Of a stretch of 64,000 bases of DNA, positions 1-64,000 are shown one piece after another (the first letter of the stretch is position 1; every line of letters begins with the position of its first letter). The DNA comes from a virus. The position numbers were made by a program, and so were the translations under genes. Location of the stretch: the IMG/VR virus record IMGVR_UViG_3300009505_000013, positions 22,667 through 86,666 of that record. One strand, written 5' to 3'. Under the pieces are notes generated by a model. The model was not told the origin of the DNA, did not search any database, and worked only from the letters and a program-made list of their open reading frames with translations.

Positions 1-1
1 T

Positions 2-976
2 TCATTAATCCAAAATGGAGCAAACCTTGACACAGATACAATTATATCAAATTATCATCCTTCTGACTATATAGGAGATATGCGTTATGGCAAAAGAATG
101 TATAACCTTGCTAAAAATGTTAATGCATCAGGTCTTTTACCTTATATATATGAACATGATCCTAATTTTCATGGTGAATTAGGTGCCACGTTTCCTTTTC
201 TTGATGCAACAGGTTATGGTTCTTACTTAGCTGTACCAAAAAATGAAAAGGGTGGTGAGAATTCTTATCTTGAAAATAGAGACAAGGTTATTAAAAGAGC
301 TATAGCAAGACAAGAAGGTAAAGCACAAGCCGGCATAGAACAAAAGTTTCCAATGGGTCCTTTTGAAGAGAAAGGTCCTTATCAAACATACCCATTTATA
401 ACAGAGGATGATAGTTTAATGAATGAAGATGAAGTTATAGATATGGATAATGATGGCATTCCTGACACTATTGATGTAGATGGAGGAGATGGTACGGGAG
501 AAGCTGCTCTTGGTACGGTTGGTAATCCATCAGCAGATATGTTGTTTGAAAATGTAGTAACTAGCCCAGAGTTTAATGTTACAAATAAACTTGAAGGTAC
601 TTTAAATAGAATTAATGATAACCCAAACTTTAGAGCTTTTACAAGTGGTTCTAAATCTCTTGTAGATGCAGCAGGGTTTGTTAACAGAGTATTTGATAAA
701 AGAGCATATAATGATGCATTAGATCAAATGGAAGAAAGATCTGGTGCTGATTATAAATATGGTGTAACAACTTCTGATCCTTTTTCTGAAGGTTTTTATG
801 ATGCCAACTCAGGACAATTACAAGGTGAGGCAGAAAGAACACCTGGTTACTATATGAACTTTGCAGGTTCACCAAATAGTTATGGTATGGCAAAAACAGG
901 GGGAGAGATAGTAGAATTATCTCAAGATATGATTGCACAATTAATTGCAGCTGGTGCTGATATAGAAATTATATAA
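2..976 (+). CDS. virion-type protein, 5' end outside window
   Basis: The frame is open from base 2 to the TAA at 974-976. The first ATG in the window is at 80, but the 26 codons before it are open and read like protein, so the gene probably starts upstream. I do not recognise a named family. The C-terminus (GGEIVELSQDMIAQLIAAGA) is a conserved-looking tail that I associate with structural proteins of marine Bacteroidota phages. Bases 440-475 encode DMDNDGIPDTID, a DxDNDGxPD calcium-loop motif like that of thrombospondin type 3 repeats. The MYNLAK segment resembles MYNLSK in the next gene, so the two may be distantly related. The next gene starts 2 bases after this stop. A role in the virion (tail or ejected cargo) is inferred from position only. 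Confidence 0.7.
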   Translation, partial: SLIQNGANLDTDTIISNYHPSDYIGDMRYGKRMYNLAKNVNASGLLPYIYEHDPNFHGELGATFPFLDATGYGSYLAVPKNEKGGENSYLENRDKVIKRAIARQEGKAQAGIEQKFPMGPFEEKGPYQTYPFITEDDSLMNEDEVIDMDNDGIPDTIDVDGGDGTGEAALGTVGNPSADMLFENVVTSPEFNVTNKLEGTLNRINDNPNFRAFTSGSKSLVDAAGFVNRVFDKRAYNDALDQMEERSGADYKYGVTTSDPFSEGFYDANSGQLQGEAERTPGYYMNFAGSPNSYGMAKTGGEIVELSQDMIAQLIAAGADIEII

Positions 977-978
977 TT

Positions 979-3972
979 ATGGCAAAAGTAAAAATAAATA
1001 AGTTACCGGAAGGATTTAGATTAGTTGATGGCAAGGTTAAAAAGAAAGCCATTAAAAGAGATGGTGGTATGACCACTGGTGATCAAGCTGATTATGGTTT
1101 GGTTACAACTCCTCAAGAGTTTTATGGAAGTACTAACTTTAATAACACTGATGATCAATCTGTTAGATACAGTTTATCAAGTGTACCTAGAGAAGATGCT
1201 AACTTAGAAGCAGAAGGTGGAGAAACTGTATTAACTGATTTAAATGGAAATAATCAATTTGGATTGTATGATATAAAAGGACCTAGACATTCTAGTGGTG
1301 GAGTACCAATGTTTTTACCAGAACAATCTTTTGTTTTTTCTGACACTAACTCAATGAAGTTTGATAAAAATGAGATGGCAGAGTTTGGTATAGAAAGTAG
1401 AAAAAAAATTACACCTGCTAAAATATCTAAAAAGTATCCGCTAAATCAATTCTATGGAGAAATTAATAGTCAATATGCAGATGACATATCTACTAAGAGT
1501 GCAGAGTTGATGTTAAGTAAGAACATGTATAATCTTTCTAAGTTGGCATTTGGTCAAGAATTAAAAAAAGATTTTGAAGACGGTGTTCCTTTAGCGTCAT
1601 ACCCATATCTACAAGAGCAAGGTATAGACCCAATAGAATTTACAGCACAAGTAACAGAACAATCCAAACAACAAGCAGAGTTAGATTTTATAGCATCTTT
1701 ACCTCCTGAAAAACAAGATCAGATATTAAGGTTGCAGGCAATGATGCAACAAATAGAAAATCCCAATGCAGGACAATCAAATGAGCCTACTGGTCAGGTA
1801 CAAGCTTCTCAAGATGCACAAGACATGTCTGCATTAGCTAGTCAAGAAAATTCATTAGAAGCTACTTTAGAAGACGGCGGTGAGTTATTAAAATATCAAG
1901 AAGCAGGAGAGACTACTGGATTTGGTCCAGGAACATCAAGTGTCTATGAAATAAATGGAGAAACAGTAGATAGAAATACATATCTTGATTTTATTATAAG
2001 AGCTGGTATGCATAGAGATATTAACGGCAACCTAAGAGTAGAAGAAAATGGCCGTAATATAATAGAAAATCTGAAACTATCTCCTGAAGAAGTTGATTTT
2101 TATTATACAGCTATACAAGAAAAACCACGAGAAGGGTGGAGTCCAATGGACCCCCGTGCTGATAGAGATGAAAGTTTTTCAAGAACTCCAGGTGAAGAGA
2201 CTGTTGTCTCTAATGATGATGCTAAGGTTACAGATGAGATGGTTGAAGATGCAAGTGTTGATGGAACTGAGACTGTATTAGATGAGACTGTTGAATCTGA
2301 AACTAATAGATGTACAGGTTATAAATGTAATCCGTTGCCTGTTGGTCATCCTGATAGAGAAGCTTTTGAAAAAGCATTGAATAATGGTTGGCAATTAACT
2401 AAAGTATATGATCAAGGTTTAGGCAAAACAACATTTACTGTAACTAAACCACTAACTAAAAATAAATTTGAGGACTTTGGTGATTTTGAATTTGAAAATA
2501 TTGAGGTAACAGGTACTGGAGATAAAAGAGATGTATATACTGATTTAGAAAAAGAATTGCTTGGTGTATATCAAGATGGTGCATTTGGAGATAATGTTAG
2601 AGTAAGAGAAGGTATTTATTCTAGGAGTGGTACTGTTGGTACACAGTCAAGTAAAGCTGGTGCAAACTCTTATGGTGGAGATTTAACTAGTGACAAAGCA
2701 GAAAAAGATTTTACATTAAGATGGGGTGATGCAATTGATAAAGTTGTTGCATCTGGAATTGAGTTTGATTATGACATGCCTAAAGGTAAGTGGTCATCAG
2801 ACGCTTCAACACCAATAGATGCTCAAGCAATAGCATATCAAAAGCAATGGGAAGCAGTGCAAAATGCAATGCAACAAGTTGAAAATGAATTTCATTATGA
2901 TAACTTTGGAGAGAGTGGTACACCTAGACAATTATTTCCAGGTGGTGATGCAGGTAATGTAGATGGTAAGTTTGGTATGTTAACTTTTAATAAAGCTAGA
3001 AGTTATATTAGAACTGAAGATCCTGAAAGTTTAATGGCTGAAATAGATGATCCAACTAAAGAAAGACCAGAAGGTGAGGATCCACAATTTTATGACAAGC
3101 CAGATTGGTGGTGGCAAGATGTTAATAATCTAGCAACTCAGAATTCATTAGAGAACCCATTGTTCTTACCTAACGTACCTAGACTACCAAATACAGAAAT
3201 AGATTATGTATTAGATGATTGGACAGGTAGAGCTAATATGACTAATGCTGCTCTTAATACTATGGCTAAGAACTTAAGAGCTTTTGGTAAAGGTAAAGTA
3301 GCTGGTTCTAATTTGTTTGGTAAAGCAGTTAATCAATTAGCTAAAGATGTAGGATCAGTTAATACTAACAACATTAAAATTATGAATAGTGTTGCATTAC
3401 CACAAGCACAATTAAATCTAAGAACTGGTATAGAAAACGCAAAGGCATATAAAGATGAGTATGATGGTACTGTTACTGCATTAGGTAGATACACTGATTT
3501 TGAGAATTGGAATAAGCAAAAAACAAATGAGCTATATAATCAAGCAATAACTAATAGAGCTAACACATTCAACCTTAATCAGTTAAAAGATGTTATGAAA
3601 ATTGGCCCACAAGATGGAGGTATTATTAATATGAAAGACAGCAAAAATCTTGAGGTTGATCCTAATGTAGATGTTAGTGAACAGGAGCAAAGACGTAATC
3701 AGTATATTAAAGAAAGAAATTTACTGATGGAACAATTTAAAGATGCTGATAGTGATAGTATAGATAAGGCTTTAGAGTACATTCTTCCTTCATATGCTGA
3801 TAACAAAAGTAAAAATAAGGTAGCAGATGATTATAATAACAGAGCTCAAAATGATGTTGTAACAGATCCACAAGATTTAGGGTATGCTCCTTCTGTTAGA
3901 TACAATGCTAAAAGGGGTAATGAAATTAAAAAGTATGCTTATCCATTCTATACAGGAAAGATGGGTGCATAA
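979..3972 (+). CDS. large virion/cargo-type protein (997 aa)
   Basis: This starts at ATG 979 straight after the previous stop and ends with TAA. The N-terminal 120 residues hold the most recognisable part: EAEGGETVLTDLNGN, then GPRHSSGGVPMFLPE at about residues 101-115, followed by SFVFSDT. This EGGE...G-x-x-H-xx-GG...FSD pattern recurs, in my recollection, in structural proteins of crAss-like and other Bacteroidota phages. The middle is acidic and repetitive; the C-terminal half is polar and alpha-helical in character, with no signal peptide or membrane segment. It lies in the same run as the RNA polymerase polyprotein, which suggests a virion or ejected-cargo role. No enzymatic motif is visible. 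Confidence 0.75.
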   Translation: MAKVKINKLPEGFRLVDGKVKKKAIKRDGGMTTGDQADYGLVTTPQEFYGSTNFNNTDDQSVRYSLSSVPREDANLEAEGGETVLTDLNGNNQFGLYDIKGPRHSSGGVPMFLPEQSFVFSDTNSMKFDKNEMAEFGIESRKKITPAKISKKYPLNQFYGEINSQYADDISTKSAELMLSKNMYNLSKLAFGQELKKDFEDGVPLASYPYLQEQGIDPIEFTAQVTEQSKQQAELDFIASLPPEKQDQILRLQAMMQQIENPNAGQSNEPTGQVQASQDAQDMSALASQENSLEATLEDGGELLKYQEAGETTGFGPGTSSVYEINGETVDRNTYLDFIIRAGMHRDINGNLRVEENGRNIIENLKLSPEEVDFYYTAIQEKPREGWSPMDPRADRDESFSRTPGEETVVSNDDAKVTDEMVEDASVDGTETVLDETVESETNRCTGYKCNPLPVGHPDREAFEKALNNGWQLTKVYDQGLGKTTFTVTKPLTKNKFEDFGDFEFENIEVTGTGDKRDVYTDLEKELLGVYQDGAFGDNVRVREGIYSRSGTVGTQSSKAGANSYGGDLTSDKAEKDFTLRWGDAIDKVVASGIEFDYDMPKGKWSSDASTPIDAQAIAYQKQWEAVQNAMQQVENEFHYDNFGESGTPRQLFPGGDAGNVDGKFGMLTFNKARSYIRTEDPESLMAEIDDPTKERPEGEDPQFYDKPDWWWQDVNNLATQNSLENPLFLPNVPRLPNTEIDYVLDDWTGRANMTNAALNTMAKNLRAFGKGKVAGSNLFGKAVNQLAKDVGSVNTNNIKIMNSVALPQAQLNLRTGIENAKAYKDEYDGTVTALGRYTDFENWNKQKTNELYNQAITNRANTFNLNQLKDVMKIGPQDGGIINMKDSKNLEVDPNVDVSEQEQRRNQYIKERNLLMEQFKDADSDSIDKALEYILPSYADNKSKNKVADDYNNRAQNDVVTDPQDLGYAPSVRYNAKRGNEIKKYAYPFYTGKMGA

Positions 3973-3983
3973 ACATTAAAGGT

Positions 3984-4016
3984 TTATTTATATCTGTTTG
4001 TAAACTTTATAAATAA
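3984..4016. repeat. 9-bp AT inverted repeat in intergenic gap
   Basis: TTATTTATA at 3984-3992 is the exact inverse complement of TATAAATAA at 4008-4016, with a 15-base spacer. It overlaps the promoter-like element before the next gene and could be an operator. In AT-only sequence such dyads also arise by chance. Confidence 0.35.
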
Positions 4017-4027
4017 TAGTAAATTTG
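3998..4027 (+). promoter_or_regulatory. Bacteroidota-type promoter before the 1,107-aa gene
   Basis: TTG at 3998-4000, a 19-base gap, then TAAATTTG at 4020-4027 matches the Bacteroidota vegetative consensus TTG-N19-21-TAnnTTTG. The start codon follows at 4032, only four bases after the -7 box, so a transcript from here would be leaderless or nearly so. This could be a host-read promoter; coincidence cannot be excluded in such AT-rich DNA. Confidence 0.45.
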
Positions 4028-4031
4028 AACT

Positions 4032-7000
4032 ATGGCAAATTATATAAAAGGAGAAAAAAATTACTACCCGGACATCAAGCCGTTTACACCGGATTATAAG
4101 TTTCTTAGTGCAGCATTAGATGCAAGAGAAAATAAATATAATGCAGGGTGGCAAGCTACTAATGACCTATATAGTAGAGTCTATTCTGATTTGTCACACT
4201 CAGACAATAAAGAATTCCAACAACAATTTATAGAAAATTTAGCTCCTGAATTATCTAGAATTTCTGGATTAGATTTATCATTACAAACAAATGTTGATGC
4301 TGCAAAGTCTGTGTTTGCACCATTTTTTGAAGATGAAGCTGTAGTAAAAGATATTGTATATACTTCAACGTATAAAAAAGAATTGCAAAGAGCTAATCAA
4401 TTTGCAGATTCTCCTGACCCAAGGGTAAGGGAACTTTATAATCCAGTTGGAATAAAGAACATGCAATATAGAATGCAAGAGTTTCAAGAAGCTGATAGAA
4501 ATCAACTAATAAATATGCCTTTACCTAAGTATGTAGAAGATGCAGATTTAACACAATATGCTCAAGAATATTTGAGAGGTTTAGGTTTAGAAGGAAAAGG
4601 ATTTACACAAAAGAAAGATCATTTCACAATGGATGCTGGTGCAGATGGTGTGATGGGTACACCAGATGATAGGGTTGTAAATAGATGGATTATTACAGAT
4701 ACTAACGGTAAGCTTATTGAAGGTGATGCATATAGAAGAGTAATGACTGATTTAACTGATGATCCTAGAGTACAAGAGTTTTATAAAGCAAAAGCTTATG
4801 TAGCATCAATGGATTTTGCTACACAAGGTGTTCAGGATGGATCAATAAAAACAATAACAGAGGGTTTAACAATGTGGTCTGATGCAGAAGTAAAAAGACT
4901 TGCATTAGCAAACAGTGAAAGATATAATAGTCTAGATAATGAGATTCAAAGAATAGTACAACAAACAACTAACTGGGGTAATTTTGGAAAATTAAATGGT
5001 TTAACACCAGCAGAACAAAATTTAGTTGGGCAGTCATTATCAGAAGCAGAGCAGTTAAGAGTTAATCTAAGCAATCTTTTAAAGGTAAATGAATTTGCAA
5101 ATACACCTGATAAGGATGATCAAGCATTGATAAACAAAGCATATAGTTTAAATAGTAATTATAATATAAGTCAAGATTTACAGAGTGCTGCATACAACTA
5201 TAGTAGAGAAAATGCAGAGACTGTAGTTAGAGAAAATAAATATGTTATAAATGAAGATCTGCATAAATTTAATTTGCAAGAAATAGCTGCTAAGTATAAT
5301 GCTGATAAATTACTAAAAGACCAACAAGCTGGCATAGATGCAAATTTGGAAATTTTAAAATCTCAATTAGACGGTGCAAAAAATTTAGAAAGCTTAACAG
5401 AACAAGCTCAATCTGGTGCAGTAATTGATTATTCAGATCCTAGAGCAAATTTAAATGTAATTGTAGATGGGCAGGTAGCTAATAATGCTGACCCTTATGA
5501 TACTAATGCTGAAATGATTGCAACTGATGGGCAAAATATTTTAACAGAAAAAGCTAGACTACTTGGTCAAATGCTTAAAGCAAGATATCCTGACCAACAA
5601 ACATTTACCGTAACGTTAGATGGTGAAATGCTTAACTTATCTCCTTCAGCCATAACTGACCGTTTACTTAAGAAGAAACCAATTATTGATGGTACAAAGG
5701 TAACTGAAGATCCAAATGCATTAAAGTATGAGACAGATATACTAAGGATGTATGAGGAACAATCAAAATGGTTTGCTAATAAGGATGCTGTAATTGCTCA
5801 ACATACTCCAGCTTTTGTAAAACCTGGTAGTCAATATGATGTCATGTATAAACTATTATTTGGTAATGATCCAAATAATCCTGAGGCATTAGGTTTAAAT
5901 CTAAGAGAAGATATATATCTTCAGAGGATAGAAAAGTATGACAATGAATTATATAATAAAGCAAAAGCTGCTGAGATGAAGATGATGGATGGTAAGACTA
6001 CGTGGAAGAGGGAGATGATAGAAGCTAATTATCCAAAGCCTTATACAGAAAAAGATGGTATTAAGCGTTTTATGACTTTTTCTGAATACCAAAAACTTTT
6101 TAAAGATCAAGCATTATCTGGAAAAATAAAAAACTTTGATGTGTCAGGTATTGGTGGAGATCAAAATGCTGGTGCTGATAGAGAAGATTGGTCAAAAATC
6201 CAAAAAACTGGTAGTAGAAAAACAGGTACATATAATGAGCGTGTTATTGTAGATGAGGCTGCAATAGCTGGTAAGTCTAAAGCTTTATGGACGGCTTATG
6301 CAGAAGAAATAAATTCAAGCTATGAAACTATAGGTGGTAATTCTTATCTTAGTTTAACAGCTGGGTATAATCCTAATTCACCATGGGGCAATATTGGTTT
6401 TGTACCAACAATGAGTGCTACAGGTTCTGTAAAACCAGAAGCAGGATCTGCTATGGATAAAGTTTTAGGTACTGCATTAAATCAATTAGCTAGTTCAACA
6501 GCTGATCCAGAAACAAGGGTTAGTTTTTTACCTGCTCCAACGGACATAAAAGATTTTAATAATTTTAATATTGAAGCTGGGGTAGATTTGTCTGAAGATG
6601 AAAATATTATTGCTAAAAAAATATTTTCAAGCTTACAAAATAGAGCAACTAAAGGAGAATTTACAATGACATACTATCCAAACTTAGGAGCTACTAAGAT
6701 TGATGATGAAACTAGAAGTCCTATGGGTGGTTATAAGATTCATAACTTTAGTACTGCATTTAAAAATGAGATAAAAAAGATTTATAAAGATGATTCTGAA
6801 GCTTTTTCAGATTGGACTAAAGTAATGAATCAGGGTGTTTTAATGGTTTTTGATAGAAGTGGTAATAAAGATATAAACCCTAACAACTTAAACATTATAC
6901 AAGGTTCATCTTACATTGAACAAATGATGAATTTGAGTAATACTCAATCTTTTAGTTATAAAGATGAAACAAATTTAACAGCAGGGTTTTCTCCAGGAGA

Positions 7001-7355
7001 AATAGTTTTTCAAGATTTGGGAGATGGAACAATAAGTATTAGTGGATATACTAATGTATATAATCCTAATTCTACTGATGTAAGTATGCAGTATACAAGA
7101 CAACCTATGAATGCTGCTATACTAAAAAAAGGTAATATAAATTATGCAGCTGATTTAAATAGTAGATTTATAAAGTTACAACAAAACTTTAAAGAACTTG
7201 ATAGATTAAATAATTTAGCCATTTATCAGGTAAGAGCAAAACAATTATCTGAAACAAAGTTTATTGAAGATTATATGTTAAATAACCCTGGTTCTACTAC
7301 TGAACAAGCAAAAGATATGTATAATCAAGCTAAGAATTATAAACCACAACAATAA
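4032..7355 (+). CDS. large virion/cargo-type protein (1,107 aa)
   Basis: This starts at ATG 4032 (MANYIKGEKN) and ends with TAA, ten bases before the giant gene. The N-terminal pattern (YYPDIKPFTPDYKFLSAALD, then helical sequence rich in Q, N and L) resembles long helical internal virion proteins of Bacteroidota phages. There is no signal peptide and no membrane helix. Near residue 200 a DAGADGVMGTPDD loop has the spacing of a calcium-binding loop. I see no catalytic motif. Its place immediately before the RNA polymerase polyprotein suggests that it is packaged or ejected with it; that is inference from crAss-like gene order. Confidence 0.75.
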   Translation: MANYIKGEKNYYPDIKPFTPDYKFLSAALDARENKYNAGWQATNDLYSRVYSDLSHSDNKEFQQQFIENLAPELSRISGLDLSLQTNVDAAKSVFAPFFEDEAVVKDIVYTSTYKKELQRANQFADSPDPRVRELYNPVGIKNMQYRMQEFQEADRNQLINMPLPKYVEDADLTQYAQEYLRGLGLEGKGFTQKKDHFTMDAGADGVMGTPDDRVVNRWIITDTNGKLIEGDAYRRVMTDLTDDPRVQEFYKAKAYVASMDFATQGVQDGSIKTITEGLTMWSDAEVKRLALANSERYNSLDNEIQRIVQQTTNWGNFGKLNGLTPAEQNLVGQSLSEAEQLRVNLSNLLKVNEFANTPDKDDQALINKAYSLNSNYNISQDLQSAAYNYSRENAETVVRENKYVINEDLHKFNLQEIAAKYNADKLLKDQQAGIDANLEILKSQLDGAKNLESLTEQAQSGAVIDYSDPRANLNVIVDGQVANNADPYDTNAEMIATDGQNILTEKARLLGQMLKARYPDQQTFTVTLDGEMLNLSPSAITDRLLKKKPIIDGTKVTEDPNALKYETDILRMYEEQSKWFANKDAVIAQHTPAFVKPGSQYDVMYKLLFGNDPNNPEALGLNLREDIYLQRIEKYDNELYNKAKAAEMKMMDGKTTWKREMIEANYPKPYTEKDGIKRFMTFSEYQKLFKDQALSGKIKNFDVSGIGGDQNAGADREDWSKIQKTGSRKTGTYNERVIVDEAAIAGKSKALWTAYAEEINSSYETIGGNSYLSLTAGYNPNSPWGNIGFVPTMSATGSVKPEAGSAMDKVLGTALNQLASSTADPETRVSFLPAPTDIKDFNNFNIEAGVDLSEDENIIAKKIFSSLQNRATKGEFTMTYYPNLGATKIDDETRSPMGGYKIHNFSTAFKNEIKKIYKDDSEAFSDWTKVMNQGVLMVFDRSGNKDINPNNLNIIQGSSYIEQMMNLSNTQSFSYKDETNLTAGFSPGEIVFQDLGDGTISISGYTNVYNPNSTDVSMQYTRQPMNAAILKKGNINYAADLNSRFIKLQQNFKELDRLNNLAIYQVRAKQLSETKFIEDYMLNNPGSTTEQAKDMYNQAKNYKPQQ

Positions 7356-7364
7356 CTAAAGTTT

Positions 7365-10300
7365 ATGGCAGACGAGAATATAAAAATGCCTCAGCCTGAT
7401 TATGATCTTCAACAGAGAATAGCACAGGACGCAGTAGATGTAAATCCAATAGATACATCATTGCCTTATCAGAGCATAGAAGATTTAATTCCTGACATGC
7501 GTAATGAAGTAAGTGATGAGTATGATAAGAGTATATCTATGTATAAAGGTCTTATGGATAATATATCACCAGCTACATTAGCTAACATATCAGCCGGTGC
7601 TAATTCTTCTGTTATAAATGCTGCCCCTTCTATTCCTACAGAATTAGGATCTACATCTGCCTTTGATGAAATTTGGCAAACACCTTTAGAAACAACTGTT
7701 GAACTTCCCAATCCTATTTGGGCAAATGCTAAGTCAATTAATTTTGACAAGTACTACCCTACAGATATATTTAGTGATATAGGATTTACCCCATATGCAG
7801 ATATGGATAAAGTCTATAATCAAAATGAGACAAGCGGTGATTTCTTAACTAGATTTACACCTAATTTTTTCAGCCTGTTTAGAAGTGGTAGATTTGCAAA
7901 TTACAGATCATTAAGTGATTTGTTTGATGGTGAAGGATATACAACTGCTCCAGATCTTGAGGGTGCAGTTACTATGGAAGAAGCAATGAGATTGGGTGGT
8001 AGTACTACAGGTAGTGTAGGTGGTTTTTTTGCAAACACTGCTTTGAATTGGGCTTATTCTGCAGGTATAGTTTATCAGATTGCAGTAGAAGAAGTAATTG
8101 CTGCAGGTCTTGCAGCTGCAGGAGCTGCACCAACAGGGGGTGGTTCATTAGCAGCATTTGGTGCTTTAACTTTAAAGAATTTAGCTACACTTACAAGAAT
8201 ACCTAAGACAATAGCAAATGGTTTTAAAGCTTCTTATAATCTAGTAAAAAACTTTGATAATATAGCTTATGCTAAAAAGTTTTATGATTTTGCCAAAAGT
8301 GGTAAATCTTTAAGAAGTATTGGCCGTGGAGGACTTCATCTCTTAACTCCTGAGCTGGCTCATACAATAAAAAATTGGAAGACTACGGGTAATACTTTTC
8401 AGAATGCTTATAATATAGGAAAGAATACAGAAGTATTTGGTGCATTTTATAGAGATATGAGAATGTATAATGCTGCATTAGCTGAATCTAAAATGGAAGC
8501 GGGACTAGTTTATAATACTGTTTTAAATAATGGTATGAGATATGCTAACTTTAATTCTGATGGTAACGGTGTGTCTCCAGAAGAAATGAAAGAAATTCAA
8601 TTGGCTTCATCTGAAGCATCTTGGAAAACGCTAGCACCTAATTTTGCAATAATAGCAGCATCAAACAGGGTTGTGTTTAAGAATGTATTTGGAAGTTGGG
8701 CAAAAAAATTAAATCAAGGAACAACTACTCAGTTAAATAGAATGTTAAGAGTTGGCCCTGGTCAATATGCAAAGAAAAGCAAATACATGCTTAAGTCTAT
8801 TCCACAAGAAATTAAGGCAGGATTTAAATTAGGTTCTTGGAAAGGTGCTGCAAAAGCTACAGGAGGCATGATGTTTAGATATGGTGCTAGTGGTCTTGTT
8901 GAGGGTACACAAGAAGTATCTCAAGAAGCAATATCAGCTGCAGTAGGAGGATACTATAGTGCAGCATTAAGAGAAACTACACAGGGAGGTGCTCTTACTA
9001 TGTCTGGATTCTATGGTGCTGCTGGTAAAGAAATATTTACTAAGCAAGGATTAGAAACATTTGCATCTGGATTTTTAATTGGTGGTATGATGGGACCATA
9101 TCAACAAGTCTTGTTTACAGGAGTACCTTCTATTTTTAGTACTGCACGTGCTAAAGTTTCTAATAGCAAATATTTTGATCCAAGCGGTGATAAACAAGTT
9201 GTTGATTATGCTAAACAACAAAGAGAAAAGGAAGAATCTGTAATTGATGATGTAATATCTCAAGCTAATCAGATGGGCACACAGTTGGGGGAACTTGATT
9301 TACTATTAGACCCTGCTAAAATGAGTGCTGCATTGCAGGACCAAGAAGCAGGTATGGCAAACTTATCTATTGCTTTAAATGATAAGTATGATTATATGAA
9401 TGGTAGAAACTTTTCACGTTTTTATAATTTATACGGTAAGTATAAAAAGGGTACCATGGGTTTATATAGAGATATGGTTACTGATTTTTCTAAAATGTCT
9501 GATACTGAACTAGCTGAAGCATTTGACATAAAAGATTTTGGTAGAAGTCCAGAAAAGTTAAGAGAAGAATTTATAGCTGAGTTAGGTAGGATAAATGAAT
9601 TTGGTGAAAGGATAGCATCAAAGTCAACAGATGAAATGTTTGAACAAAAGAAAATTGATGTATCAGAGTATGATGAGTCAAGTAAAGGGTATAGAGATGC
9701 TATGTTTCATAACAGAGCTGTTGATCAAGCAAAGATGTTATATATATTTTCTAAAGAATCATTTATAGATGCAGTAAAAAGACAAGCTGATATAGAACAG
9801 TCCTTTGAGAATGAGCCTATTTTTACAAAGCAAAAGTATGGAGATGTAAGAGTTCTTGTTAATGCAGAAAGCATTGATACAGAAATAAAAATGCTTACCA
9901 GAGAAATTAAAGCTAAAGAAGATGCTGGTACACCAGCCTCTGAACTTAAGAAAGATAAAAGAAAGTTAAAAGATTTAAAAAGATATTATGCTGTTTTAAC
10001 TGACCCTAAAAATCTAACTAAGAAAGGTTTCTTTAATAGAGCAAAAACAAAAACAATAAAGAGTGCTTTACAAACTTATTTAAATGGTATTGCAGGTGAT
10101 AAGTCTGATTATGTTAATCCAGAAGTAGTTGATACTTTATTACAAAAATTAATTGATCATCAGGCACTACAAGAAGATGCTTTTGCATTTTCTCAAACAG
10201 TTAACATTATGGCAAACCCAGAAGTTACTGCTGAGATTGTTCAAAGAAATGTAGAGTACTTTGAATATTTATTTAAGAATAGAAAAGAAATATATAGACA

Positions 10301-13300
10301 TCAAACAGAACAATACTTAGAGGCAGATAAAAAAAATAAGTTAATAAATGCCATAGCTCAGTATGATGTTTACATGAAGCCTGAACTAATTAGAGATTTT
10401 TTATCTGGTGAAATAGGCGTTGAGGGTTTATATGAAGGTTTAAATAGAGGTGAGTTTAGTATTGATGGTAGAGCTCTTGGTGGTGCTATACAGTTAAATG
10501 AAGATCAAGAAATACAGAAAAAGATAATTGCTGAAATATTAAATTATAAACTCTTAACAGAAAGAGAACAAGATGTTAGAGACCTTAAATCTAATGAAAG
10601 CACTCAGCAACAAATAGATGTTGAAGAAACTTTACAGGATGCAGGCATAGATGATATACAAATAGGAGATACTACAAGATCACCTATGTTAAAGAATATA
10701 CTTGAAACAGAGTACCGTAAATATAAAGAATCTGCATTTACTAAAGATGCAAAAGAATTTGCAGATTGGAGAGTTTCTGATGATGGTAAAAGAATTAAAA
10801 CCGCATATGATGCATTAAAAAGAGTATGGGGTAAAGGATATGATATTTTTGTAACAGAAAATGGTCAACAAGTATCACGTAGAAGAGTACCAACTCAGAA
10901 AGATTTAAATACAGAAAAAGGATTTCAAGATTATTTAAATAGTAAAGTAGCATTAGAAGATCCAACAGTTGTAGATATACTTAATGCATTAGACCTAACA
11001 ATGGATATATTTACTACTGAAAATAGTCAAACTGTATCTAGATCAAAACCTCCTGTAGCAGAAGGTGTAATGTTTGACATTACAGAAGTAGTAACTGATG
11101 GTGGGTCATTTTATAAGATTATAGATAAACAAGGAGGTAGCTTATCACAAGTTCAGTTAGATATTATATCAACAGATATAAGAGAGACAGGTACTTTTAC
11201 AGATCTATCTAAAGCTAAAAGATTATTGGATATACTTGATAGAGAAATATCTGATGGTTCTACGTTTATGTTTGATGGACAAGCTGTGTCAAAAGGCATG
11301 TCTATATATGATAAAAACACAGGTGAAGAATTTAGAATAAATAGTACAGCTAATAAGGGAGGTATGATTAGTATTGTTCCTTCTGAGTTTTATACTAATG
11401 ACTATAAGACAAGATACAACAATAGTAAACCTGTAAGTGAATTAGATTTCTTTGTTAATTATGAATTAGAAAAATTATCTTTTGATACTTTGCCAACTAA
11501 TACATACAAGTTATACTCTGATAGAGTAACCAAAGCATACACTCCTTTATCACCAGAAGCTTATAAGTTTCTTCTTAATTCATTGACACCTGCTGATTTC
11601 CAAAATTTAATTGTGGACATTCAAGAGAATGAAATGATAAATGAGCCTATAAAGGATAATAGATTTTATGGTAATGATGAAAGTAAGGCTAACCCATATA
11701 TTAAAAAACAAAGAGAGAGATATACTATTGCTCTTAAGTTAAGTAAAGATCAGACTGTAGATTTTAATAAAATGCTAACAGACAACAAGCTACCTATAAT
11801 AGAAGGCAGGCTTGTAAATGAAAGGGGTGAAGGTACTATTGCTTTCTTACCTAATGATTCTTTATATTTTGTTGATGCTAAAGGTAAGGTTGTTGTTCCA
11901 TCAGCTATGACAACTGATTTTGCTAAAAACATAATTATACCTTCAAGCAACAATCAAGGTATGCAATCTGCATTAGATCAAGTTAGTAATGATTATGATA
12001 CACAGGCAGTTCTAGTTTCATTTGCTAATGATATGATATCTAAGGATCAGACTGTAGGTACTTTATCAGAAGGGTTAAAGATAACAAGAAGTGATGGTAT
12101 ACCTGCTTATAAAAAAGGAACTAACCCAGAAATTTCATTAAGTCAATTATCTCAAAGTACTACTACAGATGGTGCTATAATTATCTATGATATAAAAAGA
12201 GATTCTGCTGGTAATATGGTAGGTGATGAACCTACAATTATATCTAATTTAAAATCTGATGCTAAAACTGAATTGGCAGATAGAATAGAAAATAATCTTA
12301 AAGATGCAGGTCTTTGGAATAAAATGATAAGCGGTGATAAGACTGGTCCAAATGGAGGTTATACTGATAGATATATAATGCCTATTGAACAGCCTAACGG
12401 ATTAATGACATTAGCAACTGCAAAAGCAATTAGAGTAGAAGAAGATACTGTAATTAAAATGTTTAATGATTTATTGCAGCAAGCAAGTGTTGCTAATAAA
12501 GATAACATGACTACTAAGAATGGTAAGAAAGTTATTAAAGACAAAGGTTTTAATGATGAGTTTAAATTACAATTTATTAAAGATTATGGTGAGTTCTTTA
12601 TTAGTGGGCCAAAAGGAGTAAATGTAACTATAGATGTTGCACCTGATGGGGCATTAAGAGCAGATCTATTTAATAAGTATACAGGTAAAAAAGGCAAAGT
12701 ATATTATAATGCAGCTGATCAACAAAAGCAAGGAACTACAATACAGCATTTGGAAAGATTTTCTGAAAAGATTATTAGTGATCCAAAAGGAAATGAGGTT
12801 GGTGTAGAGACTTTAAGTATCAACAACTTTAGAAAGTCAATACCATTAGATGCTTCTATAGACATGTTAATGCAAGACTTAGTTACCAAGCTAGGTCCAG
12901 AAATTAGAACAGGTCAGTTTATTAATGTTGAGGCAAGTGCTAGTGCTATCCAAGCTACAAAAGATAAAGGTATATTCTTAGCTAGACCTAGAACAGAACT
13001 TGAGCCAGATAAATTAAAAAGAGTAGAAGATACTGAAGAAAGAAGAGAGGATCCTGCTAGAGCAAGAGCTAGAGCAATTACTAATCTTGGTGATAAGATA
13101 AGTCAAGAAAATGTTGAAAAAGCATTTGACAAGTCTGAAGATGATACTATATCTAGTGAAGCATTTTTAGAATTTACTAATAATGGTGTAGTAGAAATTA
13201 AAGTAATACAATCTATTGCTGATAAAATTAAAACAGGTCAACAACTTTCACAAAGAGAGAGGGCAATACGTCAAGCCAAGAGTCAAGAGATTGAAGATAT

Positions 13301-16300
13301 ATTAAAAGTTACAGTTACTAAAGATCAAAAAAATGATATTGACCTTACTCTAATTGCACAAACTCCTATAGATGCAATAAATAATCAGATAGCTGAAAGA
13401 GAATTAGAGATATCTGAACAAGTAGGTGAAAAGAAAAAGGTAAGAGCATTAAGAAAAGATAAAATATATCAAGACTTATTAAAGCAAAGAGAGGACCTGA
13501 TTGGTCCAGCTAATAAAATTTTATCTCCTAGGTTATCCAAAAGAGATGTAGAAGACATCAATATATTTACTGAGTGGGCTAAAACAAACTTGCCTTCATT
13601 TATTAATATAGCTGATATTGAATCACTAGGTAATAATATGAAAGCTGGTGGAGTTAGAGTTGGAGCATTTGCTTTAGATCTATCTTCTGTAAGTGGGGGG
13701 TTAAGAGCAAGTGGTACATTATATACTGGAGCATCTAATCCTTTTAGATATCATGAAGCTTTTCATGGTGTATATAGGATGCTACTTACACCACAAGAAC
13801 AAAAAAGTTTATTGTCTTTTGCTAAAAAACAAAAGAGAGAATCACTTAGGTCAGAAGGCAAATCAATTTCAACTGAACTAAAAAAGTTCAGAAACTCTGC
13901 AGACACTTATGCTAATATGTCTGATATAGAATTAGAAAACAGATACTATGAAGAGTACATGGCGGATCAGTTTGAAATATTTAAAACTAATCCTAAAGAA
14001 ACAAAAATAGATGCAGAAGTTAAATCATTCTTTACAAGAATAATAGAATGGTTTAAATCATTATTTAGTACATACAATAAAAATAAACTGCAAACATTGT
14101 TTGAGAATATTGATTCTGCCAAATATGCACAAGCATCAGTAGTTGCTAATGATTTTACATTAGACCCAAGCCCACAAGTAATTATAGCTAATGCTATATT
14201 ACCATACGAAGGTTTGCAAGTTAATGGTAGTAAAGGTTATTTATATCTAGATAGTAACATTGCTAATAATTTAATTAGTAGTATGGCTGCTAGTTATGTT
14301 AGTAGAAAAACTGAAAACATAGATCCAGAAATAAGTAATGCAGATATATTTGAAGATGTACTAGAAGATTTTGCTTGGTTATATAACGTAACAAACCCAA
14401 TTAATAGTAAGTATAATTCTTCTCAAGAAGCTTCTAATATAGCGGCCATTGAGCAACTTGAAAGAATACATGATGCACTTACATTTAATGCATCAGAAAA
14501 GATTGAAGATAGCCCAGTATACAAATCTGTATTTGAAGTTTTACAACTTATAGATGTACAACAACAAATCATTGATAACAATATTGATGAGTATGAAAAC
14601 AATGAAGGATTAAGAAATGTAACTCAGTTTGGTAAAGAAGCATATATGAGTGGAGGGCTGGCATCTTTACCAACATATATAAGACAATACCTTTCTACTA
14701 TAACAATGCCATATACAGATGCATTTGGTAATGAGCAATTAGAAAGTGGTGAAAAATTAGTTATACCAATAAACTCTTTTAAAACTTACAATGGTATAAT
14801 CAAATCTGTTAAGAATGAGACAGATCCTCTAAAGATATTACAACGCATGTATACATTTAGTGGTAATAACCCTAATACTAAAGCTGCAGTAGAAAGCATA
14901 TTTAATGATATAGGAATAAATTATCATGATGTATCTGAGATATCTGATATACAACTGCCTCAGGAAATCAAAAATCCTTTGTTGTTTAATCAAATTACAA
15001 AAGGATTTACTAACTATAAAGTAAATTGGATATTCTTACAACAAGACAATACCAATGAAGTAATATCTTTTTCAGCGGCTGAGAGAGATGACACACATAC
15101 TCAAAATGAACTATGGGGTCAAGCTTATACAACTAAGTCTTTAGATTGGAAAATAAATAAAGAAAAGAAAAAAGCTGCTACAAGATCAGTTAATGCTATT
15201 TATGATGAGTTAATTCAACCAGAAGGGTATGAGGATGTTCCTTTAGATAACATATCTAAAAAATTAGCACAAGATTTATTTGAAGGTGTGGGCATTAAGT
15301 TAAGTCCGTTGTATGTTAAGTATAGTATATTGTCTGCCTCAAATCAAACAGAAACTAGCAATCAAGAATCTATACTTCAATTCAATAATGAAGTAAAGCC
15401 TATTCTAGCAGCCGATATGTTTTGGCTACAAGATATTATTAAAGAGAATGGAGATTTATTTAATTCAGAAAATGAAGGGGCAATTTCAAGATTAAAAAAA
15501 TTAGCTGTTAATAATGCATTGCTTGATGAGACAGTTGGTTTGTCAGTATTTAGAAATGTAAATGGTGATTTAGTCAATGCACATCAGAAGCCTACATTTC
15601 ATTTAGAAAAAGTTTATAATTTAAATAAAGAGGCTGAGATAAATAGATTAGAATCAGATAAATTTTTAGAAAATAATTATCTATTAAATAGTGAAGAATT
15701 CTTAAGCATGTCAGAAGCTAACCAGCTACAAATTTTAAGGTTATCTGGTTTAAAAGAAGTTAAGACATTAGATAGAAGTGCTAATCTAGATTCATATCAA
15801 GATGGTGTTATAGGTACAACAGAGTATGGCAGTTTTACACCTAAACAACTTACTACATCTATTATAAACAATTACTTGTTTGATTATAACTCTAGGAATA
15901 ACACTTTAAAAACTAAAATGGATTCTGCTGCAGTAGCACCAATCTTAATTAGGATAATGGAATCTTCTAATACAAATGATCAAGTATTATTACCTGTTGT
16001 AAAAGCAGTAGATGAAGGGTTAAGAATATCTCCTGACTACTTAGGTCATGTATCTGATTTTATAGAAAATGAGTATAATAGAATTGTCAGAGAAAATAGT
16101 GAGGAAGGAAATTTACCTTTTCAAGAAATTACTACTAAGACAGGTGATGTAATACAGATCCCAAAAGCAATAGAAGGTTACAATGTTCCAGATCAGGATG
16201 GTTTGATGAGAATGAATCTTATGTTTAATGCAAAAGATTTAATCTCTCAAGAGCTAAAAGATTCACTAGAGATATCTGCTACACAAGAAAACCCACCTTC

Positions 16301-19300
16301 TTTTGATAAGGCAGTTAAAGAAGCTTTAGGTAGTCAGAGTATAAACACAATAATAGAAACCCAGCTTGATAAAAAGTTTGAATCTTTTATGGAGATGGTA
16401 AACACTTTAGAAGTAGATAGTAAAATATCTAGACTTTTAGAGAAAGGTTTATTAGATGGAGTTGAAGGAGCTGTAGCACAACAAAATGCAAGAGCAGCAT
16501 CTAGAAAACTTAACTTAACAGATAATAAAACTCATAACTTAAAACAAATATTTTTAAATGATTATTTAAATACTAAGTCATTAAATGAATTATTATTAGG
16601 TGATCAAGCTGTAATACTTGAAGATTCTATAAAGCAAATTAAAAGAGCTAAAGGACAGAATGCTGCTGGAGATAGTATATATTCTCCTGTATCTAATCCT
16701 GAATTTGGTGTATTTGAAAGTACTGAAAATATAAATGCTATAATTTTAAATGAGCCAACAATATTTTCTGAGTTTAATGGTGAATCAATAGATAATGCAG
16801 ATGCACAAGTATTTACAACAGTTAAGTTTCATAGACATGCACAATCATCACTAGGAAATTTAACAAAAGCTGGAGCACTAGCATTGGACAAAATTGAGGA
16901 TGGCACACCTCTTACTGCAGAAGATTTATATGGACCTCAAGGTTTAGCTAAAACTAATCAAATGTTAAACTCTAAGAAGTATGTTTACTTTGATGGTAAG
17001 ACTTATATAAAGTTTTCTGCTATTGCTTTAACGGAAGATCTTACAAAAAATAATCCTGATCTGAATAGGTTAAGATTAAACATGGAAGCAATGGAAAGAA
17101 ACTTAGGTGATATTACTTTTGCCGGACCAAAGAGTGCTTTTAAAATGTTAAAGACTAATGTGCAATCATTTGGAAATGATATAATAGAACCATCAATACA
17201 ATTAGATGCAAGGTATTTTAGAGAGCAAGTAAAAACAAAAACCAATAAAGATATAATAACTGAGCAATCTCAGATAAAAGCTTTGGCTACATCTGAACAA
17301 ATAGATAGCACACCTGTACAAATAAAAGGAATGCCTAATGTTAAAGATATTGGTGATGTAAGAAGGTTGTATAATAAAACGTTAAGTAAAAGAATTGCAC
17401 TAAAGTTTAAAGACAAAAGAAATCTTATATATACTTTTGAAGGTTTAATGTCTGAGTTTTCATTAGGCAAGCAAAAAAATACTATTACACCCAATCTACA
17501 AGTCTTTTTAAAGTATGCAATAAACTCATTAAAAGCATCTAAAGCTAGCACGAATCTTATGGAGTTTTTTACTGTTGATCCTACAACTGGTGAAGTAAAA
17601 TACAATATAAACAATCCTATTAGTATTGCTAAGGCTGAACAGTTATTTATGAGTTACTTTAGTCAAGGTGTATTTCAAGAGAAGATACCTGGTCACGGTT
17701 TAGCTTTAGTATCAGACAAAGGTTTTACTGTACTTAGACGTGTCTTTAGTATGGAGGATAACGGCAGGTTAGGTAGAAATGAAGTTATAAGAGGTGGTGT
17801 ACCAGAAGGTGAAACTGTTTTAAATCTTGAAGTAAATAACTTAGGTGCTGACTTTAAGTTTCCATCTAATGGAAAAGGAATTTTAGTAAGAGATAGATTA
17901 AGGTATCAACTAGCTGAGTATGATCAGAATGGAAAACGCACTGGACAATATTATAGTGAAGGAGTTTTTGCTGCACATAGTGCTGATATATATAATCAAT
18001 TACAAAGAAAACCTAATGTTGCTATACCAGATTCTATAGGTAAAATGTTTGCTGTACGTATACCTTCACAAGATAATCATTCTTCTATGAATGTAAAGCT
18101 TGTAGATTTTATGCCTGCATACTATGGGTCTTCTGCAATGTTTGCCTCTGAACTTGTTCAGATATCAGGAGCAGATTTTGATATAGATACAGCATATGTG
18201 CAAATAAAAGAATCTTATTATGATAAGAATGATAATACTTTTTATGCTTATGGTAAGACGCCAGGTAGAGAATATACAGATTATGTAAGATATATAAATC
18301 AAGCTGTAAATAAGGATACAATATATTCACAGGCTGCTGCTTCTTTTACTGATCAAGGAAGTAAGTTAGAAGATTCATTTACTGATGCAGAGCTTATAGA
18401 TTCTGATTTTTCAGATAGAGCAATAAAGGCTGCCTCAAGGTTAGGACTTCCAATTACAAGATCACAGTATAACGATTATGTAAAGAAAAATGATGAGCCA
18501 TATCAAGCACCTTTAAACAATGATGTTTTAGATTATAAGTATGCGTTAATGGGTAATGAGGCTGTAAAAGAGATATCAGTTACACCAGCTTCTTTGACTG
18601 CTATAGAAGAAGCTTATGAAGAATTAAAGAAGGTTGCACCAGATTATGTTGCTAGATTAGATAATGAAAATATTGATGTTGATAGTATTACAGGTAAGAT
18701 AGTATCTTTTGAAGTAAACAAAGGAGCTGCTATTGGTAAAGCTGTATCACCAAACCTATACTTAAGTTTATTAGGTGAGTATAAAATTAATGTAGGAGGC
18801 TCAATTGTTAAAACAAAAGGAGGATACATACAGAGCAGCTTAGCATTTAATTTAAGAGGGCAAACATATGATAGTTTTGGTACAAAGCTAAACACTTATG
18901 GCAAAAGAATTCAAGATGAGATATCTTCTATAATAACAATGCTTACAGATAACTCAAAAGAAAACTATGTTGCTAAATTAGGAATGCATCCATCAGCAGT
19001 TGGTCTTGCAGTAAATGCAGTTTCCTTAGGTGTACCTTTAACTGATGCTGTTTTATTACTGAATGGTAAATTAGTTAGGGACTTATTTGCTGAAGCTAAT
19101 AACAAAGTAGATAAGTTTGATGCAAGCTTTACATCATTAGTAAAACAACAACTTAAAGGTTTAAAGAAAGTTAACGCTGGTCCACAGGTTGGATTAGAAA
19201 CAATAGAAAAAGCTGTAAGAGGAGAAGAACTTACTAAACAAGAACAAAAATCTATATTGCTTGTTATAAACAATTTAAATTCTATATCAAGTTTTACTGG

Positions 19301-21026
19301 TAAAATGGCTTCTATAACTTCTATGTCTGGCCGTGGTATTGGATCTAACTTTAGTGATATACAAAAAAGAGTTGATGACTTTAGAGACATAGGTGTATTA
19401 CCAGGTACGCAAGAACCAATGATGGATATTAGCCCAATACTAGAAAATAGTTGGGTTAAATCAAATATAGATGTATTTAATCAAATTGCTTTTAATTTAA
19501 TTCCTGCTACATTTATTTCAGGTACTCCAGCATTTAATGAAATATATAAAAAGATTTCTAGAAATTTAAGCACTAACAAAAAAACGTTTACTGTATTAGA
19601 TCAACAGAAAGTAAAAAGAGATATGCTTTCTTTCTTTACTATACAAGCTTATAGACAAAAGACTAAGGAGTCTGAAGTAAAAGATGGTGCAACACTTACA
19701 AACCAATTACTATACCCTAATGAATTTGAGAATTCAATATTTGATGCAGTTAATAGATTGAGTCAAGCAGATAAGGGGAACTTCTTTTTAGAAAGTTTTG
19801 TTACTATGGTACCCATGTTTGCAGAAACAAACATTACAGGTATGAATTTATTACAAGCTAACACATGGAGAGGATTAGATAAAGAACAAAAAGTTGATTT
19901 GCAAACATCATTTACTAAACTTTATGGCAACCCACTTTTAAGAAAAGATGCTATGACTATAGTTAACTATATAATGGTTAAAGATGGTTTACAGGCAGCT
20001 AAGGGAAGTTTGTTAGATGCTATTTCTCCATTTGTGATGGATGAATACTTACAACAAATTAACAATGTTAATGATGTTTTTCTAACTAATAAAGGTTGGT
20101 TAGAAACATTTGGTGCTGAGCGTAATGACTTAGTTGATTATTTTGAGAATGGTTATTTTAAATCTGCATCAACTAACTCAAAAGTTAAAACAATTACGGT
20201 TGGTGATCCTTTAGATATAAATTCACGTTACACATCAAAAGAAGGTAATGTAGTTTATACTATGGATAAAGATGGTGACCCAGATGCATTACCTAGATAT
20301 ATAAATTTTGCAGATGCAATAACCGGTTTTAGCCAGCTATATGTACTAGATAATATAGATAAGAAAAAAGCAAATTATAAACTAAGTCAAATGGAAGGTT
20401 CTTATTATCAAAATGGTATTGGGTTTATGTTTGGAGAAAGACCTACTACTTTAGAGAATAGGGATAACATCAGGAATAAAGGTGAAATGAAAAGTGCTTA
20501 CGGTGCAGAATCATTTGGTGCAATGACAGTAGAGCAAATGGCACCTCCTGTAAATTCACCACAAAATCAAGCATTAGCAAATGAAAATGCAACAATTGAA
20601 GCAACAGAAGATGAAATCAATTTTACAGCTGAAGATTCTCAAAAAGCCATTAATATTTCAGATACCGGTTTATTAGACTCTATATTAAAGTCAGATGAAC
20701 AAGCAGAAGAAAATGTTGAAACTGAAGCAACAGGTATAGTGGATGCACAAGAAAATATGCCAGTAGAAACAGAAGAGAGACAACAACTTACCTTTGACTT
20801 TGATACTGAGATTAGTGATAAATATCCTGTCATTAGTTCATTTTATAATAGTATCTTTACAGTGCCTGGGGTTGGAGGAGATATAGTTGCTTATAGAGAT
20901 ATATTAGAAAATAATAATTTAGATTCTCTTGAAGGTATGGTGGACTTTTATAATAGTCCAAATACTGAGTTCAAATCAGAAGAGGCTTTTGAGGATTATG
21001 TAAAGAAATGTATATTAGGAATTTAA
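7365..21026 (+). CDS. giant virion RNA polymerase polyprotein with zincin domain (4,553 aa)
   Basis: One uninterrupted frame of 4,553 codons. Three regions can be read. (1) Residues about 216-262 are hydrophobic and rich in Ala and Gly, compatible with a membrane-inserting segment. (2) H2130-E-A-F-H2134, followed about 60 residues later by an acidic helix with EEYMADQ, fits a zincin metallopeptidase with its third ligand. (3) GADFDIDTAY at residues 3602-3611 contains D3604, D3606 and D3608, the DxDxD metal-binding loop of two-barrel RNA polymerases; DFDID is the form I recall for the crAss-like virion RNA polymerase (phi14:2 gp66, about 2,180 aa). The polymerase would thus fill roughly the C-terminal half, with about 2,200 residues fused in front. 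The zincin may mature the polyprotein. The protein probably enters the host with the DNA and transcribes early genes. Confidence 0.85.
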   Translation: MADENIKMPQPDYDLQQRIAQDAVDVNPIDTSLPYQSIEDLIPDMRNEVSDEYDKSISMYKGLMDNISPATLANISAGANSSVINAAPSIPTELGSTSAFDEIWQTPLETTVELPNPIWANAKSINFDKYYPTDIFSDIGFTPYADMDKVYNQNETSGDFLTRFTPNFFSLFRSGRFANYRSLSDLFDGEGYTTAPDLEGAVTMEEAMRLGGSTTGSVGGFFANTALNWAYSAGIVYQIAVEEVIAAGLAAAGAAPTGGGSLAAFGALTLKNLATLTRIPKTIANGFKASYNLVKNFDNIAYAKKFYDFAKSGKSLRSIGRGGLHLLTPELAHTIKNWKTTGNTFQNAYNIGKNTEVFGAFYRDMRMYNAALAESKMEAGLVYNTVLNNGMRYANFNSDGNGVSPEEMKEIQLASSEASWKTLAPNFAIIAASNRVVFKNVFGSWAKKLNQGTTTQLNRMLRVGPGQYAKKSKYMLKSIPQEIKAGFKLGSWKGAAKATGGMMFRYGASGLVEGTQEVSQEAISAAVGGYYSAALRETTQGGALTMSGFYGAAGKEIFTKQGLETFASGFLIGGMMGPYQQVLFTGVPSIFSTARAKVSNSKYFDPSGDKQVVDYAKQQREKEESVIDDVISQANQMGTQLGELDLLLDPAKMSAALQDQEAGMANLSIALNDKYDYMNGRNFSRFYNLYGKYKKGTMGLYRDMVTDFSKMSDTELAEAFDIKDFGRSPEKLREEFIAELGRINEFGERIASKSTDEMFEQKKIDVSEYDESSKGYRDAMFHNRAVDQAKMLYIFSKESFIDAVKRQADIEQSFENEPIFTKQKYGDVRVLVNAESIDTEIKMLTREIKAKEDAGTPASELKKDKRKLKDLKRYYAVLTDPKNLTKKGFFNRAKTKTIKSALQTYLNGIAGDKSDYVNPEVVDTLLQKLIDHQALQEDAFAFSQTVNIMANPEVTAEIVQRNVEYFEYLFKNRKEIYRHQTEQYLEADKKNKLINAIAQYDVYMKPELIRDFLSGEIGVEGLYEGLNRGEFSIDGRALGGAIQLNEDQEIQKKIIAEILNYKLLTEREQDVRDLKSNESTQQQIDVEETLQDAGIDDIQIGDTTRSPMLKNILETEYRKYKESAFTKDAKEFADWRVSDDGKRIKTAYDALKRVWGKGYDIFVTENGQQVSRRRVPTQKDLNTEKGFQDYLNSKVALEDPTVVDILNALDLTMDIFTTENSQTVSRSKPPVAEGVMFDITEVVTDGGSFYKIIDKQGGSLSQVQLDIISTDIRETGTFTDLSKAKRLLDILDREISDGSTFMFDGQAVSKGMSIYDKNTGEEFRINSTANKGGMISIVPSEFYTNDYKTRYNNSKPVSELDFFVNYELEKLSFDTLPTNTYKLYSDRVTKAYTPLSPEAYKFLLNSLTPADFQNLIVDIQENEMINEPIKDNRFYGNDESKANPYIKKQRERYTIALKLSKDQTVDFNKMLTDNKLPIIEGRLVNERGEGTIAFLPNDSLYFVDAKGKVVVPSAMTTDFAKNIIIPSSNNQGMQSALDQVSNDYDTQAVLVSFANDMISKDQTVGTLSEGLKITRSDGIPAYKKGTNPEISLSQLSQSTTTDGAIIIYDIKRDSAGNMVGDEPTIISNLKSDAKTELADRIENNLKDAGLWNKMISGDKTGPNGGYTDRYIMPIEQPNGLMTLATAKAIRVEEDTVIKMFNDLLQQASVANKDNMTTKNGKKVIKDKGFNDEFKLQFIKDYGEFFISGPKGVNVTIDVAPDGALRADLFNKYTGKKGKVYYNAADQQKQGTTIQHLERFSEKIISDPKGNEVGVETLSINNFRKSIPLDASIDMLMQDLVTKLGPEIRTGQFINVEASASAIQATKDKGIFLARPRTELEPDKLKRVEDTEERREDPARARARAITNLGDKISQENVEKAFDKSEDDTISSEAFLEFTNNGVVEIKVIQSIADKIKTGQQLSQRERAIRQAKSQEIEDILKVTVTKDQKNDIDLTLIAQTPIDAINNQIAERELEISEQVGEKKKVRALRKDKIYQDLLKQREDLIGPANKILSPRLSKRDVEDINIFTEWAKTNLPSFINIADIESLGNNMKAGGVRVGAFALDLSSVSGGLRASGTLYTGASNPFRYHEAFHGVYRMLLTPQEQKSLLSFAKKQKRESLRSEGKSISTELKKFRNSADTYANMSDIELENRYYEEYMADQFEIFKTNPKETKIDAEVKSFFTRIIEWFKSLFSTYNKNKLQTLFENIDSAKYAQASVVANDFTLDPSPQVIIANAILPYEGLQVNGSKGYLYLDSNIANNLISSMAASYVSRKTENIDPEISNADIFEDVLEDFAWLYNVTNPINSKYNSSQEASNIAAIEQLERIHDALTFNASEKIEDSPVYKSVFEVLQLIDVQQQIIDNNIDEYENNEGLRNVTQFGKEAYMSGGLASLPTYIRQYLSTITMPYTDAFGNEQLESGEKLVIPINSFKTYNGIIKSVKNETDPLKILQRMYTFSGNNPNTKAAVESIFNDIGINYHDVSEISDIQLPQEIKNPLLFNQITKGFTNYKVNWIFLQQDNTNEVISFSAAERDDTHTQNELWGQAYTTKSLDWKINKEKKKAATRSVNAIYDELIQPEGYEDVPLDNISKKLAQDLFEGVGIKLSPLYVKYSILSASNQTETSNQESILQFNNEVKPILAADMFWLQDIIKENGDLFNSENEGAISRLKKLAVNNALLDETVGLSVFRNVNGDLVNAHQKPTFHLEKVYNLNKEAEINRLESDKFLENNYLLNSEEFLSMSEANQLQILRLSGLKEVKTLDRSANLDSYQDGVIGTTEYGSFTPKQLTTSIINNYLFDYNSRNNTLKTKMDSAAVAPILIRIMESSNTNDQVLLPVVKAVDEGLRISPDYLGHVSDFIENEYNRIVRENSEEGNLPFQEITTKTGDVIQIPKAIEGYNVPDQDGLMRMNLMFNAKDLISQELKDSLEISATQENPPSFDKAVKEALGSQSINTIIETQLDKKFESFMEMVNTLEVDSKISRLLEKGLLDGVEGAVAQQNARAASRKLNLTDNKTHNLKQIFLNDYLNTKSLNELLLGDQAVILEDSIKQIKRAKGQNAAGDSIYSPVSNPEFGVFESTENINAIILNEPTIFSEFNGESIDNADAQVFTTVKFHRHAQSSLGNLTKAGALALDKIEDGTPLTAEDLYGPQGLAKTNQMLNSKKYVYFDGKTYIKFSAIALTEDLTKNNPDLNRLRLNMEAMERNLGDITFAGPKSAFKMLKTNVQSFGNDIIEPSIQLDARYFREQVKTKTNKDIITEQSQIKALATSEQIDSTPVQIKGMPNVKDIGDVRRLYNKTLSKRIALKFKDKRNLIYTFEGLMSEFSLGKQKNTITPNLQVFLKYAINSLKASKASTNLMEFFTVDPTTGEVKYNINNPISIAKAEQLFMSYFSQGVFQEKIPGHGLALVSDKGFTVLRRVFSMEDNGRLGRNEVIRGGVPEGETVLNLEVNNLGADFKFPSNGKGILVRDRLRYQLAEYDQNGKRTGQYYSEGVFAAHSADIYNQLQRKPNVAIPDSIGKMFAVRIPSQDNHSSMNVKLVDFMPAYYGSSAMFASELVQISGADFDIDTAYVQIKESYYDKNDNTFYAYGKTPGREYTDYVRYINQAVNKDTIYSQAAASFTDQGSKLEDSFTDAELIDSDFSDRAIKAASRLGLPITRSQYNDYVKKNDEPYQAPLNNDVLDYKYALMGNEAVKEISVTPASLTAIEEAYEELKKVAPDYVARLDNENIDVDSITGKIVSFEVNKGAAIGKAVSPNLYLSLLGEYKINVGGSIVKTKGGYIQSSLAFNLRGQTYDSFGTKLNTYGKRIQDEISSIITMLTDNSKENYVAKLGMHPSAVGLAVNAVSLGVPLTDAVLLLNGKLVRDLFAEANNKVDKFDASFTSLVKQQLKGLKKVNAGPQVGLETIEKAVRGEELTKQEQKSILLVINNLNSISSFTGKMASITSMSGRGIGSNFSDIQKRVDDFRDIGVLPGTQEPMMDISPILENSWVKSNIDVFNQIAFNLIPATFISGTPAFNEIYKKISRNLSTNKKTFTVLDQQKVKRDMLSFFTIQAYRQKTKESEVKDGATLTNQLLYPNEFENSIFDAVNRLSQADKGNFFLESFVTMVPMFAETNITGMNLLQANTWRGLDKEQKVDLQTSFTKLYGNPLLRKDAMTIVNYIMVKDGLQAAKGSLLDAISPFVMDEYLQQINNVNDVFLTNKGWLETFGAERNDLVDYFENGYFKSASTNSKVKTITVGDPLDINSRYTSKEGNVVYTMDKDGDPDALPRYINFADAITGFSQLYVLDNIDKKKANYKLSQMEGSYYQNGIGFMFGERPTTLENRDNIRNKGEMKSAYGAESFGAMTVEQMAPPVNSPQNQALANENATIEATEDEINFTAEDSQKAINISDTGLLDSILKSDEQAEENVETEATGIVDAQENMPVETEERQQLTFDFDTEISDKYPVISSFYNSIFTVPGVGGDIVAYRDILENNNLDSLEGMVDFYNSPNTEFKSEEAFEDYVKKCILGI

Positions 21027-21035
21027 TAGAAAGCA

Positions 21036-24000
21036 ATGAGTAAATGTCATAACAAAAATACAGCAGAATACCAGTCTTTAAAACAAGAGTATGGTACGGA
21101 TGCGGCTACAGGAAATATAATTGATCAGTATCAAGCATTTACAAAAACGGATACAATACCTACTGTTGCAGAAGCAATAGAATTTATTACTAATAAACAA
21201 ACACTTTATAACTTAAAGCAATTAGATTTTGGTCAGTCATTACTAAACAATCTAAGAAGACTTAGTATTATACATAGCTTTCAAGGTAAGTATTTTATAA
21301 ATAATACTGACAGAGATACTTTACAACCAAGTAATGAATTAGTTGAAGCAAATAGAAGAAGGTTAGAAAGATATTTAGATATAAATAATATTCCGGCTGA
21401 GTCAGTGCTTATTTCTAAAACACCAAAGACATATACTGTAAGTATAGACAGCAGCATGTTTAGCCCAATAGATATGCTTGAGTCATCAAGAGCTTGGGAC
21501 AAGCCTAGAACAAGACACGTAGTTATGCATTTAATGAAGCTGATTCCTGGACTAAATGTCTCTATGAAATCAGTAAGTGAAGCAAAAGCACTTTATGAAA
21601 AAATACCACAGTGGAGAAAGTCAAAAGTTCCTTTTGATCAAATTAATTCATTTTATGTAGAGAATAATGTTATTCTTATAAAAGGTAGGGTTACCGATGA
21701 GATAGCAATAGAAGAGGTGCTTCACCCATTTGTAGAAGCTGTAAGAGTAAGTAATATAAAATTATTTGAGGGTTTATTATCAGAAGCAGGTAAAACATTT
21801 CCTGTTATGAAACAACAAATAGATGATGCTTATAACAGCAAAAGAAATGTTAGTGCGGTAGATAGAGAGATGGAATTAATTACTCAAGCATTATCTAGAC
21901 ATTATAATAATGAGTATGAGGAAGCTCCACCACAAAGTTTTATGGATAAGATCCGTGAATTATTAGAGTGGTTATCAAAAATAATTAAAAACTTAAATGA
22001 AGTAATTACCGGTAGAACTATCAATATAGATAATATATCTGAACGAGCTAGCTTATCTGATATTGCTAAATTATTAAATACAACAGGTATAGTATTTAAT
22101 ATAGATACATCACAAACTAACGGTAAAGTAAAATATAATTTATCTCCTAGAAAACAAAAGGTGGTAGATGGAGTAAAGGGAAAATCAAATGAATTACAAA
22201 AGCGTATTATTGATAGACTAACACACAAAGTAAATGCTTCAAAACAAGAAGCTGATTCATTATCTGTTAGTGCAGGACCTGAAGTGGCTATACAAAATAG
22301 TGATCCACTAGTTATTTTAAATAAAAAAGACGGTAAATTTTACAACCTAACAAATAGAAAAGAAGTTAAGTCAGTCTCAGATGTTGTTGGTAGAAAGAAA
22401 GAATCTCAAAAGACAATTGAAGTTAAACAAGATATAAGTTTAATGTTGGATGCAATTGCAATTGATGAATCATTTGAAAGTATTCAAGATAAACTTATTG
22501 GTTTAACACCTGAGTTTGCTCAAAACGCATTTAATAATTTAGTACAAGAATTACAAACTACAATGAACACAACTGATAGAATGCTAACAAATGTAGTATT
22601 CTATGATCAATTAACTGACACAGCAGGTATTGCTGATGTGGTTATATTAAATAGAGTTGGTCATTTTAAAATATTAAAGATACAAATCAATGAGGCTAAT
22701 GTTATGACAAAAAATCCAAAGTCTTGGATTAAAGGTGTATTAAAACAAGACCTGGAGAAAAGCTCATACTATCAAGATAAAATTGATTTAGAAGAAGGAA
22801 ACTTATTAAAGGATGATAAATTAACATTATCAGTTCAAGATCAGGTGGAGGTAGGCTTAATTAGAAGAATGGCACAAAATCAAGGATATGATATTGTTTA
22901 TGGAGATAATGCTGTACAAAGTTTAATATTAAGCTATAAAGGTAAAGCATTACAATTTCATGGTCATATATCTCATCCTCAATTTCAAAATGATAATCAC
23001 GTAGATTCTGTAATACCATATGCTGCATATACTGTATCAGATGATGAAGTAAAGAAATTATCTAAAGATTTAGAAGAAGGACTTTATGATGTAGATAGAA
23101 AAGATTCTGAAATAGAAACTCTAGCTGAGCAAGTAGATCCATCATTATATCCTGCAGAAAGCACTATTAGTGTAGCACTAGATAATTATTATGAAGCTTT
23201 GGTTGATGAAGCTAGAGTTAGGGAAATGACTGAAGCAAATATATTTAGTGATAGGTCTAAAGAAGATCATAAAGAAACAATTGCTAACACGTTAGCATAT
23301 ATTAATGTTGCTAAGGCAGAAGGTCCTGTGGCTCAGTCTGTTGCATATACTAAAATACTAAGGGACTCATTAACTGAAATGAAAAAGTTTTCTGCTTATG
23401 TTATTGATCCAAAGAATGTTGCTGAAGATCCAAATTATATTAGATATGTAATGAACTTTAATAAGTTCTTAACCACATTTGATGGTCTTTATCTAATAGA
23501 AGACAACACTGATATTAATGCAACACAAAGATCTTTGATAGGTCAGATTAATATTGAACTTGTAAAGCTATTAGGTGCACCAACAATAAAAGGAAATGGA
23601 GAAGGGGAAGGTATAGTAAATCAAGCTATTCTTAATTATGTTTATGATTTGACTTTACAATTGTCTCAAGATGGAATGAGTCAAGATAAAAACAACATAC
23701 TACAGTCACATAGTGGAAAGACATTTACTGTTGATGATATAGAAGATATACTTAAGATGGTTCCAGATATTGATGGAGCAGAACTGTATTCAAAAGATCT
23801 AGCTACATCAGCTGATTTTCTTTTATCTTCTATGGATAAAATATTTAAAATTAAAAGAATTGAGTTTTTAGATAAAGTTAAACTTAGAGAAAAGAGGCTT
23901 AGAGAAGGAGGTGCAGCAATACTTTCCTTAGATACAGAAACAGATTTACAAAAGCTGTATGATTTTATGTTGGAGTTTGATGAGGAGGGGAACTTTACAG

Positions 24001-26801
24001 GTTTGTATACACAAAGAATAGGGCAGCAATACTATTCACAAAAGACTGCTTTAAGAGATGAGTTATATGATATTAATGGTAAGCCAATTAAATATAGACC
24101 TGTACATTCTTTAGTTAATGCTAAACAAAAAGATCTAGACTACAACAAACAAGTCTATCTTAAAAGAAAAGCATTTGGAGATTTTATGAATGCAGAAGTT
24201 TATGAAGATGGACAACTCCGTTCTGGTAAGTATCATAAGTATACAGATGATTTTATTAAGATAAGAGCAAAGTTTGAGTACTTTCAACCTTGGTCTAATG
24301 GTGAAGGGGGTAACTGGGTACAAAAATCAGGTGTTTCTAAACAAGCTTATGAATCATTTAGAAGAAAATATTATCAAGAACAACCATATACAAAAATGTA
24401 TAAGGATGCTCAAAAAGATCCTACAGGGGTTATAATAGAAAATCAATCATATCCTTCTGTTAGGCCTGATTATGTAGAAGCAAAAGATTCTTATATAGAT
24501 AGTAAAGGGCAAGAAGTTTCTCTACTTAGTAAAAAGTATGAGGCTATAATGAATCCTACTGATGCGTTAGGTCAAGCAAGAAAAAACTTTTATGATATAT
24601 TTATAAGTGATTATGAGTCTATGCTTAATGCGTTACCTAAATCAGTGAGGAATAAGATGCTAGGTAAAGTGCCAATTATAAGAAACAACTTAGTTAGAGA
24701 TCTTACAGAAAGACCACCAATATTTACAAAACTTTTACCAAGAATGGTAAGAAGTGTTAGACAGTTTTTTACAACAACGTCAACACAAAGAATTGTTCAA
24801 GTAGATAATGATGGAAACTTGATAGATACTTTACCTGTTTATTATACTGGTTCAGCAGGAGTTGATGGTGCTTTGGAGCAGGTGCAGAATGAAATGGAAG
24901 TGCTTAGACAAGAAAGAAAAGAAGGTAAGATTACTTTAAACGTATTTGAAAAGAAAAGAGCACAGCTAGAGGCACAGTTTGCATCATTGAGAAACAAACC
25001 TACAAAAGGTCAGCTTGAAAAAGACATGGTCAAAAGCATGATCAAGTTTAGTACAATGGCTGAGAACTTTGAGGCAATGAGTGAAATAGAAGATTCACTT
25101 CAGGCTATAGTTAAGGTTATAGAGATGAGACAGTATCAAGCACCTGGTGCAACAACCTATGTTGGTAAACTATATGATAAAGCAAAAGGCTCTATAACAA
25201 AAGAAGTTGGTAAGAAAAACTATGATGGTTTACAAAGTAATGCTGCTAGAAGAGCTCATCATTATATGAAGATGACGTTTTATGATAATGATCAGATTAC
25301 TCAAGGTGCTATAGAAAAAACTACAAACCTACTAGTAAATGCATCTTCATTAGCATATGTAGCTTTTAATGTGTTTGGTAACTTTAATAACCTTACTATT
25401 GGTCAGTTGAATAATGCAATTGAAGCAATGGGTGGTTTATACTTTACAGGACAAGGATATAAGAGAGCACAACAAGACTTTGCATATACAGCAGTACAGG
25501 GGATAATCCAAAGAACTCCTGATACTATAGGAGACTTTGCAGACTTTACGGGTAGAGTTGCAACTTTAAATAAAGTTAAACTAAAGAAAGGTAATTATGA
25601 TATAAAGAAACCACTATCATTATATGAATGGTTATCAGATCATTATTATATGATGGATAATGATGCAGATATTAGAGAAACATTTAGTGGTAGAGAAGAC
25701 ACTGGAACTTTATGGGAAAGATTCACAAGCTTTGGTTATTCATTTAACCAAGGTGCTGAATACTATGCACAAAGTACAGTAGGTCATGCTATACTATATA
25801 GTACTTTTTTAACAGATGGTAATGAGACGTTGAGTATACGTGAAGCATGGGATTGGGATGCTGAAACTCAAACAGCAACTTTAAAAGAAGGCTTTGATAC
25901 AGTTATAGATAAAAGAACTGGATTTACACAACCTTATAATAATACTTACAGAGCAAGATTAAGAAACAGAATACGTGAAGTTAACAAGCAAATTCACGGT
26001 AACTATGCAAGAGAAGATAGAATGGTAATACAGAATAACTTCTTAGGTATACTTATAGCACAGTTTCATAAATGGGTTATGCCTGCATTTAGAGCAAGAT
26101 TCCAACAACAATACTATGACCAAAATTTAGGATGGATTGAAGGTAGATACAAGTCTATGTATAAGTTTATAAAATATTTAGGTGGTGTAAGTAAGTATGG
26201 TGGTAAAGTAATGCAAGGTCAAGGTATGGGATCATACGGAACAAATCTAGGTGCAAGCTTTAAGGAAGCATATGGTTACTCAGAAAACTTAGATGGTGAG
26301 GAATTTTATGATGCAAATAAAGGAAACATGCTACTTAAAAATGTATACAGAACCTTGGGTGAAGCGTTTTTAATAATGAACTTATTTATTTTAACATCAA
26401 TATTAAAAGGAGCAGATGATGATGATGAAGGATTAGAAAGAAAACTTAAAAACTTTATAGCTTATACTGCAGTTAGATCTAGAAAAGAGATGGTAATGTT
26501 TGTTCCAGTACCAGGACTTGGTGGATTTCAACAACTATATCAAATGGCCAAGACACCTATTGCATCTACAAGAACTTTAGGAGAGCTTGGTGAAGCTATG
26601 GAGTTAACTGTACAGACTCCTATTAAGTGGTTATTTTTATCTGATGAAGAGTTCTTACAGGATAGCTCTATTGTTTATCAAAATAAGCCAAGAAAAGGAG
26701 AATTAAAATTAGCAAAGAACTGGTATGATGTTTTACCTCTACTTTATTCAATACAAAAATACTTTTCTTTTGAAAAAAATAATGACTTCTATATTAAATA
26801 A
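21036..26801 (+). CDS. giant virion/cargo-type protein with decayed zincin-like region (1,921 aa)
   Basis: This starts at ATG 21036, nine bases after the polymerase gene, and ends with TAA. Residues about 215-330 resemble the zincin region of the upstream gene in layout: EEVLHPFVEA (H230) in place of HEAFHG, then MELITQAL, then a helix with ELLEWLSKII where the other protein has RIIEWFKSLF. The HExxH pair is missing, so this copy looks inactive. Near residues 525-560, GIADVVILN...KILKIQI recalls a PD-(D/E)XK core without its acidic partner. Hydrophobic stretches lie at about residue 1430 and near the C-terminus (FLIMNLFILTSILKG), so membrane contact is possible. A role as an ejected virion protein is inferred from its neighbours. 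Confidence 0.75.
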   Translation: MSKCHNKNTAEYQSLKQEYGTDAATGNIIDQYQAFTKTDTIPTVAEAIEFITNKQTLYNLKQLDFGQSLLNNLRRLSIIHSFQGKYFINNTDRDTLQPSNELVEANRRRLERYLDINNIPAESVLISKTPKTYTVSIDSSMFSPIDMLESSRAWDKPRTRHVVMHLMKLIPGLNVSMKSVSEAKALYEKIPQWRKSKVPFDQINSFYVENNVILIKGRVTDEIAIEEVLHPFVEAVRVSNIKLFEGLLSEAGKTFPVMKQQIDDAYNSKRNVSAVDREMELITQALSRHYNNEYEEAPPQSFMDKIRELLEWLSKIIKNLNEVITGRTINIDNISERASLSDIAKLLNTTGIVFNIDTSQTNGKVKYNLSPRKQKVVDGVKGKSNELQKRIIDRLTHKVNASKQEADSLSVSAGPEVAIQNSDPLVILNKKDGKFYNLTNRKEVKSVSDVVGRKKESQKTIEVKQDISLMLDAIAIDESFESIQDKLIGLTPEFAQNAFNNLVQELQTTMNTTDRMLTNVVFYDQLTDTAGIADVVILNRVGHFKILKIQINEANVMTKNPKSWIKGVLKQDLEKSSYYQDKIDLEEGNLLKDDKLTLSVQDQVEVGLIRRMAQNQGYDIVYGDNAVQSLILSYKGKALQFHGHISHPQFQNDNHVDSVIPYAAYTVSDDEVKKLSKDLEEGLYDVDRKDSEIETLAEQVDPSLYPAESTISVALDNYYEALVDEARVREMTEANIFSDRSKEDHKETIANTLAYINVAKAEGPVAQSVAYTKILRDSLTEMKKFSAYVIDPKNVAEDPNYIRYVMNFNKFLTTFDGLYLIEDNTDINATQRSLIGQINIELVKLLGAPTIKGNGEGEGIVNQAILNYVYDLTLQLSQDGMSQDKNNILQSHSGKTFTVDDIEDILKMVPDIDGAELYSKDLATSADFLLSSMDKIFKIKRIEFLDKVKLREKRLREGGAAILSLDTETDLQKLYDFMLEFDEEGNFTGLYTQRIGQQYYSQKTALRDELYDINGKPIKYRPVHSLVNAKQKDLDYNKQVYLKRKAFGDFMNAEVYEDGQLRSGKYHKYTDDFIKIRAKFEYFQPWSNGEGGNWVQKSGVSKQAYESFRRKYYQEQPYTKMYKDAQKDPTGVIIENQSYPSVRPDYVEAKDSYIDSKGQEVSLLSKKYEAIMNPTDALGQARKNFYDIFISDYESMLNALPKSVRNKMLGKVPIIRNNLVRDLTERPPIFTKLLPRMVRSVRQFFTTTSTQRIVQVDNDGNLIDTLPVYYTGSAGVDGALEQVQNEMEVLRQERKEGKITLNVFEKKRAQLEAQFASLRNKPTKGQLEKDMVKSMIKFSTMAENFEAMSEIEDSLQAIVKVIEMRQYQAPGATTYVGKLYDKAKGSITKEVGKKNYDGLQSNAARRAHHYMKMTFYDNDQITQGAIEKTTNLLVNASSLAYVAFNVFGNFNNLTIGQLNNAIEAMGGLYFTGQGYKRAQQDFAYTAVQGIIQRTPDTIGDFADFTGRVATLNKVKLKKGNYDIKKPLSLYEWLSDHYYMMDNDADIRETFSGREDTGTLWERFTSFGYSFNQGAEYYAQSTVGHAILYSTFLTDGNETLSIREAWDWDAETQTATLKEGFDTVIDKRTGFTQPYNNTYRARLRNRIREVNKQIHGNYAREDRMVIQNNFLGILIAQFHKWVMPAFRARFQQQYYDQNLGWIEGRYKSMYKFIKYLGGVSKYGGKVMQGQGMGSYGTNLGASFKEAYGYSENLDGEEFYDANKGNMLLKNVYRTLGEAFLIMNLFILTSILKGADDDDEGLERKLKNFIAYTAVRSRKEMVMFVPVPGLGGFQQLYQMAKTPIASTRTLGELGEAMELTVQTPIKWLFLSDEEFLQDSSIVYQNKPRKGELKLAKNWYDVLPLLYSIQKYFSFEKNNDFYIK

Positions 26802-26850
26802 GGTTTACACGTCAAATTTGCAGTGAAATAATTTTTAAGGATCATTTAGA

Positions 26851-26872
26851 TTGTGTATATTATATTATAAAC
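26851..26872 (+). promoter_or_regulatory. possible phage promoter box upstream of OMP gene
   Basis: In the 104-base gap after the giant genes, TTGTGTATATTATATTATA contains the core TGTATATTAT that also occurs twice in the control region near 31.8-31.9 kb. It lies about 35 bases before the next start codon. The shared core suggests a phage-specific plus-strand promoter, but only three copies are seen. Confidence 0.35.
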
Positions 26873-26905
26873 CAGCAGTACTTAGTAAACAATTAATTTA
26901 TATAT

Positions 26906-28174
26906 ATGAAAAAATGTATACATCTGCTGGTCATCTTTATTCTATTTTATACACCCCTTCAAGCACAAATAGATACTCTTCCAGAAGACCAAATAATTAA
27001 ACTTAAAAAAGGTTGGGAAAATAAACAATTCTTTAAGGGTCTTTATAAAGACTTTTTAAAGTATGGTACTATATACGGTGCTGGTGATATAAACAACTCT
27101 ATAGAAGCTGATGAGTCAACTTATTTTGTTAGAACAGGAGATGGAAATGGTTTATATGATATTCCTGTTGTTGTAGATAATACACCTGAATATCCATTTG
27201 ATTATAGAATAGGTTTTGGTATTAGAAAACTAGCAAGGTTTAATTATGAAAGAAAACCTAGAAACTTTTATGATGGTACTGAAGAGCAGTTAGCATTTAG
27301 TGCACCAACATCTGCATTAGCAGGTTTAGAATATCAATTACATTGGGAAAAGGAACGTTGGAGAGGGGAAGACTTCAGCAATCATAGGGTTTTTATAAAA
27401 CATACAGGCAAACATCATATATTTAAAGTTGAGTCAAGAGAAGTAGGAAAGATAAACCTAGCTTATGAGTCAGCAGAAGCAAGATTAAGGTTACCTATAG
27501 GAGAAAAGTTTAGCATCTCTGCGGGTGCAATCTACCGTACTCACACCCGTGCTTATGGTTATAATCCAATTGAGATCTGGTTAAATGAAACAGTGATGTA
27601 TACTGACCCAAATACAGGTGAGGAGTTTGAATATCCAGCAAACCCTTGGTATACCTTAGGATTTGAATATGGTTATGATGATATTTATTACACAGAAACT
27701 GATGAAAATGGTAATCAAACTTCTGGTTGGTATTGGGTAGATCCAGATGGTAATAGAGTAGCAGATTCAGATTTAGAATTTAGAGAAACTATATTTACTC
27801 AGCTGATGAACCGCTTTAACAATGAGGCATTTTCAGAGATAGATGCATTTGGTGAGATAGCACCAATAGTAGGAATGGATTTTTATCATTATAAAAGAAA
27901 TTTCTGGGTACATGCATATGCAAATTATATACTACCATATCACAGATACTTAAAAGGAGATGAAGTTTGTTCTTATTTAAATAGAAATAACTGGGGTAAA
28001 GGAGGTTTGAGAGAAGATTCTAAGCTAGAGCAATGGTCAGACTATTCTTTTGGTGCTAATTTAGGTTGGAAGATTAATAAAAATTTTGGGGTATTTGTTG
28101 AAGGAGAATATTCCAAGATGTGGGACAGTCAACTGTTTCAATCAACAGTAGGATTTAATTATACATTTAAGTAA
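26906..28174 (+). CDS. secreted outer-membrane beta-barrel-like protein (422 aa)
   Basis: The protein begins MKKCIHLLVIFILFYTPLQA with a basic start, a hydrophobic core and an AQA-like cleavage site at about residues 19-21: a Sec signal peptide. The mature part has alternating aromatic and polar residues over many short strands, many Tyr/Trp, and ends in FNYTFK. Alternating strands and a terminal Phe-containing strand are typical of outer-membrane barrels recognised by the BAM machine. It follows the virion block and precedes two small envelope-directed genes. A phage protein of this kind could alter the host surface to block superinfection or assist lysis; those are inferences. It could also be a periplasmic beta-sandwich protein. 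Confidence 0.65.
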   Translation: MKKCIHLLVIFILFYTPLQAQIDTLPEDQIIKLKKGWENKQFFKGLYKDFLKYGTIYGAGDINNSIEADESTYFVRTGDGNGLYDIPVVVDNTPEYPFDYRIGFGIRKLARFNYERKPRNFYDGTEEQLAFSAPTSALAGLEYQLHWEKERWRGEDFSNHRVFIKHTGKHHIFKVESREVGKINLAYESAEARLRLPIGEKFSISAGAIYRTHTRAYGYNPIEIWLNETVMYTDPNTGEEFEYPANPWYTLGFEYGYDDIYYTETDENGNQTSGWYWVDPDGNRVADSDLEFRETIFTQLMNRFNNEAFSEIDAFGEIAPIVGMDFYHYKRNFWVHAYANYILPYHRYLKGDEVCSYLNRNNWGKGGLREDSKLEQWSDYSFGANLGWKINKNFGVFVEGEYSKMWDSQLFQSTVGFNYTFK

Positions 28175-28188
28175 AAAAAAATAAAACA

Positions 28189-28476
28189 ATGGCAGAAGTA
28201 CCTCAGATTGGAGAACAAACAAAAGTAACTTTAGATCTTAAAACAATAGGGATGATAGTGGGGTTTGTAATTTCATTATCAACCATGTGGTTTACATTAA
28301 AGGCAGATATAGCTCAGGCTATGGAAAATCCTAAACCACCAATAGAAAGAGTAGAATATGATTTAAAAGATGAACTTGTAAGACAGACCATAATGGAAAC
28401 TCAGGAAGACGTGGAGATGTTACTTCAGAAGTTTGAAAAGATGGAAGAAAGAATCTATGAGTTAACCAAAAAATAA
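28189..28476 (+). CDS. small membrane-anchored coiled-coil protein (95 aa)
   Basis: Residues about 20-40 (IGMIVGFVISLSTMWFTL) form one membrane helix; residues 55-95 are charged and heptad-like, ending KMEERIYELTKK. There is no signal-peptide cleavage site. It lies 14 bases after the barrel-like gene and 4 bases before the thioredoxin-like gene, so the three are probably co-transcribed. A holin- or spanin-like role is possible from size and topology, but I do not recognise the family. Confidence 0.6.
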   Translation: MAEVPQIGEQTKVTLDLKTIGMIVGFVISLSTMWFTLKADIAQAMENPKPPIERVEYDLKDELVRQTIMETQEDVEMLLQKFEKMEERIYELTKK

Positions 28477-28480
28477 TATT

Positions 28481-28894
28481 ATGAAAAAGGTTCTGTTGTT
28501 TATTCTAGCATTGTTTATTACCTCAACTATACAGGGTCAACAATGGGTTAGTGATGATAGCTTTGTTAATGAAATAAATGGACACTCAGGTGATCAAGAT
28601 GAAGATATAGTTATTATAGAATTTTGGGCAGAGTTTAATAAAGACAATGCTTTTATAGACTGGAAGAAGATAGATGATCTTGATGGTGTAAAATATTTAA
28701 GAGCTAACATAGCTCAGTGCCCATCATTAAAGAAAGAATTTAGAATTAGAATGGTGCCCACCATATTAATTTTTTCAGGAGGAGACGCATTTATAAAGTT
28801 TAAAGCTAAAGCCGGTCTAGACCTCCTATGCCCTATAGACTATCCTAAGATGGTTAGAGCAATAGAGGTTGTTAGACGAGAAGCTTCTTACTAG
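28481..28894 (+). CDS. secreted thioredoxin-fold protein without CxxC (137 aa)
   Basis: MKKVLLFILALFITSTIQGQ is a signal peptide. The rest follows the thioredoxin pattern: IIEFWAEF at the position of the active-site strand, a central helix, FRIRMVPTILIF with the cis-proline, and a final strand and helix. Where thioredoxins have WCxxC this protein has EFNKDNAF, so the redox pair is absent. A conserved Cys (AQCPSL) remains elsewhere. It is therefore likely to bind rather than reduce, in the periplasm. Phage thioredoxins usually serve ribonucleotide reductase in the cytoplasm; although nrdA is next door, the signal peptide and lost cysteines argue against that. The stop codon overlaps the nrdA stop tail to tail in the sequence CTAG. 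Confidence 0.7.
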   Translation: MKKVLLFILALFITSTIQGQQWVSDDSFVNEINGHSGDQDEDIVIIEFWAEFNKDNAFIDWKKIDDLDGVKYLRANIAQCPSLKKEFRIRMVPTILIFSGGDAFIKFKAKAGLDLLCPIDYPKMVRAIEVVRREASY

Positions 28895-30516
28895 CCTTCA
28901 CAGCTAGAACACTCTAAAATATTTCTTGCAAAATCTTGAGCACTGCTTTTACTAAATTGATAGTATAAAGTTTTTACACCCTCTTCCCAAGCATACATAT
29001 ATAACTTATTTATATCTTTAGCTGATACAGAAGGATCTATCATTAAGTTTAATGACTGAGACTGATCAATATACTTTTGTCTTTGTGCTGCCTGCAATAC
29101 AATCTCTTTTGGAGATATCTCAACAAATGATTTAAATACTTCTTTGGTAGGAAAATCTAAGTGTTGTACACTACCATCTTTCTTTAAGATAGACTTCCAA
29201 GTCTTGTCTGTATTTAGACCGTGCTTCTCAAGCTCCTCTTCCAAAAATGGATTCTTGTAGATAGTCTTAGACTTAGCAAGATCTTTAATAAAGTAGTTAG
29301 ACTTGATAGGCTCTATACCCATAGACACAGCACCGTGTATAAATGAACTAGACTTAGTAGGAGCAATGGCCATAAGAGTAGTATTAGCATATCCTTCTCT
29401 AAGAGATGTGTATCCATAGTCATTATGTAACTCTCTAGAAGCAATTTCACTTCTGTCTTTTAGTGTTCTAAAGATTTCACTATTTAATCCTTTAGCTTGT
29501 AGTGAGTCAAACTCAAGAAGCTTTGATTGAAACAAAGAATGATAACCTAACACACCAAGGCCAATAGCTCTATGTTTCTCAGCAAAGTTAAATGCTCTCT
29601 TCATACCCGGCATAGTCTCAGACTTAATAATGAATTCATCCATTACTGCATTTAAGAAATACACATACGTCTCAATTGCATCAGTTTCTTTTATCTGATC
29701 CCAGTGTAATAAGTTAATAGACCCAAGACAGCATACAAAAGAGTTATAACTATCTGTAGGAAGCTGAATTTCTGAACATAAGTTTGAAGCTGTGATCTCC
29801 ATTCCAAGCTCTTTGTAAGGAGAGTTATTGTTAGAGTTGTCTTTAAACATAATATAAGGAAAGCCAAACTCACTTCTGTTCTGAATAATTTTTGCCCACA
29901 CCTTACGCTTACCTTTATCTCCTTCTTTCATTTCATTCATCCACTGATCTGTAACTGTAACTCCATACTGTAAGTTTTGTATAGGATTACCTTCTGTCCC
30001 TATGTCTAAGAACTCTGAGATGTCTGGATGTTCAACTGGTAGGTACACTGCACAAGCACCACGTCTTGCTTCAGATTGCTTGCATACATCTACTACTGTA
30101 TCATAAATCTTAGCATAATGAACTGGACCATCAGCAAAACCACCTGTAGATATTTCTGTTCCTCTTGCTCTAATGTTGCCAATAAAAGCACTTGTACCTC
30201 CCCCATATTTACTCATCATTCCAATTTCACGCCCTGCATTTAATATGCTGTCTAAGTTGTCATCAACATTAGATCCGTAACAGCTTATAGGCAAACCTTT
30301 TTGTTTACCAAAATTAATCCATACAGGAGTAGACAGAGAGTAAAACCCTCTTGCCATGTAGTCCTCAAACTTTTCTGCAAAGCCTTTTATATTCAAATAC
30401 TTTTCTGCTTTTATAGCAATGTCTTTGATTCTTTGTTCAGGGCTTTCTGATATATACCCTCTTGATAAAAATGTGCGGCTGTCTTCATTCAGCCAGTAGT
30501 ATTTATTATATTCCAT
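28891..30516 (-). CDS. nrdA: ribonucleoside-diphosphate reductase, large subunit (class I)
   Basis: This reduces ribonucleotides to deoxyribonucleotides with the radical made by the small subunit. Visible landmarks are C79 in GLPISCYG (first redox Cys), N245-L-C247-S-E249 (the N-x-C-x-E catalytic triad), C262/C263 as the second redox Cys, and a C-terminal CSSC tail (C536, C539) that exchanges electrons with thioredoxin or glutaredoxin. At 541 residues it is short because the N-terminal ATP cone is missing, as in many phage enzymes; activity control by dATP is thus unlikely. nrdB lies 12 bases upstream on the same strand, so the two form an operon. A cytoplasmic host reductant must be used because the neighbouring thioredoxin-fold protein lacks CxxC. 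Confidence 0.95.
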   Translation of the reverse strand: MEYNKYYWLNEDSRTFLSRGYISESPEQRIKDIAIKAEKYLNIKGFAEKFEDYMARGFYSLSTPVWINFGKQKGLPISCYGSNVDDNLDSILNAGREIGMMSKYGGGTSAFIGNIRARGTEISTGGFADGPVHYAKIYDTVVDVCKQSEARRGACAVYLPVEHPDISEFLDIGTEGNPIQNLQYGVTVTDQWMNEMKEGDKGKRKVWAKIIQNRSEFGFPYIMFKDNSNNNSPYKELGMEITASNLCSEIQLPTDSYNSFVCCLGSINLLHWDQIKETDAIETYVYFLNAVMDEFIIKSETMPGMKRAFNFAEKHRAIGLGVLGYHSLFQSKLLEFDSLQAKGLNSEIFRTLKDRSEIASRELHNDYGYTSLREGYANTTLMAIAPTKSSSFIHGAVSMGIEPIKSNYFIKDLAKSKTIYKNPFLEEELEKHGLNTDKTWKSILKKDGSVQHLDFPTKEVFKSFVEISPKEIVLQAAQRQKYIDQSQSLNLMIDPSVSAKDINKLYMYAWEEGVKTLYYQFSKSSAQDFARNILECSSCEG

Positions 30517-30528
30517 TGGTTTTTGTTT

Positions 30529-31509
30529 TTAAAATAAATCATCAACTGTGATGCTTTTACTTTTTTTATTGTAGTCTACACTCTTTTTGTAAAAGAAGTC
30601 TCCTTCTTTGGTTCCAGTTATCTCTATGTCAAACCATTCCACTGATTTTAATAATTCATTATCTACTTCAAAGATTGGTTTCATACCTATCTTTTCTAAA
30701 GAGTTATTAAATCTATTTTTTATAAAGTGATAGACAGTTTGCTTAGGTAGGAAATCTAATTCTCCTTGCTCAAAGATCCAATCTAGTATACCACATTCTG
30801 CTCTATACGCTTTTCTACATGCAGAATAGATGAGCTCTTCAAACTCTGCATCAAACCATTCAGGGTTTTCTTTTTTAATAATATTGATAATTTCAGCACC
30901 AAAGTTTCCGTGTATCTCTTCTTCTTTACTAGTGGCCTCAACAACATTAGATATACCTTTAAGTACATTTTTTTCTTTGTTGAAACTCATCATAATTAGG
31001 AACTGACTGAATAGACTTACGTGCTCTATAAATAAAGAGAACAGTAATACAGACTTAGTATACATTTTATTATCTCTAGAACGTGTACCATCTAAGTACT
31101 TTTTTAAATACTTAAGTCTACCTTCTATTGCCGGTACTTCAACTACTGATTGAAATTCTTTTTCTAATCCTAGTATTCTAAGCAGTCTGGCGTAAGCATC
31201 TTTGTGTCTTACTTCTGACTCAGCAAAAGTAAAACCAACATCACCTATTTCTGTAATAGGCATACGCTTATAAAGATCTCCCCAAAAAGTTTTTACATTA
31301 ACCTCTATTTGAGCAATAGCAAGCATTGTCTTTTTAATAACATCTTTTTCTTTATTAGATATAGTGACCTTAAAGTCTTGAATGTCTTCTGTAAAATTAA
31401 ACTCAGTGTCTATCCAGTAAGAATGTCTTATAGCATCCTTGTATGCTAATAGTTGAGGGTACTCATAAGGTAATATATTTGTTCTAGGTTTAAAGATGTC
31501 TTTGTTCAT
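30529..31509 (-). CDS. nrdB: ribonucleoside-diphosphate reductase, small subunit
   Basis: The 326-residue protein holds the di-metal site and radical. Ligands read as E69 (in AIAQIEVN), E99 and H102 (EVRH), E162 and E197/H200 (EEEIH). Tyr106 lies four residues after H102, the spacing of the radical tyrosine in Escherichia coli NrdB. The first ligand appears to be Glu rather than the Asp of E. coli, though this rests on a hand alignment. The C-terminus (SITVDDLF) ends in the acidic/Phe tail that binds NrdA. It is the first gene of the nrdB-nrdA pair, preceded at 31530-31559 by a terminator that belongs to the gene further upstream. Confidence 0.94.
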   Translation of the reverse strand: MNKDIFKPRTNILPYEYPQLLAYKDAIRHSYWIDTEFNFTEDIQDFKVTISNKEKDVIKKTMLAIAQIEVNVKTFWGDLYKRMPITEIGDVGFTFAESEVRHKDAYARLLRILGLEKEFQSVVEVPAIEGRLKYLKKYLDGTRSRDNKMYTKSVLLFSLFIEHVSLFSQFLIMMSFNKEKNVLKGISNVVEATSKEEEIHGNFGAEIINIIKKENPEWFDAEFEELIYSACRKAYRAECGILDWIFEQGELDFLPKQTVYHFIKNRFNNSLEKIGMKPIFEVDNELLKSVEWFDIEITGTKEGDFFYKKSVDYNKKSKSITVDDLF

Positions 31510-31529
31510 AAGGTTATTTATTAAGGATT

Positions 31530-31559
31530 AAAAAGCCACACCCTGAAAAGAGTGCAGCT
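31530..31559 (-). terminator. rho-independent-type terminator upstream of nrdB
   Basis: Read on the minus strand: AGCTGCACTC (31559-31550), loop TTTTCA, GGGTGTGGCT (31543-31534), then TTTT. The ten-base stem pairs throughout if G-U pairs are allowed. It closes the transcript of the 62-residue gene at 31601-31789 and separates it from nrdB, or acts as a regulated attenuator of nrdB. Confidence 0.65.
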
Positions 31560-31600
31560 AGGTAAGTATAATTTAGTCAAAATTTTTTAGACAGTAAAAT

Positions 31601-31789
31601 TTATGACTTCATATTTGCATATGTGAATGTAAAAAATACAAGACCTATTTCTATACCATTTACCCAACGGTATTCATTGTCTTCACATAGTACTTCACAA
31701 TTAATAGTTTTTAAACCAAGGAGTGTCTCAGTAGGTAAAAACTCAATGCTGAATTTATTTTTAAAAATTATTGGATCTACTTTATTCAT
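31601..31789 (-). CDS. small hypothetical protein (62 aa)
   Basis: Starts MNKVDPIIFK after an AT-rich leader and ends in ...FFTFTYANMKS. It has a beta-rich pattern and no membrane helix or known motif. A plus-strand frame of similar length overlaps it, but the minus frame is preferred: a terminator follows it on the same strand (31530-31559) and the divergent control region lies upstream. I do not recognise a family. Confidence 0.5.
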   Translation of the reverse strand: MNKVDPIIFKNKFSIEFLPTETLLGLKTINCEVLCEDNEYRWVNGIEIGLVFFTFTYANMKS

Positions 31790-31814
31790 AAGTTTGTTAT
31801 TAAAAGATTTATAA

Positions 31815-31940
31815 ATTTTTTAAGAGAAATTTTGTATATTATCTATATACAATTCTGACCAACTATTTACAAATATACTATTATATTTGATTAGGTTCTT
31901 TAAAATTTGTATATTATTAGTATAGTAATGTAAATTAAAA
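31815..31940. promoter_or_regulatory. divergent control region with repeated box and palindrome
   Basis: This 126-base gap separates minus-strand nrd-side genes from the plus-strand fibre block. TTTGTATATTAT occurs twice, at 31831-31842 and 31906-31917, in direct orientation 75 bases apart. Between them, CAAATATA (31870-31877) and TATATTTG (31882-31889) form a perfect 8-bp inverted repeat with a 4-base spacer; each arm is a TAnnTTTG-type -7 box on its own strand. No TTG sits at the expected -33 distance. The layout suggests divergent promoters and/or an operator. Confidence 0.5.
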
Positions 31941-32108
31941 ATGATGATTAAGAAAATTTTACACGTAGTATGGACATTTAGCCTACAGGACTATTGGAAA
32001 TGGGCCTGGTCTAAGACAGAAGTTGATGAAAAAGTTATTGCTGGTGCTAAAGAAACTAAGAAAAGAACTAAAGCTGCAGTAAAAGCACTTAAAGGTAAAA
32101 AGAAGTAA
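31941..32108 (+). CDS. small basic protein (55 aa)
   Basis: Starts ATG 31941 (MMIKKILHVVWTFSLQDYW) and ends with TAA whose last base begins the next ATG. The first 25 residues are hydrophobic and tryptophan-rich; the rest is strongly basic (KKRTKAAVKALKGKKK). Similar W-rich/basic mini-proteins occur near tail genes of marine Bacteroidota phages as far as I recall. No function is known to me. It is first in a chain of four overlapping genes. Confidence 0.6.
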   Translation: MMIKKILHVVWTFSLQDYWKWAWSKTEVDEKVIAGAKETKKRTKAAVKALKGKKK

Positions 32109-32209
32109 TGAGACAAGTGTGTTTATTAATACAATGGTTATCATGTGGCAGAATATGTTTAGGGTATTGCCGTCAAGGACTATGTAAAAAAACTAAAAGC
32201 AATATATAA
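32108..32209 (+). CDS. cysteine-rich mini-protein (33 aa)
   Basis: It begins in the TAATG overlap with the previous gene and ends in another TAATG overlap with the next. The 33 residues contain five cysteines (C5, C13, C17, C21, C26) in a basic background. The overlap on both sides supports translation by coupling. The cysteine pattern could bind metal, but no family is recognised. Confidence 0.45.
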   Translation: MRQVCLLIQWLSCGRICLGYCRQGLCKKTKSNI

Positions 32210-32358
32210 TGAATGATTGGCAATTACAAATAGCTTTTCACTGGCCACATAATAGACTAGCCTTGGGTTGGGATTACATTGCACCAGATGAGACAGCTGA
32301 TTATACAACAGTTAAACTTTACTTGCTCATAGCAACATTAACATTTGATGTATCATGA
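32209..32358 (+). CDS. small hypothetical protein (49 aa)
   Basis: Starts MNDWQLQIAFHWPHNRLALG at the TAATG junction and ends TGA, overlapping the next gene as ATGA. The sequence alternates hydrophobic and polar residues as a beta-sheet protein would (WP-x-N-R-x-x-x-GW, then TVKLYLLIATLTFDVS). I have the impression of similar small proteins in phage tail regions, without a known role. Confidence 0.6.
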   Translation: MNDWQLQIAFHWPHNRLALGWDYIAPDETADYTTVKLYLLIATLTFDVS

Positions 32359-32591
32359 AGAAATATAGAAAAGGCGGAGGCCTAAAAGCTCAAAAAATGA
32401 CAAGACAAAAAGCTAAACTACTTTGTAAAATGGCTGAGGGTGGTGAAGCAGCAATGGATAATATCATGATGAGCTCTATGGAGCAAAAGATGACTAAAGG
32501 TGGAGATGCTAAAAGAGTTGCATCATCTGCTGATGGCACATCAAAAATGCAGTCATATAAATTAGGTGGTTGGACCCACTCAGGAAAATAA
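32355..32591 (+). CDS. small Gly/Lys/Met-rich protein (78 aa)
   Basis: Starts at the ATGA overlap (MKKYRKGGGLKAQKMT). It is rich in K, G, M and A with repeated GG-D/E segments and no clear hydrophobic core, and it ends in LGGWTHSGK. Composition is much like that of the protein at 34335-34583, so the two may be related small virion-associated or disordered proteins. Function unknown. Confidence 0.65.
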   Translation: MKKYRKGGGLKAQKMTRQKAKLLCKMAEGGEAAMDNIMMSSMEQKMTKGGDAKRVASSADGTSKMQSYKLGGWTHSGK

Positions 32592-32594
32592 GAT

Positions 32595-33839
32595 ATGAAT
32601 ATATTAACTGACATACTAAGTTTAATACAAAGAGGGAAGTTTACTAACGTTGCAGGAAAAGATGACGTTGTTGTATTAGGTATGTGGAATGAGAAACCTG
32701 AAATGACAGGTGTTGCTTCTCCTATACCATATAAGTCAGTTAAGCTGATTAAAGTTAAGGACCTTGCATCTTCAGAAAACTGTGACTATACCAATACAGA
32801 TACTACCAGTACTTCTATTGGTGTATTTCAAAAAGAAGATATAGATCCAGCAACTGGAAAGTGTGCTGTATTCTTTAGATCTTTTAAATCTTTAAATCCA
32901 AACTTAACTATTCAACTATCAGCAGATGATAATTATATTGAGTTTGATTCAGAAGGAGAGCCAAACTTAGCAGCTAATGTTGGTGGTGGCAAACAAGTAT
33001 GGAAAGATAAAGTTGGTGAGACACTTAATTTCAGAACATTAGTTGAGGGCAGTGGAATTACTATTGCTCAATCAACAAATGAAATCACTATAAGTGCTGC
33101 TGATAATGATACAACATATACTTATAATAGTTCTCAATCAGGTGTTAATGTAGACTTAAAACTAATCGGTTCTGATGGATCATTAGGCAATGTAAAATTA
33201 GTTGCTGGTAACAATATAACTTTATCTGATAGTGGATCTAATGAAGTAACTATCAGTTCTACTGGAGGAGGTAGTTCAATTAGTCTTACTACTACAGGTA
33301 CATCTGGTGCAGCTACCTTAAATAGTGGAGTGCTTAACATACCTCAGTATACTACAAGTTTTTCAGTATATGATGAAGAAGGAGGACCTGGTTTTACTGT
33401 TGATGATGGTGAAACTGTTTTAATGTTTAGCACCCCTACAATTAAAGCAATAACAGGTGTACCAATTGGTTCTCCACCCAATCCTAATTCTATTAGTCTG
33501 GGCTTAGGTTGGGACAACCATGTTTCTCTTCTTACTCAATCAGGAACTTCTGCTCCTGCAATGATTATGCTTTTAGATAATGGAGTTTCACCTATTACTT
33601 GGACTTATACAGCTGTTGGAACATATCAAGCTACTTTTGCTACTTCTTTTACAGATCTAAATAAAGTAAGTTTTGAAATACAAAATAAGTTTAGTGGTAA
33701 TGGAACTATTCCATATATAGCAAATATAGTAAATGTAACTACATCAGGTTTTACAGTAAAAACTTTTAGAGTAGATACAGGTGCAGCAGTAGACGGTGTA
33801 TTAGAAAACACACCATTAGAAATTAAAAAATACCCTTAA
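32595..33839 (+). CDS. tail-fibre-like protein 1 (414 aa)
   Basis: The N-terminus MNILTDILSLIQRGKFTN matches in pattern those of the other two fibre genes here (35269, 39318). Residues about 150-260 hold beta-rich repeat sequence: NLRT.VEGSGITIAQ, NNITLSDSGSNEVTI, and TTGTSGAATLNSGVLNIPQY, which recurs in fibre 2. The C-terminal part (ITGVPIGSPPNPN onward) looks like a separate domain, perhaps the receptor-binding head. Such proteins form trimeric adhesins at the tail tip. It starts three bases after the preceding small gene. Confidence 0.75.
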   Translation: MNILTDILSLIQRGKFTNVAGKDDVVVLGMWNEKPEMTGVASPIPYKSVKLIKVKDLASSENCDYTNTDTTSTSIGVFQKEDIDPATGKCAVFFRSFKSLNPNLTIQLSADDNYIEFDSEGEPNLAANVGGGKQVWKDKVGETLNFRTLVEGSGITIAQSTNEITISAADNDTTYTYNSSQSGVNVDLKLIGSDGSLGNVKLVAGNNITLSDSGSNEVTISSTGGGSSISLTTTGTSGAATLNSGVLNIPQYTTSFSVYDEEGGPGFTVDDGETVLMFSTPTIKAITGVPIGSPPNPNSISLGLGWDNHVSLLTQSGTSAPAMIMLLDNGVSPITWTYTAVGTYQATFATSFTDLNKVSFEIQNKFSGNGTIPYIANIVNVTTSGFTVKTFRVDTGAAVDGVLENTPLEIKKYP

Positions 33840-33848
33840 ATTAAAGAG

Positions 33849-34316
33849 ATGAGTGATAAAAAACCTAAAAAGAAATTTAAAAATACCAAGGTAGGACAGT
33901 TCCTTACAGAGAAGGTTCCTAGTATACTTGGTATTGCAGGAGAGTTACTTCCAGATGCAGGTGTTTTAGGCATGGTTAAATCTTTAATAGAAAAGGAACC
34001 AGCTTTATCACCGGTAGATAAAGAGCATGCATTGAAACTACTTGAACAAGATATGGTTGAAATGCAAGAGGTAAGCAAGCGTTGGGAAGCAGATATGACT
34101 TCTGATTCTTGGCTTAGTAAAAATACAAGACCTATGACTTTGATATTTTTAACTATATCAATGGTAATATTTATGTTATTGGACAGCTCTGATATTGACT
34201 TTAAAGTAGATTCAATCTGGGTTGATTTGTTAAAATCATTACTAATAACAGTTTATGTAGCATACTTTGGTTCAAGGGGTGCTGAGAAATTTAAGTCAAT
34301 AAGCAATAAAAATTAA
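33849..34316 (+). CDS. holin-like membrane protein (155 aa)
   Basis: The N-terminal half is charged and soluble (KKKFKNTKVGQFLTEK, then a helix-rich segment). Residues about 90-150 carry SKNTRPMTLIFLTISMVIFM and a second hydrophobic helix near LLKSLLITVYVAYFG, ending in a basic tail. The TRPM-hydrophobic pattern matches the three-helix holin family known from gene transfer agents and phages. It would assemble in the inner membrane and time lysis. No endolysin is visible nearby, so the assignment rests on topology and motif. Confidence 0.65.
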   Translation: MSDKKPKKKFKNTKVGQFLTEKVPSILGIAGELLPDAGVLGMVKSLIEKEPALSPVDKEHALKLLEQDMVEMQEVSKRWEADMTSDSWLSKNTRPMTLIFLTISMVIFMLLDSSDIDFKVDSIWVDLLKSLLITVYVAYFGSRGAEKFKSISNKN

Positions 34317-34334
34317 TAATTAAAAATAAAAATT

Positions 34335-34583
34335 ATGCCAAATAATATGAAAAATGCTGGAATGTCTTACAAGGTAGGAGGAGCCAGAAAAAAGAAAGAC
34401 TCTTATGGAGATGGTGGTATGGATTATTCATACCAAAATATGTTTGCTAAAATGGGTGGTGCTATGGGTACTAAGGATGTAATGGATGTTATCCAAGGAT
34501 CAAGTGCTATGCAAATGAAAAGAGGTGGTGGTACCAAAAAAGGTATGGTTAGAAAAACTGCACGTAGAGCATATAAAAAATAA
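34335..34583 (+). CDS. small Gly/Lys/Met-rich protein (82 aa)
   Basis: MPNNMKNAGMSYKVGGARKK, then DGGMDYSYQNMFAKMGGAMG and a basic C-terminus (KKGMVRKTARRAYKK). There is no hydrophobic core, membrane segment or known motif. The Gly-Gly/Met style resembles the gene at 32355-32591. Likely disordered and nucleic-acid- or virion-binding, but this is inference. Confidence 0.65.
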   Translation: MPNNMKNAGMSYKVGGARKKKDSYGDGGMDYSYQNMFAKMGGAMGTKDVMDVIQGSSAMQMKRGGGTKKGMVRKTARRAYKK

Positions 34584-34586
34584 GAT

Positions 34587-34673
34587 ATGAGTAATAGTAA
34601 ACAACAATGTCAATGTGGTAACACTCAAAATCCTGATGGGCTTTGTGATGGATCTCACTTGATTAAAAAATAA
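34587..34673 (+). CDS. 28-residue CDGSH-type iron-sulfur mini-protein
   Basis: Start ATG 34587, stop TAA 34671-34673, three bases after the previous stop and six before the next ATG. The peptide contains CQCGNTQNPDGLCDGSH. This matches the CDGSH motif (C-x-C, Ser/Thr, Pro, then C-D-G-S-H) whose three Cys and one His hold a 2Fe-2S cluster in mitoNEET-like proteins. Ten positions separate the second and third Cys, against nine in mitoNEET. The whole gene is little more than the motif with a seven-residue leader and a four-residue tail. Known CDGSH proteins dimerise, so this one would have to do so or pair with a partner. Cluster binding is inferred. Confidence 0.75.
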   Translation: MSNSKQQCQCGNTQNPDGLCDGSHLIKK

Positions 34674-34679
34674 ACAATT

Positions 34680-34907
34680 ATGGCAAAGAAAATATCATTC
34701 CCAATGGGAGACGGAAAGGTAGAGAATGGGTATTATGACCCAACTTCTATACCATCAAAAATTCAAGCAAAAAAGAATGCAACTGCTACAGCAACTAGAA
34801 TGAGACTAGCTGCACAAGGAGTTGAGATTAAACGTATGTCTACTAGAGCATCTGAACCAGTTCAATCAGAAGCTTTTAAAAATGGATATAGAAACGGTAA
34901 AAAATAA
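34680..34907 (+). CDS. small hypothetical protein (75 aa)
   Basis: MAKKISFPMGDGKVENGYYD followed by a basic, alanine/threonine-rich helix and ending NGYRNGKK. No known motif or membrane segment. It sits among small late genes between fibres 1 and 2, all on the same strand with short gaps. Function unknown. Confidence 0.6.
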   Translation: MAKKISFPMGDGKVENGYYDPTSIPSKIQAKKNATATATRMRLAAQGVEIKRMSTRASEPVQSEAFKNGYRNGKK

Positions 34908-34913
34908 ATTACT

Positions 34914-35258
34914 ATGGCAACATTAACAGCACAACAAATAAGTCAAGCAGGTATAGTACCTGTAACAGTAACTCCTGAATCAACAGGTGATAAACTTGCA
35001 AATACTGGAAAGCAGTTTTTTCATATTGAAAATGCTAGTGGTTCATCAGTAACAGCTACAGTTGTTCCTGTAGTTACTACTGTTGTAGATCCTTTGTTAG
35101 GAGTACTTGCAAAAGAAAATGCTGTTTTAACATTATCTGCGGGTGAAGAAGGATTTTTAGGACCTTTTGAAGTTGATGCTTTTAATGATGTTGATGGTAA
35201 TATAACAATAACATGTTCAGCAACAGCTAGTATTAAACTATCTGCTCTGTACTTATAA
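34914..35258 (+). CDS. small beta-sandwich-like virion protein (114 aa)
   Basis: Almost wholly beta-type sequence: GIVPVTVTPESTGDKLANTG, FFHIENASGSSVTATV, LTLSAGEEGFLGPFEVDAFN, NITITCSATASIKLSALYL. The layout resembles small head-decoration or fibre-cap proteins encoded beside fibres. No signal peptide. It ends ten bases before fibre 2. Virion location is inferred. Confidence 0.6.
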   Translation: MATLTAQQISQAGIVPVTVTPESTGDKLANTGKQFFHIENASGSSVTATVVPVVTTVVDPLLGVLAKENAVLTLSAGEEGFLGPFEVDAFNDVDGNITITCSATASIKLSALYL

Positions 35259-35268
35259 ATAGAAAACA

Positions 35269-38200
35269 ATGGGCTCATTATTACAAGATGTAATTGGATT
35301 ATTTTCCAAGAAAAAATATGCACCAAAACCATATGATGTAAATACAGATGGTAAGGAGGATTACTTAGTTCTATCTACTAAACAAGATAGTTCTTTAAAT
35401 GTTATGGCGTATCTGCCTAAGTTAGATCAAGAGTTAATCTCTATATTTGATCTAGCTACAGCAATCAATGGTGCAGGAAATACCACTTATGATTTTGCAA
35501 ATGTGGATCTAGCTGGTAAAACTAATCTTAACCTGACTGGTTCAGATGGTACTGTAGATACAGTAAGTCTTGTTGGAAAAACAGGAATAACCGTTGTAAG
35601 TAATGGATCTGATGTAGAACTTAGTGTTACATCAGGAACGTATGTAGAATGTACAGGTAATAATACTGCTAATGTAGTTCCAATGTGGGATGGAGGAACA
35701 TGTTCTCTTGGTAATAGTGATATTACTTATGATGGAGTAGATCTTTATGCTTTGGCTGATACTAAAAAATTAAGAGTAAGATACTTAGATATGGCAAATG
35801 CCGTAGCTAAGTTAGAAGCAACTAATGGTACAGGAAATGTTGGCCAAGTTCTTACTGTATCTGCTGGTGGAGGATTAGAGTGGACAACAAATGGTACTGG
35901 CTCAATGTCTTCATGGATTTTATCTGCTGATAATGGTACAACATCAGTAATCCAAGATGGAAATACAGCAACTATTGCTGGTGGTACTAAACTATCAACA
36001 GCAGATGATACATTAGGAACAGTAACTATAAGCCATGATGCTACTACAAGAACAAATACTACTTCTTCTGTAACTCCTGGGCCTGGTGTTCAGTTTTCTG
36101 TTATAGATACTATAGTATCAGATGCAACAGGTCATATTACAGATGTTAATACTAAGAATGTAACAATGCCTACTATAACAGGCGTTACTAGTGTAGGTAC
36201 TGATACTCCAGATACAATATCTATTGGGGGAACAGCAGAAGACCCAACTGTAAACACTATTACAGGAGCAGTTGGTGATAATAATACTTGGTTAGTAACA
36301 GGAGACGATGTATATGAATATATAACTAATCTTGGTCTTGTAGAAAGTGTAACTGGTGGTGTTGGTATTAACTTGACAGGAACAGCAGCAGATCCAATAG
36401 TCAATATAGACTATGCGGGTGTAGATAATGCAATTATAGTTGCACCTACAGAAGTAATTACAGATAATGATTACTTATGGTTTAGTGATGCATCAGATAA
36501 TAATATAAAGAAAGTTAGAGTTTCTGATCTACCGGATAATGCTTCTGGTGTTCAGCAAATTATAGCAGGAACAAACATAAATATTACTCCAATAAATGGA
36601 CAAGGTATAGTTACAATTAATTCAACTGATCAATTTACAGGAACAGTTACATCAGTAGCTACATCTAATGGTGTATTTGTAGATGTATCAGGTGGAACAA
36701 TAACTTCAGCAGGAACTATAACAGCAGAGTTATCTGCTACAGGTACTCCTGATTCAACTAAATATTTAAGAGGTGATAATACTTGGGCACCTATCCCGGC
36801 AGATAATAACACAACATATAATTTATCTTCTACACAGAATTTATCTGATGTAGATATTACATTAAATGGTTCAGATGGTACATCAGATATAGTATCAGTA
36901 ATAGCCGGTACTGGTATAGTATTAACAGATGTTGGAAGTAATTTTAGAATTGATGGTAATATAGGATCAGTAACAAGTGTTTCATCTACAACAGCAGGAG
37001 ATGCTTTAGATGTATTAGTTGCAAATCCAACAAGTACTCCTGCTCTAGGTTTTACATGGGCGGGTGATGCTACACAATATGTAAACGGTGCAGGTAATTT
37101 AGCTTTATTAAGCTCAATACCAACCAATCTAACATTAACTACAACAGGAACTAGTGGTGCTGCTACTTTAGTTGGTAATACTTTAAACGTTCCTCAATAT
37201 GCTTCAGGAGCAGTTAGTATACTAGACAATGGTACATCATTAACAACTGCAGTTCAATCAATTGATTTTGTAGGAGCAGGTGTTACATTAACAGAACCAA
37301 CTTCAGATAATATAGTTGTTACAATACCAGATACAATTTATACAAATGACCCTGGTATTACAGTTGACAATACAACTAATACGATAGGACTAGATTACTC
37401 AGGAACAGATAACTATATATATTTAAACAACATTAAAGTCCCAGAAGCAACATCATTAATGAACTGGTCAGAAGGATCAGGTGCTACACCTGTTGTATTT
37501 AATACTACAATAGCTGACATTGTTAATATTGGTTCATCAGGTTGGGATTTAACTGGTGATTTAGGAACTGCTAAAAATATTGGTAATGGTGATACTGCTC
37601 TTATACAAGGTGGTGTTGCACTTACCTCATCAACTAGTGGAACTAATGTTTTAACATTAGACTTAGACAACACAGCAGTTACTGCAGGCTCATATACCAA
37701 TGCAGATATAACCGTAGATGCACAAGGTAGAATAACAGCAGCAGTAAATGGCACAGGAGGAGGTGGATCAATGTCAAGCTTCTTTATAACAGATGGTGTT
37801 ACGACTGAAGAAATTCTAGATGCCAATACTGTAACTTTTTCTGCAGCAACAGGTATAACTGGAGCAGGTTTAACAGTTGATGTTAGTGCAACAGACACTG
37901 TCACTATAGGTGTTGATACAGTAGGTGCTGACAATCTAATTATGGCTAGACCTACTCTTGCGGGTATTGCTAGTTTAGATTACTTTATGTTTAGTGATAC
38001 TAACGGGGGTGATCAACTTTATAAGCAACAGTTTTATTTGATGCCAGGATACTATGCAGGTTTCTGGACAAGAGGAGATAATTTAGTTACAGGTAGTGGT
38101 CTTGCTTCTCCAACAGATTTTGAATTAAATATTCAAGGAGGAACAGGTATTACAACTGATGCTACTACTGCAGGCTCAGCTCCGGTTATTAATACAGTAG

Positions 38201-39297
38201 ATATAAGTTTAGATAGCACTGGTGTAACTGCTGGATCTTATACTAATGCAGACATTACAGTAAATGCTCAAGGTCAAATCACTCTAGCAGCTAACGGAAC
38301 TGGTGGAGGTGGTATGACATCATGGACAGTACAAGCTGATGGTGGTACAGATCAGGTTATAACAAATGGAGATACGTTAAACCTAACAGGGACAGCTCCT
38401 ATTAGCACTTTTGCACAAGCTACAGATGAAGTTGTATTTACACATGATACATCAGGTGTTGTAGCAGGAACTTATGTTAATGCCAACATTACTGTAGATA
38501 CTATGGGGCATATTACTTCTGCTTCTGCTGGTACTGGTGGTGGAGTTACTGCTGTTAACTTACTATTAGGATCAAGTTCAGGTACTCCTTTAGATGCATC
38601 TATTAATAGTAATACTTTAACCATTACATCAAATGTATTTACTGGAGGAACTAATGTAGGACATGTACCATCATATGGTTCTGATCCAGGAAATCAGAAG
38701 TTTTATTTAGATGCAACAGGTGCTTGGTCTGAGCCAAGTAATGCAGGTATTATTGCAGGTTGCGGAATTAATAAGAATGGTAGTACATTAAGTGTAGAAT
38801 ATGGACCTTTAGCAACAAACGTAATTAACTGTGCTGCAAATGGCATTAAAGAAAATGTAGATCTTGAGAAAGATACAATAATATATAATGATGTAGACTC
38901 AGGAGGTTTAGGAATTGATGAAGTAAAAGAATTAGTAATTGCTGATTTACTAGATAGAATGGTATCTAGAAGTACTTTTGCTCAGGCAGCAGCATGGTGT
39001 TCTTTTGATACTGGTGCAAGCATATTTACAAATTCAGGCAGATCAGGAATAGGTACATTAACAGTAACTAGTAATGGTACAGCATCATCTACTTTAAGTT
39101 GGACAACTCCATTAACAGGAACAAATTATTTAGTATGTTTAACAACTGAAAGTTCAACTACTGCTTTTCATACATATTGTAGATTAAAGACTACAACTAG
39201 TTGTATAATTGGATCAAATAATATTACTAATCCAGGTGTACCAGCTGCTACTTTAGTTAACGTTGTAATTTATGATGTTGGATTAAATACTATATAA
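35269..39297 (+). CDS. long modular tail-fibre protein 2 (1,342 aa)
   Basis: The N-terminus MGSLLQDVIGLFSKKKY is the shared fibre tag. The shaft is a long Thr/Gly/Asn/Val-rich beta repeat region. It includes three copies of an AGSYTNADITV-AQG-IT-NGTGGGG unit near residues 805, 985 and 1065, a related SDATGHITDVNTKN unit near residue 285, and TTGTSGAATLVGNTLNVPQY as in fibre 1. From about residue 1170 the sequence changes (GCGINKNG, then cysteine-containing beta sequence, ending VVIYDVGLNTI), probably the receptor-binding tip. It should trimerise. It uses ordinary initiation at ATG after an AAT-rich leader. Repeats of this type drive exchange between fibre genes. Confidence 0.8.
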   Translation: MGSLLQDVIGLFSKKKYAPKPYDVNTDGKEDYLVLSTKQDSSLNVMAYLPKLDQELISIFDLATAINGAGNTTYDFANVDLAGKTNLNLTGSDGTVDTVSLVGKTGITVVSNGSDVELSVTSGTYVECTGNNTANVVPMWDGGTCSLGNSDITYDGVDLYALADTKKLRVRYLDMANAVAKLEATNGTGNVGQVLTVSAGGGLEWTTNGTGSMSSWILSADNGTTSVIQDGNTATIAGGTKLSTADDTLGTVTISHDATTRTNTTSSVTPGPGVQFSVIDTIVSDATGHITDVNTKNVTMPTITGVTSVGTDTPDTISIGGTAEDPTVNTITGAVGDNNTWLVTGDDVYEYITNLGLVESVTGGVGINLTGTAADPIVNIDYAGVDNAIIVAPTEVITDNDYLWFSDASDNNIKKVRVSDLPDNASGVQQIIAGTNINITPINGQGIVTINSTDQFTGTVTSVATSNGVFVDVSGGTITSAGTITAELSATGTPDSTKYLRGDNTWAPIPADNNTTYNLSSTQNLSDVDITLNGSDGTSDIVSVIAGTGIVLTDVGSNFRIDGNIGSVTSVSSTTAGDALDVLVANPTSTPALGFTWAGDATQYVNGAGNLALLSSIPTNLTLTTTGTSGAATLVGNTLNVPQYASGAVSILDNGTSLTTAVQSIDFVGAGVTLTEPTSDNIVVTIPDTIYTNDPGITVDNTTNTIGLDYSGTDNYIYLNNIKVPEATSLMNWSEGSGATPVVFNTTIADIVNIGSSGWDLTGDLGTAKNIGNGDTALIQGGVALTSSTSGTNVLTLDLDNTAVTAGSYTNADITVDAQGRITAAVNGTGGGGSMSSFFITDGVTTEEILDANTVTFSAATGITGAGLTVDVSATDTVTIGVDTVGADNLIMARPTLAGIASLDYFMFSDTNGGDQLYKQQFYLMPGYYAGFWTRGDNLVTGSGLASPTDFELNIQGGTGITTDATTAGSAPVINTVDISLDSTGVTAGSYTNADITVNAQGQITLAANGTGGGGMTSWTVQADGGTDQVITNGDTLNLTGTAPISTFAQATDEVVFTHDTSGVVAGTYVNANITVDTMGHITSASAGTGGGVTAVNLLLGSSSGTPLDASINSNTLTITSNVFTGGTNVGHVPSYGSDPGNQKFYLDATGAWSEPSNAGIIAGCGINKNGSTLSVEYGPLATNVINCAANGIKENVDLEKDTIIYNDVDSGGLGIDEVKELVIADLLDRMVSRSTFAQAAAWCSFDTGASIFTNSGRSGIGTLTVTSNGTASSTLSWTTPLTGTNYLVCLTTESSTTAFHTYCRLKTTTSCIIGSNNITNPGVPAATLVNVVIYDVGLNTI
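37681..38545 (+). repeat. three tandem-like fibre shaft modules
   Basis: Within fibre 2, segments starting near 37681, 38221 and 38461 encode variants of the same unit: A-G-S/T-Y-x-N-A-D/N-I-T-V-x-x-x-G-x-I-T, ending in a Gly-rich stretch. The DNA has diverged at codon third positions, so the duplications are not recent. Confidence 0.65.
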
Positions 39298-39317
39298 TAA
39301 AACTAAAATAAAAAGAA

Positions 39318-42300
39318 ATGAGTGTTTATATACAAGAGGTCTTAGGGCTACTAAAAAGAAATAAAAAGAAGATAAAGCTAGACAAAATGAGAGATCATTT
39401 TGAGTTTGGTAAGCTTTATCAGAACAGTTCCCTGAATACAGGTGCGGCTTATAACCCTAAGATGGAACCATTTGTAGTTAAGTGGGGTGATCTTGTATGT
39501 CAAGCTACTGAAAACTTAACAAGAACACAACCTGGATCAGGTAATTTAGGAGTTGTTCCTGTATATACAACACCAGAAGGTTCATGTGCATGGGATACAT
39601 TAATGGATTCTATCATAACACAAAATGCATTAGGTGATACTATTAATATTGCAGGTAACTTATATGTACAAGGTACTATAACAACCCCAACATTAACAGA
39701 AGACCGTGTTGTTATTGTAGGACCAGGAGGAGTACTAGAAGATGATGCTAATTTAACAATGGATGGTACAACATTTACAGCTAATGTAGATGTAGTACAT
39801 GGAACTGATGTACCAGCAGGTACTCCAGCTCAAACAACAAGAATAAACTCTAATCTTAAACTAGAAGGGCCTGTATATGATTCACTTGGAGTATTAGGTG
39901 GATTAAACAAAGTGCTTGTAGGTTTAGCAGATGGTAGAGTAAAGTGGCAAGATGATGATGTGGTTGAAGCATTAACATATGGTTCACTATGGCAAGGAGA
40001 TCCTACTAACTATAAGGTAGAACTACCTATAGGAACAGCTGATCAAATACTTATTTCTGATGGAACTACTTTTGCATGGCAAAATAATCCTGCTGCAATT
40101 GTAGGTGAAGTTTGTGATGTATATAGAATTCCATTATGGACACCAGATGCTCAAACATTAGGTTGTTCATTACTTATTCAGGATGGAAACTCTGGTACTC
40201 CTGCTACTAAAATCACTAATGATGGTCAACTACAACAAGTAAAAAAAGTATTTTTAGATGAAGTAGTACAGGATGATACTCTTACAGAAGTATTAGTAAG
40301 AGATACAGGTGCTTCTAATGAAGTTAAGTTTAGAGATGTAGCTACAATTGTTCCTCCTGTAGGATTTGATACACTTGTTATGAGTGAAGTCAATGACTGG
40401 ACACAAACATATCTTAATGCATATGTACCTCTTGATGATACAACTGTACCATATATGCGTATAGGTGGTATGACAACTTTAACAGATGGTCAAGAAGGTC
40501 ATGTAATTGCAAAGAATGTAAAGAGTGGTGCTCTTTTATCACAAGATGCTATTAGATTTCCAGATGGTTGGGGAGTTCCAGGTGAACTATGGGACAATCA
40601 AGTATCATGGTTAACAGGTGCTAATGGTATGAATGGATATAAAGATACAGATACACTGTTATTTGGTGAGACACTTAAATTTAAATATATAAACTACCAA
40701 GCACCCGGTCAAGCAAATAATATTTTATTTTGGGATGCTTGTTGTAAACTTTATTCATCTAATGAATGTCCTGTAGGAACAAACCAAACACTTACAACAG
40801 ATGAAAATGTAGCTATATCAAGTCAAACTGTAGTTGTTGATGATGGATATGGAGGGTATGGTCTTACTTATGCATTACAAACTAATGTTAGTAATGGTAC
40901 ATTAAATTTCAATACAGTTACTGGTCAATATACATATACTCCAGCTAATAATTATTTTGGTACAGATCAATTTACTTATACAGCCACTGATGGATATTGT
41001 ATAACAGACCCTATTACTGTAACAATTATTGTTAATGCGGTAGCTGAACCACCTATATGGACTAGCTCATGCCCTGATACAAGTAATCTTTTGGCAGGAG
41101 ATGTTTATACATATAATTATACAGTAAGTGATCCAGATCACGCATGTAATCAACTCAGTGTAAGTTTTACTTTAACAGATAATGCTACTGGTAATCCAGC
41201 TACATGGTTAACTAATACATATAATAATGACTGTACTGGTACTATAACAGGAACTTACCCTGCAACAGGTGGCGTATTTACATTGGCGTTGACAGTAACA
41301 GATCCTGATACTCCTGCTAACTCTTCAGGTCAAATTTGTAATATAGCAGGTCTTGTTCCAGATAAGGATACATTCTTTAACTTTTGGTTTGATGTTTCAG
41401 GTTCAATGGATGGGATTGTTAATAAGATAGCACAGAATTCAAGTTTATCAAAAGTATATGCTCAAGCAAATGATACAACTTCTTCCCCAAACATCCCTGC
41501 AGGAACAGGTGCAGGAACAAGTACTCTTCAAATGTGTAACAGAAGAGGTGGTCTAAGAAGAGTTGACGTTATAGAAAATTCTCCTACTGGTTGGAATGCT
41601 TCTAGTACAGATGGAAATGCTTCATGGTGGTGTGTAAGAGCAGGGATGAGTGTAACAAATCCTTCAGCCCCAGGTCAAATTCCGGCAGGAACATTTGTTG
41701 CAGCTACAAACTTTGATATCATAAAAGGGGAAATGACATTAGAAGATATCAATGGAAACCCTGTAATTCATAATGTATCTAACTCTTCAGAGTTGTTATT
41801 TGAGTTAACTCCTGCAATGATAGCTGCTGATTATAGTGATATAAATAATTTTAGATATACATTCCAAGACTTTTATGCTACAGGTCAAACATATGCTCAA
41901 GAAACAGCAGCTGGTGTACCTCATAATCCAGCAACAAATGGTGAAGACGGTTATTCTTCACACGTGATTATGAGTTTTGATGCAACTGAACGCCCTATAA
42001 GTGGTTTAGCAAACAGAGGTGTAGGTCAAGCACTTAATGGTGCTTTAGATGTAGGACCAGTTGCAGATACTTCTTTAGCAAATGCAGATTGGTTCTTTGA
42101 TGCCACTCAAATTTTTATATTTGCAATTTATGATGAGTCTTCTGTTGGTAATAATAAATATTTCCCTACAACTGGAGTATCTTGGACTGATAGAAATGTA
42201 AGTGTAAATAATGACGTTACGGCAGATGCAGGGGAAGTTGTTGCTACATTTAATAATACAGCTAACTCTGTAACTTTAAGAGGTATTTGTATGAATATGG

Positions 42301-42647
42301 AACCTAATGGTGGGCCAGCATTGACATCTATATGGGGTTATGATGGTGCATTTACTGTGGGACTTAACACTCCTATTCCTAGCTCTGACCCCCAAAATGT
42401 TTTTGCTGCAATACCTGCAAGTGCTTATATAACTCCTAATACATCTCTAAATACCTTATATAATACTTACGCAGCAGGTGGAAACCAAGCAATAAGAAGT
42501 TATCCAACTACAGCTGTAGGATTTACACATAATAATGGTGGTAACGGTACCTATCCTGGTGTAGTAAGTAACAGTGCTGCTAACACAGGTCAATATTATT
42601 TTAATACTTTTAAAGCAGCATTATTAGATCACGGATTAATACTATAA
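39318..42647 (+). CDS. tail-fibre/adhesin protein 3 with Ig/cadherin-like and VWA-like parts (1,109 aa)
   Basis: The N-terminus MSVYIQEVLGLLKRNKKK is the shared fibre tag, followed by fibre-type beta sequence to about residue 480. Residues about 484-575 read as a cadherin/Ig-like repeat (QTLTTDENVAISSQ, GQYTYTPANNYFGTDQFTYT); residues about 580-685 form a second one (YTYNYTVSDPDH, GVFTLALTVTDPDTP). Then FNFWFDVSGSMDG places D692-x-S-G-S696 in a hydrophobic strand, the MIDAS metal site of von Willebrand A domains. The rest, about 400 residues, is Thr/Asn-rich and may be an insertion or the tip. The combination suggests binding to a host surface protein or sugar. The stop overlaps the next ATG as TAATG. 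Confidence 0.75.
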   Translation: MSVYIQEVLGLLKRNKKKIKLDKMRDHFEFGKLYQNSSLNTGAAYNPKMEPFVVKWGDLVCQATENLTRTQPGSGNLGVVPVYTTPEGSCAWDTLMDSIITQNALGDTINIAGNLYVQGTITTPTLTEDRVVIVGPGGVLEDDANLTMDGTTFTANVDVVHGTDVPAGTPAQTTRINSNLKLEGPVYDSLGVLGGLNKVLVGLADGRVKWQDDDVVEALTYGSLWQGDPTNYKVELPIGTADQILISDGTTFAWQNNPAAIVGEVCDVYRIPLWTPDAQTLGCSLLIQDGNSGTPATKITNDGQLQQVKKVFLDEVVQDDTLTEVLVRDTGASNEVKFRDVATIVPPVGFDTLVMSEVNDWTQTYLNAYVPLDDTTVPYMRIGGMTTLTDGQEGHVIAKNVKSGALLSQDAIRFPDGWGVPGELWDNQVSWLTGANGMNGYKDTDTLLFGETLKFKYINYQAPGQANNILFWDACCKLYSSNECPVGTNQTLTTDENVAISSQTVVVDDGYGGYGLTYALQTNVSNGTLNFNTVTGQYTYTPANNYFGTDQFTYTATDGYCITDPITVTIIVNAVAEPPIWTSSCPDTSNLLAGDVYTYNYTVSDPDHACNQLSVSFTLTDNATGNPATWLTNTYNNDCTGTITGTYPATGGVFTLALTVTDPDTPANSSGQICNIAGLVPDKDTFFNFWFDVSGSMDGIVNKIAQNSSLSKVYAQANDTTSSPNIPAGTGAGTSTLQMCNRRGGLRRVDVIENSPTGWNASSTDGNASWWCVRAGMSVTNPSAPGQIPAGTFVAATNFDIIKGEMTLEDINGNPVIHNVSNSSELLFELTPAMIAADYSDINNFRYTFQDFYATGQTYAQETAAGVPHNPATNGEDGYSSHVIMSFDATERPISGLANRGVGQALNGALDVGPVADTSLANADWFFDATQIFIFAIYDESSVGNNKYFPTTGVSWTDRNVSVNNDVTADAGEVVATFNNTANSVTLRGICMNMEPNGGPALTSIWGYDGAFTVGLNTPIPSSDPQNVFAAIPASAYITPNTSLNTLYNTYAAGGNQAIRSYPTTAVGFTHNNGGNGTYPGVVSNSAANTGQYYFNTFKAALLDHGLIL

Positions 42648-42871
42648 TGATAATAAGAAATCTTCCATATAATGATAAAGGACTGGACTGGGTTGTAGAT
42701 CAGTATAATAGAAATAGAGATTTTAAAGATCATATAACAATAGATGATCTTGTATCAGCTGAAAAATTAGCTGATGAGATTTCTTTTAGATTAATGGCAA
42801 CAAAGAAACATCCTGATTACGAATGGTTAAATCAAAAATTAATAGAATATGTCAAAGCAAATAACAAATAA
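42647..42871 (+). CDS. small hypothetical protein (74 aa)
   Basis: Starts at the TAATG overlap with fibre 3 (MIIRNLPYNDKGLDWVVDQY), mixed helix with charged residues, no membrane segment. Coupled translation with the fibre suggests a fibre-associated chaperone or small accessory protein, but there is no motif to prove it. Confidence 0.6.
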   Translation: MIIRNLPYNDKGLDWVVDQYNRNRDFKDHITIDDLVSAEKLADEISFRLMATKKHPDYEWLNQKLIEYVKANNK

Positions 42872-43031
42872 AGCAACTAACCCAATGAGCCCACACAGCC
42901 CTAAAGTAAAGGCTGGTGGCTCAGTAGTAGTTGATAAGTCAACAGGTAACGGAGGTTTTGCAACTGGTGGTCCAACTAGTACAAGTAATATGTACGGTAT
43001 ATTATCAGGTAACTTTGAGAGTAAAGACTAA
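42849..43031 (+). CDS. small Gly/Ser-rich protein (60 aa)
   Basis: Starts ATG 42849 inside the end of the previous gene (23-base overlap). Composition is K/S/G/T/N (AGGSVVVDKSTGNGGFATGG), probably disordered, like the other small late proteins here. It is the last plus-strand gene before the strand switch. I see no terminator in the 21-base convergent gap that follows. Confidence 0.5.
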   Translation: MSKQITNKATNPMSPHSPKVKAGGSVVVDKSTGNGGFATGGPTSTSNMYGILSGNFESKD

Positions 43032-43052
43032 GAAGGCCAGATTATTACTAAA

Positions 43053-43337
43053 TCATCTTTCATTTTCTAGTTCTTTTTCTAAACACGCAAGAGCACGCCA
43101 TGCTACTTTTGCAGTATGACGAATGCCATCATCATCTATAGTACCTGCATCAATCAGATGCCTAGCTAATGCATCATAGTCATCAGTAGACTTATTACGA
43201 TCCCAATGTAATGGTTTATCAGGATGATGCTGTTTGTTCCCTTGTAATGATACACGAGCTATTTCCATAATAGCTTTAGGAAAATATTTTAATACGCCAG
43301 TAAAGACTGGTCTTTCTTTTCTTTCTTCTGCTTTCAT
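43053..43337 (-). CDS. DUF5664-like MazG-type nucleotide pyrophosphohydrolase (94 aa)
   Basis: The pattern PVFTGVLKYFPKAIMEIARV, then QHHPDKPLHWDRNKSTDDYD and a helix with RHTAKVAWRALACLE, fits the all-alpha dATP/dGTP diphosphohydrolase-like family (DUF5664) common in phages. Such proteins may clean or adjust the nucleotide pool. The metal-binding acidic residues would be in the DDYDALARHL region. Start overlaps the previous gene's stop (ATGA). Confidence 0.65.
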   Translation of the reverse strand: MKAEERKERPVFTGVLKYFPKAIMEIARVSLQGNKQHHPDKPLHWDRNKSTDDYDALARHLIDAGTIDDDGIRHTAKVAWRALACLEKELENER

Positions 43338-43525
43338 TTATCTTTATTTTTACGGTAATCAAGTATAAATCCAATTAGGACGAGCATGTTCAACCCTAGA
43401 CTTGCTATAATTTCATGCATATCTTTATAAACATTTACGCTTAGATGTATATGTCCAACGATCCAAAACGGTATTGCCATTTGCTGACTATACCATATTA
43501 ATGCAAATTCTAAAAACTTTTTCAT
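43334..43525 (-). CDS. small membrane protein (63 aa)
   Basis: I chose ATG 43525 (MKKFLEFALIWYSQQ), in an ATGA overlap with the upstream gene's stop, over a TTG three codons earlier. Two hydrophobic segments are present: WYSQQMAIPFWIVG and LGLNMLVLIGFILDY, followed by a basic tail. Inner-membrane location is likely. Function unknown. Confidence 0.55.
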   Translation of the reverse strand: MKKFLEFALIWYSQQMAIPFWIVGHIHLSVNVYKDMHEIIASLGLNMLVLIGFILDYRKNKDK

Positions 43526-43743
43526 GCTAACCAATCTCTTATATCTTCACTACTAGAACTCTTTATAGTTATGAATATAACCATAACTTCACCCCAATAA
43601 TCTATGAGCAAATCATGTTTCATGTTTTCACAGAAGTACTGCAACTGTAGGATATGTATATGCCCATCAATAGGGCCCAGCCTTTCATATATGCTGTTTG
43701 CTCTTTGTTCTGCTTCTGTCATCAAAGTATCTTTCCAATTCAT
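43522..43743 (-). CDS. hypothetical protein (73 aa)
   Basis: Starts MNWKDTLMTEAEQRANSIYE; helical, acidic/polar, with GHIHILQLQYFCENMKHDLL and no known motif. The first gene after a structured leader (43754-43850) and translationally coupled to the membrane protein that follows. Function unknown. Confidence 0.55.
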   Translation of the reverse strand: MNWKDTLMTEAEQRANSIYERLGPIDGHIHILQLQYFCENMKHDLLIDYWGEVMVIFITIKSSSSEDIRDWLA

Positions 43744-43753
43744 ATATTAAATA

Positions 43754-43850
43754 GGTGAGGAGGCCCATACAAAGGTTAAAAACATTTAATAATTATTAAT
43801 TGGCATACGCCTCTTTGTACGGTTGGTTTTGCCTCCCTTATTTATTCACC
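43754..43850 (-). ncRNA. candidate structured RNA element (leader or small RNA)
   Basis: Three nested complementary segments fold this 97-base region. Outer: GGTGA 43754-43758 with TCACC 43846-43850. Middle: GGAGGC 43759-43764 with GCCTCC 43831-43836. Inner: TACAAAG 43768-43774 with CTTTGTA 43813-43819. A second GCCTC at 43809-43813 could compete for the middle strand, giving an alternative fold. No U-run follows, so it is not a simple terminator. It lies just before the 73-residue gene on the minus strand. Confidence 0.45.
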
Positions 43851-43925
43851 CAATTTTTTATTAAAGATTAAATATCCAATGGCTATGGTAAGTATTATAA
43901 TAGTTACTGTTTGCCAAGGACTCAT
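43842..43925 (-). CDS. single-helix membrane micro-protein (27 aa)
   Basis: ATG 43925 overlaps the TGA of the DUF932-like gene as ATGA, and the frame ends TAA at 43842. The peptide MSPWQTVTIIILTIAIGYLI is followed by FNKKLGE: one membrane helix and a short charged tail. Coupling and composition support a real gene; no family is recognised. Confidence 0.5.
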   Translation of the reverse strand: MSPWQTVTIIILTIAIGYLIFNKKLGE

Positions 43926-44800
43926 AATCTACCCATATACATTTCATGAATCAGTCTCTTGCTTGTGATATCTTCATCAATGACTATATCAACTGCGTCT
44001 TCCATTGTTATATCTATTAACTGTGGATCTGTATTTAACTCTACACCATTATACAAATTCTTGTTAATCAATTCCACTGTAATAAAATCATGAAAGTTCT
44101 GTTGATCATTTAACCAGTCCCGTGGGTGTGCTTTCTTTAATGCATGCGTTACATGATTATAAAAGGCCCATGCACTGTAATTACTCTGACCATAATCAAA
44201 AGATGGTTTGTCCATCTCTTTCTTAATCATAGATGTTTGCTGTGTGTCAAGAAGATCCTCATCAATAAACAATCTTCCTACTAGCTCTGACTGTTCTTTA
44301 CAAGTAATATTTATAGATTTAAGATATTCTTTATCAGCAATCAACCTTTTATAATACTTCTCAGCATTCTTTATTTGGTCTGACATATGAATCTTAGTAT
44401 CCATATTGGCTGTACCAGTATGTTTTCTATTATAATTCATCATATCACCTGCAACCATGCCGTTACCACATACTTTTACATATGCACCAACACTACATTG
44501 AAATCTAGTACTCTTGTCATAAGAGTTTGTCCAGGCAAACATCATACCCAGCTCTTCTTCCTGCATTGCAGTATCATCCGGGTTTGTTGGCCTTAAATAA
44601 TAGATCCCCTGTGCTACATTAGCATTCATATTAGATCTATATACTTCATTAATTATAGAGAATCCACTTGTTTTAAGTAGATTCTTTGCGTTATCTATCA
44701 CTTCTTTGTGTGATATAACTGTATAAGATTTACCGTGTACTGGTAAAGGTTCATTTTCTAGATATGCTCTAGTAACTTCTTTTGGTTTTGTGTATCCCAT
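43922..44800 (-). CDS. DUF932-like phage protein (292 aa)
   Basis: Layout as in the DUF932 family of phage and plasmid proteins: an N-terminal part with YTVISHKEVIDNAKNLL, a central FQCSVGAYVKVCGNGMVAGD, then helices and a segment near DYGQSNYSAWAFYNHVTHAL. Members are often abundant early phage proteins of unknown function. No catalytic motif. It is the upstream gene of the small-gene operon to its left; a 50-base AT-rich gap separates it from the radical SAM gene. Confidence 0.65.
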   Translation of the reverse strand: MGYTKPKEVTRAYLENEPLPVHGKSYTVISHKEVIDNAKNLLKTSGFSIINEVYRSNMNANVAQGIYYLRPTNPDDTAMQEEELGMMFAWTNSYDKSTRFQCSVGAYVKVCGNGMVAGDMMNYNRKHTGTANMDTKIHMSDQIKNAEKYYKRLIADKEYLKSINITCKEQSELVGRLFIDEDLLDTQQTSMIKKEMDKPSFDYGQSNYSAWAFYNHVTHALKKAHPRDWLNDQQNFHDFITVELINKNLYNGVELNTDPQLIDITMEDAVDIVIDEDITSKRLIHEMYMGRL

Positions 44801-44850
44801 ATTGTAAACTTATTTAGTGTAAATATACTAAATTAATCTGACTCAGCAAA

Positions 44851-45684
44851 TTAAAATATGTATCTTATTGTTTCTAAAGGAAAATATTTTTGATATATTT
44901 TCTTAAATTCATGTAACAATCTACCTTTATGCTCTAAAGGATATCTCATTACACCCGTTTGATTCTTAACTTCACTTGAGCGTCTCATCAACTCTTTTGC
45001 TTCTGGTGAAGCCTTGGCCATTTGATGCTTATGATTAGTTAATGCTATTACTTCACACTTATTTATGCCTGCATATGCATTTACTTCAGAAAACAAATCA
45101 TTGTACTCTTCTTTCCAACCTGGATAAAAGATAAGAGGGCTATAATTTAAATGTACTTCCCAGCCCAATTTCTTGAGTCTATTAACATCAGTTATACGGC
45201 TCTCTATTGGCTGCATCTTAGGTTCTAATATATTAGAATACTTCTGAGGCATAAGACTAACACGGACCCTTGGTGGTTTATTAAAATGATTTACATCTAA
45301 CTTCAATAAACCTGGATACTTTGTAGCCATAGTAGTATTAAGCTGCGGGTGATCATCATAACGTTTAAGATAATCAATCAACGGTTCTGGCATATGTTTC
45401 TGCATCATAACTAAATCTGAGTTACACGCTACATCTACCATAGTATATATAGGGTCTTGCTGATCAGGATTCTTAAAGTAACCTTTTTCCCATTCAACAA
45501 CAGACTGAAATATTTCATCAACATTTTCATTGACAAAGACTCTTTTACCATTATACCTTGACATATAACAATAAGTGTCTACACAGCCTCCAAAACACCC
45601 GTAGATTACATTTGGAGCTATGCAGTTTGCACTATTGTTATTTGGTTTGGTTACAAGAGTCTTAGTCTTTTGTTTTTTAATCAT
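44851..45684 (-). CDS. spore photoproduct lyase-like radical SAM protein (277 aa)
   Basis: Two regions support the family. YGCFGGCVDTYCYMSRYN (Cys30, Cys34, Cys39) stands where radical SAM enzymes bind their 4Fe-4S cluster. RVRVSLMPQKYSNILEPKMQ with IESRITDVNRLKKLGWEVHL and a following SPLIFYPGW...Y resembles the mid-part of spore photoproduct lyase (FEP-x-T...R...A-G...P-I...GW). That enzyme repairs the spore photoproduct thymine dimer using S-adenosylmethionine. The Cys spacing here is Cx3Cx4C rather than Cx3Cx2C, so the chemistry may differ. The start overlaps the polymerase stop by one base (TAATG). DNA repair or base modification is the likeliest role; substrate unknown. Confidence 0.65.
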   Translation of the reverse strand: MIKKQKTKTLVTKPNNNSANCIAPNVIYGCFGGCVDTYCYMSRYNGKRVFVNENVDEIFQSVVEWEKGYFKNPDQQDPIYTMVDVACNSDLVMMQKHMPEPLIDYLKRYDDHPQLNTTMATKYPGLLKLDVNHFNKPPRVRVSLMPQKYSNILEPKMQPIESRITDVNRLKKLGWEVHLNYSPLIFYPGWKEEYNDLFSEVNAYAGINKCEVIALTNHKHQMAKASPEAKELMRRSSEVKNQTGVMRYPLEHKGRLLHEFKKIYQKYFPLETIRYIF

Positions 45685-47675
45685 TAAAATAACTTTAATT
45701 GATTAGCTGATACAGACAATATACTATCTATCTCAGACTCAATTGCTTGCAAGTAGTAAACTTTATTAATATTATAGTTTTCCCATTTAGGTTCTACTTT
45801 CATATCATTATATACTGTTTGCAACCAGCGGCCTGCTTCTAGTTGTATTTCCCTACCATCTTTCTTATTTACTTTTGTAATCTTAACACCTGACTTAGAA
45901 ATAAAGTATCTATTAATCTTTTGTAGATCTTCTTCTTTAAGAACACCACCTTCAATAGATCTAGCCACTTGTTTCCAATCACCTTTAGATTTACCACCAA
46001 TACAATAATCTAAAATATTCTTATTTGTATCTAAATAATCATGAGGTAATACATTATTTACAAAGTATTCATAAATAGCTTTTGGTATTACAAGTTTAGA
46101 CTTGTTCTTATGCAACTGTAGATCATGGAAATCAAAACGCCCTTTCAGTTTTACAGGAGCAAAGCTAAACTTATCATTATCTACTTTAAATACATAATGA
46201 GGTTGACTCTGCTTAATCTCCCTCCACTTTGTTATATCTACTTCTACAAAATTATTTACACCTATGTAATTATTTACATCAGATAGAACTAGTTTTTGAT
46301 ATTCATCATGTTCTAATTCTAGATTAGTAGTTTTCTCCCACTCTTCACATATTTGCATATATAAATCTATATGTTCTCTAGGAATGATTGTTTCTACACC
46401 ATCTGTGTTATGTAATAAAGGAATTGCATTTGGTATTCTTTCCATAATTTGCTCATAAAGCATCATTAAAGTTAGCTGACCGTTAATAGTAATCTTTAAA
46501 CATAACTCTGGATCATAAAAGAAACTGTTTTCATCATTGCTAAGACCAAAAGTTGAATTAAGTATAATCTTATATACATAGTTCATTGGATTGCTCTTAG
46601 GAATCTTTTTTCTTTCATCAAAGAACCACTCATATTGATTACAAAACTCTTCTTTAGGAAAGTGACCTGGTGAAAACTTATTTCTAATAGCTAGATTAGG
46701 ATAAAAACTAGTAACATCTGATGACATTATAACCATATCATCATCTGATTCATACACACCTTTGCTAGCAGCACCATGAACACCACCTAAACCAAAATCT
46801 GTTTTTACATTCTTATAGTTTACGCTATACTTAAAGTTACCCTTAAGCTTTGATCCATCAACCTCTAAAGATTTAAACCTTTCATGTAGTGTCTGGAATT
46901 CAGGAGATGTAAACTTAATATAAGGCAATATAATATCAGATATTTTGATACTATCTCTTCTGGTTCTCATCTGCCTTAAGTCTCTCTTCTGAATGTTCAA
47001 CTTTTGTGTTAGATAATATCCAAAAAGTTCCTTGCTGATTCTTGGTTCAGATGCACTGTATAGATTAATACCATAAGTATCTGTTAGTTCCTTACGTAGT
47101 TTAATCTGTGACTTTGACCTATTAAATACTTCTTTAGTTGACTGAACATCATTAACATTATATTCAATGACAGTATCAATCTCTTCAAGAGTTTTAATCT
47201 CAGCTGTATGATCTATAGGCATCTCTAATATATTCTGCCAGTCCATACTGTATTGTATCCACTTAAGACTAGAACGTTTAGCCGGGTTATCCCAATGATG
47301 TAACTTAAATAAATCTATTTGACCTATCTTCATTTTCCATATGGGGTAATCCATAAACTCTTTGTTATTAGACTTATTGATACAGTACTGTGCGTACTTA
47401 TAAATTATATTAGCTATCTCACATCCACTTAGATTAGACCATAGGTAGTGATTATCTATTATATATTGAGTGATCTGACCATCAAAGGCCAAGCCGTTGT
47501 ATGATATATGCCACTCTTTATTGTTTACATTTTCTTTTAGGAAATCTATAAACTTATCAAAATCATTTCTCAGATCATGAACAACAAACGTTTTACTTTC
47601 ATTTGTCTTATAATGTTCAAATACACCTGTGAAACAATTAGATAAAGTTTCATAATCCATTACCCAATGCTTCAT
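45684..47675 (-). CDS. family B DNA polymerase (663 aa)
   Basis: The N-terminal 3'-5' exonuclease shows D7-Y-E9 (Exo I), N60-GLAFD65 (Exo II) and Y172-NVN-D176 (Exo III). The polymerase has motif A at D330-VTSFYP, motif B in KIILNSTFG (about 369-377) and motif C NTDG (D425). The first Asp of the usual DTD is Asn; the second is kept. It is compact, as protein-primed and phage polymerases are; I see no clear terminal-protein gene, so priming probably uses the primase at 55352-56329. It copies the phage genome in the cytoplasm. It is coupled to the radical SAM gene downstream (TAATG) and its start overlaps the small gene upstream by four bases. Confidence 0.9.
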   Translation of the reverse strand: MKHWVMDYETLSNCFTGVFEHYKTNESKTFVVHDLRNDFDKFIDFLKENVNNKEWHISYNGLAFDGQITQYIIDNHYLWSNLSGCEIANIIYKYAQYCINKSNNKEFMDYPIWKMKIGQIDLFKLHHWDNPAKRSSLKWIQYSMDWQNILEMPIDHTAEIKTLEEIDTVIEYNVNDVQSTKEVFNRSKSQIKLRKELTDTYGINLYSASEPRISKELFGYYLTQKLNIQKRDLRQMRTRRDSIKISDIILPYIKFTSPEFQTLHERFKSLEVDGSKLKGNFKYSVNYKNVKTDFGLGGVHGAASKGVYESDDDMVIMSSDVTSFYPNLAIRNKFSPGHFPKEEFCNQYEWFFDERKKIPKSNPMNYVYKIILNSTFGLSNDENSFFYDPELCLKITINGQLTLMMLYEQIMERIPNAIPLLHNTDGVETIIPREHIDLYMQICEEWEKTTNLELEHDEYQKLVLSDVNNYIGVNNFVEVDITKWREIKQSQPHYVFKVDNDKFSFAPVKLKGRFDFHDLQLHKNKSKLVIPKAIYEYFVNNVLPHDYLDTNKNILDYCIGGKSKGDWKQVARSIEGGVLKEEDLQKINRYFISKSGVKITKVNKKDGREIQLEAGRWLQTVYNDMKVEPKWENYNINKVYYLQAIESEIDSILSVSANQLKLF

Positions 47676-47950
47676 GCTTTATAATTTTTAAGTGCAACTA
47701 CTTTGGCTTCTAGTATTAAATCCATAATACTATCATAGATACTCTCTACAGCCTCTTGAGATCCTTCACGCTCTAACTTTCTATCTATTTCTCTTTCATA
47801 TAAGTCAACCGTTTTAATCACATGCTTGATCTTTCTCTTGACTTCTTGACTATGTATATATTGCAATCCATGTGCTAGCTCACCCATACACTTGTTCATT
47901 GCTATTAGGATATTAATATCCATTATCTCTTCTTCTTTTAATTGTTTCAT
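47672..47950 (-). CDS. small helical protein (92 aa)
   Basis: I chose ATG 47950 (MKQLKEEEIMDINILIAMNK) because a longer frame would need TTG at 47971, inside the terminator tail. The sequence is helical and charged (VKRKIKHVIKTVDLYEREID), with no membrane segment. The stop overlaps the polymerase start (ATGA-type), so it may act with the polymerase. Function unknown. Confidence 0.6.
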   Translation of the reverse strand: MKQLKEEEIMDINILIAMNKCMGELAHGLQYIHSQEVKRKIKHVIKTVDLYEREIDRKLEREGSQEAVESIYDSIMDLILEAKVVALKNYKA

Positions 47951-47969
47951 AATATAATTTATTAGAGCC

Positions 47970-47996
47970 AAAAAAAGCCCAAATCAATGAGCTTTT
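47970..47996 (-). terminator. rho-independent-type terminator
   Basis: Minus strand: AAAAGCTC (47996-47989), loop ATTGATTT, GGGCTTTT (47980-47973), then further Ts. The 8-bp stem contains one G-U pair. It ends the 139-residue gene's transcript before the small-gene/polymerase operon. Confidence 0.65.
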
Positions 47997-48025
47997 CTTT
48001 TTATGATCAATAGAGTTATAGGAGG

Positions 48026-48445
48026 CTATTGACCAGGTAATATAATATTAGAGACTTTAGTTTCTTTTACATCTGTTTGCATAAACTGATTGTAATCAAA
48101 GTCTTCAGCGTTAACACCAAACATATGAATAAATGTTTCAATGTCTTTTTTATCACTTAAATAAAATTCAGAAAAAGTATCAACCAATCTTCTCTCCTCT
48201 TTAACTGTTTTACCAGTCTGTTGATTTGGTGTTTTTAATCTTATAGGGTCTCCGTTATCATCTAACTTTGGTACCATATGATATGATTGTTTCATTACTT
48301 TACTGATGACAGCTAAAATGCCTGACGCAGGGTCAAACATAGCTTCTGTATATGGTGAGTCTAAACTCACAGGTATCATTGTAAAGGATTTTGCATTTCT
48401 GAAGCTAGAGTTAACTAACATCATGTTCTGTCCTATTGTTGCCAT
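48026..48445 (-). CDS. hypothetical protein in its own transcription unit (139 aa)
   Basis: Starts MATIGQNMMLVNSSFRNAKS and has mixed alpha/beta sequence with a central LVDTFSEFYLSDKKDIETFI. No known motif. A TATCTTTG box lies 25 bases before the ATG and a terminator 30 bases after the stop, so it can be expressed alone, perhaps at high level. No function can be assigned. Confidence 0.65.
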   Translation of the reverse strand: MATIGQNMMLVNSSFRNAKSFTMIPVSLDSPYTEAMFDPASGILAVISKVMKQSYHMVPKLDDNGDPIRLKTPNQQTGKTVKEERRLVDTFSEFYLSDKKDIETFIHMFGVNAEDFDYNQFMQTDVKETKVSNIILPGQ

Positions 48446-48449
48446 AATT

Positions 48450-49037
48450 TTATTTTGATTTTATTTGGTTCAAAGATATACAAGTATCTTCTAATAACCT
48501 AACTAATAGATAATTATTATCTATAAGAGTCTCCTTTTCTAGATCTGGAGGTGTGCATACTTCATACACATCTACTAGTGATTCTACACTAACATCTAAA
48601 AATTTAGCATACTCTTCATGTGAATCCTCTGGTGATAAAAATGAATGTATATATTCTGATACTTTATCATCATTACCAAAGAAATCTAGTATTTTAACTT
48701 TACTATCAACAGAATATTTTGAATAACTGCCTTTAATAAAGTTATCATAATCGAACTTAAGCGAACTAAAGTCAAAAACAAATAAATGTTTACCCTCAGC
48801 AAGTTCTATGTGCTGATCATAATATTTATTTGAATGTATATTTTCAGTAATAAATTTCTGAAAGCTTTCATTCAGTGGAGTTTTATATAAACATAAAAAC
48901 ATTCTATCTTCAACAGAGTACACATCCTCCCAAGCAGAATAAGTTTGCTTTGGAACATGTGTTAAGCCTTTCCTTAACTCCAATAATGGATATAGAAAGA
49001 CCTTACTCTTTTGAAAATAATCTGTGTATACTCCCAT
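48450..49037 (-). CDS. hypothetical protein (195 aa)
   Basis: Starts MGVYTDYFQKSKVFLYPLLE; mixed alpha/beta, with HLFVFDFSSLKFDYDNFIKG and an acidic C-terminal half. No motif recognised. It follows the PD-(D/E)XK nuclease gene by one base, and the next gene's promoter lies in its last codons. Function unknown. Confidence 0.6.
   Translation of the reverse strand: MGVYTDYFQKSKVFLYPLLELRKGLTHVPKQTYSAWEDVYSVEDRMFLCLYKTPLNESFQKFITENIHSNKYYDQHIELAEGKHLFVFDFSSLKFDYDNFIKGSYSKYSVDSKVKILDFFGNDDKVSEYIHSFLSPEDSHEEYAKFLDVSVESLVDVYEVCTPPDLEKETLIDNNYLLVRLLEDTCISLNQIKSK
48471..48478 (-). promoter_or_regulatory. host-type -7 promoter box for the 139-aa gene
   Basis: The minus strand reads TATCTTTG, an exact TAnnTTTG match, 25 bases before ATG 48445 and inside the end of the upstream gene. 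No TTG at the -33 distance, so strength is uncertain. Confidence 0.45.
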
Positions 49038-49038
49038 A

Positions 49039-50034
49039 CTATAAGTTAACCTTATTTACTAAGAATTCATAGGGTAAAACATAGTTTCTTTCTTTATAAT
49101 GGTAATCTGCTGCTTTTAAAACACCACCTAATCCTTCCGCCCATCCACTTAATGTATCCTGAGTTACATCAAACACATAAGCTTGGTTATATTTGTCTAT
49201 AACAACAAATTTAAATTCTATAGTATAATCATCACGGTTCTCTATAGAATCCATAGAGTCCCAAACTAACTTACAATATATAGCTGCCTGTAACCAGTAG
49301 TTATAAAAGTCAACAGTCTCTTTAAAATCAGATATAGTCTTTCCGGTTGTCTTTAAGTCTGATATAACAATGCTCTTTTCTTTATGATCTATGCTATAGA
49401 AATCTATATAACCATGTAAACCAAAAGGCATCCCTTTTAACTTACAGCTTAAGTATTGTTCTGCATGTGTTTCATAATCATCTAACTCAAAGTCTGTTGA
49501 CTCATTGCTAAACAATGCCATTACATCTTTCTTATCCTTTAATATATCAACCTGATCATTTGACCTATCTAATGTCATTTGATCAATTGTATCTTTGTTA
49601 GTATTATTTAAGAATTTCCAATAAGACTCATTGTCATCAGTTCTTACTTTAGCAAGTCTAGCTTCATCAGCTTTCAAAGACTGATATAGATTGACTGACT
49701 TTAACGAGTCTAGTATAACAAAGTCTTCACAATCTGCAAGTGTTTCCGCATCTGTATGAAGTGTTAAATCTTTCAGCACTCTTTTTACAGAATCTGTTGG
49801 GATTTTACCAGGCATAAGGTTAAACTTGCTCTCAAAATTTTCAGGCTCAAATAACAAACAATGTAAAAGCTTGCCTTCTACTAAATGTTTATCCGTTCTT
49901 ACCTCTCTATCTTTTAATATATAGTCCTTGTAGAACAGGGACGGTGAAAATAATAATTTATTTAAAGAAGAGTAGCTAAAGCAGAATTCTTTATCTGCAT
50001 AAAACTCCTCTTCTTTTTGATAATTTCTATTCAT
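49039..50034 (-). CDS. PD-(D/E)XK exonuclease (331 aa)
   Basis: The fold is read from E53-G in HLVEGKLLHCLLFEPENFE, D211 in GLHGYIDFY, and D226-L-K228 in IVISDLKTTGK, followed by YNYWLQAAIYCKL with the Tyr/Gln helix typical of RecB/Cas4-like nucleases of phages (PDDEXK_12 type). It should degrade one strand of DNA ends in a metal-dependent way, feeding the Sak4-like annealing protein and SSB encoded in the same strand block. Starts in a short overlap with the upstream gene. Confidence 0.8.
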   Translation of the reverse strand: MNRNYQKEEEFYADKEFCFSYSSLNKLLFSPSLFYKDYILKDREVRTDKHLVEGKLLHCLLFEPENFESKFNLMPGKIPTDSVKRVLKDLTLHTDAETLADCEDFVILDSLKSVNLYQSLKADEARLAKVRTDDNESYWKFLNNTNKDTIDQMTLDRSNDQVDILKDKKDVMALFSNESTDFELDDYETHAEQYLSCKLKGMPFGLHGYIDFYSIDHKEKSIVISDLKTTGKTISDFKETVDFYNYWLQAAIYCKLVWDSMDSIENRDDYTIEFKFVVIDKYNQAYVFDVTQDTLSGWAEGLGGVLKAADYHYKERNYVLPYEFLVNKVNL

Positions 50035-51196
50035 TTATCATTTTTTCTAATTTATCTGCAATATACAAATTTTCTAAGTCAACTTTAAATACTTGAGCAC
50101 TTTTACCAACCATAGGGTCCATTAGAGTATTCATGAGTTTTTCTCTTGTTCTGTCTACTGCAAACCTTGTTAATTTTCTATCATTCATTAATGTATTCAG
50201 ATAACTATTAAATGACCATATACCATTACTGTTATGATTACCTTCATAATGTTTTAATCTAGTACGCATTGCTTTGACATTGACTGAATTCCAGTTATTA
50301 GTATTTTTGAACCAATCATAATGCCAAAAATATAAACCTGATACCACATCAAATGATTTTTCTATGTTACAGTTAGCCAACATCTCCACAGCTAAAGATC
50401 TATTATCTATATCTGTACTAGTTATCATCTTTTCAATGTCATCATACTTATCATTTTCAATTACGGCTAGCTCAGAATCAATTATAGCTGATATTGATGA
50501 ATCTAGAACTAGTTGACTAGTAGAGCTTAATAAATTATTAAAAGCTACATAGTTTTTCTTTGGTAAGATCCAATCAAATCCACTATCATAATCATTGAGC
50601 TCTTCTTTTTTCATCCATTTAACTAGATCATCATACATCTGTTCTCTTATATTTTTACTTTTATGATTGATACTATAATAACCTTGGTTCAGACGAAATT
50701 CAATCATACATGCAGGAGTAGCATTACTAAGAAAACCTCTAAGTACATCTAAAGCTTCATCAGTAAACCAATCAAAGTCTTTCATATGCTTAATTATCTT
50801 ATAGGCATCACTATATGCTATAGATTTATTCCATGTTCTTTCAAAAAGAGTATCAAATAATTTTAAGGATACAATAGATATGTCTGCTTTTGTATTATCT
50901 CTAATAACCTTGCAGTTATATCTTTCCTTTAATAAATCTACCTTTTGTCTAGGTAGAGTTAATTTAGGAAACCTATATATCTTTTTGTCTTGTAAATCTA
51001 TATTGTCTACATTATCAGGTATAGGCAATCCTAACAATTTAAAGTCTTCTTCTTCAATTTGATACTTATAATTGCTATATAAATATTGACATTCCTGTTC
51101 ACTCCATTTTACAGCCACACCTGATAACTGATTTTTATCCCAATTACCAGTACCTTCAGGATACATATTAAATTCTAATTTAAATCTTTTTTTCAT
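50027..51196 (-). CDS. companion protein A of the MoxR-VWA module (389 aa)
   Basis: A segment near residues 70-115 (YRFPKLTLPRQKVDLLKERY, then IRDNTKADISIVS) lines up with FILPRCNVSQDRLKAALKEH...TNDYELADLIIG in the neighbouring gene: a P-x-x-x-L-xx-K...AD-I pattern, which recalls BRCT-like folds. The C-terminal helices also share a pattern (DNRSLAVEMLANC against DDKALALKIIPTI). No catalytic motif. It overlaps the nuclease gene downstream. Function unknown; position suggests a substrate or adaptor for the ATPase at 52234. Confidence 0.6.
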   Translation of the reverse strand: MKKRFKLEFNMYPEGTGNWDKNQLSGVAVKWSEQECQYLYSNYKYQIEEEDFKLLGLPIPDNVDNIDLQDKKIYRFPKLTLPRQKVDLLKERYNCKVIRDNTKADISIVSLKLFDTLFERTWNKSIAYSDAYKIIKHMKDFDWFTDEALDVLRGFLSNATPACMIEFRLNQGYYSINHKSKNIREQMYDDLVKWMKKEELNDYDSGFDWILPKKNYVAFNNLLSSTSQLVLDSSISAIIDSELAVIENDKYDDIEKMITSTDIDNRSLAVEMLANCNIEKSFDVVSGLYFWHYDWFKNTNNWNSVNVKAMRTRLKHYEGNHNSNGIWSFNSYLNTLMNDRKLTRFAVDRTREKLMNTLMDPMVGKSAQVFKVDLENLYIADKLEKMINE

Positions 51197-51200
51197 AATT

Positions 51201-52232
51201 TTATTTTAAATATTTTTGATACTCTTTTTTAACAGCCACTTGAAACGTATAAAGGTCTCTATTGTGAATGCTTATTTCTCTTCTTACTATAGGCTCAAGA
51301 TACTTAAATGTTACTTTATCAAGCTTATCTTGCTCCTCTAACCATAATATCATGTCTTGTGCACTCTTACGGTAAAAATCATTAAAGTTTGATACATCTA
51401 GCCAATACTGCAAATCTTTATCTCTATTATCTGCATATGTTATACTATTACAGTCTTGTGCAAACTGCCACAATAAATGATAGTTTTTCTTATAGTCAAT
51501 AGTAGGAATGATTTTAAGAGCCAAAGCTTTATCATCACCATATGAATTTAACTGAGTCTTAAGATCATTAAGAAGCTGTTCATCAAGAGTCATTTTAGTA
51601 GCAGACGCATGAAGTACTGTCTCAGGATCAATAACACTAACATCTGTAGTATCAATTATATGAGCCAGATTCAAAGCCATACCAGTAATTATCCAGTTAT
51701 CATATAGGCTTTCTTCTACGTCTATATCATAGTATCTTACTGTATCAGTAACCTTGGCTGTAATAATACATTCTAGGCCTGAATCAGCAATTTTTTTAAG
51801 AACACCAAGTTTATTAACATCTCCTTTTGTAGTTTCATAATTCCATATCTTATTCATCATTATTGTAGTAGGAATATTTTCTGCATTACTTAATTTATGA
51901 GTAGTTATTTCCTCATGACCTATAATTAGATCTGCTAATTCATAATCATTTGTTACAGTTATACCATGCTCTTTAAGAGCAGCCTTTAATCTATCTTGTG
52001 ATACATTACATCTAGGTAGTATAAAAGCTTTCTTTTTAGTTCTAAAAGTTTGGTCATCCTCTGTAGGTTCCAATAGTATAGTGTTTATCTTTTCATATGT
52101 TGTCTGATCTTGAGTACATAATACTTTATTAATACCTGTACTAGAAACTAACCCATATGTAGGGTCAGTCTCTAGTCCAAAGTATACTAAAGCATCAGTA
52201 TCAAAATTTTGATATACTGATTTATTTGCCAT
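51201..52232 (-). CDS. companion protein B of the MoxR-VWA module (343 aa)
   Basis: Residues about 65-110 (KKAFILPRCNVSQDRLKAAL, then TVTNDYELADLIIG) form the part shared with companion A. The first 40 residues contain YFGLETDPTYGLVSSTG. The remainder is helical, acidic and without motif. It starts one base after the AAA+ ATPase gene's stop, so it belongs to that operon. A BRCT-like or Rossmann-like N-terminal part is possible, not proven. Confidence 0.6.
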   Translation of the reverse strand: MANKSVYQNFDTDALVYFGLETDPTYGLVSSTGINKVLCTQDQTTYEKINTILLEPTEDDQTFRTKKKAFILPRCNVSQDRLKAALKEHGITVTNDYELADLIIGHEEITTHKLSNAENIPTTIMMNKIWNYETTKGDVNKLGVLKKIADSGLECIITAKVTDTVRYYDIDVEESLYDNWIITGMALNLAHIIDTTDVSVIDPETVLHASATKMTLDEQLLNDLKTQLNSYGDDKALALKIIPTIDYKKNYHLLWQFAQDCNSITYADNRDKDLQYWLDVSNFNDFYRKSAQDMILWLEEQDKLDKVTFKYLEPIVRREISIHNRDLYTFQVAVKKEYQKYLK

Positions 52233-52233
52233 T

Positions 52234-53502
52234 TTATTTCATTGTCATTTGGACAATCTCTGGGATCATCATCAATTTGTTAAACTTCTTTTTATTACCA
52301 TTAAAGATGGTACGTACAATTAAATACTTAAGATCATTAGTAAAATAATCTTTAGTACATAAAGCCTTCAACCTATCAGTTACTTTCTGGTTAATAGTAT
52401 TATCCTGTGAATATACTACAGCATAATTACCAAGTCTTGTAGCTAATGTTGATGCAATATCTGCACGATATGTATCATCTTTACCTATACAAGATCTTAA
52501 CTCATTAAAGATATATTGTTCTCCATCATGTGTCAATAAATCTTTAGGTGTAACCAGTTTATCTAGCTTGTTATTAATGAATGTAGTAAACATAGAAGCA
52601 AATGCATCTCCAACACTACCCTCACCAATCATCTGAATCATGCTGAGGTTATCTTCAAAAGATTCAAAGCTTGATATAGAGTTAAAGAATGTTGTTATAG
52701 ATCTAGCATTAGTCTCTTGCGTTACTAATTCAGGATGAAGTAATAAAAAGTTAATACATCTACTATCTATACCTGCACCTTCTGCCCACTGTGCCCATAC
52801 ATTTACATCAAACTTAAGATTAGCTGTAACATATCTAGTCTTCTGTGCACTATCTACACTGTTAACCATATAGTCACCATTATCCGGGTTAGCTGTTAAT
52901 ATAATATGCCAGTTCTTAGGTAGTGTCCAAGATATATAAGACTGTCTATCTATCAATTCCATAACTGCTTGAATAAATCTTGTGTCAGCTCTATTCCAGT
53001 CATCTAATAATAGTATACCACCTTCTTTAGCATCAGCTATCCATTCAGGTGCACAATAAGACATTCTATTTTTACCAGTAATTTTATATCCTTGTTTAAG
53101 ATATTCTTGTACAGCAAGTTCATCAACCCATTGACCAACTTTCTTGGTTACAGTTTGATTTAAGTTAGCTAGACTAGCACCTGCAGCTCTTTGTGCTGCT
53201 GTAACCATAGCAATGTCATTATTCTTTACTGCTATTTTCTTTTCTTTATACATCTGAAACTGTCTTACAGGGAAACCTACAAGATCACCTAGCTCCTCAA
53301 TCTGTGCTAAGTTTAATTTTACAAATGCTAAATCATTTTCTTTAGCCAGCTCTACTATTGTAGAAGTTTTACCTATACCTGATTCACCCACAACTTCCAC
53401 TGATACTGGTCCTTTACCATTATCTTGAAGATATCTGTTATTAGATATAATGTGATTTACAAATCCTTTTAGTTCTGTTACATTTAAATTTACTTGTGCC
53501 AT
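52234..53502 (-). CDS. MoxR/CobS-like AAA+ ATPase (422 aa)
   Basis: Walker A is GESGIGKT (residues 39-46); Walker B is GGILLLDDWNRA (161-172), followed by FIQAVMELIDRQ and WHIILTANPDNGDY with the sensor-1 Asn. This order and the LDDWNRA motif fit MoxR/CobS-type ATPases, which form rings that remodel partners together with a VWA protein. The VWA gene is directly upstream (9-base gap). It is probably cytoplasmic. The client is unknown. Confidence 0.8.
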   Translation of the reverse strand: MAQVNLNVTELKGFVNHIISNNRYLQDNGKGPVSVEVVGESGIGKTSTIVELAKENDLAFVKLNLAQIEELGDLVGFPVRQFQMYKEKKIAVKNNDIAMVTAAQRAAGASLANLNQTVTKKVGQWVDELAVQEYLKQGYKITGKNRMSYCAPEWIADAKEGGILLLDDWNRADTRFIQAVMELIDRQSYISWTLPKNWHIILTANPDNGDYMVNSVDSAQKTRYVTANLKFDVNVWAQWAEGAGIDSRCINFLLLHPELVTQETNARSITTFFNSISSFESFEDNLSMIQMIGEGSVGDAFASMFTTFINNKLDKLVTPKDLLTHDGEQYIFNELRSCIGKDDTYRADIASTLATRLGNYAVVYSQDNTINQKVTDRLKALCTKDYFTNDLKYLIVRTIFNGNKKKFNKLMMIPEIVQMTMK

Positions 53503-53511
53503 TTTCTTTTA

Positions 53512-54675
53512 TTAATTAAGTTGAATTTTCTGTCCTGGTAACACTTCATTTATACTGCAGTTAGAACTATGAACCCATAAAGTATTATTAGGGCAGTTCT
53601 CTGGAGCATATGCTTCACCATCTGTTAAATATATAAGAGCTGTATATTGCCCTTTGTTTTCATTATAGTAGTCTATTACTGGTTGGAAGCTTGTTCCACC
53701 ACGACCATGTATTTCCCAATCCTTTCTTGGATTAAACTCTTTTACACTATTTAGTTTAGTATCACATTGAGCTACTGTAATCTTATGACCTGTCTTATGC
53801 ATATGCGTAAGTTCACTAAAGAATTCCTTTAGCTCATCATTGTTTACAGATCCACTTGTGTCAACACCAACAAGTATATGATTCTTAAATTTAATCTTAA
53901 GACCTGGGTTAGCTGCATAACGTTTATTATACTTACGTCTCAGCTTCTTTGTATAAACTACACTAGAGTTACCTGCAAATCTTCTTAGATAAGCTTTCCA
54001 ATCAAACTTAGGAGGTTCTATATGCATCAGCCTATGTATAAGCTCAGCTAACTCACCCGGTATATTACCTTGTTTCTTTACTGTTTGCTCAGCAGATTCT
54101 TTTAACTGATGCTCAATTTGTTTTTGCATTAGTTTTTTATCAGCTTCAGGTAATGAATCAAAATCATCCCATGTACCATGACAATATTGTGACTCACCAT
54201 TCATCTGATCCATAAGATTATCTAAAGAAGGTGAAGTACCATCTTGGTGTGCCTGTTCAAGTAATTCATAGTATTTATCCGTACCAGCCTTCCTAGGTAA
54301 ATTTATCTCAGGAAAACTTGATAGTAATAAACCACCTTCAGGTAGTTTACTTTCCAGTATGTACTGGTTGATTTCTAAATCTGCAGCTATATTAAATAAT
54401 TTATGATCTGAATATAGACTTCTAGTTATAAGATGACCAAATGCAATATGCAATAGCTCATGCTTAATTAAACCAAATCTATGATCTTCACTAAGGTTAT
54501 TATAAAACTCAGGGTTTATAGTCAATTGACATCCAATATTATGTTTGCTTACTCCTGCAGTAGGCAGTTGCATGCTATACTTTTTATTGATACCAATTAA
54601 AAAGAGCCCGTAAAAGGGCTCTGCAAATATTAAACTTTTGGTTGTCCTAGCAACCTGATCTTGTATGTTAATCAT
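53512..54675 (-). CDS. VWA protein with HELLH metallopeptidase-like N-terminus (387 aa)
   Basis: The N-terminal domain carries KHELLHIAFGHL (H72-E-L-L-H76), the zincin-type motif of VWA-coupled DUF2201-like proteins; the C-terminal domain carries GVDTSGSVNN (D272-x-S-G-S276), the MIDAS start, with YLTDGEA further on. Such two-domain proteins are partners of MoxR-type ATPases, here the next gene. Cleavage activity is plausible but could be lost. An unusual feature is a terminator-like hairpin in codons 18-25. It starts within the last bases of the upstream gene. Confidence 0.8.
   Translation of the reverse strand: MINIQDQVARTTKSLIFAEPFYGLFLIGINKKYSMQLPTAGVSKHNIGCQLTINPEFYNNLSEDHRFGLIKHELLHIAFGHLITRSLYSDHKLFNIAADLEINQYILESKLPEGGLLLSSFPEINLPRKAGTDKYYELLEQAHQDGTSPSLDNLMDQMNGESQYCHGTWDDFDSLPEADKKLMQKQIEHQLKESAEQTVKKQGNIPGELAELIHRLMHIEPPKFDWKAYLRRFAGNSSVVYTKKLRRKYNKRYAANPGLKIKFKNHILVGVDTSGSVNNDELKEFFSELTHMHKTGHKITVAQCDTKLNSVKEFNPRKDWEIHGRGGTSFQPVIDYYNENKGQYTALIYLTDGEAYAPENCPNNTLWVHSSNCSINEVLPGQKIQLN
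54599..54622 (-). terminator. intragenic terminator-like hairpin (possible attenuator)
   Basis: Minus strand: AGAGCCC (54622-54616), loop TTTTAC, GGGCTCT (54609-54603), then TTTT. A perfect 7-bp GC-rich stem followed by Us, inside codons 18-25 of the VWA gene. It has the form of a rho-independent terminator; whether it stops transcription while the gene is being translated is unknown. Confidence 0.5.
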
Positions 54676-54976
54676 TATCTTTTATTTTTCTAAGTATGTC
54701 CATATAAACTTTATCTGCTTTGCTTTTTTCTATATATGCATAAACTCTATTTGTATTAAAAGACCCTATCTCAAAGCTATACTCTACTGCTATACAAAAA
54801 TCTACACGATCTTTAAATAGCAATGCTTTAGCCATAAGCTTATCTATAATGTCTTTGTCTTTATAGTTTGCATTATTATATATTTCACAAGCTAAAGCTC
54901 TATCTTCAAGTAATCCTGAAAACATTTCTTTATATGTAAAAAACTCATCTATTGTTATTATTCTCTTCTTTGCCAT
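54668..54976 (-). CDS. hypothetical protein (102 aa)
   Basis: I chose ATG 54976 (MAKKRIITIDEFFTYKEMFS) over a TTG two codons earlier. Helical, mixed charge, no motif. It overlaps the RusA-like gene upstream by about 30 bases and the VWA gene downstream by 8, so translation is coupled. Function unknown. Confidence 0.6.
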   Translation of the reverse strand: MAKKRIITIDEFFTYKEMFSGLLEDRALACEIYNNANYKDKDIIDKLMAKALLFKDRVDFCIAVEYSFEIGSFNTNRVYAYIEKSKADKVYMDILRKIKDND

Positions 54977-55349
54977 TTTCAATTAATTCTATCCATACAC
55001 CGGGGTTTTTTTTATCATAAGAATATTGTTCAAATGCTGGTATAATAAACTCAGCATTATCATCTTCAATCCATCCGTGTTTAACCATATCATCTTGTAC
55101 TGTCTGTGCAGGATTAATATAATCAAACTTATGACGGCTTCCTCTTATAAACTCAAATGATACTTTAACAGGTAGATCATTCTTAGCAACTTCAGCTTTA
55201 AAATCCTCAGCATACTTAGCATATATATCTTTGGTAGCCTTTCTATAATTCATTACAGCTTTGCTAGCAATAAAATATTTACCTGTCCAACGCCTACCGT
55301 TTTTACTTGAGGGAACATTGCCTGGTATCCACCATCTTATTTTTGTCAT
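54945..55349 (-). CDS. RusA-like Holliday junction resolvase (134 aa)
   Basis: The length and layout fit RusA: an N-terminal WWIPGNVPSSKNGRR, then KFDYINPAQTVQDDMVKHGW and IEDDNAEFII. RusA resolves four-way junctions with a cluster of Asp residues; here they are D in KFDYIN, the DD of VQDDM and the DD of IEDDN. It would act late in recombination or debranch DNA before packaging. It lies in the recombination/replication operon, two bases after the primase stop. Confidence 0.7.
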   Translation of the reverse strand: MTKIRWWIPGNVPSSKNGRRWTGKYFIASKAVMNYRKATKDIYAKYAEDFKAEVAKNDLPVKVSFEFIRGSRHKFDYINPAQTVQDDMVKHGWIEDDNAEFIIPAFEQYSYDKKNPGVWIELIENGKEENNNNR

Positions 55350-55351
55350 AA

Positions 55352-56329
55352 TTATTTATTTAATGTTGTTTTTAATAATGGTTTTAGCATAGCATGTGTC
55401 TTATCAAATCCTATTTCTACCATAGCATCTGATATGTCTTTGCATATAGTTGGTGTACATCCATTTATATTATATGCATCTGCATATCTTTTAACTGCAT
55501 GTTTACCTGCATCATCATTATCAAACAACGTTATTATACTTTTGTACTTTTTCTTAAGATTTGCTATGATATGGGGTTTAATCATAGTGTTCTCAGAGTC
55601 TGGACTAATAACTTCTAGGTTATAACCCATACCTTTTAAACACATTGCATCTTTAAGAGATGAGCAAATCACCAAGTAAGGTTCTTTATACTGCAGCTGA
55701 TCTATTCCCTGGATATAGTTCTTTACTTTATGAAACTTATGCTTTTTACTATGAGGCTGATATATTTTATATACTTCACCATTTCTATCAAAGTAACCAT
55801 AGCAATGTTTGCTTCCAATCTTTAAAGATTCTATTTCCAATGCATCTTGCTTAATCATATTAAAATATTCTATTGGCTTTACATTATACTGATCTAATAA
55901 TGTTTTGCCTATTCTATATGATAGCCAGTAATTAGCATCATCCTGATTCCATTTTCTATACTTTATAAAGTCAATCTCCCATTTAGCCTGAGGCACAAAC
56001 TCAACACTGACTTTACCATTTTCCTGTATATACTTATTGTAATCTTCTATTATTCTTCTTGTAGCCTGAGGATAACCCAACTTAAACATGTGTCTAATTA
56101 AGTCTGACTTGTTACCTCCAATACCTGTAGAAAAGTCTTTAAACTTATATTGCATTATGGTTTTATCCACGTATATGCAAAAGCTTGGAGTCTTGTCATT
56201 AGGATTAAATATTGAATTAATCTTAATGTCTTGACCTGTTAGCTGTTCAGGTAAGTCTAGATAATACTGAAACACCCAGTAACTTGGTACGTCTGTTTCT
56301 TCTAATATTAAATTTTTAGTGCTGAACAT
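55352..56329 (-). CDS. DnaG/Toprim-type DNA primase (325 aa)
   Basis: An N-terminal region (SIFNPNDKTPSFCIYVDKTI, YKFKDFSTGIGGNKSDLIRH) resembles the DnaG-like N-domain, but no zinc-binding Cys/His set is visible. The Toprim part reads LVICSSLKDAMCLKGMGY and, 50 residues later, TLFDNDDAGKHA. The usual Toprim Glu is replaced (SSLKDA), a variant I recall in other phage primases; the DxD acidic pair is intact. It should lay RNA primers for the DnaB/PolB replisome. A terminator precedes it on the same strand. Confidence 0.8.
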   Translation of the reverse strand: MFSTKNLILEETDVPSYWVFQYYLDLPEQLTGQDIKINSIFNPNDKTPSFCIYVDKTIMQYKFKDFSTGIGGNKSDLIRHMFKLGYPQATRRIIEDYNKYIQENGKVSVEFVPQAKWEIDFIKYRKWNQDDANYWLSYRIGKTLLDQYNVKPIEYFNMIKQDALEIESLKIGSKHCYGYFDRNGEVYKIYQPHSKKHKFHKVKNYIQGIDQLQYKEPYLVICSSLKDAMCLKGMGYNLEVISPDSENTMIKPHIIANLKKKYKSIITLFDNDDAGKHAVKRYADAYNINGCTPTICKDISDAMVEIGFDKTHAMLKPLLKTTLNK

Positions 56330-56343
56330 AATCCAAATATATT

Positions 56344-56376
56344 AAAAAGATATGGGCCCAGCATTATACTGAGCCC
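56344..56376 (-). terminator. rho-independent-type terminator after SSB-like gene
   Basis: Minus strand: GGGCTCAG (56376-56369), 7-base loop, CTGGGCCC (56361-56354), then ATATCTTTTT. The 8-bp stem contains one G-U pair. It lies in the 64-base gap between the SSB-like and primase genes. Confidence 0.65.
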
Positions 56377-56393
56377 ACTCTTTTGGTTTTATA

Positions 56394-57065
56394 TTACAGA
56401 TCAAAGTCACTTCCAGAAGCTGTTGCAGGCTCAAAATTTGAAGCTGTTGTTTCTTTCTTTAAATAAGGTCTAAAATGATTTGTATTATTTCTATCAAATG
56501 TTAATAGGTTAGAGCTTTCTTTATCTAACTCTTCTAATGGCATACCATCTTTACTTCTCTTAGGTAAAAACAAGTCATTATTTACATAACCTTCTTTGTT
56601 TTCCCACTCACGTGCACCTAAGCAAGCATTGATATATCCTGTTTCAGAACATACATTAGCAGCCTTAACCATAAAGTCTTCAATTGTATTTGCCTCAATA
56701 GCATCAAGCTCATTTCTTTTACCTACTACTTCAGATAAAAATACCATAGCTTTTAATACTTCAGTATCACGGCTAATCTCATTACCATTTGCTAATGTTG
56801 CATCTTTAAATGGATATGGTGAGAATCTAACTCTACCTACTTGGCCTGCATAACGCTCACCATTAGGATTATTCATATCTTTTAAGAAACCATTAAATTC
56901 TCCAGTAACAGGCTCAGACTCTACATGTAATGTAATATTATATGCATCTGAATCATAAGGTGTTTGGTCAAATGTAATAGAATTGATTTTGATTTTGTGG
57001 TTACCCACTCCAATAACTGGTTTGATGCTACCTGATCCGGCAGACATGTCTTTAGTACTTAACAT
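56394..57065 (-). CDS. single-stranded DNA-binding protein-like (223 aa)
   Basis: The N-terminal 120 residues (GNHKIKINSITFDQTPYDSD, ITLHVESEPVTGEF) have an OB-fold-like strand pattern; the C-terminus ends ATASGSDFDL, an acidic tip with a final hydrophobic residue like that by which SSBs recruit partners. It stands between primase and the Sak4-like ATPase, a usual place for phage SSB. Sequence similarity to bacterial SSB is not evident, so the call rests on pattern and context. Its transcript can end at the terminator 18 bases beyond. Confidence 0.65.
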   Translation of the reverse strand: MLSTKDMSAGSGSIKPVIGVGNHKIKINSITFDQTPYDSDAYNITLHVESEPVTGEFNGFLKDMNNPNGERYAGQVGRVRFSPYPFKDATLANGNEISRDTEVLKAMVFLSEVVGKRNELDAIEANTIEDFMVKAANVCSETGYINACLGAREWENKEGYVNNDLFLPKRSKDGMPLEELDKESSNLLTFDRNNTNHFRPYLKKETTASNFEPATASGSDFDL

Positions 57066-57090
57066 AATTTACTTTTTTATTAATTATTAA

Positions 57091-57774
57091 TTATTGATTA
57101 TATTTTTCAATACAATCTTTTACAAATTGTAGGTCATTTGGAATAAACTTATCCTCAAACATACCCATAGGTGATTTACATGTGTTCTCTCCATTGTTTT
57201 GAGTTTCAAAACCATATTCAAGTTCACCATCATCATTTTTATTTACTTTACCAAATAATACTATAGAGAATAGTCCTTCTAAAGTTAGTGTATTGTCAAT
57301 CATTTTGCCAATAGTTTTTGCTTTAACTTTTCTATTTCCATTTATATCAGTTGAATCTTCTGAGTGAGTTAAGAAAATGATAGTCAAATCTTCTCTCAAG
57401 TCTTTAGGAAGTTTTGCAACCATTGCTAAGTTAGCTGCAATCTGAGTGAATTTATCATAACCTTTCTCATTAGCTCTGTCAAAATATTCAAAAGAACTCA
57501 TATACTGCCAATCATCTACTACTAATGTTTTGATATGGCTCATTTTTTCATCTACATGCTTTATTGCTTTTATTATTCCTGCACTTGATGAAGCTGATGT
57601 CAGATTACCTTTTGGGTTATCTTTACTAATTTGTGTGTATTTGCTTTTCCATCCCTGGAACGGTAATGGTTTGTTAGCAATGTTTATAATGAAAGTCTCT
57701 TTAGGATTTAATGTTCTGATTGAGGTAGACTTTCCTGTACCTGAGTCAGCAATTACTAATACGCTGTTTGCCAT
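57091..57774 (-). CDS. Sak4-like RecA-core ATPase (227 aa)
   Basis: Walker A at residues 8-17 (IADSGTGKST); Walker B in KTLVVDDWQYM; then DLTIIFLTHSED as the third strand, and a C-terminal FETQNNGENTCKSPMGMFED. Length and order fit the phage AAA_24/Sak4 group of single-strand annealing proteins, which need SSB. The SSB-like gene follows, and an exonuclease and a RusA-like resolvase are in the same strand block. It could promote recombination-dependent replication. Confidence 0.75.
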   Translation of the reverse strand: MANSVLVIADSGTGKSTSIRTLNPKETFIINIANKPLPFQGWKSKYTQISKDNPKGNLTSASSSAGIIKAIKHVDEKMSHIKTLVVDDWQYMSSFEYFDRANEKGYDKFTQIAANLAMVAKLPKDLREDLTIIFLTHSEDSTDINGNRKVKAKTIGKMIDNTLTLEGLFSIVLFGKVNKNDDGELEYGFETQNNGENTCKSPMGMFEDKFIPNDLQFVKDCIEKYNQ

Positions 57775-57775
57775 A

Positions 57776-58330
57776 TTACTTTTTTTGAATTACGTTAATT
57801 AATTTATTTAATGTTGCATTTATTTCTGATAATGCGTTTATCAGCTCTGCATTGGAGAGGAGGGGAGCAGTGTCAGTGCTTTCATCTGGATTAGGCAAAT
57901 CTGGATTTGCAAAATCTATTATAGCTTTACCCCTATTTGTTACATCATTTATAACCTTTAGTTCACTAACAGGTATAATGTGTCTCTGAAATCCTGAATT
58001 ACTTGTTATGATTTCATACTCTTCCTGCCAGTGTGGATTATGTTTATGATAATATAGTGTCCTTTTTGGATCTTCTGTATCATAATCTATAGATACAAAT
58101 TCTGTATATATATCTTCTCCTTTTTCAAATTCACTTGGAAAAAAGCTTACATGTAGCTCATCCTTTCCAGTTGGCCTGTAAGCCATCTTAGGTATGTATA
58201 ATGCATTAATCTTTCCTTCTGTCTGAAAGTAATCTTCATGCTCTTCTCTTAGTGATGCAACCTTCTGCTTTCTTTCTTGCGGTGTTAGTCCCATCTTTTT
58301 TTTGTTATTTAAGTTTTTAGTATTTATCAT
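57776..58330 (-). CDS. hypothetical protein (184 aa)
   Basis: The start at 58330 overlaps the helicase stop (ATGA); an inner ATG at codon 13 (MGLTPQERKQ) is possible. The middle part is beta-rich (ALYIPKMAYRPTGKDELHVS, YTEFVSIDYDTEDPKRTLYY); the end is a helix, ELINALSEINATLNKLINVI. No motif. It stands between the DnaB-like helicase and the Sak4-like ATPase, so a replication role is inferred. Confidence 0.6.
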   Translation of the reverse strand: MINTKNLNNKKKMGLTPQERKQKVASLREEHEDYFQTEGKINALYIPKMAYRPTGKDELHVSFFPSEFEKGEDIYTEFVSIDYDTEDPKRTLYYHKHNPHWQEEYEIITSNSGFQRHIIPVSELKVINDVTNRGKAIIDFANPDLPNPDESTDTAPLLSNAELINALSEINATLNKLINVIQKK

Positions 58331-59280
58331 CTGCGTTCTTGTTGTTGAGGTGTTGCCATTTCTTCTATTTGCATTTGTTCAAACTTAGCTTTGAAAAATG
58401 ACATACGTGCATCACCATTTCTTGCTTTAAGAAAATGTAAAACCAATGTTCTATCATTTTCTATTATATATCTATCTGGTCCATAATATCTAATCTTTTG
58501 TTTAGCTGGGCGGTTGATACCTATTAACATATCTGCATGCTGTAGCATTGCATCTGAGCCAAATATATCTGACTCAAGTATATAGTTACCATACTTACCA
58601 TCTATAGCCCTGTCCGGATTATCTATGTTCCTATTTAGTTGTGATAAAGCAATAAACAAACAAGGATAATCTCTCTTACACTGTGTAAAGAATTCACCTA
58701 ACTCAAATAACATATCTAATGTGTTATTCTGGTATGGTGCTCTCTTGACTAACATTGTATGATCAAGTGTTATCATTGTATTTACTCCTTTATGCTGTGT
58801 CATATACTGATCAATTTGCTCACGCATCTGATTAACAGTCATAGGTGTACTAATTATATCAACCGGGTGCTTTACTCTTTCTTTAGCATATAAATGGCAT
58901 TTATTTAATGTATCTGTATTTAATATTGATCCTGCACTACATAATTCTTTGTATGTTTTACCAGTTATAGAACTAAATTCTCTGATAGCTGAGGTTCTGC
59001 CTACCATCTCAAACTGAAATTCTAATACTCTAAACTTATCATTTGGATTTAAAGCAAATGATTCTCTAATGATTTGATCCTTAATCAGTGTCTTACCTGA
59101 ACCAGGTCTACCACCAATTACTGTCAAAGTATTCCATTCTATACCATCAGTGGCAGCATCATTAAACTTAGGCCACGGAGTATAGATTGATTTCTCTTCT
59201 CCTGTTGACCTAGCATACATATATTTAAGTGCATCATTAAATGCAGCATATTGCCCAATCCATGATGGTTTATTTTTCAT
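58327..59280 (-). CDS. DnaB-like replicative helicase (317 aa)
   Basis: The RecA-type core begins with TLTVIGGRPGSGKTL (Walker A at residues 56-64). Then come VLEFQFEMVGRTSAIRE, ITLDHTML (Walker B region) and LFIALSQLNRNID (motif H3), then SDIFGSDAMLQHADMLIGIN. These are the DnaB C-domain motifs in order. The N-terminal primase-binding domain is missing, so it is a short form as in several phages. It should unwind DNA at the fork, with the primase at 55352. Gene overlaps of four bases on both sides indicate one operon. Confidence 0.88.
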   Translation of the reverse strand: MKNKPSWIGQYAAFNDALKYMYARSTGEEKSIYTPWPKFNDAATDGIEWNTLTVIGGRPGSGKTLIKDQIIRESFALNPNDKFRVLEFQFEMVGRTSAIREFSSITGKTYKELCSAGSILNTDTLNKCHLYAKERVKHPVDIISTPMTVNQMREQIDQYMTQHKGVNTMITLDHTMLVKRAPYQNNTLDMLFELGEFFTQCKRDYPCLFIALSQLNRNIDNPDRAIDGKYGNYILESDIFGSDAMLQHADMLIGINRPAKQKIRYYGPDRYIIENDRTLVLHFLKARNGDARMSFFKAKFEQMQIEEMATPQQQERR

Positions 59281-59834
59281 ACAACGTTTTCTTTAAAGTG
59301 TTCTTTTTCTGTTTCTACTCCATCAATAATCATATCACAATAGTCAGCTAATGTAGAGTGTTTAACCCTATGCTTGTCTTGCTTTGATATAAAGTATTGA
59401 CTTGTCTGCATATACATATATTCTGTATCTCTATATTCATTGACATACATCTTAGTTGCTTTGATTATCTCATCCCAACCATAGTCATATGTTTCAAAAA
59501 ACCATCTAAAGTTTTCTCCTAAAGCTTTGATATTATTTCTAGCTGGCTTACCGCTTGGTAGTTTCCTTGCTGGAAATATCTCTCTGTATGTGTGGATCTT
59601 ATCATTAAAGTCCTTACCCATGAGTTGTATATCAGTTTTTTTCTTTGCTTTAACAAAATAGTTATCAAGCCTAGCACAAAATGCTTTAGCTTCAGCAGTC
59701 ATTTTATATTGGTTTTCTTCTTTTATTAATAAACCTTTTTCAATTAACTTTTCTTTATCTTCAGACTTAACATTTGGTAAGGATACGCCTTGCTTCATCC
59801 CAAACAGTATTAGGGCTTGGTTTGGTGTTATCTT
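59277..59834 (-). CDS. replication-associated protein, possible helicase loader (185 aa)
   Basis: The frame is open further upstream to 59867; I prefer ATG 59834 (MKITPNQALILFGMKQG), and ATG 59798 (MKQGVSLPN) is also possible. The N-terminal part looks like a winged helix (KLIEKGLLIKEENQYKMTAE). The C-terminal part, with IFPARKLPSGKPARNN, FRWFFETYDYGWDEIIKATK and YMYMQTSQYFISKQD, is a block I recall from many Bacteroidota phage replication regions. It lies between the DnaA-like and DnaB-like genes, so helicase loading is a reasonable guess, not shown. Confidence 0.65.
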   Translation of the reverse strand, partial: KITPNQALILFGMKQGVSLPNVKSEDKEKLIEKGLLIKEENQYKMTAEAKAFCARLDNYFVKAKKKTDIQLMGKDFNDKIHTYREIFPARKLPSGKPARNNIKALGENFRWFFETYDYGWDEIIKATKMYVNEYRDTEYMYMQTSQYFISKQDKHRVKHSTLADYCDMIIDGVETEKEHFKENVV

Positions 59835-60282
59835 CATCATCAGTATTTTCTGAAATAGTTCCCACATATTCTTTTATTTTTATTAAAGTGTTATTATATG
59901 CATTCATTACAGATTCATCATTAGTAAAAAATCCATTCTCAATCATTTTACATGAATTAATGATGGTTGCATGATTGCGTTTTAAAAATCTACCTATACT
60001 TGTTTTAGTATGCCCTTCTTTATGAGCCAAGTATGACATAACTTGAACGTATACAAGAAACTCCCTCAATCTAGTCCTGTGTTGTAGAGTTTTGATACTC
60101 TGAAACTTAGGATGATTTTCATGTAATGCAAGTAAAGCACTGTCATGAAATATACCTAATGGGATCTTTTTGTTTTGATCTTGAGGGGTGTAAATATACA
60201 ATTTAATCCCATGACTTAAATAAAAAGACTTCTTAAATTCTGAAATTTGTTTCTTCTGGTTAAGTTCTTGATTATCAGACAT
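59767..60282 (-). CDS. DnaA domain IV-like DNA-binding protein (171 aa)
   Basis: Residues about 71-120 contain RLREFLVYVQVMSYLAHKEG, HTKTSIGRFLKRNHATIINS and CKMIENG: the helix-turn-helix of the DnaA C-terminal domain (usually S-x-x-x-IG-x-x-F-x-x-R-x-H-x-T-x). The ATPase domain is absent, and the rest is short and polar. It could bind the phage origin, or regulate. It is the first gene of the replication operon and has a good host-type promoter. Its end overlaps the next gene by about 68 bases if that starts at 59834. Confidence 0.75.
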   Translation of the reverse strand: MSDNQELNQKKQISEFKKSFYLSHGIKLYIYTPQDQNKKIPLGIFHDSALLALHENHPKFQSIKTLQHRTRLREFLVYVQVMSYLAHKEGHTKTSIGRFLKRNHATIINSCKMIENGFFTNDESVMNAYNNTLIKIKEYVGTISENTDDEDNTKPSPNTVWDEARRILTKC

Positions 60283-60304
60283 TTATATTATAATTAAAGG
60301 TTAT

Positions 60305-60335
60305 CAAAGATAGTAAAATTTACCAATCTATGCAA
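60305..60335 (-). promoter_or_regulatory. host-type promoter of the replication operon
   Basis: Minus strand: TTG at 60335-60333, 20-base gap, TATCTTTG at 60312-60305. This matches the Bacteroidota consensus TTG-N19-21-TAnnTTTG exactly, with ATG 60282 some 22 bases beyond. The -33 part lies in the end of the uracil-DNA glycosylase gene. Confidence 0.6.
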
Positions 60336-61009
60336 GGTTTATCTTGATTTTCTAGTTCTGTATTAACTTTGTTAAAGACATCTTTACAGTCCCATTCACC
60401 ACCTCTATATGCAGCTGATGCCGGGTGTGCTACCTTAAATATTTTTTGTCTATCTAATAGTAGTTGCCATGCTTCTGCTTTCTTACCCATTAATATAGAT
60501 GGTACTTGTTTATTGTGTCTATTTATATTTTCAAACAAGTATTCTGTAAATGGTTTCCATATAGAATAATGTGACCCTATAGAATTTATCTCTACTGTAA
60601 AAGCTGTATTAATTAATAATACACCCTGGTTAGCCCAACACCTTAGATCAGTGTGGTCTGTACCAATTGCTTTGTTTATGTATTGTAAAGACTTTTCTGC
60701 TTTACCTTTTCTGCTACAGCTAAAAGCTATACCATCTGCAACTCCAAGCTGAGGATATGGGTCTTGCCCTATGATTATACATTTAAGTTCATCATATGGA
60801 CATTCTAAGAATGCATTAAATATATCTTTAAATCTTGGTGTAAATCTTTTCTCTGCATTTACACATTCTACTAGTTTATTCATGATCATATCAAACTCAA
60901 GTCCATTTATAAATGGTGAGAGCATAGGTGCCCATCCTGAATCTTCTAATTTATTATTGACATCATTTCTTAATTGTTCTATGTCAATTTCTATTAAGTT
61001 ATTATTCAT
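60320..61009 (-). CDS. ung: uracil-DNA glycosylase, family 1
   Basis: Residues 81-86 are GQDPYP with the catalytic Asp83 and continue QLGVADGIAFS; LLINTAFTVE is the central motif and VAHPASAAYRGGEW the His-containing motif near residue 195. These define family 1 UDG, which removes uracil from DNA. The His after PY in bacterial enzymes is Pro here, seen in other family members as I recall. At 229 residues it has the standard length. Phage UDG fits an AT-rich phage that must keep uracil out of DNA. The gene's own promoter is not clear. Confidence 0.9.
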   Translation of the reverse strand: MNNNLIEIDIEQLRNDVNNKLEDSGWAPMLSPFINGLEFDMIMNKLVECVNAEKRFTPRFKDIFNAFLECPYDELKCIIIGQDPYPQLGVADGIAFSCSRKGKAEKSLQYINKAIGTDHTDLRCWANQGVLLINTAFTVEINSIGSHYSIWKPFTEYLFENINRHNKQVPSILMGKKAEAWQLLLDRQKIFKVAHPASAAYRGGEWDCKDVFNKVNTELENQDKPCIDW

Positions 61010-61026
61010 ATTCTATTTCTTTTTTG

Positions 61027-61034
61027 TATCTTTG
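61027..61034 (+). promoter_or_regulatory. host-type -7 box of the lone plus-strand gene
   Basis: TATCTTTG on the plus strand, 20 bases before ATG 61054. No TTG at the proper distance upstream. It makes independent expression of the plus-strand gene likely. Confidence 0.4.
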
Positions 61035-61053
61035 ATTAATTAATACAGTTACT

Positions 61054-61476
61054 ATGTCAGATAAAAAACAATTCATCACTTATGATACTACTAAAAACTT
61101 AGTAGCAGATATTAATCCTGCTTTTATCTCAGGACTACAAGCAATATATGGTAGATACCTTCTTGAATTCTATCCAGATGCTAGCAAATTTGGTATACTT
61201 ATACAAGACTTCAATGAAACAATTATGGAGCCTGAAAAAGCCAAGCTCAAAAATAGACAGTTTACTCCAATTGAGAGTGAACTATATACTTTATATTCTA
61301 TCATTAATATATTCAAGGCTTTTGCAAAAGAGCAAGGGCTTGAACAGTATGAAGACCTTAAAGTAACTGAAGATGACTTTGCTAAAGTTGTGTCTGATCT
61401 TAAAGAAGAGACTAACAATCCAACGGAGATGCTACAAAAATTAGCTGTTAAGCTAGATGAAATGAAATCATCTTAA
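61054..61476 (+). CDS. hypothetical protein on the opposite strand (140 aa)
   Basis: Starts MSDKKQFITYDTTKNLVADI; helix-rich and acidic, with a C-terminal LQKLAVKLDEMKSS. No motif. It is the only plus-strand gene in the right-hand 21 kb, divergent from ung and convergent with the 127-residue gene, whose end it overlaps by nine bases. It has its own -7 box. It could be a regulator or a structural accessory expressed apart from the replication genes. Confidence 0.7.
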   Translation: MSDKKQFITYDTTKNLVADINPAFISGLQAIYGRYLLEFYPDASKFGILIQDFNETIMEPEKAKLKNRQFTPIESELYTLYSIINIFKAFAKEQGLEQYEDLKVTEDDFAKVVSDLKEETNNPTEMLQKLAVKLDEMKSS

Positions 61477-61851
61477 TTGCATACCTGCAAAGTCACCTAT
61501 TTCTAAAGCTGCTTGTATAGCAAGATTCAATTCTTCTTTATCACACTTAGCAAATGATTTACAATATTCTTTATTGTTTTTCATAAAGCATAAGCCTGCT
61601 TTTCTTTTTACTTGTAACTTTACCTCTTCAAAGGTATAACCAAGTTCATTTGCTATCTCACGTATCATTGCGTGTACTCTAGCTAACTGTGGATTACTAC
61701 CTTTACCATCTTGTATACCAATAAATATCTCTACTCTTGCACCATCCTTATGGTCCTTGAAGAAGCCTTCATATTTATTCTTGAATGCTTTTATAGGAAA
61801 ATGTAACTTTCCATCTTTTACTGTACCTTCTATAAATAACTGATCTTTCAT
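61468..61851 (-). CDS. hypothetical protein, possibly NinB-like (127 aa)
   Basis: MKDQLFIEGTVKDGKLHFPI, then GSNPQLARVHAMIREIANEL and EEVKLQVKRKAGLCF, then CDKEELNLAIQAALEIG. The Q-x-x-x-H-A-x-x-x-x-I-A...K-x-K pattern recalls NinB/Orf-type recombination mediators, but the match is weak. It is coupled to the membrane micro-protein upstream (ATGA). Confidence 0.5.
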   Translation of the reverse strand: MKDQLFIEGTVKDGKLHFPIKAFKNKYEGFFKDHKDGARVEIFIGIQDGKGSNPQLARVHAMIREIANELGYTFEEVKLQVKRKAGLCFMKNNKEYCKSFAKCDKEELNLAIQAALEIGDFAGMQLR

Positions 61852-62003
61852 TTTATTAAGTTATGTACAATTAGTACTGCAATACCTATAACAAACATCC
61901 AGGCTACATATTCTATAATTTTGTAGGTTTGTTCCATCTTTTCACGTGTTCTACCTTGGTTATGATGCTTTAATCCATCATGTATTTTTTTAAGATCTTT
62001 CAT
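61848..62003 (-). CDS. small membrane protein (51 aa)
   Basis: Starts MKDLKKIHDGLKHHNQGRTR, then a helix IIEYVAWMFVIGIAVLIVHN and LIK. One C-terminal membrane helix with a basic cytoplasmic part. It overlaps genes on both sides (14 bases upstream, ATGA downstream). Function unknown. Confidence 0.5.
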   Translation of the reverse strand: MKDLKKIHDGLKHHNQGRTREKMEQTYKIIEYVAWMFVIGIAVLIVHNLIK

Positions 62004-62130
62004 TTGTATTTTTTTTTAGTTGTGCTTCTAATATCTCAATAGCTACTTCCAAGTTCCTTCTTGAGGAACCTGGTAAAGTATCTACATTATCTAATAGATT
62101 AATTATATCCTTTATAATTATATTATTCAT
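61990..62130 (-). CDS. small helical protein (46 aa)
   Basis: MNNIIIKDIINLLDNVDTLP, then RRNLEVAIEILEAQLKKN: a short helical hairpin. It overlaps the genes on both sides. No motif. Supported by coupling and composition only. Confidence 0.45.
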   Translation of the reverse strand: MNNIIIKDIINLLDNVDTLPGSSRRNLEVAIEILEAQLKKNTNERS

Positions 62131-62371
62131 GTGTTTCTAATATTCTTTCTTCAAAGTCTTCTTCTAATAAATCTTGCACGTCTACAGATACAAGGTTACC
62201 CACTCTATCTTTAGTAATATACCATACGTGATGTACTTCAACACTTGGTCCATAACCTGGCGTACCTGGATCTCCATTAGAATCATACCATTGGTCTGGT
62301 TCTCCTGGATCATAAGAATACTGTATACATACAGTTTCTCCTGAGTCTGTTATTAAATCTATTTCACTCAT
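62123..62371 (-). CDS. hypothetical acidic protein (82 aa)
   Basis: I chose ATG 62371 (MSEIDLITDSGETVCIQYSY), one base into the stop of the zinc-ribbon gene (TGATG), instead of a longer frame that runs into that gene. It has a Gly/Asp/Pro-rich middle (DQWYDSNGDPGTPGYG), HHVWYITK and an acidic tail. No motif. Confidence 0.55.
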   Translation of the reverse strand: MSEIDLITDSGETVCIQYSYDPGEPDQWYDSNGDPGTPGYGPSVEVHHVWYITKDRVGNLVSVDVQDLLEEDFEERILETHE

Positions 62372-62610
62372 CACAAAAATCTTAAGGCATCTCCAACATA
62401 AACAAACTCCTGAGCACACTCTGTGCACTTAGCATTAGATTCATTTCTGATTAATGCTGGGTCACCACAGTTTGGGCATGGAGTTTCATCATGGGTATCT
62501 ATATACTCTTCAATTGCTTTTCTTGATAGTCCGTGTATCATTGCATCATGCGTACCACGGTACTCTAATTCTTCTTGTTGCTCAATAAAGAGCTCTTTCA
62601 TTCTTCCCAT
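62371..62610 (-). CDS. zinc-ribbon protein (79 aa)
   Basis: An N-terminal helix (MGRMKELFIEQQEELEYRGT) is followed by CPNCGDPALI and, 14 residues on, CTECAQEF: Cys45, Cys48, Cys62 and Cys65 form a zinc ribbon. Such small proteins bind nucleic acid or polymerase subunits. It lies four bases after the helicase gene's stop. A transcription-factor-like role is possible but unproven. Confidence 0.7.
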   Translation of the reverse strand: MGRMKELFIEQQEELEYRGTHDAMIHGLSRKAIEEYIDTHDETPCPNCGDPALIRNESNAKCTECAQEFVYVGDALRFL

Positions 62611-62614
62611 AATT

Positions 62615-63745
62615 TTATCTGTTTAAAGGGTTATAACGTTTAATTTTAGATTGATCAAAGGATTTAAGTGCAGATGACACCCAGTTTACATCTTGAGTAT
62701 TTTTGTAACACAATATATGACATATTGCTGTCTCAGTTGGATTTAATCTAAGTAATCTACCTATCCTTTGTGCTGTTTTCTTTTCATTACCATATGCATG
62801 CATAATAATACCTTGTTTTAACCTTGGTATTGTAACACCTTCTGATAACTGTAACACACATGATAGAGTGTGTATCCTTCCATCTGAAAATAATTCTAAA
62901 TTTTCTTCTGACTTAGGGTTACCTGAATGATAACTATGCTTACTGATACGGTCTGCCTGCTTTTGTGTATTAGCAAATACTATACACTTATCCTCTATAT
63001 TCTTAACCATAGATTTTACATATGATTCTTTAGTTGGATAATCCATCAAAGCTCTCATTCTCATGATCCTTGCAAATTGCATTTGTTTAGGAGACTGTGC
63101 CTCTGCCACTCTACCATTACAATAATCATAATCTTTCTTCTCATTAGTAAACCAGTGCCCACCATTTTTATTTTTCTTTTTCAATGTAGGCAAACCAGAT
63201 AGCTCTAACTCATGTATAATTATCTTATAATCATTAAGTATATTACTTTCTGTTGCATCATCTACATCAAAGGTATATCTGATTGGACAATACTTGTTTA
63301 CAAGCATGCCTTTTACAGACTTCTTATCTCTTGGTGGTGTACCTGTTAAACCTAATATTTTACCTTGAAACTGTGATAAGAATATTTCATGACCTGGTAG
63401 TAATGAGTGACACTCATCTAAATAAACTATATCATAGTCATTTGGATTGTGTTTTTTTAATGATAGATAAGTAGTAAACGTTATATGCTTAACTAACTTT
63501 TCAACTTTCATCTTACCTAATTCATCTATCCATGATTGAGATACTGAATGTTTAGGTATTACTACTAAAGCCTGTACAAAAGGATTAAAGTTCCTTTGAA
63601 GGTGTTGTATAGCTATACGTGTTTTACCAACACCCATAGAAATGCCCAGACCACATCTTTTATGCTGAGCTGCTATATTTAATGCTTCTAGTTGAACTAC
63701 ATGTCTATTATTTACAGAGTAATCCAACTGAATATTTTTTGCCAT
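62615..63745 (-). CDS. SF2 DNA/RNA helicase (376 aa)
   Basis: Motif I GISMGVGKTR (Walker A at 36-42), motif II LDECHSL (D110-E-C-H113), motif III LGLTGTP, motif IV KCIVFANTQKQADRI, and motif VI QRIGRLLRL with the two Arg. These order as in DEAD/H-like SF2 helicases of the phage UvsW/RecG style. No nuclease domain is attached. Roles could be replication restart or recombination. Starts after the tRNA array on the same strand. Confidence 0.85.
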   Translation of the reverse strand: MAKNIQLDYSVNNRHVVQLEALNIAAQHKRCGLGISMGVGKTRIAIQHLQRNFNPFVQALVVIPKHSVSQSWIDELGKMKVEKLVKHITFTTYLSLKKHNPNDYDIVYLDECHSLLPGHEIFLSQFQGKILGLTGTPPRDKKSVKGMLVNKYCPIRYTFDVDDATESNILNDYKIIIHELELSGLPTLKKKNKNGGHWFTNEKKDYDYCNGRVAEAQSPKQMQFARIMRMRALMDYPTKESYVKSMVKNIEDKCIVFANTQKQADRISKHSYHSGNPKSEENLELFSDGRIHTLSCVLQLSEGVTIPRLKQGIIMHAYGNEKKTAQRIGRLLRLNPTETAICHILCYKNTQDVNWVSSALKSFDQSKIKRYNPLNR

Positions 63746-63807
63746 ATAATAATTGTTGTTGCCAGAACTAATGTCCAGGTTAGTATTCTAATTAATTTGT
63801 TTTTCAT
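63712..63807 (-). CDS. possible membrane micro-protein (31 aa)
   Basis: MKNKLIRILTWTLVLATTII, then IWQKIFSWITL: a single hydrophobic helix after a basic start. It overlaps the helicase start by 34 bases in another frame. The composition is protein-like, but nothing else supports it. Confidence 0.3.
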   Translation of the reverse strand: MKNKLIRILTWTLVLATTIIIWQKIFSWITL

Positions 63808-63823
63808 AATGTTACATTTAAGG

Positions 63824-63897
63824 TGGACCCTATAGGACTTGAACCTATGACCTATCCGTTATGAGCGGAGTGCTCTGACCAACTGAGCTAAGAGTCC
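63824..63897 (-). tRNA. tRNA-Met(CAT), elongator type
   Basis: Acceptor GGACTCT pairs with AGGGTCC; the D arm is TAGCTCAGTTGGTCAGAGCA, the anticodon loop CTCATAA (CAT), and the T arm ATAGG-TTCAAGT-CCTAT. Discriminator A is followed by CCT, so CCA is not fully encoded. The CAT anticodon could also be a lysidine-modified tRNA-Ile. Confidence 0.85.
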
Positions 63898-63986
63898 TGG
63901 TAGCCGGAGTGGGACTTGAACCCACACGAACTATCCAGTTCAACAGATTTTAAGTCTGTCATGTCTACCAATTCCATCATCCGGCC
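63898..63986 (-). tRNA. tRNA-Leu(TAA)
   Basis: Acceptor GGCCGGA pairs with TCCGGCT (G-U at the first pair). The anticodon loop is CTTAAAA (TAA), with a long variable arm, and the T arm is GTGGG-TTCAAGT-CCCAC. The discriminator A is followed by CCA, which is encoded and directly abuts the first base of the tRNA-Met. Confidence 0.88.
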
Positions 63987-64000
63987 TGGTGATCCCACTA
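63987..64000 (-). tRNA. 3' end of a third tRNA, cut by window edge
   Basis: The minus strand reads TAGTGGGATCACCA, ending in an encoded CCA directly before the first base of tRNA-Leu, as between the other two. The identity cannot be told. Confidence 0.55.

Follow-up and report, generated by a model that had tools for sequence, protein, structure and literature searches.

A predicted 28-residue CDGSH-like microprotein of a phage and its relatives in marine viruses and Bacteroidota

Judged from its sequence and those of its relatives, a 28-codon ORF in a viral genome (positions 34587-34673, plus strand) is a real protein-coding gene under purifying selection. It encodes a member of a predicted protein family, here called micro-CDGSH (23-45 aa, C-x-C-x9-C-D-G-[ST]-H), that is common to phages and marine Bacteroidota. 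This family appears to be large and unannotated, both in marine viruses and in the flavobacteria that are likely to be their hosts. As the best overall explanation we tentatively propose a host-derived microprotein that would bind a metal or a [2Fe-2S] cluster and work with a redox partner of the envelope. The neighbouring genes suggest a function at the envelope more than one in the virus particle. The DNA analysed (the window, 64,000 nucleotides) is a portion of an 86,666-base IMG/VR virus record, and the features of the locus, all on the plus strand, are as follows.

33849-34316 (+): 3TM-type holin, 155 aa, two genes upstream of micro-CDGSH; phrog_3427 holin, E 5.5e-19.
34335-34583 (+): 82-aa basic Gly-rich protein, directly upstream; from the ORF list, no family match.
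34587-34673 (+): micro-CDGSH gene, 28 aa, ATG start, TAA stop; supported by translation, same-slot homologues and pN/pS.
34608-34658 (+): 17-residue ligand core CQCGNTQNPDGLCDGSH; pattern match.
34608-34610, 34614-34616, 34644-34646 and 34656-34658 (+): codons of the candidate ligands C8, C10, C20 and H24; counted from the translation.
34680-34907 (+): 75-aa basic protein, directly downstream; from the ORF list, no family match.
34914-35258 (+): 114-aa tail protein, used as a motif-free anchor; matches phrog_16194 (tail protein) at E 1.2e-9 and has 55 relatives in viral contigs.

The ORF translates as MSNSKQQCQCGNTQNPDGLCDGSHLIKK, in which seven residues precede the first Cys and four follow the His. 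It starts 3 nt past the preceding stop and ends 6 nt short of the next start. The 75-aa protein downstream belongs to a family (fam19) of 9 loci and occupies position +1 in every one. The locus is a same-strand run that begins with the holin and continues with the tail protein and long fibre-like ORFs. An earlier note on this DNA had placed the gene in a tail-fibre block, which describes its downstream side well but overlooks the holin two genes upstream. This holin shares 46.8% identity, over 78% of the query, with the annotated holin of Nonlabens phage P12024L, its nearest cultured relative, whose fibre-endolysin-holin cassette has no micro-CDGSH ORF in the stretch listed. Elsewhere in the window, a 137-aa protein (28481-28894) has a signal-peptide-like start, appears thioredoxin-like by eye and has no PHROGs match. 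Two ORFs of 541 and 326 aa (28891-31509, minus strand) look by eye like ribonucleotide reductase subunits; they interrupt the plus-strand structural region.

A degenerate CDGSH motif pattern occurs once in the 64-kb window, and it was found in 0 of 100 dinucleotide-preserving shuffles of the window, with up to 3 mismatches allowed. Relatives of the locus were retrieved through neighbouring genes and not through the motif, which would otherwise have selected for its own presence. With the 114-aa tail gene as anchor, 54 of the 55 relatives had upstream DNA (L297 had none and was left out), and a micro-CDGSH ORF was present in the same slot in 20 of the 54. These ORFs are 26-28 aa long and represent 10 distinct peptides, all of which keep the four ligands and an intact CDGSH. 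Loss of the ligands at homologous positions of related phages had been named in the earlier note as a refutation of its proposal; their retention means that the observation withstood this check. The window's own peptide accounts for 3 of the 20 positive loci, possibly a single virus. In the other 34 loci micro-CDGSH is absent and the flanking genes almost touch. With the holin as a motif-free anchor, the gene was present in 14 of 80 relatives and absent from 66. A third motif-free anchor, a 136-aa membrane/coiled-coil protein that adjoins many phage copies, gave 80 loci, one too short to test, with micro-CDGSH in 48 of the 79 testable loci and absent from 31; CDSSH replaces CDGSH in two of the 48, and in 27 loci of this set the start codon overlaps the upstream stop as ATGA. 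Micro-CDGSH is an accessory gene, carried by a fraction of each phage group and dispensable for some members.

Selection was analyzed in the 17-codon core. In the window's group (12 sequences, with a chance regex ORF, L287, left out), pN/pS, calculated as raw proportions over all pairs and not tree-based, was 0.28, against 1.04 and 0.98 in the other two frames; this set required CDG.H, by which ligand conservation is built in, and the frame control is the part that bears weight. By the same raw measure, a second set (22 sequences) gave 0.23, with 1.52 and 1.65 in the other two frames, and host sequences (n=89) gave 0.16. Third codon positions are variable in 15 of the 17 codons in the window's group, first positions in 6 and second positions in 5. 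A chance ORF carrying a chance motif might be suspected from the mere 28 codons and from family libraries that hold no match above cut-off; however, we rejected it, as its probability appears negligible in view of the shuffles, the conservation in the same slot and the purifying selection specific to one frame. What the earlier note had called a near-minimal CDGSH peptide is accordingly a real gene, selected as a protein, with almost nothing beyond the ligand motif.

CDGSH domains have been described by a 17-residue consensus, Phi-C-X-C-X-X-(S/T)-X-X-X-P-Phi-C-D-G-(S/T/A)-H, and sorted into types 1-7, and their binding module is stated to require a beta-sandwich that includes an N-strand and a P motif, for dimerisation (Lin et al. 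2011, PMC3174974). The window peptide has the 3-Cys/1-His ligand set C-x-C ... C-D-G-[STA]-H, but it fails the full consensus by an extra loop residue, by the position of the Pro and by a Gln before the first Cys. In some relatives the loop proline is replaced (S-A-D, N-S-E, N-S-D). The profile search suggested in the earlier note did reveal similarity to the CDGSH family PF09360 (14.1 bits, E 0.059), but a weak one, below the gathering cut-off of 29.5 bits; three typical relatives tested had no CDGSH match in Pfam at E up to 1. NCBIfam and PHROGs gave no match to the window peptide, so that family libraries miss the gene. Its best match among solved structures was PDB 3tbn (E 0.098). An AlphaFold model of a 30-aa host form had a pLDDT of 71.4 and a pTM of 0.29 and contained no strand or helix, and that of a tandem micro form had a pLDDT of 51.5; neither model gives a fold confident enough to be compared with known structures. 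Strict membership among ordinary CDGSH proteins was rejected on the consensus mismatch and the Pfam score below cut-off.

A connection to CDGSH proteins is provided by L133, a single protein from one low-coverage MAG contig. In this 80-aa gammaproteobacterial tandem CDGSH protein, a long-loop motif is followed by a canonical one; the protein scored 61.2 bits with PF09360, and its best match among solved structures was PDB 3tbn (E 4.3e-11), in an alignment that spans both motifs. At the level of sequence, L133 ties micro-CDGSH to CDGSH proteins, as a long-loop motif stands there in the place of a canonical one. Considering the longer loop and the missing scaffold, yet also this link, we view micro-CDGSH as a variant related to CDGSH domains and outside types 1-7. 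Sengupta et al. 2018 (PMC5859297) make no mention of virus, phage or Bacteroidetes, and excerpts of two other papers mention a CDGSH gene, located on a mobile element or counted among strain-specific genes (PMC6814731, PMC9394441). Excerpts of the literature on CDGSH proteins, a literature that here lay largely outside subscription journals, contained no description of phage micro-CDGSH.

Viral contigs were scanned with the degenerate pattern C-x-C-G-x3-[ND]-P-x-G-x-C-D-G-x-H, which yielded at least 120 motif loci. Among the 120 viral matches listed, the ORF has 20-29 aa in 70, fewer than 60 aa in 89, and is longer in 31. Ninety loci among the matches listed, the window included, are stand-alone, and in 65 of them a holin or M15 endolysin lies within five genes (a holin-family gene in 53, an M15-family gene in 44, both in 32), these families being BLAST clusters whose names come from one or two members each (phrog_3427 holin in the window and L037; phrog_894 endolysin and Peptidase_M15_3 in L027). 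Neither was found nearby in the other 25. Of 176 genes adjacent to phage micro-CDGSH among the matches listed, 171 share its strand. The commonest order is a tail gene, 46-aa and 136-aa membrane proteins, micro-CDGSH, a 51-/59-aa membrane protein, an M15 peptidase and a holin, and the gene occurs on either side of the 59-aa membrane gene, in two different slots of the cassette. That it is peculiar to a tail-fibre block, the setting in which it was first noticed, is not supported: most relatives have small membrane proteins next to them and lie within a holin/endolysin cassette.

Three of 80 relatives of the 136-aa protein (L456, L459, L460) have a Cys-rich C-terminal tail; L456 carries both this tail and, further downstream, a micro-CDGSH ORF. 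The idea that this tail substitutes for the microprotein was dropped, as it was seen in these three only, one of them with the micro gene too. Searches of a phage collection by tblastn, in which short queries are weak, gave no match for the window peptide (E 10), a related 26-aa peptide (E 10) or a 109-aa fusion (E 1). CDGSH motifs of canonical spacing occur in viral contigs as well, at no fewer than 120 loci (L465-L584); 33 ORFs among the matches listed are shorter than 45 aa, such as a 24-aa ORF in L475, and two other loci, L548 and L523, encode a protein of ~280 aa with the motif added at its N-terminus. Six proteins, four of them short ORFs of this canonical-spacing set or similar, had no family in PHROGs.

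The same degenerate pattern was found at 120 or more loci in genome contigs. Of 80 titled bacterial matches, 73 were from Bacteroidota (mainly marine Flavobacteriales), 6 from Opitutae/Verrucomicrobia and 1 from a gammaproteobacterial MAG. Intact single-motif genes of 26-40 aa were present in 94 of the 120 bacterial matches listed, and in 58 of the 87 intact loci with upstream DNA among these matches the gene immediately before micro-CDGSH, in the same orientation, codes for a YceI lipocalin (the 94 and the 87 leave out L126, L172, L207 and L216, whose host ORFs are imperfect). The gap between YceI and micro-CDGSH has a median of 4 nt and is below 25 nt in 49 loci. In five further bacterial loci among the matches listed the motif is fused to YceI; in one of them, L218, the order is motif, hydrophobic stretch and YceI, which would place the motif on the cytoplasmic face of the membrane. 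Pfam searches with one representative each confirmed YceI, MarR, HxlR, FMN reductase and Pirin as host neighbours, and the recurrent host neighbourhood contains no phage genes. In columns that the search pattern left free, the Ser/Thr position of CDGSH proteins is Thr in 87 and Ser in 2 of 89 host cores, and Tyr or Phe precedes the third Cys in 80 of the 89. YceI lipocalins bind ubiquinone-8 or octaprenyl molecules, and one of them, BcnA, is part of a system that shields the envelope from lipid peroxyl radicals, according to excerpts of PMC9113575; the word iron-sulfur does not occur in that text.

In a family sample centred on Polaribacter irgensii, the gene was detected in 12 of 299 genomes, none of them above 2.8 Mb. 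One of the 12 is the centre genome, picked for carrying the gene, and this genome is also the single positive among the 395 of a phylum sample. A reversed control pattern gave 0 matches in the 299 and in the 395 genomes. These counts suggest that micro-CDGSH is rare in cells at large. Of 48 distinct phage cores (among the matches listed), three match a host core exactly and 23 have at least 15 of 17 residues in common with one, although 17 core residues are too few to carry a tree.

The motif was also found attached to other proteins. Three XkdF-type phage head proteases end in it (L019, L118, L062; the Pfam match is shown for L019), and in 18 of the 120 viral matches listed (L010, L012, L013 and 15 more) it forms the N-terminus of a phage protein of 108-110 aa, one of which was tested and had no Pfam or PHROGs match. 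These fusions mostly lie beside a 95-aa protein that is GroES-like by eye only. A 114-aa fusion (L084) has a weak match to phrog_8608, a prohead protease inhibitor. In Flavobacteriales, PSP1-domain proteins of 383-393 aa carry the motif (L135, L169, L192, L200, L237), at the C-terminus in L192, for which PSP1 was identified by Pfam. Two long-loop motifs occur in tandem in ten ORFs (L156, L167, L170, L179, L188, L195, L211, L225, L229, L230); seven of the ten are 52-60 aa long, and the titled ones are from Opitutae/Verrucomicrobia.

It is conceivable, in view of this attachment to either end of unrelated proteins (YceI in L218, PSP1 in L192, XkdF in L019 and the 108-110-aa phage proteins) and of the tandem forms, that micro-CDGSH is a zinc-binding microprotein or an appendable tag, with a use comparable to that of SEC-C, which stabilises or targets its partners and has no iron-sulfur cluster. 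Three Cys and one His would suit zinc too, and the non-canonical loop and absent scaffold weaken what can be concluded from [2Fe-2S] CDGSH proteins. However, the C-D-G-S-H element with its S/T is a CDGSH signature, the long-loop spacing is shared by one of the two motifs of L133, in other respects an ordinary tandem CDGSH protein, and SEC-C is spaced differently; the Pfam search of the window peptide gave no SEC-C match. We consider this explanation rather unlikely.

The earlier note had also suggested that the peptide might put an iron-sulfur cluster on a virion part. In the window's group the gene does sit between the holin/basic-gene pair and the tail genes, and the three XkdF-type head protease fusions, together with the weak prohead protease inhibitor match of L084, keep a link to the virion possible in general; iron-sulfur clusters of phage tail tips are also mentioned in excerpts of the literature. 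Yet the close homologues are marine Bacteroidota chromosomal genes that adjoin YceI or are fused to it, in a recurrent neighbourhood free of phage genes, and most phage copies adjoin lysis and membrane genes. That the peptide serves as a virion component, supplying a tail or head part with a metal cluster, thus seems improbable.

In the explanation that we favour, a host-derived microprotein with an envelope redox partner, the loop would hold a metal in the manner of CDGSH proteins, a [2Fe-2S] cluster being the most probable, and the site would be completed by a scaffold supplied through self-association or by a partner protein; this part we regard as likely. In the bacterium, the partner might be an envelope redox module around YceI, a member of a quinone-binding lipocalin family, with the motif on the cytoplasmic membrane face, a proposal drawn by analogy that we hold to be evenly balanced. 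Somewhat less securely, phages may have acquired the gene from their hosts and may express it late from the tail/lysis operon, and the peptide might then act on the host envelope, influencing its redox, quinone or peroxide state, or the holin-bearing membrane, during virion assembly and lysis timing. A search of the window's virus revealed no YceI gene, so the partner in the phage would be the host's or another protein. It should be noted that the holin, tail and membrane-protein genes may be neighbours only, since short accessory genes gather in such operons. A role as a redox or iron sensor, raised in the earlier note, is possible. A bolder version, in which a free-standing [2Fe-2S] protein of 23-30 residues is the redox partner of YceI at the marine Bacteroidota envelope and its copy in the phage lysis cassette is a membrane-redox sensor or modulator that tunes lysis time, seems quite unlikely to us; if true, this form would be among the smallest natural iron-sulfur proteins.

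Alternatively, the phages might carry micro-CDGSH as a general auxiliary gene, for a small iron-sulfur or redox protein that supports host metabolism and is unconnected with lysis and the envelope, its late position being incidental. Such a gene would agree with the patchy presence, with sequences close to host ones, and with the two different cassette slots and the 25 of 90 loci (among the matches listed) that have no holin or M15 lysin nearby; excerpts of the literature on marine phage auxiliary genes also mention iron-sulfur clusters. It agrees less well with repeated placement in one cassette and with the translational overlap with a membrane-protein gene in many loci, and we consider it possible but doubtful.

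Should the peptide bind a cluster, it would show how small a CDGSH-type site can be. The gene family has been overlooked in viruses and bacteria alike by short-ORF cut-offs and family libraries. Its conserved pairing with YceI offers a candidate partner of that lipocalin family in marine Bacteroidota that lends itself to direct test, and the presence of the same peptide beside phage holin and endolysin genes raises the possibility, open to experiment, that lysis is linked to the redox state of the envelope.

Compared with CISD/NEET proteins (PF09360), the micro form has the same ligand set, a Ser/Thr before the loop and, in most host forms, an aromatic residue preceding the third Cys. It differs in the loop between the second and third Cys (9 residues versus 8 in the canonical form), in a Pro that is displaced or missing and in having no hydrophobic residue before the first Cys (Gln in the window); with 28 aa in total, it has no N-strand, P motif, beta-sandwich or dimer-interface residues. 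The tandem micro genes of Opitutae/Verrucomicrobia resemble type 6 tandem CISD proteins (3tbn, MmCISD) in having two motifs, whereas 3tbn has canonical loops and a folded scaffold and the tandem micro forms are 52-60 aa long with short linkers. SEC-C motifs are spaced C-x-C-x8-C-[CH]. Like micro-CDGSH, SEC-C is a short Cys/His motif appended to unrelated proteins, but the micro-CDGSH spacing is C-x-C-x9-C-x3-H and SEC-C is without the CDGSH element. The tail-tip protein of the Lambda gpL type carries an iron-sulfur cluster. It has in common with micro-CDGSH iron-sulfur chemistry in a phage, putative in our case, and differs in being a large tail-tip protein. In the excerpts of PMC9113575, the BcnA/LcoA/PsrA system of lipid-peroxide detoxification likewise has a YceI lipocalin gene beside a redox protein at the envelope; the function of the Bacteroidota loci would follow from it by analogy only, as the linked partner is cytochrome b561 in that system and a micro-CDGSH gene in the Bacteroidota.
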